A DNA stretch of 22,098 bases, from positions 1 to 22,098 of IMG/VR virus record IMGVR_UViG_3300017764_000134. The stretch is one strand, 5' to 3'. Every line of letters starts with the position of its first letter. Position 1 is the stretch's first letter. Below, in pieces: positions 1-22,098 of the stretch. Both the position numbers and the translations under genes were made by a program. This DNA comes from a virus. The notes under the pieces were generated by a model. That model did not search any database. It saw only the letters and a program-made list of their open reading frames with translations, and was not told where the DNA came from.

Positions 1-2
1 TA

Positions 3-182
3 ATGTCAATTATGATGGCAGTACTTCCTGTAACTATCCTTTGGTCTGTATTAACAGGCGGTACAGTATTTGGAATGGATGTAATTGCTAATCTTTCTGC
101 ATTAGTAACTTCACTTGGTGAAGGTGGCTTTGTAGGACTAGTAGTATTAGTAATTATTGCTTCGTTCTTTATGAAGAAATAG
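3..182 (+). CDS. Small hydrophobic membrane protein (possibly 5'-truncated by window edge)
   Basis: An open frame of 59 codons begins with ATG at base 3 and ends with TAG at 180-182. The product has two hydrophobic stretches, about residues 5-34 and 42-56 (GLVVLVIIASFF), and ends in MKK, as expected for a small inner-membrane protein with a short basic cytoplasmic tail. Further ATGs occur at 12 and 15. The frame may continue upstream of the window, so the true start is unknown. No family was recognised. A hairpin and a promoter follow it, so it looks like the last gene of an upstream transcription unit. Confidence 0.5.
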   Translation: MSIMMAVLPVTILWSVLTGGTVFGMDVIANLSALVTSLGEGGFVGLVVLVIIASFFMKK

Positions 183-204
183 TTTTATATTTTTATATAA
201 TTAG

Positions 205-230
205 GGGAAAGGCGCTTATGCGTCTTTCCT
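205..230 (+). terminator. Hairpin after the first gene, possible terminator
   Basis: An 11-pair stem (GGGAAAGGCGC against GCGTCTTTCCT, two G-T wobbles) encloses a TTAT loop. It lies 22 bases after the stop codon at 182 and before the promoter at 254-285, the right place to end one unit before the next. There is no T-run directly after the stem (it reads ACTGTAAAAA), so it is not a classical intrinsic terminator. It could instead be an mRNA-stabilising 3' structure. Confidence 0.45.
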
Positions 231-253
231 ACTGTAAAAAAGCTTCAAAAAGA

Positions 254-285
254 TTTGCCTATATGAGATTTTTTTCTTATCTTTA
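254..285 (+). promoter_or_regulatory. Early-type promoter, Bacteroidota -33/-7 architecture (copy 1)
   Basis: TTTG at 254-257 is followed after exactly 20 bases by TATCTTTA at 278-285, close to the Bacteroidota housekeeping consensus (TTG, about 19-21 bases, TAnnTTTG). The upstream A-rich segment 237-253 and the -33 region are almost identical to those of the promoter at 4721-4752 (24 of 25 bases over 237-261), with the same spacing. It would drive the small-gene train starting at 345, leaving a leader of roughly 50 bases. Confidence 0.75.
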
Positions 286-344
286 TATATGATAAAAAGG
301 TTAGAGGTCAAGCCTGAAATTGGCCTGAGATTAAAAATTAATAA

Positions 345-632
345 ATGACAAAAAATAATTCAGTTCATGAAATGGTTGATGCCTTAAAAAAATTAGGACC
401 TATGACCGAAACAGAAGTATTCAAAGCAGCCTTTGGATATGATCGAAACAATTCAATGCAATCAAATAAGAAATATGCCGACATGATTCGTAGAGGTATA
501 AGAAAAGGTCTTATTAGTCGAGTTGAAACAAAAGGATTAGGTAGAGCTAGGTTTATATATTATGCTCCTAGAGTAGTTGAAGTATCTTGTTCAAAAGAAT
601 TAGATAATAGTTGGTATAACGAATCTATCTAA
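345..632 (+). CDS. Small protein, probable winged-helix DNA-binding fold
   Basis: The 95-residue product is the first gene after the early-type promoter. Residues about 7-75 read as helices followed by a basic segment (RRGIRKGLISRVETKG) and a strand-like RARFIYYAP, an arrangement typical of small winged-helix proteins. I assign no specific family. The ATG at 345 has no Shine-Dalgarno sequence; the leader is an A/T-rich AATTAATAAATG, which is normal for Bacteroidota-type translation. As an early gene with a possible DNA-binding fold it could be a transcriptional regulator, but that is inference only. Confidence 0.6.
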   Translation: MTKNNSVHEMVDALKKLGPMTETEVFKAAFGYDRNNSMQSNKKYADMIRRGIRKGLISRVETKGLGRARFIYYAPRVVEVSCSKELDNSWYNESI

Positions 633-656
633 AAAAGTTAACAAAAGATTAGGATA

Positions 657-681
657 TTTGAAATAAAGTCCTTATATTAAA
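657..681 (+). promoter_or_regulatory. Candidate promoter: TTTGAA, 10 bases, TATATTAAA
   Basis: TTTGAA (657-662) and TATATTAAA (673-681) are separated by 10 bases, the same spacing as the TTACGAA/TATATTAAA pairs at 6074-6099 and 8829-8854. It lies in the 74-base gap before the gene at 707. It may be a phage-specific (late or middle) promoter class. Recurrence within the window is the only evidence. Confidence 0.45.
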
Positions 682-706
682 TAAATAATAATTAAAAATT
701 GAAATT

Positions 707-919
707 ATGGCTTATTACGTAAGTAAGGTTAAGATTGCAACCGATACCCCGAAGGGAGTTAAATGGCAGTCAGAAACATATCTAGTAGATGCAGTATCTG
801 TAACTCATGCAGAAGAATTAGTTACTAAAGATTTTGAAGGAGCAGGATTAGAGTTTGAAGTAAAATCTGTTTCTAAATCTCAAATTTGTAAAGTTATTAA
901 CCAAACTAAAAAACAATAG
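707..919 (+). CDS. DUF4494-like small protein
   Basis: The 70-residue product contains a YLVDAVSVTHAEE segment (about residues 25-37) and a later FEVKSVSKSQICKVI segment. These resemble the pattern YLVDALSFTEAE...FEVKAIKR of DUF4494, a family seen mainly in Bacteroidota and their phages. It is shorter than the members I recall and may be a minimal version. Its function is unknown. The presence of this family agrees with the host inferred from the promoters. The gene starts 25 bases after the TATATTAAA element and lies 2 bases before the next gene. Confidence 0.6.
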   Translation: MAYYVSKVKIATDTPKGVKWQSETYLVDAVSVTHAEELVTKDFEGAGLEFEVKSVSKSQICKVINQTKKQ

Positions 920-921
920 AT

Positions 922-1341
922 ATGATTAAGTATGAAATTAATGACAAAGTAATTTTTCGTACAAATGGAAAATTACCAAATGGAAAATTACAAGTAGGAG
1001 TAATTACAAATCGTAGATCAGCTGATAAGAAAACATATTATGATTTACGAAGCGAAGCTGGTCAAGGCTTTGTTTTAGTTCCAGTAGATAAAGCAAGAAA
1101 TAAATATTCAGATTCATATGCAGTGATAGATTCTAAAATGACAGAATCTTGGAATAAAGCAGCAGATGCGGGAGATGTAACTCCTACTAGATTATTTGCA
1201 AAAGATGGTGTAGGTCATACGAGAGGCAATTTTGCTGATAATATTGATTTATATTTTGACGGAGAAAATGGAGGAGTGATGGGACAGATGGAAAAGAGAA
1301 ATGATTTTATATTTCCAACGCAAGGACCTAGATCATTTTAA
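922..1341 (+). CDS. Hypothetical protein with SH3-like N-terminal barrel
   Basis: The 139-residue product starts with MIKYEINDKVIF. Through about residue 55 it shows alternating strands with a YYDLRSEAGQGFVLVPVD stretch, similar in style to small SH3/KOW-type barrels. The remainder (about 60-139) is not recognisable. Residues 16-25 contain a short duplication (NGKLPNGKLQ) caused by a near-perfect tandem repeat of about 14 bases in the DNA. The start is fixed by the 2-base gap after the preceding stop (TAGATATG). Function is unknown. Confidence 0.6.
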   Translation: MIKYEINDKVIFRTNGKLPNGKLQVGVITNRRSADKKTYYDLRSEAGQGFVLVPVDKARNKYSDSYAVIDSKMTESWNKAADAGDVTPTRLFAKDGVGHTRGNFADNIDLYFDGENGGVMGQMEKRNDFIFPTQGPRSF

Positions 1342-1342
1342 T

Positions 1343-1645
1343 ATGAGAGAAGAGATAAAAAAAGAAAGAATCAGAAAAAGAGTATTAACTCAATTTCCAA
1401 ATGCTTATGTTGAGCATGGAGAGGGTGGAACTCGAATAATGTCCGGAGACATATTTATTGCAGAAGATTATTATATGCCCCGGACATCTGATGAAGATAA
1501 AGCTTGGGAATATGCAGCAATAGCATGTAAAACAACACAAAATTTTAATAGAACACATCCATCTAGAATGGATTTAACAGCTATTGAAAGTAAATTAAAT
1601 AGAATTAATAAACGTAAAAGACGAGGTAGATATGCAAAACGATAA
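1343..1645 (+). CDS. Small basic hypothetical protein
   Basis: The 100-residue product uses the ATG at 1343, one base after the upstream TAA. The longer in-frame start at 1301 would lie inside the preceding gene, so it is not preferred. The N-terminus is charged and helical (MREEIKKERIRKRVL). A middle part, about residues 15-45, includes GEGGTRIMSGDIFIAEDYY, and the C-terminus is very basic (NKRKRRGRYAKR), suggesting nucleic-acid contact. It overlaps the next gene by 14 bases. No family was recognised. Confidence 0.6.
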   Translation: MREEIKKERIRKRVLTQFPNAYVEHGEGGTRIMSGDIFIAEDYYMPRTSDEDKAWEYAAIACKTTQNFNRTHPSRMDLTAIESKLNRINKRKRRGRYAKR

Positions 1646-2459
1646 TAACCACATTAAAGAAAACTTTTCGCCTATAGAAGATGATGACGCGAAAGTAGTC
1701 CCAGGAGGACCAGAAGAACAAGAATTTGATCCTGATGCATTTATAAAAATGGAAACACCTAAAGAAGTAGTAGATGATACAGAAATTTTAGAATCTGATA
1801 CAGAAGTAGCTGTTGTAGACGGAGCAACTGAAATCGAAGCAACTAAAGAAGAAAAGGCAGAAATGAAAGATCCTGCAGACTTCGACCCTGAATATTTAGA
1901 GTATTCATCAGAGGCGGTTGGTTTCGAAAGTAGAGAACAACAATGGGATACATATCGTGTTATTGCAAACTACATACCAGAAGAAGATAGCGTATTAGAC
2001 TTTGGTTGTGCAAGAGGTGACTTTGAAAGATTTTATCAAACAGAATTCAAAGCAGATTTAGATTATTTAGGAATAGATTTTAATCAACAATTAATAGATG
2101 CCGGTAAGAAGGTATATAATGACGAAGTTGATTTAATGTGTGCTGATTGGTTTAATTTGTCGGATGATGAAACAGCTGATTGGTGTATGAATATCAATTC
2201 TAGTAATTTACGATATGATGCGGATACTACAAAAAATGATATGGAGTATTTGCAAGCAACAATTAAACAAATGTATAAACATGCTGAAAAAGGTTTAATA
2301 GTTTTATTAACATCTGATATGTTAGAAGGAGATGGTGATGGACTTATTAACTGGAATCCAGGTGATATATTTAATTGGGCACAAAAAGAATTTGGAGGTG
2401 TGGCAATAGATCATACATTCTCTGATGGAACATTTACAATAATAATTTATAAAAATTAA
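1632..2459 (+). CDS. Class I SAM-dependent methyltransferase, substrate unknown
   Basis: The 275-residue product has two parts. Residues 1-90 are acidic and probably disordered. Residues about 95-275 form a Rossmann-type methyltransferase. Motif I is VLDFGCARGDF (121-131), binding S-adenosylmethionine; the acidic end of strand 2 is YLGIDF (145-150); ADWFNL (171-176) fits the motif III region. The motif IV position reads MNINSSNLRYD and not N/DPPY, which argues against a standard adenine or N4-cytosine DNA methylase. The target might be a protein, small molecule or nucleic acid. It overlaps the preceding gene by 14 bases and sits in a train of small unknown genes, consistent with early or middle expression. 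Confidence 0.8.
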   Translation: MQNDNNHIKENFSPIEDDDAKVVPGGPEEQEFDPDAFIKMETPKEVVDDTEILESDTEVAVVDGATEIEATKEEKAEMKDPADFDPEYLEYSSEAVGFESREQQWDTYRVIANYIPEEDSVLDFGCARGDFERFYQTEFKADLDYLGIDFNQQLIDAGKKVYNDEVDLMCADWFNLSDDETADWCMNINSSNLRYDADTTKNDMEYLQATIKQMYKHAEKGLIVLLTSDMLEGDGDGLINWNPGDIFNWAQKEFGGVAIDHTFSDGTFTIIIYKN

Positions 2460-2463
2460 GAAT

Positions 2464-2730
2464 ATGGGATACGTAAACAATACAGCACAGTACGACAAAA
2501 AATATGTTAGACGCAATGGAAAATTATATGGGACTATTGATTTTGAAATCAATGAAAACGTTGCACAAAAAATGTTTGAAGACCAACCAGAAAAGCCAGT
2601 AATTGGAAAATTACATATAGGTGGTAAAACATTCGATGTTACATATCAAGAATTAGATATGATTTCTAGAACTATGGAAACTGCAAAAGAAGTAGTTAAT
2701 CGTAGATATAAAATGGGTATGATGAGATAA
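2464..2730 (+). CDS. Hypothetical protein, 88 residues
   Basis: The product is predicted soluble. Residues 17-60 look strand-rich (RNGKLYGTIDFEINENV, GKLHIGGKTFDVTYQELD) and residues about 60-85 form an amphipathic basic helix ending RRYKMGMMR. The GGKTFDVTYQELDMI segment resembles small phage proteins of unknown role. The ATG at 2464 follows the upstream stop by 4 bases, and the end overlaps the next start by one base (TAATG), so translation is probably coupled. No function is assigned. Confidence 0.6.
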   Translation: MGYVNNTAQYDKKYVRRNGKLYGTIDFEINENVAQKMFEDQPEKPVIGKLHIGGKTFDVTYQELDMISRTMETAKEVVNRRYKMGMMR

Positions 2731-2969
2731 TGGGATTTCATAAACGATATATAGATGATGACCAAGTTATAAGATTATATCGTACTGATGGCAATCAAGC
2801 TGTTATCGATTGGTTTACAAAAGGTGTAGACGCAGTAATCGTAAGCGGAGATTTATCAGAACATATATTAGATATACTAAACATAAATTTATTGACCGCA
2901 GAAGAACGATGGAATAAAATTTCTGAATTAATTTCGAACGCATCAATAAAAAAAGGAACCAATATTTGA
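2730..2969 (+). CDS. Hypothetical protein, 79 residues
   Basis: A short soluble product rich in helix, with an N-terminal basic patch (MGFHKRYIDDDQVIRLYR) and no recognisable domain. The start shares an A with the preceding TAA (TAATG), supporting translational coupling. It ends in TGA, whereas most genes here end in TAA. It is followed by a 20-base gap carrying an AT-rich TATTTATATAAAAGGG element. Function is unknown. Confidence 0.55.
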   Translation: MGFHKRYIDDDQVIRLYRTDGNQAVIDWFTKGVDAVIVSGDLSEHILDILNINLLTAEERWNKISELISNASIKKGTNI

Positions 2970-2989
2970 TATTTATATAAAAGGGAACT

Positions 2990-3187
2990 ATGACAAAATT
3001 TGGAATGTATACAAAAGGAGCTAATGAATCAACTCAACATATTAATGTAGTTGAAGTTTCGAGTAAACAAGAAGCAGAAGCATATTTTGCAGGACGTAAA
3101 CAATTATCATTACTTCAATTTCATAACATGTTTGTTGTGAGAGAAATAAATGATACTCGTAGTAACAAAAATTTATTATTAGGATAA
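2990..3187 (+). CDS. Hypothetical protein, 65 residues
   Basis: This small soluble protein has a likely beta-alpha-beta core (INVVEVSSKQEAEAYFAGRK followed by FHNMFVVREI). The ATG at 2990 is preceded by a good Shine-Dalgarno-like AAAGGG (2980-2985), one of the stronger ones in this region. The stop overlaps the next start (TAATG at 3185-3189). No family was identified. Confidence 0.6.
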   Translation: MTKFGMYTKGANESTQHINVVEVSSKQEAEAYFAGRKQLSLLQFHNMFVVREINDTRSNKNLLLG

Positions 3188-3588
3188 TGAAACTAAACGA
3201 ACTTGACATATTAGAAGGCGACTTTGATTTATTTGTAGCACTAGATGATACAGAAAAAATTGAATTTCTATTTGATGCAACTCAAATGGGGGTTGAAAAT
3301 GCAGTAGTAAAACAAGTTGAAAGATTGTCAAGAAGTATTCCGCCAATTAAAATGGTATCAACAGAAGATTACCAAGTTGGTGATTACAGATTAGCAGTTA
3401 CATTATTACCAGAAGAATTACAATTGAATTCTGATAGTCTAAAAGCTATTAATAAATTTGTTGCTAAAGTAGTCAATGATGGATTATTATTATCTAGAAT
3501 TGACAAAAAAAAATCTGAATGGGATCTTTATAGATACTTCAGAGCATACAAAATTGTCGGAAAGGTAGGTCCTTTCTCGAAAAATTAG
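3187..3588 (+). CDS. Hypothetical protein, 133 residues
   Basis: A soluble protein with an acidic N-terminal half (LDILEGDFDLFVALDDTEKIEFLFD) and a helical C-terminal half ending in YFRAYKIVGKVGPFSKN. No motif points to a function. Its start is coupled to the preceding gene by TAATG. It is the last gene before the inverted repeat at 3605, so it probably closes this transcription unit. Confidence 0.6.
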   Translation: MKLNELDILEGDFDLFVALDDTEKIEFLFDATQMGVENAVVKQVERLSRSIPPIKMVSTEDYQVGDYRLAVTLLPEELQLNSDSLKAINKFVAKVVNDGLLLSRIDKKKSEWDLYRYFRAYKIVGKVGPFSKN

Positions 3589-3594
3589 TATATT

Positions 3595-3603
3595 TATATT
3601 AAA
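3595..3603 (+). promoter_or_regulatory. TATATTAAA element upstream of the hsp20 cassette
   Basis: An exact TATATTAAA, identical to the elements at 673, 6091 and 8846, lies 7 bases after the stop at 3588. The partner box is poorer: CGAA occurs at 3578-3581, three bases further from the element than in the other copies. It is a possible promoter for hsp20 and is reported mainly because the element recurs. Confidence 0.3.
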
Positions 3604-3604
3604 T

Positions 3605-3628
3605 AATTGAACTTCACTGCGGGTTGGT
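3605..3628 (+). repeat. Left arm of inverted repeat flanking hsp20-DUF2061
   Basis: The sequence AATTGAAC, TTC, ACTGCGGG, T, TGGT is matched in reverse complement at 4337-4357. Twenty of 21 aligned bases agree; the differences are three extra bases (TTC) here and one C/T change. The ACTGCGGG core is GC-rich against a strongly AT-rich background. Confidence 0.75.
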
Positions 3629-3677
3629 CGGTTATTTTATTTTTTATTAACATTAAATTATTTAAGGAGATTTAATT

Positions 3678-4109
3678 ATGACACAATTAACACATTTCGG
3701 CACATCGCCGTTCGACATCCTGTTTAGGGATTTTTTTAAGAGCGAAGAAGACTTTGCTCCATTCAATCAAATTAGAGTTAACCATCCAGTAGATATATAT
3801 GAGTTCAAAGACGGACTTAATATTGACATTGCATGCGTTGGATTAGCCAAAAAAGATATTGATCTAAAAATAGAAGGAGATATCTTAAAGGTAGTATATA
3901 AAAAGCCAACTATAGAATCAAATCCGTCGGATAAACCGGCACCAACTTATATCCAAAAGAATATTGCAAAAAGAGCATTTGACTTTGGATGGAGAATTAG
4001 TAGAAGATTTGACCTCGGCAAATTAGAAGCTAAATTAGAGAAAGGTTTGTTACATCTCTATGCGCCATTAGCAGATGAAGCAAAACCAAAATCAGTTACA
4101 ATCAAGTAA
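3678..4109 (+). CDS. hsp20: Hsp20 / alpha-crystallin small heat-shock protein
   Basis: The 143-residue product is of normal length for a bacterial small heat-shock protein, an ATP-independent holdase that forms oligomers and keeps unfolding proteins soluble. The N-terminal arm (1-35) contains FDILFRDFF. The alpha-crystallin domain spans about 36-132, with the typical GLAKKDIDLKIEGDIL pattern (55-70) and a KGLLHLYAP closing strand (122-130). The C-terminal tail carries the V-T-I form of the I-x-I oligomerisation motif (140-142). The start has a strong Shine-Dalgarno sequence (AAGGAG, 3664-3669). Small heat-shock genes occur in many marine T4-like phages, where they are thought to help virion assembly. 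Here the gene sits inside an inverted-repeat-bounded segment with DUF2061. Confidence 0.92.
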   Translation: MTQLTHFGTSPFDILFRDFFKSEEDFAPFNQIRVNHPVDIYEFKDGLNIDIACVGLAKKDIDLKIEGDILKVVYKKPTIESNPSDKPAPTYIQKNIAKRAFDFGWRISRRFDLGKLEAKLEKGLLHLYAPLADEAKPKSVTIK

Positions 4110-4122
4110 GAAGAACTGAATT

Positions 4123-4332
4123 ATGAAAGTAACTAAATTAAGAAGCATATTAAAAGCTATCAGTTGGAGAATTGTAGGGACATTAGATACAATGGCCTTA
4201 GGATGGATCATAACTGGCAGTCCTATAATGGGCTTAAAGATTGGAGCATTAGAATTATTTACTAAATTTATTCTATATTACTTCCATGAAAGAATTTGGT
4301 TACAATCTAAATTTGGAACTAAAGACAATTAA
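4123..4332 (+). CDS. DUF2061 family inner-membrane protein
   Basis: The 69-residue product matches the DUF2061 pattern well. The KAISWRIVGTLDTMALGWIITG segment (residues about 11-32) is the first membrane helix. The second is GLKIGALELFTKFILYYFHERIW (about 37-59). These small two-helix membrane proteins are widespread in bacteria and in marine phages, and their role is unknown. The gene starts 13 bases after hsp20 and ends 4 bases before the right inverted-repeat arm. After its TAA the frame stays open into the next gene. Confidence 0.88.
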   Translation: MKVTKLRSILKAISWRIVGTLDTMALGWIITGSPIMGLKIGALELFTKFILYYFHERIWLQSKFGTKDN

Positions 4333-4336
4333 CTAA

Positions 4337-4357
4337 ACCAGCCCGCAGTGTTCAATT
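4337..4357 (-). repeat. Right arm of inverted repeat flanking hsp20-DUF2061
   Basis: Read on the - strand this is AATTGAAC, ACTGCGGG, C, TGGT, matching 3605-3628 apart from a 3-base gap and one substitution. It covers the GTG start codon (4348) of the following gene. No obvious target-site duplication flanks the two arms. Confidence 0.75.
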
Positions 4358-4575
4358 ACCAATTTATAGATTATAACGGAAAGAAATATTTGATAAAACG
4401 TATTATCAAAGAATCTAGTCTCAAACAAGGATTTGATCAACAAGTTCTTAAACAATGGACTAGGTCTGATACGTTGTTAAGGAAAGACGGATTATTTTAC
4501 TGTTGTGAAACAATCCAGGAAGCAGAAATATTAGGTTGGGATAACCAATCTGCTAATACTATACCGCAAGAATAA
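4348..4575 (+). CDS. Hypothetical protein, 75 residues, unusual start
   Basis: The frame is open directly after the DUF2061 stop at 4330-4332. The only plausible initiator near its beginning is GTG at 4348, which lies inside the right inverted-repeat arm and has no ribosome-binding sequence. The product (FNYQFIDYNGKKYLIKRIIKE..., then WTRSDTLLRKDGLFYCCETIQEAE) is soluble with beta-rich character and looks protein-like. No family was recognised. It could be an intact gene with a weak start, or a gene whose original 5' end was replaced when the hsp20 cassette arrived. Confidence 0.5.
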   Translation: MFNYQFIDYNGKKYLIKRIIKESSLKQGFDQQVLKQWTRSDTLLRKDGLFYCCETIQEAEILGWDNQSANTIPQE

Positions 4576-4720
4576 ATACTACTATCATAATAGTAATGTA
4601 TATTGCAGGTGTTATATCAATTTTTTCTTTCATCTAATAATAAATAGAATAAATGAAGATAGACCACATTAATTTAAGATTAAAAAATCATTAATTTTTT
4701 GGTAAAAAGCTTCAAAAAGC

Positions 4721-4752
4721 TTTGCCTAATTGAAATATATTCCTTATCTTTA
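4721..4752 (+). promoter_or_regulatory. Early-type promoter, Bacteroidota -33/-7 architecture (copy 2)
   Basis: TTTG at 4721-4724 and TATCTTTA at 4745-4752 are separated by 20 bases, exactly as in the copy at 254-285. The similarity extends upstream through 4704-4720. The element lies just before the DNA ligase gene. Together with the ligase start it shows that translation begins at 4775 and not further upstream. The rest of the 199-base gap (4576-4774) holds only small AT-rich hairpins and no gene. Confidence 0.75.
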
Positions 4753-4774
4753 TTATATAAATAAAAAGAAAAAT

Positions 4775-6070
4775 ATGAAAGAAGACCTGAAAGTACTCCA
4801 AGCATTTGTAGATGAAATGAAAGCAAATAGTTCTCTTAATGCTAAGAAGACCATTATTAATGCTTATGGTAAGAATCCATTTATTAAGAGTGCATTAGTT
4901 TATGCATTAGATCCTTATAAGAAGTATTATGTAACCAGTAAGACATGTAAAAAGAATGTAGACATATGTGATATGAATAAGATTCATGATAGTATATTTA
5001 CATTGTTAAACGACCTTAATGATAGAGTATATACAGGACATGATGCAATTGCAATGGTAAATGCATTTATACTTCAACATAAAGAATATGAAGATTTGAT
5101 CTTTAGTATTATAGATAGAAACTTAGAAATTAGAGCTTCTGAATCAGTTATTAATAAAGTTATTCCAAATTTGATTCCAACCTTTGATGTTGCATTAGCA
5201 AATAAGTTTGATCCTAAACGAGTTGATTGGAATGATGTATGGTTTGCAAGTAGAAAGCTTGATGGTGTAAGATGTATTACAATCGTTGATTATCAAGGTA
5301 ATGTTAAATGTTATTCTAGACAAGGAAATGAATTTACGACATTACAGGTTGTTAAAGATGCTATTAAAGAATTAGGAGTTATAGGAGTTGTATTTGATGG
5401 TGAAATTTGTTTGATGGACAAAGACGGAAATGAAGATTTTCAAGGTATAATGAAACAAATTAAAAGGAAAGATCATACCATTCAAAGTCCTAAATATGTA
5501 ATGTTTGATTACTTAACATTAAAAGAATTTGATGCCAAGATAAGTGAGATACCATTAGTAGTAAGAATAGCTAGATTTGCTAAATTAGATACTAAGATTG
5601 CAGACCAAGATTCATTATCAGTCCTAGAACAAATTGTTGTCAGTGATGATGACCATTTTGCTTCATTAAAAAGTAAAGCAGAAGATAAAGGATTTGAAGG
5701 AGTTATGTTAAGAAAAAATGTTGGTTATGAAGGTAAGAGATCACAAAACTTATTGAAGGTAAAAAAGTTTTATGATGCAGAGTATAAAGTTGAGAGTATT
5801 GATTTTGAAGATCATAGAATTATAAGAGATGGAAAAGAAGAGGTAGTTAGAATGATGGCTCAAGCTTATATTAATCATAAAGGACATGAAGTAAAAGTTG
5901 GTTCTGGATGGAATCAAGAGCAAAGATTGAAGTATGAAGCCAATCCAAATTTAATTATTGGTAAGACAATTACCGTTCAATATTTTGAAGAAACTAAAAA
6001 TCAACAAGGGGGATTGAGTTTAAGATTTCCGACCGTAAAACATGTTTATGAAAATGGTAGAAATGTCTAG
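4775..6070 (+). CDS. ATP-dependent DNA ligase
   Basis: The 431-residue enzyme seals nicks in double-stranded DNA using ATP, in phage replication and repair. Motif I is KLDG with the AMP-accepting lysine at K161. Motif III is FDGE (207-210), motif IIIa YVMFDY (241-246), motif IV EGVMLRK (308-314) and motif V LLKVKKF (326-332). An OB-fold domain follows (about 335-431). Residues 1-130 form a helical N-terminal domain, so the architecture is like T4 gp30 but somewhat shorter. The ATG at 4775 is chosen because the frame's upstream extension starts only with TTG at 4730 and would run through the promoter. It is the first gene after the promoter, followed by the UV endonuclease. Confidence 0.93.
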   Translation: MKEDLKVLQAFVDEMKANSSLNAKKTIINAYGKNPFIKSALVYALDPYKKYYVTSKTCKKNVDICDMNKIHDSIFTLLNDLNDRVYTGHDAIAMVNAFILQHKEYEDLIFSIIDRNLEIRASESVINKVIPNLIPTFDVALANKFDPKRVDWNDVWFASRKLDGVRCITIVDYQGNVKCYSRQGNEFTTLQVVKDAIKELGVIGVVFDGEICLMDKDGNEDFQGIMKQIKRKDHTIQSPKYVMFDYLTLKEFDAKISEIPLVVRIARFAKLDTKIADQDSLSVLEQIVVSDDDHFASLKSKAEDKGFEGVMLRKNVGYEGKRSQNLLKVKKFYDAEYKVESIDFEDHRIIRDGKEEVVRMMAQAYINHKGHEVKVGSGWNQEQRLKYEANPNLIIGKTITVQYFEETKNQQGGLSLRFPTVKHVYENGRNV

Positions 6071-6073
6071 GAT

Positions 6074-6099
6074 TTACGAAATAAATTTTATATATTAAA
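6074..6099 (+). promoter_or_regulatory. Candidate promoter element: TTACGAA, 10 bases, TATATTAAA
   Basis: TTACGAA (6074-6080) and TATATTAAA (6091-6099) have the same spacing as the pair at 8829-8854. The element ends only two bases before the uvdE ATG (6102). A transcript starting here would be leaderless or nearly so, which weakens the promoter reading or suggests an unusual initiation. Confidence 0.4.
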
Positions 6100-6101
6100 G
6101 T

Positions 6102-7085
6102 ATGAATGAAAAAGTAAGATTAGGTTATGCATGTGTCAATATGACACTAACTAACCGTCCAAAAAAATTAGGAGGCCGAGTTACTACATCGAGAACAGCC
6201 AGAAAAGCAACATGGCAACATGGTTCAGATAATCCTGTAGATTGGGATTTGCATTTATTAGGTGAAAGGACATTACTAAATGCAAATGACTTGTTACATT
6301 ATTTACAATGGAATAACGATCATAAAATTAAATTGTTTAGATTAGGTTCTGAATTATTTCCGTGGCACGATCAATATGAGTTACATCAATTGCCTCAATT
6401 TAATGAAATAGCAAAAAAATTATTAGAATGTGGTAACTATGCACGTGAGAATGGAATTAGGATTACAACCCATCCAGGACCATTCAATGTGTTAGGTTCT
6501 CCGAATCCAGAAGTTGTAAGACGTACATTGATTAGTTTAGAACGACATAGTGAAACATTTGATATTATGGGGTTTGAACCTTCTTTTGAAAATAAAATTA
6601 ATATTCATGTAGGTGGTTCTTATGGTGGTGACTTTGATGGTACATCAAAAAGATGGATTGAGAATTGGCATAAATTATCTGATAGTTGTAAGAAACGATT
6701 AGTATTAGAAAATGATGACAAGCCTAGTATGTGGTCAACAAAAATGTTATATGACTATTTTCATAAAGAGATAGGCATCCCAATTACATTTGATTACCAT
6801 CACCATACATTCCATCCAGATGAATTATCAGAAGAAGCAGCATTAAAATTAGCTGCAACTACATGGCCCGATAATATAAGACAATGTACTCATTATTCAG
6901 AAAGTAGAGCAAGAGAGTTCCAAGATCCTAAAATTAGGGCACAAGCACATTCAGATTATATTCGAGATGAGATTAATACATATGGTCTTGAATTAGATAT
7001 TGTAATAGAAGCTAAGGCAAAAGAGTTAGCACTTTTAGAATATCGCAATATTTATGCATATAATAATAAAAAGGTTTTAATATGA
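6102..7085 (+). CDS. uvdE: UV damage endonuclease UvdE (UVDE) family
   Basis: The 327-residue protein belongs to the UVDE family. These metal-dependent TIM-barrel enzymes nick DNA immediately 5' of UV photoproducts and some other lesions, starting an excision pathway independent of UvrABC. Family landmarks are in order: RLGYACVNM (6-14), LFRLGSELFPWH (78-89), THPGPF (123-128), INIHVGG (166-172), LVLENDD (200-206), FDYHHH (230-235), CTHYSESR (262-269), AHSDYI (282-287) and IEAKAKE (302-308). These supply the expected His/Glu/Asp metal ligands, so the enzyme looks active. It follows the ligase, so the pair provides nick creation and sealing. Its stop overlaps the next start by ATGA. Confidence 0.92.
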   Translation: MNEKVRLGYACVNMTLTNRPKKLGGRVTTSRTARKATWQHGSDNPVDWDLHLLGERTLLNANDLLHYLQWNNDHKIKLFRLGSELFPWHDQYELHQLPQFNEIAKKLLECGNYARENGIRITTHPGPFNVLGSPNPEVVRRTLISLERHSETFDIMGFEPSFENKINIHVGGSYGGDFDGTSKRWIENWHKLSDSCKKRLVLENDDKPSMWSTKMLYDYFHKEIGIPITFDYHHHTFHPDELSEEAALKLAATTWPDNIRQCTHYSESRAREFQDPKIRAQAHSDYIRDEINTYGLELDIVIEAKAKELALLEYRNIYAYNNKKVLI

Positions 7086-7255
7086 AAGACAGAGAAAATG
7101 TACTTAGACAGTTAGACGAAGTAGATAATATGATTTTAATACTCAATAATTCCGTAGAACGTGGATTAGCAATTGACCCTATTGAAGCAAGAAATAGATT
7201 TCGTACTATTCGTCAAAAACTAAAGTTTATTACAGACAGAGTAACAGCGAGTTAA
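7082..7255 (+). CDS. Small hypothetical protein, 57 residues
   Basis: A short frame begins with ATG at 7082, overlapping the uvdE stop in an ATGA arrangement, and ends with TAA at 7253-7255, two bases before the next ATG. It exactly fills the space between two certain genes. The product is helical and charged (MKDRENVLRQLDEVDNMILI, later EARNRFRTIRQKLKF), suggesting a two-helix hairpin or coiled-coil dimer. Position, tight junctions and protein-like composition support a real gene. Function is unknown. Confidence 0.7.
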   Translation: MKDRENVLRQLDEVDNMILILNNSVERGLAIDPIEARNRFRTIRQKLKFITDRVTAS

Positions 7256-7257
7256 AT

Positions 7258-8280
7258 ATGAAAGCAAGGCTATTTCCATTTTTAATAGGACTAGCCGCAT
7301 TAGCCGTTTCAGGCTCAGCTGCGTTCTATTCAGTATTTGGTTTAAGTAAACTATTTGCAGGAGCGAGCACACAAGTTATAATAATGGCAGGTTCATTAGA
7401 ATTTGCTAAACTTGTATGTGCTTCTTTATTGTATCAATATTGGGATACTATTAATAAGTTCTTAAGATTTTATTTATCTGTAGCAGTATTTGTTTTAATG
7501 GTAATTACTAGTGGTGGTATATATGGATTCTTATCTGGAGCATATCAAGAGACAGCGACTAAATCTGAATTTTTAGATAAATCATTATTAGTATTACAAA
7601 CTAAACAAAATAGGTTTGAAGAAAACAAAACAGATCTAACATTAGAAAAAACACAATTGAACACAACTATATCTGACTTAAGAACATCATTATCTAATCC
7701 AACTCAAGTATCTTATTATTCAGAAGAAGCCGGCCAAGTAATAACAACATCTTCTTCATCAGCAAGAAAAGCATTACAATCAGAATTAACTGCAACAATT
7801 GATGATAGAAATAATATAAATCTAAAGTTAGAGGCTGTACAAGATTCTATCATGAGACTTGATACAGAACTATTAGAACTTGAAATGGGTAACGAAGAAC
7901 AAAGAGAATTAGGTCCTCTAAAATATCTGTCAGAAACAACCGGTAAAGATATGGGACAAGTTGTTAATTGGTTCTTGCTGTTAATTATATTTGTATTCGA
8001 TCCGCTAGCAATTGCGATGGTCGTTGCTGCTAACTTTGCATTTGCACAAATTAAACCTAAAACAGTTACTAAAGAAGAAGTTCCTGATATGAGAGAGCCG
8101 TTAGGCGAATGGGCAAATAAAGAAATAGTCATTGAAGATGAAAAATTAGATCAAGAAAAAATGATTAAAAAGAATGAAGAAATATTAGCTACACCTAAAA
8201 CGGAAGAAGTGAAGAAAGATATTTATGATGAAAAGAAACCTCCGAAACAGAAGATAATTAAAAAGAAAAATTACTATTAA
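7258..8280 (+). CDS. Polytopic membrane protein with long coiled-coil domain
   Basis: The 340-residue product has three N-terminal membrane helices (about 6-29, 38-59 and 69-93). A helical coiled-coil region (about 100-145 and 170-212) is interrupted by a Ser/Thr-rich linker (VITTSSSSAR, 161-170). A fourth membrane helix (about 236-263) is followed by a charged tail rich in Lys and Glu (270-340). If the tail is cytoplasmic, the coiled coil would be periplasmic and the N-terminus cytoplasmic. I do not recognise a named family. Candidate roles include altering the host envelope, superinfection exclusion or scaffolding replication at the membrane; none is shown by sequence. It follows the small gene at 7082 by 2 bases and belongs to the ligase-uvdE unit. 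Confidence 0.75.
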   Translation: MKARLFPFLIGLAALAVSGSAAFYSVFGLSKLFAGASTQVIIMAGSLEFAKLVCASLLYQYWDTINKFLRFYLSVAVFVLMVITSGGIYGFLSGAYQETATKSEFLDKSLLVLQTKQNRFEENKTDLTLEKTQLNTTISDLRTSLSNPTQVSYYSEEAGQVITTSSSSARKALQSELTATIDDRNNINLKLEAVQDSIMRLDTELLELEMGNEEQRELGPLKYLSETTGKDMGQVVNWFLLLIIFVFDPLAIAMVVAANFAFAQIKPKTVTKEEVPDMREPLGEWANKEIVIEDEKLDQEKMIKKNEEILATPKTEEVKKDIYDEKKPPKQKIIKKKNYY

Positions 8281-8294
8281 ATAATTTATATATT

Positions 8295-8819
8295 ATGGCA
8301 AAAAAAGTTACACATAAATTCAAAACAAAAAGACGAGATGGCAAACGATATATGATTTGCCGAAACAGTATTGTAGATCAAAAACATTGGTCATTTCAAT
8401 TTCTAGGTGATAAGCCTAGATGTAATAGATGGTCAGAGGTAGGCGAAGGTTCTACTGCAGTACTATGTTATAAATGTGTTTGTCAAACAGTAGGACCACC
8501 TGAAATTAAAGGAGGATATGTTTCTAAAGGTCGACCTCGAGGTTGGCAATTTATGAAAGAATTTGTCGATCCACAAGGTAATGTATTTCATAAAGGTAAA
8601 GAACAGCCTAAATTAAAAGGAACATTAGAGCCTACCAAAATCGATCGAACACCAAAAAAGAAACTTTCAAAACAAGAAAAAGAAGATCTTAAAGATAAGA
8701 TATTACAACAAATGATAATGGTAAGAGGTGATCTTAAGAAGGCTAAATGGAAAAAGGATATCAAATCAAGTACATCACAATTAAGAAAGTTAGAACGTGA
8801 ATTAAAAAAGATACGTTAA
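8295..8819 (+). CDS. Cys-containing basic protein, possible zinc ribbon
   Basis: The 174-residue product has cysteines at 22, 43, 58, 61 and 63, with C-Y-K-C at 58-61, suggesting a small zinc-binding knuckle. Residues 74-105 hold a Gly/Arg-rich segment (GYVSKGRPRGWQFMKEFVD, then GNVFHKGKEQP) that resembles conserved unknown proteins of marine phages. Residues about 118-174 form a very basic helical tail (KKKLSKQEKEDLKDK...). The overall charge and possible zinc site suggest nucleic-acid binding. The ATG directly follows an AT-rich TTTATATATT with no Shine-Dalgarno sequence. Confidence 0.65.
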   Translation: MAKKVTHKFKTKRRDGKRYMICRNSIVDQKHWSFQFLGDKPRCNRWSEVGEGSTAVLCYKCVCQTVGPPEIKGGYVSKGRPRGWQFMKEFVDPQGNVFHKGKEQPKLKGTLEPTKIDRTPKKKLSKQEKEDLKDKILQQMIMVRGDLKKAKWKKDIKSSTSQLRKLERELKKIR

Positions 8820-8823
8820 TCTT

Positions 8824-8854
8824 TTGACTTACGAATTATTTTCATTATATTAAA
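8824..8854 (+). promoter_or_regulatory. Candidate promoter before the clpP-groES block
   Basis: TTACGAA (8829-8835) and TATATTAAA (8846-8854) match the spaced pair at 6074-6099. The same region also gives TTG (8824-8826), 19 bases, TATATTAA, so a host-type -33/-7 promoter is an alternative reading. It lies in a 55-base gap with a proper leader before the ATG at 8875, the best position of this motif class in the window. Confidence 0.55.
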
Positions 8855-8874
8855 ATAAATTAGAAAGGGAAAAG

Positions 8875-9492
8875 ATGAGTATATACGAAGAACAGCAACC
8901 TAAAGTTCCGTTGAAAGAAGAAGTTGGTGATAGACCAATTGGTTCATTATATGAATCTTTGCATAATCAATTAGGTACACAATTGGATTATGAAGATTCA
9001 GTTATTTTTATAAATGACGAAATTAATGATACAACATTGACTGATTTTATTATTAGAATGAGGAGTTTATTACAACATAGAAAAGATAAGACAGCTCCAA
9101 TTAATTTAATGATTAATTCTCCAGGAGGAGATATTTACGAAATGTTTGGTATAATAGATTATATTGAATCATTGGACGTTAAAGTTAATACAATTTGTAG
9201 AGGTAGAGCATTTTCGGCAGCAGCTATAATTTTAACATGTGGTACTGGAACAAGAATGATGAGTAGAAGATCAACAGTTATGTTTCATCAATCATCTAGT
9301 TTTTTAGGAGGTAAGATGTCTGACATAACAGCTTATTTAGACAATGTAAAAAGTCTAGAAAAGATTATTTATGGTATGTTAGCAGAAAAAACAAAAAAGG
9401 ATGCAGATTGGTGGAAAAATAAAATGCGAAATGATTTATTTTTAACATCGGAAGAGCTTCGAGAAATAGGAGTAATTGATACAATTATATAA
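8875..9492 (+). CDS. clpP: ClpP-like serine protease
   Basis: The 205-residue protein has the ClpP/crotonase fold and an intact-looking catalytic triad: Ser114 in GRAFSAAAI, His138 in STVMFHQ and Asp187 in RNDLFLTSEE. The substrate-side glycine loop NSPGGDI is at 81-87. Length is normal for ClpP. No Clp ATPase is encoded here, so it either borrows a host ClpX/ClpA-type unfoldase or acts alone, for example in capsid maturation as ClpP-like proteases do in some phages. The ATG at 8875 has a Shine-Dalgarno-like AAAGGG (8864-8869). It forms a tight unit with the groES-like gene 11 bases downstream. Confidence 0.88.
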   Translation: MSIYEEQQPKVPLKEEVGDRPIGSLYESLHNQLGTQLDYEDSVIFINDEINDTTLTDFIIRMRSLLQHRKDKTAPINLMINSPGGDIYEMFGIIDYIESLDVKVNTICRGRAFSAAAIILTCGTGTRMMSRRSTVMFHQSSSFLGGKMSDITAYLDNVKSLEKIIYGMLAEKTKKDADWWKNKMRNDLFLTSEELREIGVIDTII

Positions 9493-9503
9493 AAGGAATA
9501 GTT

Positions 9504-9800
9504 ATGAAAATGAAACCAATGGGAGACCAGCTTTTAGTAAAAGCAGAAGCAAAACAAGAAAAAACAAAAAGTGGAATTATATTAACCAATAATGTAAGTA
9601 ATTATAGTAATGCTGAAGTAATAGCAGTAGGGCCAGGATTATTTACTCAAACTGGTGATAGGATTCCTATGACATGTAACGAAGGTGATACAGTATTATT
9701 ACATTCAAGATTATTGAAAGGAGATAATGAAGTTGAACTTGAAGGAGAGACGTACGTGTTAGTAAGAGAATCAGAAATAGCAATGTTATCAATAAAATAA
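9504..9800 (+). CDS. groES: GroES-like co-chaperonin
   Basis: The 98-residue product follows the Cpn10 pattern: MKPMGDQLLVKAE at the N-terminus, a mobile loop around 17-30 with the GroEL-binding hydrophobic tripeptide IIL (25-27), AEVIAVGPG (37-45), GDTVLL (61-66) and the closing strand YVLVRESEIAML (84-95). It would cap the host GroEL and help fold phage proteins, the role T4 gp31 plays for the major capsid protein. Unlike gp31, it is recognisable as GroES by sequence. The gene lies between clpP and an HD hydrolase with very short spacers, so all three are probably co-expressed. Confidence 0.9.
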   Translation: MKMKPMGDQLLVKAEAKQEKTKSGIILTNNVSNYSNAEVIAVGPGLFTQTGDRIPMTCNEGDTVLLHSRLLKGDNEVELEGETYVLVRESEIAMLSIK

Positions 9801-9806
9801 TAAGAT

Positions 9807-10568
9807 ATGAAATTATCAGCAGAACAAATAGTACAAAATTGGGAAAGCCTTATTAAGATTATCAATGATAATTTTACAGGAGAAAGAAAAGAAAAACTTT
9901 TAGCAATGTATACAGATTTAGAAGAAAGAATGTGTGTACAACCTGCATCAAGTTTTGATCATTATCATAATGCCTTTGAAGGTGGATATGTAGATCATGT
10001 TTTAAGAGTTATTAAGTGTGCTCAAAAAGTTCATTCATTATGGACTGAAATGGGAGCAGACATGTCGGGTTATACAAAAGAAGAATTATTATTTGTAGCA
10101 TTAAATCATGATATAGGTAAAATGGGATTTCCAGGAGAAGGTAATGAAGTATACATTCCTAATGATTCTGAGTGGCATAGAAAGAATCAAGGTAAGATGT
10201 ATAAGATTAATCCTAACAACCCTTTTAGCCTCGTAAATGACCTATCTATATGGTTATTGCAACATTATAACATTAGCATCACTTGGAACGAAATGTTAGG
10301 AATTAAATTAACAGATGGCCTATATGATGAAAGTAATAAACCATATTTTATGTCAAGAACAGCTGATTCAAAATTAAAAACTAATTTAGGATATGTAATG
10401 CATCAAGCTGATGCAATGGCAGCTAGGATTGAATTTGAAATGTGGTATAAAGGTAAGCCAAAGTCATCTACACCAATTAAAAAACAATATCCTAAAAAAA
10501 CATTATCTAATGCAAATACTAATATAAATGCAAAAGAAATGTTTAAGGATTTATTTGGAGATAAGTAA
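9807..10568 (+). CDS. HD-domain metal-dependent phosphohydrolase (YhaM-like arrangement)
   Basis: The 253-residue product carries the HD signature: His64 in GGYVDHVLRV, the His101-Asp102 pair in LNHDIGK, His153 and Asp202 in MHQADAMAA, which together bind divalent metal. HNAFEGGYVDHVLRV resembles the HD domain of YhaM-type 3'-5' exoribonucleases, but the OB domain of YhaM is absent, so the substrate may be RNA ends, (p)ppGpp, a cyclic dinucleotide or dNTPs. Residues about 215-253 form a low-complexity basic tail ending in EMFKDLFGDK. It lies between groES and the late sigma factor. Confidence 0.8.
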   Translation: MKLSAEQIVQNWESLIKIINDNFTGERKEKLLAMYTDLEERMCVQPASSFDHYHNAFEGGYVDHVLRVIKCAQKVHSLWTEMGADMSGYTKEELLFVALNHDIGKMGFPGEGNEVYIPNDSEWHRKNQGKMYKINPNNPFSLVNDLSIWLLQHYNISITWNEMLGIKLTDGLYDESNKPYFMSRTADSKLKTNLGYVMHQADAMAARIEFEMWYKGKPKSSTPIKKQYPKKTLSNANTNINAKEMFKDLFGDK

Positions 10569-10569
10569 T

Positions 10570-10854
10570 ATGATAACAACAATAATAATATTATCAATAC
10601 TATTAACAGTATCAGTATTTGTTAATATAAATCAATTAAGAAAACAAGAATCTCAATCTGAATATATAGAAGAATTAGAGAATTCAAATACAGAATATTA
10701 TACATTTTTTCAAAGACTTAAAACTCGAGTTGGAGAATCAAATTCTAAATTAAGACAAATTGATAGAATAGGTTCATTTGAGGCAGATGATGAAACAGGG
10801 TTTATCTTCAAAGAATTACGAGAAATGTATGAAGACTTAAATAGAGGCTTTTAA
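10570..10854 (+). CDS. Membrane-anchored small protein
   Basis: The 94-residue product starts at the ATG one base after the HD gene's stop. An in-frame ATG at 10528 lies inside the HD gene and is not preferred. Residues 2-20 (ITTIIILSILLTVSVFVNI) form one membrane helix or signal anchor. The rest is soluble and helical, with a conserved-looking end (LRQIDRIGSFEADDETGFIF, then KELREMYEDLN). I recall similar C-terminal patterns in unannotated proteins of marine T4-like phages but know no function. The stop overlaps the sigma gene start (TAATG). Confidence 0.65.
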   Translation: MITTIIILSILLTVSVFVNINQLRKQESQSEYIEELENSNTEYYTFFQRLKTRVGESNSKLRQIDRIGSFEADDETGFIFKELREMYEDLNRGF

Positions 10855-11648
10855 TGGAAGAACAAAAGGAATTATCACCAGTAGATAAATTTTACATATG
10901 GCATGATGCAGAGATGAAAGATATTGAGGAAAATGGTCCTCGAAAAAGAAGAGGTAGAAAGCCAACTAAAAAACAATACTTTACATACATAACAGACAAA
11001 GCAATTATTGCATATAATTTTGAACCTAGTTATTCAAAAAGAAATAGAGTTTTTTCAGAATTTATTAATTATCCTTTTAACAAATTAGTAGAAAATATTT
11101 ATCATACATTTAGGTTTAGTTATTTTGATGTACCATATGAAGATGTTAAAGCAGAGGTAGTTGCATTTTTAGTACAAAAGATAAATAAATTTCAAGAAGG
11201 CAAAGGTAAAGCATTTTCATATTTTTCAATTGTTGCTAAAAATTATCTAATAATACAAAATAATGCTAATTATGCAAAACTAAAACAACGTTCTGATTTA
11301 TCCGTACTAGATGATAATAGAAACATTAGTGCTGAAGTAGCTTTATCAGACCATCAAGAATCACTTAAAGATTTTACTAATCAATGGTGTGAGTGGTATG
11401 ATGATAATATGAATAATGTATTTAGTAATAAACGAGATATTATTGTAGCAGATACTATATTAGAACTATTTAGGATGCGAGATAATATTGAAAATTTCAA
11501 TAAAAAAGCTTTATATATTCTTATAAGAGAACGTACCGGACTTAAAACTCAGAACATTACTAAAGTAATCAATGTAATGAAAAGAGATTACATGAAAATG
11601 TATCAAGTATATAAGGTGTCCGGACACATTGTTCATCAAAAAGGATAG
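10854..11648 (+). CDS. RNA polymerase sigma factor for late transcription (T4 gp55-like)
   Basis: The 264-residue product resembles the late sigma factors of marine T4-like phages. An N-terminal basic RKRRGRKP stretch (about 27-34) is followed by the conserved YFTYITDKAIIAYN. A region 2-like core runs about residues 60-140 (NKLVENIYHTFRFSYF, then KGKAFSYFSIVAKNYLI), which in sigma-70 proteins binds polymerase and the -10 element. The C-terminal helical part (about 195-255) could serve as a region 4-like module, though weakly. It would direct host polymerase to late promoters. Fittingly, it is the last gene before the virion genes. Its targets may be the TATATTAAA-type elements in this window. 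Confidence 0.75.
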   Translation: MEEQKELSPVDKFYIWHDAEMKDIEENGPRKRRGRKPTKKQYFTYITDKAIIAYNFEPSYSKRNRVFSEFINYPFNKLVENIYHTFRFSYFDVPYEDVKAEVVAFLVQKINKFQEGKGKAFSYFSIVAKNYLIIQNNANYAKLKQRSDLSVLDDNRNISAEVALSDHQESLKDFTNQWCEWYDDNMNNVFSNKRDIIVADTILELFRMRDNIENFNKKALYILIRERTGLKTQNITKVINVMKRDYMKMYQVYKVSGHIVHQKG

Positions 11649-11651
11649 TTC

Positions 11652-11667
11652 TTATATTTATAATAAA
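11652..11667 (+). promoter_or_regulatory. AT-rich element before the virion module
   Basis: TTATATTTATAATAAA lies in the 27-base gap between the sigma gene and the first virion-module gene. It is a variant of the recurring AT-rich element. No TTACGAA box is present upstream. It is followed by a Shine-Dalgarno-like AAAGGA (11665-11670). Confidence 0.35.
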
Positions 11668-11675
11668 GGACTACT

Positions 11676-12098
11676 ATGGGTGCAGAATTCGAATTATTTA
11701 AGGGAACAAACTTTTCAGATCTAATGCGCGATGTATATCATAATTCTAAAAAGAAATCTAGACAAATAGATACTTTAATAAAAAGTTTAGAACCAATGAT
11801 AAAAAATGTAGGAGACGCAACAGTTATAGTTCCATTAATCAAAGACTATTTAGAAGTATCAGTTAAGAACGATGATGCATTAGTTAAATTAGCAGCTGTA
11901 GTTCAACGATTAGTAACGGCTAACTCAAAAGAGGATGATGGCAATGAATTTGGATTATCAGAAGAAGAAAGAAAGCGTCTTCTAGAAGAAGCTGAAGCTG
12001 AAATTGAAAATATAAAACAACAGGAACCTAATGGCAGGACAGACACAGATAGCGATAGGACAAGTACTTCAGACCCACTTTCCGACACAATACGGTAA
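11676..12098 (+). CDS. Virion-module hypothetical protein, 140 residues
   Basis: Residues 1-85 are helical, with a segment (KSLEPMIKNVGDATVIVPLI and LEVSVKNDDALVKLAAVVQRL) like conserved small proteins found next to baseplate genes of marine T4-like phages. Residues 90-118 are a strongly acidic helix, and the tail (PNGRTDTDSDRTSTSDPLSD) is hydrophilic and probably disordered. That tail is encoded in the same 68 bases as the start of the next gene in a different frame. Function is unknown; a virion assembly role is inferred from position. Confidence 0.65.
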   Translation: MGAEFELFKGTNFSDLMRDVYHNSKKKSRQIDTLIKSLEPMIKNVGDATVIVPLIKDYLEVSVKNDDALVKLAAVVQRLVTANSKEDDGNEFGLSEEERKRLLEEAEAEIENIKQQEPNGRTDTDSDRTSTSDPLSDTIR

Positions 12099-13170
12099 GT
12101 ATAGAAATATAACAGGGTTAGTACATCCACCAGGCACTGTACGTGTAAGACTTCGTGGTGCAGGAAGTGGAGGATCGTCAGAAGTATGGGCATCTCCAAT
12201 TGATCCAACACAAATAAATGTACCATTATATGGTGAACAAGTTTTAGTTGTAAAAGCAGCTGACGGTCGTGGTATTGTATTTACAGTACAAAAATATTAT
12301 TATGTTTGTTTAATTAACGCACATGGCCAAGTTAATAATACAATAATGCCATTTTTACAAAATGCAGCAGTAAGTGGCCGATCTTATATGCCAGATGCTG
12401 TATCATTATCATTGCCTGGAATTAGGCCTATACAGCCTACATTTTTGAAAAAGAAAATTACTACTATTCAACCATATACTGGAGATATTATAAGACAGGA
12501 CAGGTGGGGTAGTGTTTTAAGATTTTCATCGACACATTTAATAATGTTGCCTTATAAGAAAAAACCATTTTGGAAAGGCGTAAAACCACATGATCCGATT
12601 ATAACATTAACATGTGGTATAAAAGATGCACAAACAGGAAATCCTTCAAGTAAATACTATGCTATAGAAAATCCAGATGATGACAAAAGTTGGATATATT
12701 TAACATCATCACAAAAAATTGAAAAGTTTAAGACAGCACAAAAGAAATTAGGCGAAGGAGTAGATCCATTTGCAATTTATTTGAAACCTCAAGTAATTAT
12801 AGGTTCTGATAGATTAATTTTTAATGCTAAAAAAGATGAAATTGTATTAGTAGCTAAAAAAGATGTTAAAATTGCAACACCTAAATGGCAAACAGATATG
12901 GATGAATTTTTTACACAGATTCATAAATTAATCCAAGAAGTAATAAAACAGAATAAAAATTTAGAGGCTGCACATAAAGAAATTGGAGCAGTTGCTCAGA
13001 GTAATGCAACATCAATTCATCCTACTCCGGTTGGACCATCAGGTCCACCAATTAATGCTGGTGCTTTTGTCAAATCAAAAGGTATGGCAACAAAAAATTC
13101 AACAACTACTAAGTCTATTCGAAAGAAAATTGAAGCTATCGAAAAGAAAATAAAGAAGATGAAACAATAA
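12031..13170 (+). CDS. gp5: gp5-like baseplate hub/spike protein without lysozyme domain
   Basis: The 379-residue product has an OB-fold-like N-terminal region (about 25-95: GTVRVRLRGAG, GEQVLVVKAADGRGIVF) of the type at the start of T4 gp5. Hub-spike signatures follow: GDIIRQDRWGSVLRFSSTH (151-169), DPIITL (188-193), SWIYLTSSQKI (220-230) and IIGSDRLIFNAKKDEIVLVAK (256-276). The last segment resembles the strands leading into a spike beta-structure. No lysozyme domain is present, unlike T4 gp5. Helical tails (about 286-322 and 355-379) may trimerise it. Its start overlaps the upstream gene by 68 bases; no alternative start preserves the OB domain. Confidence 0.75.
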   Translation: MAGQTQIAIGQVLQTHFPTQYGKYRNITGLVHPPGTVRVRLRGAGSGGSSEVWASPIDPTQINVPLYGEQVLVVKAADGRGIVFTVQKYYYVCLINAHGQVNNTIMPFLQNAAVSGRSYMPDAVSLSLPGIRPIQPTFLKKKITTIQPYTGDIIRQDRWGSVLRFSSTHLIMLPYKKKPFWKGVKPHDPIITLTCGIKDAQTGNPSSKYYAIENPDDDKSWIYLTSSQKIEKFKTAQKKLGEGVDPFAIYLKPQVIIGSDRLIFNAKKDEIVLVAKKDVKIATPKWQTDMDEFFTQIHKLIQEVIKQNKNLEAAHKEIGAVAQSNATSIHPTPVGPSGPPINAGAFVKSKGMATKNSTTTKSIRKKIEAIEKKIKKMKQ

Positions 13171-13802
13171 TGCCTTTATTTTGGGATGCTTTTGAAAAGG
13201 GAGTAGAAATAGAACTCCGTGATATAAGAAAAGGTAAAACATATAATTCTGTTGCAAAAAAAATATCCACTTTATATCATACAGCTGTTAAACTTGGTCG
13301 ACCAAAACAAGTTCCTACATTTTCTCCTTTTGTATCAAAAGTAATAGGATTACAATCGAGAGTAATTCATAAAGGATTTGAAACAACATTTTCTTCTGGA
13401 CTAAAATTACAAAAAGAATTAACGCCAACAGATTGGATGCCAGCTGCTACATCAATAGTAGCTTATTGGACTGGTAAAAATTTAATAGGTGATGTAGGAC
13501 ATACAACACCATGGATCGGAGTTGGACCAGGTGCTCCTCCTCCTCCACCAGCAACTACATTACCAATTGGAATATTACCGGTAATAACTCATAATATATT
13601 AATACCAGGAAGTCCAACACCATTAAACAAACAGTTAAGTGATGCATGGAAATTAAAAAAACCTGAACTAGTTGCGGCAGCTTTTAGGAAGGCTTGTGAG
13701 AATCATGTTAAGATAATTAGTGGAACATTAATCTATACAATTTTACCGCCTGGTATTCCGCCGGCACCAGCACCTCCTTTGGTATGGATAGGATTAGAAT
13801 AA
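13170..13802 (+). CDS. Baseplate-associated hypothetical protein, Pro-rich
   Basis: The 210-residue product is directly coupled to the gp5-like gene (TAATG). An N-terminal part with IRKGKTYNSVAKKISTLYHTA is followed by a central domain and two proline-rich loops: GPGAPPPPPATT (about 118-129) and LPPGIPPAPAPPL (about 192-204). The pattern of an N-terminal YHTAVK motif followed by Gly/Pro-rich loops resembles small structural proteins encoded beside the spike in T4-like marine phages, but I cannot name one. It is likely a virion component. The run of five prolines could slow ribosomes and make synthesis dependent on EF-P. Confidence 0.6.
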   Translation: MPLFWDAFEKGVEIELRDIRKGKTYNSVAKKISTLYHTAVKLGRPKQVPTFSPFVSKVIGLQSRVIHKGFETTFSSGLKLQKELTPTDWMPAATSIVAYWTGKNLIGDVGHTTPWIGVGPGAPPPPPATTLPIGILPVITHNILIPGSPTPLNKQLSDAWKLKKPELVAAAFRKACENHVKIISGTLIYTILPPGIPPAPAPPLVWIGLE

Positions 13803-13822
13803 CCTGGTTCAAATTCTTCTAA

Positions 13823-13848
13823 TTTACCATTCAAACATATTTATTAAA
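13823..13848 (+). promoter_or_regulatory. AT-rich element with TTTACCA box before gene at 13862
   Basis: TTTACCA (13823-13829) and TTTATTAAA (13840-13848) are 10 bases apart, a degenerate version of the TTACGAA/TATATTAAA pairs. It lies in a 59-base gap, one of the few spaces in the virion module. A Shine-Dalgarno-like AAAGGG follows at 13849-13854. Confidence 0.35.
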
Positions 13849-13861
13849 AAGGGAAATTACT

Positions 13862-14305
13862 ATGAAGACACAATCATTCGTTAAATTATTACGGAAAGTT
13901 ATTAGGGAAGAAGTTCGTCTAGCAGTTAAAGAAGTTCTGAACGAACAAACAACAGTTACAAACCATGGTATAAATTTATCTGAAATAGCAGAACAGCCAT
14001 CTACAGATAATAAACCAATAGCTAAAAAGCAGTTTACAAAAAATACAATGTTAAATGATTTGTTAAATGAAACAGCTGCAACACCAGCGCCACAAGGATT
14101 AACAGATTATAGTACAATGAATTTTAGATCAGAAATGGCTGAATCATTTGCAGCACCATCTAGACAACCACAAACATTAGCAACTCATGATACTAATGGT
14201 AAACCAATTGATATGTCAAATGAAAGTGTTGCAAAAACAGTAGGTATAATGACAAAAGATTATTCTGCTTTAATGAAAGCAATAGATAAGAAAAAAGGAA
14301 GATAA
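13862..14305 (+). CDS. Virion-module hypothetical protein with amphipathic N-terminal helix
   Basis: The 147-residue product begins with a strongly helical segment (FVKLLRKVIREEVRLAVKEV, 6-25), a pattern common at the N-terminus of small virion-region proteins in marine T4-like phages. The rest is Ala/Thr/Gln-rich, probably extended, and ends in a Lys-rich tail (AIDKKKGR). It has a good ribosome-binding sequence and lies 3 bases before the gp25-like gene. It may be a baseplate or tail assembly factor, judged only by position. Confidence 0.6.
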   Translation: MKTQSFVKLLRKVIREEVRLAVKEVLNEQTTVTNHGINLSEIAEQPSTDNKPIAKKQFTKNTMLNDLLNETAATPAPQGLTDYSTMNFRSEMAESFAAPSRQPQTLATHDTNGKPIDMSNESVAKTVGIMTKDYSALMKAIDKKKGR

Positions 14306-14308
14306 TAA

Positions 14309-14917
14309 ATGGCTAGATCAGTATACCAATATCGACCAATAAATGACCAACCTGATATTGCATTAGGTATATCATTGCCATTTGGTAAAGCTGCTTCCGG
14401 CAGACCTGATAGCCTCAATTATGCATCTGGTTCAAGATCTGGTGGTTCGGTATTTGTACAAACATATAGTACTGAAGAACAAGCTATTTCAAATCTTAAA
14501 AATTTATTATTAACTACAAAAGGTGAACGTGTGATGCAACCTAGATTTGGGACAAGTATTCGTACGGTACTTTTTGAAAATAATACTAGTGAGTTGCGAG
14601 AGACGTTATTACAAGTTTTAGAAGAAGATATTGCATATTGGTTGCCATATATACAAGTCAATGACGTAAATGTTACACCAGATCCAAAGATGCATACATT
14701 AACTATAGCATTACATTTTAAGATAACAACAATTGGATCTGAATTAGTAATTAATATTTTAGCTTCAGAAAATGAATTTTCTGTAGGTGATGCAATTATA
14801 GATGATGGGACACCCGGAATCTTAGTTGAAACAGGAACAATAGGAGCTGATACATTTGGTGGATTAGGTGAAGGCGGTGGATCAGGAACAGCAGGTGCAA
14901 TAGCAGATACATATTAA
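14309..14917 (+). CDS. gp25: Baseplate wedge protein gp25
   Basis: The 202-residue product contains a GPW/gp25 domain at about 55-152: STEEQAISNLKNLLLTTKGE, the conserved ERVMQPRFG (73-81, the region of the family's E-P-R core) and IQVNDVNVTPDPKMHTLTIA (115-134). Gp25 joins the central hub to the wedges and helps start sheath assembly in contractile tails. It is longer than T4 gp25 (132 residues) because of an N-terminal extension of about 50 residues and a Gly-rich C-terminal extension (about 155-202). The gp6 gene follows, the usual partner in contractile systems. Confidence 0.9.
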   Translation: MARSVYQYRPINDQPDIALGISLPFGKAASGRPDSLNYASGSRSGGSVFVQTYSTEEQAISNLKNLLLTTKGERVMQPRFGTSIRTVLFENNTSELRETLLQVLEEDIAYWLPYIQVNDVNVTPDPKMHTLTIALHFKITTIGSELVINILASENEFSVGDAIIDDGTPGILVETGTIGADTFGGLGEGGGSGTAGAIADTY

Positions 14918-14930
14918 AGGGAAATTACAG

Positions 14931-16790
14931 ATGGGAAATTTAGTAAAAAAAGACGTAAAGTATTTGAATAAAGATTTTGCTCAGTTTAGACAAAACTTAA
15001 TAAACTTTGCAAAAAATTATTTTCCAAATACATATCAAGATTTTAATGAATCGTCACCAGGTATGATGTTTATAGAAATGGCATCTTATGTTGGTGATGT
15101 ATTATCATACTATACAGATACGTCATTTAGAGAATCAATGTTATCATCTGCTCAAGAAACTGGTAATATATTAATGTTATCACAATTATTTGGTTATAAG
15201 CCAAAACTAAATTCGCCGGCAACTTGCAAATTAGATGTTTTTCAATTAGTACCATCAAAAGGAAGTGGAGGTGCAGAAAAGCCAGATATGCAATATGCAT
15301 TAACAGTAGCTAGTGGTATGGAAGTTGCAACAAGAGCCGGACAAATATACCATACGGAAGAACCATTAGATTTTAATCAAGATCCAGAAATAACAGTATA
15401 TGAAATAAATAGTTCTGGAGATGTTGCTCGTTATTTATTAAAAAAGCAAATTAATATTATTTCTGGAGAGTTAGTAACTTTAGAGTTTAGATTTGACGAT
15501 CCTAAACCATATGATAAAATTATTCTACCAGAAGATAATGTAATTGATATTTTAGAAGTAAAGGATTCAAATGGTAATATATGGCATGAAGTAGATTATT
15601 TAGCACAAGATACTGTTATGGAAGATATTGCAAATATCCAATTCAATGATCCAGAATTATCAGAGTATAGATCAACAGTTCCATATATTCTTAAATTAAG
15701 GAAGACGCCTAGACGATTTGTTACTAGATTAAGAAATGATGGAAGATTAGAAATACAATTTGGTTCAGGTGTTTCATCTGATGCTGATGAAGAAATAATT
15801 CCAAATCCAAAAAATGTAGGACATGGATTAGAATATTTAAGAAGAACAACAACTAGTAATGTTGATCCAACTAACTTTTTATATACTAGTACATATGGAT
15901 TGGTTCCGTCAAATATAACATTAACAGTTAAGTATTCTGTAGGAGGAAGTGTTGCAGAAAATGTAGGAGTTAATACTATTACTATTATTGATAATATCGA
16001 ATATCTTAACGAAACTGGATTAATTAATTTAACAGAACAAAAAGGGTCTGTTGCTATTACAAATTCAGAGCCTGCTACTGGAGCAAAAGCTAAACAAGAT
16101 CTAGAACATATCAGACAAAATGCAATTGCTACATTTGCAGCACAAAATAGAACAATCACTAGAGAAGATTATATTGCTAGAGTATATTCTATGCCAACAA
16201 GGTTTGGTTCTGTAGCTAAAGCATATGTAGTAGGTGATACACAAATAAACACCCATGATAAAACATATCCATCAGAAACAATTTCAAATCCATATGCATT
16301 AAATATGTATTTATTGGCATATGATAATGATAATAAGTTTATATCATGTAATCAAGCTCTAAAAGAAAATTTAAGAACATATCTATCACAATACAGAATG
16401 TTGACGGATGCACTTAACCTTAAGTCAGCATTTGTTATTAACTTAGGAGTTATATTTGAAGTGATACCTCAACCTAGTTACAATTCTCATGAAGTTGTGT
16501 TAAGATGTATTGATAGATTAAAAACAATATTGCATAACGAAAGAATGCAAATTAATGGACCAATAAGTATATCAGGTCTTATTACAGAATTAGATAAGGT
16601 AGAAGGTGTACAAAGTGTGCCAACATTAGATCTTGTTAATCTTCATGCTCTTGAAGAGGGTTATTCCGGAAATGTATATGACATTAATAGTGCTATAAAA
16701 AATAATATTTTGTATCCATCATTAGACCCAAGTATATTTGAAATAAAATATCCTAATAAAGATATAAAAGGAAAAGCGATTAAACCGTAG
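14931..16790 (+). CDS. gp6: Baseplate wedge protein gp6
   Basis: The 619-residue product is close in length to T4 gp6 (660). The N-terminus carries the typical KDVKYLNKDFAQFRQNLINF pattern, then SSPGMMFIEMASYVGDVLSYYTD (43-65) and the helical ETGNILMLSQLFGYKP. The middle (about 370-460) has the LEHIRQNAIATFAAQNRTIT and REDYIARVYSMP segment of baseplate J/gp6 proteins, and the C-terminus has a GPISISGLITELDKVEGVQS domain. Gp6 dimers form the inner ring tying wedges together. It follows gp25 by 13 bases, with a Shine-Dalgarno-like AAAGGG at 14917-14922. Confidence 0.9.
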   Translation: MGNLVKKDVKYLNKDFAQFRQNLINFAKNYFPNTYQDFNESSPGMMFIEMASYVGDVLSYYTDTSFRESMLSSAQETGNILMLSQLFGYKPKLNSPATCKLDVFQLVPSKGSGGAEKPDMQYALTVASGMEVATRAGQIYHTEEPLDFNQDPEITVYEINSSGDVARYLLKKQINIISGELVTLEFRFDDPKPYDKIILPEDNVIDILEVKDSNGNIWHEVDYLAQDTVMEDIANIQFNDPELSEYRSTVPYILKLRKTPRRFVTRLRNDGRLEIQFGSGVSSDADEEIIPNPKNVGHGLEYLRRTTTSNVDPTNFLYTSTYGLVPSNITLTVKYSVGGSVAENVGVNTITIIDNIEYLNETGLINLTEQKGSVAITNSEPATGAKAKQDLEHIRQNAIATFAAQNRTITREDYIARVYSMPTRFGSVAKAYVVGDTQINTHDKTYPSETISNPYALNMYLLAYDNDNKFISCNQALKENLRTYLSQYRMLTDALNLKSAFVINLGVIFEVIPQPSYNSHEVVLRCIDRLKTILHNERMQINGPISISGLITELDKVEGVQSVPTLDLVNLHALEEGYSGNVYDINSAIKNNILYPSLDPSIFEIKYPNKDIKGKAIKP

Positions 16791-16799
16791 GGATAAATT

Positions 16800-17954
16800 A
16801 TGTATAGAATATTTTACGCAGAGAGAGATACAACATTATTTGAAAAATTTCCAAAACAAAATACAGGAATTGATCAAATACTAGAAATTACAAAAATAGT
16901 TTCTGGTTCAAAACTTAATGGGGCTGTACAAGCTAATACATATAATTCTCGAGTATTGATTGATTTTGGTACTGAAATAACTGCTATAACAAATGCAATA
17001 TCGGCAGGAGATATTCCTGCACTTAATAATGAAAATGCTACATCAGCATCTGTATTTCTTAACTTAAGAGCAGCAGATGCATCAGATTTATTACATTCTT
17101 ATTCAATTAAAGCTTTTCCTGTTTCCGAATCATGGTCAAATGGAAATGGTAGTTTTGGAGATGAGCCTATTAATAAAGCAGGAGCTTCATGGTATTATAG
17201 AACAGGAGATGGCGGAGGACAAGATTATATTGCATGGTTAACAGGTTCGGCACATAGTAATGGCCAAATGGGAACAACAGAGCAAGATAATGGTGGAGGA
17301 ACATGGATAACTGGTTCTGGATATGAAGCAAGTCAATCTTTTAGTAATGAAGCTCCTGATATAAGAATGAATGTAACAGACATTGTTGAAAAATGGAGAG
17401 CAAGTTCAATAACAAATAATGGCTTCATGGTAAAACGTCCTTATACAGATGAAATATCAGGAGAAAATTTAGGATCGTTAAAATTCTTTGGTAGAGAAAC
17501 ACATACAATATATGTACCAAGATTAGAAGTATGTTGGGATGATAAAACTAGTACTGGTACTAAATCAGTAATATCATCTGACACATATGTTCCTTATATA
17601 AAAAATATAAAATCAGAATACAGAACAACAGAGATTGCAAAATTTAGAATAGGCGTTCGTCCAGAATTTCCAACTAGATCATATGCGACGTCATCTTTTT
17701 ATTTAACAGGAGAAAGACTTCCTAATTCAAGTTCATATTCTATATTAGATTCTGTAACTAATGAAACTGTTATTCCTTTTACAAATGTATTTTCTGATTC
17801 AAAGACTAAAATAAGTGATGATAGTAATGGCAGCTACTTCAAATTAAGAATGGATTCTTTCATGCCTGAAAGATATTATAAAATAATGTTAAAATGTGAA
17901 AGGGCAGATGATGTACAAACATTTGATGACTTTTATTTCAAAGTGGTAAATTAA
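16800..17954 (+). CDS. Virion structural protein with DNRLRE-like domain
   Basis: The 384-residue product resembles DNRLRE-type beta-rich domains. It has an N-terminal RIFYAERDTTLFE opening, NTGIDQILEITK, SRVLIDFG, then PVSESWSNGNGSFGD, GASWYYRTGDG, GGGTWITGS, a DIRMNVTDIVEKWRAS segment and NGFMVKRP. The region ends around FFGRETHTIYVPRLEVCWDD. This pattern occurs in exported surface proteins and in structural proteins of marine phages downstream of gp6. The C-terminal third (about 265-384) is a separate beta domain. It probably decorates the baseplate or wedge periphery, a role inferred from the location between gp6 and the very large gene at 17956. Confidence 0.65.
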   Translation: MYRIFYAERDTTLFEKFPKQNTGIDQILEITKIVSGSKLNGAVQANTYNSRVLIDFGTEITAITNAISAGDIPALNNENATSASVFLNLRAADASDLLHSYSIKAFPVSESWSNGNGSFGDEPINKAGASWYYRTGDGGGQDYIAWLTGSAHSNGQMGTTEQDNGGGTWITGSGYEASQSFSNEAPDIRMNVTDIVEKWRASSITNNGFMVKRPYTDEISGENLGSLKFFGRETHTIYVPRLEVCWDDKTSTGTKSVISSDTYVPYIKNIKSEYRTTEIAKFRIGVRPEFPTRSYATSSFYLTGERLPNSSSYSILDSVTNETVIPFTNVFSDSKTKISDDSNGSYFKLRMDSFMPERYYKIMLKCERADDVQTFDDFYFKVVN

Positions 17955-17955
17955 T

Positions 17956-20865
17956 ATGGCAGAAGAAATACGCGGTGACGCAATAGCAAATAATTCAGAA
18001 CAAAGGACGGAAGAGCAAAATCCGTTAGGAAACAACAGGTTTGTACAAGCTGCATCTGGAGAAGAAACTCTGAATGCATTTGACCAAAATAGAATGTTAC
18101 TTAGTATAATGAGAGATGAGTTTCCAGATGATTTTCTATATAGACAAAATCAATTAACTCCAAATCAGCCAGGTACAACAAGAACATCAGCAGAAACAGA
18201 ACCTGAAATTGGAACAATATCGTCACGAGAAAAATTTGATTCGGCAGTTAGAAACGAAAAAGGCGTGTTACGAGTATCAACAGAAAAGGATAGATTTGCT
18301 CCATACCAAATGACTAAATTATATCCAACAGTAGATGAAGATGAATTAGATGAATTAATTGATGAAGAGTGGGAATTCTTTGAAGATGCTGAAGAAGATG
18401 ATACAATTGTAACAATCGAAGAGCCTGCACCGTCCGGATTATTTTTAGTTAATTCAGAAACAGATTTAGGAGACTTTCATGATTTATATATTTCAGGAGG
18501 ACCTCAAACTATTGATCCAGATGCTGAAGATATAACAAATAGAGTATTTTGTGTATTTTTTATAATTAATGGAAAGGCATATGCTATTCCGACTTATAAA
18601 ACATTGGAAGTAATGTTAGTTGAACGAGGATTAACATATGATGATATTACAGAAGCAACTTCAGACGAAGTTAAAGATTTTGATTTATTACTAGATGGTC
18701 AGACAGAAGAATTAGATGATATAGATTTCCAAGAATTTGATGAAGATGAGGATGGAGAAATTACTGCATATGAAGAATTTATTCAAAGATCTTTGCCAAC
18801 TAGAGATTCTGATTGGAACATAAGTATTAGATTTAGAAGTGGATATTTACCTAAAACACCTTTCTTAAGAGATCCGGGTGATTATATAAAACCAGAATCT
18901 ATGCGCGCAACAGAAGGACGTACACCAACTGATGAAGATGGAAATGAGTTGCCACCAGATAGATTTGTGAAAGAAGATCCTGCAGATAGATATTTTGATC
19001 GTGTTTTTCAAAAACAAACTTATAAAGAAAAGTTACGTGAAAAATATGAAGGCAAAATGATTGTAGGAGATTGGCCAGTACCATATGACCAAGGCGATGT
19101 AACACAAGATACAGATATAGCTTCTGATGATGCTGTTTTGAATATAAGAATGATGATGCAAGGTCATTGGAAATTTGTTCGAGGGTCAAGGACAATGCAA
19201 GCATATGCATATGTAAATGATATTGATATATCAGAATATTCTCCGTCTAATGCAGGTAGATATGGCGAAAAAGGTATGGTGCAATTATTGATTGATAATG
19301 GAGGATGTACGGTAGTTCCAACTGTTGGTGATGCTGCTAATGAAGAACGAGAAGTAACAGACGCCGGAGGAGCTGTATCAGATACTAGAGGTGTTAACTC
19401 TGTATTAGAAGGTGATAATTCATTTCAAAATGACAGTCATCCATTATGGTCTGCATTTCCGCATATAGTTGATGTAGATGAAGACCAAATTAAAGGTATT
19501 GATACAGCCGAATATCAAGAATATATTGATAATTACAATAATGGAGGCAATCCATTTGATATTACAGAACTTAAAGACTTTGAACCTCCGGGATCGTTAG
19601 CATATTATAATAAAACAGCATATATGGAAATGGTTGAAGCGGCAATTGCACAAGAACAAATTGATGCGATCAAAGATCAGATATATGAAATATGGCCTAG
19701 TATAGCTGCTAAAGTAGAACAAACAAAAATTCAAATAGATGCATTACCGACAGATTTAACAAAATATTATGAAAGAAAGTTAGGACCTAAAGGACCATTA
19801 TATAAATTATTCATAAGTAGAAAGGGCAAGTGGAAGTATGTTAAAAAGAAAAGAAAAAAATTAAAAACAAAAAAATCTAAATCTAATTTATTTAAGGTAT
19901 GTTCAAAAACATTACGTATCAAATGGGCATTCAATGAAAAACAAGAAGAGAAAATTGTAAGTAAATATAAATGGATGAAAACCGTTCAACGTGATAAATT
20001 TGCTGCATGGATGAGTGGAGGAGTTAAGAAAAGTTTTGCATATAATGCGGTAGGAACAACGTCAGTAGCATATACAGTAGGAGCATCAATACCAATTGGT
20101 GTTGCATTAGCAACAGGTATTAGTGCAGCGGTAGGAGCTGCAGCAGCAAATGCAGCAGCTTTAGCAGCTGGAACAACAACAATAACTTTTATTGGAGCAG
20201 GTGGTGCTACTGTTACTGCAACATGTTTACCTACTGTTACAGTAGTTCCTTCAATTGGTCAATATGTTGTAGGAGCTATTACCAATCCAATTACATTAGG
20301 TGTAGCTGCAGTGGTAGGAGCCTTTTTCTTAGTTGATAAATTAGCTGGAGAGGTTCCTGCAGATGAATATGATTTGCCGCCATGGAGGTTTATGGATGAT
20401 AATTGGTATCTTAAAGCATGTATATATAATGAAGTAGATGATGAAGTAGATGGATTCAATCAAGCTGCACAAGCGGCTGATGAAAATATGCCATGGGTTA
20501 AAGATACAATTGATACTGCATATCAAAATATGGGTTTAATAGATGAAGCAATACTGCAAAGTATGGAAGTATCACAATTTGAAGCAATTTTAGCTAACTT
20601 GACAGGATTAGAAAATCTTCTCGATCAATTAAATGAAGGCGATGGAGTATTTAGTCAAGTAACACAAGTTGTAGTCGAAATTGATAATTTCTTAGCAAAT
20701 GAATTAAAAAAACAATATAGAGCAATTCAGTTCATGAGAAAAAAAGTACATAACAAAATTGGTAGAAAAAAGAAATTTGGAATTGCTTGGCCAAAAGGAC
20801 CTCAAAAAATATTAAATGAGTATGTTCCAGGGTTAACGTTTGATAATTATTTACCGGGACAATAA
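17956..20865 (+). CDS. Large baseplate-region structural protein (969 residues) with EF-hand loop
   Basis: By position after gp6 and by size this could correspond to T4 gp7 (1032 residues), but I see no convincing sequence match. Segments seen: an acidic stretch (about 123-155), a textbook EF-hand calcium loop DEDEDGEITAYE (262-273), a mixed beta region with GHWKFVRGSRTMQAYAYVN, a highly basic segment (about 615-650, KKKRKKLKTKKSKS), an Ala/Gly/Thr-rich hydrophobic stretch (about 695-795, ending LGVAAVVGAFFLVDKLAGE), and a helical C-terminal part (about 815-940). The hydrophobic stretch could insert in a membrane or pack in a virion core. It begins one base after the previous stop. Confidence 0.7.
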   Translation: MAEEIRGDAIANNSEQRTEEQNPLGNNRFVQAASGEETLNAFDQNRMLLSIMRDEFPDDFLYRQNQLTPNQPGTTRTSAETEPEIGTISSREKFDSAVRNEKGVLRVSTEKDRFAPYQMTKLYPTVDEDELDELIDEEWEFFEDAEEDDTIVTIEEPAPSGLFLVNSETDLGDFHDLYISGGPQTIDPDAEDITNRVFCVFFIINGKAYAIPTYKTLEVMLVERGLTYDDITEATSDEVKDFDLLLDGQTEELDDIDFQEFDEDEDGEITAYEEFIQRSLPTRDSDWNISIRFRSGYLPKTPFLRDPGDYIKPESMRATEGRTPTDEDGNELPPDRFVKEDPADRYFDRVFQKQTYKEKLREKYEGKMIVGDWPVPYDQGDVTQDTDIASDDAVLNIRMMMQGHWKFVRGSRTMQAYAYVNDIDISEYSPSNAGRYGEKGMVQLLIDNGGCTVVPTVGDAANEEREVTDAGGAVSDTRGVNSVLEGDNSFQNDSHPLWSAFPHIVDVDEDQIKGIDTAEYQEYIDNYNNGGNPFDITELKDFEPPGSLAYYNKTAYMEMVEAAIAQEQIDAIKDQIYEIWPSIAAKVEQTKIQIDALPTDLTKYYERKLGPKGPLYKLFISRKGKWKYVKKKRKKLKTKKSKSNLFKVCSKTLRIKWAFNEKQEEKIVSKYKWMKTVQRDKFAAWMSGGVKKSFAYNAVGTTSVAYTVGASIPIGVALATGISAAVGAAAANAAALAAGTTTITFIGAGGATVTATCLPTVTVVPSIGQYVVGAITNPITLGVAAVVGAFFLVDKLAGEVPADEYDLPPWRFMDDNWYLKACIYNEVDDEVDGFNQAAQAADENMPWVKDTIDTAYQNMGLIDEAILQSMEVSQFEAILANLTGLENLLDQLNEGDGVFSQVTQVVVEIDNFLANELKKQYRAIQFMRKKVHNKIGRKKKFGIAWPKGPQKILNEYVPGLTFDNYLPGQ

Positions 20866-20868
20866 GAT

Positions 20869-22098
20869 ATGGCATTAGAAAGATTTACAAATAAAGACGA
20901 AATAATAGAAACTAACGGTCCTGTTCGTGGTATGATCTGGAACGAAGATGATGTGCCTATGTTAAAATTAGACACAAAAAATATTTCTCCAGACGATAGG
21001 CCAATTGTAGAATTACATTTATATACTGTTGGTAAATTAGATGAGTCAAATTATATTACCGGTGGACAAATTGATGATTTCGAATGGGATAAAGACACAA
21101 TACAAATCAATTTTGGAAAGGCGGTTGAATCATTAGGAGTTCAACGTGGTAAGTTTGAAGTAGTAGTAAATGTACATAAAAATTTATTAGGAGAAGAAGA
21201 AGAGCCTGGTCTATATATAAAAGAAATTTCTGATGATCGTCGTGAGTTGTGGATAAAAGCACTACCGGATGCTGATTTAGATATTGATAGTTATCTAGAA
21301 GCATTTGGTCAAAATTCTTATACAGATAAAGTTTTCGAAACAAGAGTTAATCCAAAGACAGGAGAACAAGAAACTGTATTAGATGAAAATGGTGTTCCAA
21401 TTGTACAAGAGGTAGTAGAAAAACCATTATCTGATGATGTAGCTCTTAATTTTGGTGAGAATAAAGTTTATAAAATTATCAACCAAAAAGATTGGGAAGA
21501 TAAAAATGATTTTGTTGTACGATTATATGAACCATTACCGGATGATATAAATGAAAAAACTCAAGCTTGGGTTGTAGAACAACTATCGGATTCTATAATA
21601 GATAATATTGATTTATCAGGACCTGGAGCTGAAGAGTTTGAACCTACAATATTACAAGGACCTAACTTTGAATTAGATCCTTCATATGGAACAATAACAG
21701 AAACAGATTTTAATACTTGGAACCAACTATTAGATGCAAATTTAACAACATCGCAACAAATTGTAGATGCTATGTTTTCTGGTTCATTGGCAGGAGTAGA
21801 TATAGGAATTGATTATAGTAATTTTGAAAACTTTATTCATTTTTCATCTGCACAAGAAAGGTTGGCAAACTTTAAGTATAAAGTTGAACTTATAGAATAT
21901 TATGATTCTAGATTGGCAATATTAAATAGTGCTGCCGGAGGAGATACAACAGCGTTACAAGGGAATGTAACAGTTACTAGAGCTAAAAAGAATGACGTAA
22001 TTGGTTCGTTTGATGGATTTGAAAAATGGATGTATTATGAGCCAACTAGTAGTTTATTTACTCATATGGATGTTTATGATTGGGATGATCATAAAAAA
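20869..22098 (+). CDS. Large virion structural protein, 3'-truncated by window edge
   Basis: An open frame from ATG 20869 runs 410 codons to the window end without a stop. The product is acidic and beta-rich. Residues about 1-60 include GPVRGMIWNEDDVPMLKLD. A segment around 315-345 (NFENFIHFSSAQERLANF, then KYKVELIEYYDSRL) resembles a conserved motif in very large structural proteins of marine T4-like phages, and FDGFEKWMYYEP follows. Such proteins often exceed 1000 residues. It lies three bases after the 969-residue gene, continuing the wedge/peripheral baseplate block. Its exact identity (fibre, wedge or neck) is uncertain. Confidence 0.7.
   Translation, partial: MALERFTNKDEIIETNGPVRGMIWNEDDVPMLKLDTKNISPDDRPIVELHLYTVGKLDESNYITGGQIDDFEWDKDTIQINFGKAVESLGVQRGKFEVVVNVHKNLLGEEEEPGLYIKEISDDRRELWIKALPDADLDIDSYLEAFGQNSYTDKVFETRVNPKTGEQETVLDENGVPIVQEVVEKPLSDDVALNFGENKVYKIINQKDWEDKNDFVVRLYEPLPDDINEKTQAWVVEQLSDSIIDNIDLSGPGAEEFEPTILQGPNFELDPSYGTITETDFNTWNQLLDANLTTSQQIVDAMFSGSLAGVDIGIDYSNFENFIHFSSAQERLANFKYKVELIEYYDSRLAILNSAAGGDTTALQGNVTVTRAKKNDVIGSFDGFEKWMYYEPTSSLFTHMDVYDWDDHKK

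Follow-up and report, generated by a model that had tools for sequence, protein, structure and literature searches.

Complementary arms around a phage hsp20 gene pair as RNA, suggesting a 5'-3' mRNA panhandle

In the 22,098-base virus record IMGVR_UViG_3300017764_000134, analysed here over its whole length (the window), two small genes are enclosed by an inverted repeat, which raises the question of whether the repeat acts in DNA, as the ends of a transferable cassette or of an invertible segment, or in RNA, as a long-range stem. All three options had been put forward in an earlier, sequence-only reading of the locus.

Arms around hsp20 and DUF2061

The window encodes a gp25-like baseplate wedge, ClpP, a GroES-like protein, DNA ligase and UvdE. 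Through the ORF at 14931-16790, whose counterpart in Flavobacterium phages is listed as baseplate wedge, the closest named relatives are Microcystis phage Mel-JY01 and immuto-group Flavobacterium phages. Together with a phage-encoded type IX secretion signal domain protein near hsp20 in a related contig (CHU_C, 2.8e-10; L013:1752-2318), gene content and named relatives point to a T4-like phage of Bacteroidota. Hsp20, ClpP and the GroES-like protein (3678-4109, 8875-9492 and 9504-9800) make up a proteostasis set within ~6 kb, and in clade B, one of the two divergent clades of relatives described below, hsp20 is close to GroES and GroEL. Two other RNA elements were observed in related contigs: a permuted tmRNA (RF04321; L013:242-397 (+) and L248:6567-6725 (-)), which in L013 precedes hsp20 by a few kb, and a DUF805b cis-regulatory RNA (RF02914) at L248:8240-8274 (-), ~0.7 kb upstream of the hsp20 leader. 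The features of the locus in the window are the following.

3589..3598, + strand: late-promoter-like TATATTTATA, a putative promoter lying immediately 5' of the left arm
3604..3628, + strand: left arm TAATTGAACTTCACTGCGGGTTGGT, pairing at P ~1.0 with 4337-4358 in the full-length fold and covarying in relatives
3604..3634, + strand: local leader hairpin TAATTG...CGGTTA, an alternative fold predicted for clade A leaders and mutually exclusive with the long-range helix
3664..3669, + strand: Shine-Dalgarno AAGGAG of hsp20, recognised by sequence, outside the helix
3678..4109, + strand: hsp20, small heat-shock protein, 143 aa (Pfam PF00011, 1.8e-6; phrog_432, 5.1e-11)
4123..4332, + strand: DUF2061, an optional cargo gene for a small membrane protein of 69 aa (Pfam PF09834, 1.3e-22)
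4337..4358, + strand: right arm ACCAGCCCGCAGTGTTCAATTA, which starts 5 nt past the stop codon of DUF2061 and covaries with the left arm
4348..4575, + strand: next ORF, 75 aa, with its GTG start inside the right arm

The near-perfect inverted repeat described earlier was reproduced in its coordinates (3605-3628 and 4337-4357), its match of 20 of 21 aligned bases and its single 3-nt indel. The left arm reads AATTGAAC, TTC and ACTGCGGGTTGGT, with the TTC forming a bulge on the left, and the right arm, when reverse-complemented, reads AATTGAAC-ACTGCGGGCTGGT. The sole mismatch becomes a G-U pair in RNA, pairing runs one base further outward on each side (3604 with 4358), and the helix measures ~22 bp with an asymmetric 3-nt bulge. 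That the arms enclose two genes also holds, these being hsp20 and DUF2061 by Pfam, but the right arm contains the GTG (4348-4350) of the next ORF and is not purely intergenic. The arm duplex reaches -31.8 kcal/mol (z = -7.4 against 600 dinucleotide shuffles of both flanks, with mean -13.1, sd 2.5 and minimum -25.8), and in a scan for end-pairing over all gene units of the window the hsp20-DUF2061 unit ranks first, the runner-up reaching -19.8. A search for the arm sequence elsewhere, which the earlier reading had proposed, found no second copy of the 13-base core ACTGCGGGYTGGT in the window at up to 2 mismatches. No Rfam 15 model matched above its gathering score in the window, one chance-level sub-threshold match falling in the region, so a known Rfam cis-regulatory element was rejected.

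The motif ATATTTATA occurs at window positions 2969, 3590 and 11654, ahead of u2990, the hsp20 leader and the 11676 ORF, respectively, and most left arms in relatives are preceded by a sequence of the TATATTTATA or TATATGTATA type. As the left arm starts just past the late-promoter-like TATATTTATA, the hsp20 message probably begins with this arm; from the promoter-like sequence and the position of the arms, we infer that both the 5' and 3' ends of the mRNA lie at the arms. Near-identical promoter-like stretches of another kind (AAGCTTCAAAAAGMTTTGCCTA...TTATCTTTAT) are found at window 240-300 and 4707-4775, before ORF 345 and the ligase gene, and a similar stretch comes after ORF d4348 in L230.

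The arms in related phages

Relatives were sought in collections of fragments from uncultured phages. Same-site relatives, taken as IMG/VR contigs sharing the neighbours u3187, ORF 4348 and usually ligase and UvdE, carry hsp20-DUF2061 (L003, L007, L067, L069, L242) or hsp20 alone (L004, L005, L008, L010, L224, L226, L230, L232), with DUF2061 missing between the same arms in L004, L005, L008, L010, L224, L230 and L232. At the empty sites (L229, L233, L235, L244, L245, L225) there are no arms and u3187 almost abuts ORF 4348; these contigs, mostly fragments, yielded no hsp20 at any other position. The start of ORF 4348-4575 is a GTG within the arm at filled sites and an ATG at empty sites, the two aligning in the hsp20-less L229, L233 and L235. 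One contig (L243) has DUF2061 only, without a left arm and with an apparent decayed right arm, GACCAACCTA. These site states indicate that the arms accompany hsp20 and that gain or loss of DUF2061 has occurred in the interval from hsp20 to the right arm, which tracks the last cassette gene, be it hsp20 or DUF2061. The comparison of related phages suggested in the sequence-only reading thus revealed presence and absence of hsp20 with its arms and no reversal; a constant presence of the genes without conserved arms, the outcome that reading had named as contrary to its proposal, did not occur.

In loci with different neighbours (L012-L015, L248, L252, L262 and others), hsp20 still follows the same leader, and a complementary right arm again comes after the last cassette gene. 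In more distant phages, where hsp20 lies near DNA polymerase, GroES and GroEL, the arms occupy the same positions with very different letters (GCTAGGGCAC, ACTTTAGGGAGC, CAACTTAAGGGCGC and GACCCTAGGGC, as well as AGTAGGTTGGGTGTC in L072, after DUF2061). Nearly all intact hsp20 loci in this phage group have a leader segment, just 3' of the late-promoter-like TATATTTATA, that is complementary to a segment 5-30 nt past the last cassette stop, the arm pair of L081 being weaker; arm letters vary by clade (ACTGCGGGTTGG, GCTAGGGCAC, ACTTTAGGGAGC, CAACTTAAGGGCGC, AGTAGGTTGGGTGTC) and pairing is retained.

No comparable arms were found around the hsp20 genes of cyanophages and Agrobacterium phage Atu_ph07, where values range from -15 to -24 kcal/mol and that of DSL-LC02 (-23.9) resembles a terminator hairpin. 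The named-phage collection held no close hsp20 relative bearing such arms, and the close-relative scan of bacterial genomes found no hsp20 relative. An initial search of viral contigs for the arm pattern gave 100 contigs, the majority with no obvious relation.

Covariation, folding and the DNA readings

Two divergent clades supplied 28 distinct arm pairs, in which 95% of the cells of a 10-bp core are paired, and double changes occur at 7 of the 10 pairs (85 doubly changed cells), counts that are not independent since arm sequences are kin within clades. The covariation score is 0.741, compared with 0.246 for shuffled pairs and at most 0.12 for slid registers, in which pairing drops to 26-49%. 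To locate right arms, the segment near the stop codon with the best complementarity was taken (by an 11-mer search in L012-L014), a choice that favours pairing; the slid registers, the outer-stem pairs beyond the searched core and a second gene, described below, argue against a search artefact. In predicted folds of full-length units, the probability that the core pairs with the right end is 0.9-1.0 at all 15 loci folded.

The kind of pairs retained indicates the molecule concerned. The 11-bp core of clade A comprises 162 Watson-Crick, 12 G-U, 2 A-C and no other pairs, and pooling clade A, clade B and the second gene gives 25 G-U against 5 A-C (binomial p = 0.0003, an optimistic value that ignores relatedness). 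A G-U pair on the sense strand is an A-C on the opposite strand, so that this asymmetry points to pairing of the sense strand, and the excess of G-U fits a sense RNA rather than a double-stranded DNA repeat. Taken together, covariation, sense-strand asymmetry and folding show that the arms pair as RNA, and we hold with high confidence that together they form a single long-range RNA helix in the sense transcript, as the long-range stem option had anticipated. The letters of the core are more conserved than pairing alone needs, with GGG invariant in 28 of 28 rows, suggesting that a protein might read the core too. The local leader hairpin is 98.8% paired at a +2 slide and shows almost only one-sided changes, so its covariation is weak.

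Ranking 568 gene units of the related contigs by end-to-end pairing placed the hsp20 units at the top, and the next best include several copies of a secreted outer-membrane-like protein of 136-144 aa (OMP_b-brl, 6e-5, below the family cut-off). The arm pairs of this gene, counted directly, comprise 84 Watson-Crick, 5 G-U, no A-C and 1 other, with letters that differ between relatives. It was not seen in the window itself; loci where it has its own clade-specific complementary arms include L278:3499-3909, L224:697-1107, L245:660-1070, L289, L280 and others. In L278, L136 and L255, an upstream GGGTGT hairpin loop also matches ACACCC past the right arm of this gene.

These data bear directly on the readings that place the repeat in DNA. 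Were hsp20, alone or with DUF2061, the cargo of a non-autonomous mobile element and the arms its terminal inverted repeats, the presence or absence of the unit at one site and its different neighbours elsewhere would be accounted for, and this part of the transferable-cassette proposal stands, since hsp20 and its arms come and go together. Within one element family, however, terminal repeats would be expected to have letters in common, whereas the arms of the different clades keep only complementarity, with a bias of G-U over A-C, and arms also enclose the unrelated outer-membrane-like gene. Neither a transposase nor, by inspection of empty and filled sites, a clear target-site duplication was found, in agreement with what had been noted before, and RNA structure explains the arms better than recombination ends do. 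The mobile-element reading is therefore largely refuted and very improbable. As for an invertible DNA segment, the inverted arms do bound a gene block, but in all related loci that hold both hsp20 and its flanks, the gene faces the same way with respect to them, there is no recombinase nearby, and the one promoter-like element lies outside the left arm and reads inward; this option found no support, and its probability is negligible.

A possible panhandle on the hsp20 message

Granted an RNA helix, it could serve the next gene: the right arm would hide the GTG of ORF 4348-4575, and the helix would be opened by a ribosome that finishes translating DUF2061 or hsp20 at a stop 5-10 nt upstream. 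In phage MS2, a long-distance interaction controls the replicase start, and the layout here is similar in that a start codon lies within a long-range helix that upstream translation could open; this GTG is within the arm in context-A1 relatives, it has an ATG as its aligned counterpart where hsp20 is lacking, and the distance from stop to arm is short. Unlike in MS2, however, the layout holds for only part of the relatives: the next start is outside the helix in L005, L007, L012-L014 and clade B, clade B has a separate promoter-like TTCGTATATT between arm and next gene, and the next gene varies between contexts whereas the hsp20 side is constant. Such control is possible in the window's own context and not general, and as an account of the helix we consider it quite improbable. 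A lock on hsp20 itself, by which the full-length message would be kept inert through 5'-3' pairing and freed by 3' trimming, has its precedent in toxin mRNAs such as hok and aapA3, in which long-distance pairing competes with a transient 5' hairpin, with coupled covariation known for hok (PMC6733600). The phage leader shares this architecture, its predicted local hairpin being likewise exclusive with the 5'-3' pairing. Nevertheless, hok and aapA lock the translation of a toxin together with an antisense RNA, whereas the phage gene is a chaperone with an unmasked start, and no antisense partner was seen for its message. In predicted folds of 15 loci, the Shine-Dalgarno and start of hsp20, both outside the helix, are nearly equally accessible with and without the right arm, which argues against a translation lock of the hok or aapA type; the helix does not appear to mask the ribosome-binding site in these models, and such a lock seems unlikely. 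An RNA thermometer or lock that masks the Shine-Dalgarno was rejected on the same grounds. An intrinsic terminator built from both arms was also rejected, as no U-run follows the right arm in clade A.

The open Shine-Dalgarno and start, together with analogies to precursor rRNAs and to icaR, favour instead a 5'-3' mRNA panhandle with a role in delimiting, processing or stabilising the hsp20(-DUF2061) message, a reading to which we assign a probability of about 0.6. The helix would connect the hsp20 mRNA's 5' leader with the stretch immediately past the last cassette stop codon, so that a panhandle would form around hsp20 or hsp20-DUF2061. The leader would fold first as a local hairpin displaying the GGG-containing core, and the right arm would then pair with this core and displace the hairpin. 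Once closed, the helix would delimit a late message by serving as a processing site of the RNase III type and/or by locking both ends against exonucleases, and the hsp20 mRNA would be handled separately from its neighbours, in the manner of the stalk around precursor rRNAs. By analogy, a role of the helix in processing or stability is conceivable at slightly less than even odds.

Processing stalks enclose precursor 16S and 23S rRNAs, and RNase III sites are found in phage T7 mRNAs. As in the rRNA stalks, a long stem encloses one RNA unit inside a longer transcript, and the enclosing duplex, of ~22 bp with its bulge, lies in the range of ~20 bp or more that suits RNase III; in contrast to them, the phage stem encloses protein-coding genes and its cleavage is putative. 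The arms also have the layout of a 5'-3' UTR interaction, namely a complementary 5' leader and 3' segment on the same strand of a predicted single mRNA, and differ from it in that they pair without masking the ribosome-binding site at the 15 loci. In the icaR mRNA of Staphylococcus aureus, a CCC-bearing 3' segment pairs with a GGG-bearing 5' leader and the duplex is an RNase III substrate (PMC3868564). The phage arms likewise pair a 5' leader with a 3' segment of the same mRNA across the whole gene. However, whereas icaR pairs 7 nt over the Shine-Dalgarno, the phage helix comprises ~22 bp located 50-75 nt upstream of the start, which is left open, and its pairing is conserved by compensatory change over many phages and two gene families.

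Tentatively, and at less than even odds, Bacteroidota phages may use gene-enclosing RNA panhandles as a general device for chosen late messages, so far the hsp20 units and a small outer-membrane protein, with individually coded, co-evolving arms that would pair only with each other, each message being set apart as a unit of its own and protected or processed as such. To our knowledge, few bacterial or phage mRNAs pair both of their ends, and most of these are translation locks. Here, end-pairing is kept by compensatory change in many marine phages and in more than one gene family, with clade-specific letters and a free ribosome-binding site, which indicates a role in the fate of the RNA and points to an undescribed phage means of marking or protecting particular messages. 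Inverted repeats flanking phage accessory genes can thus be RNA elements and not the ends of mobile elements.
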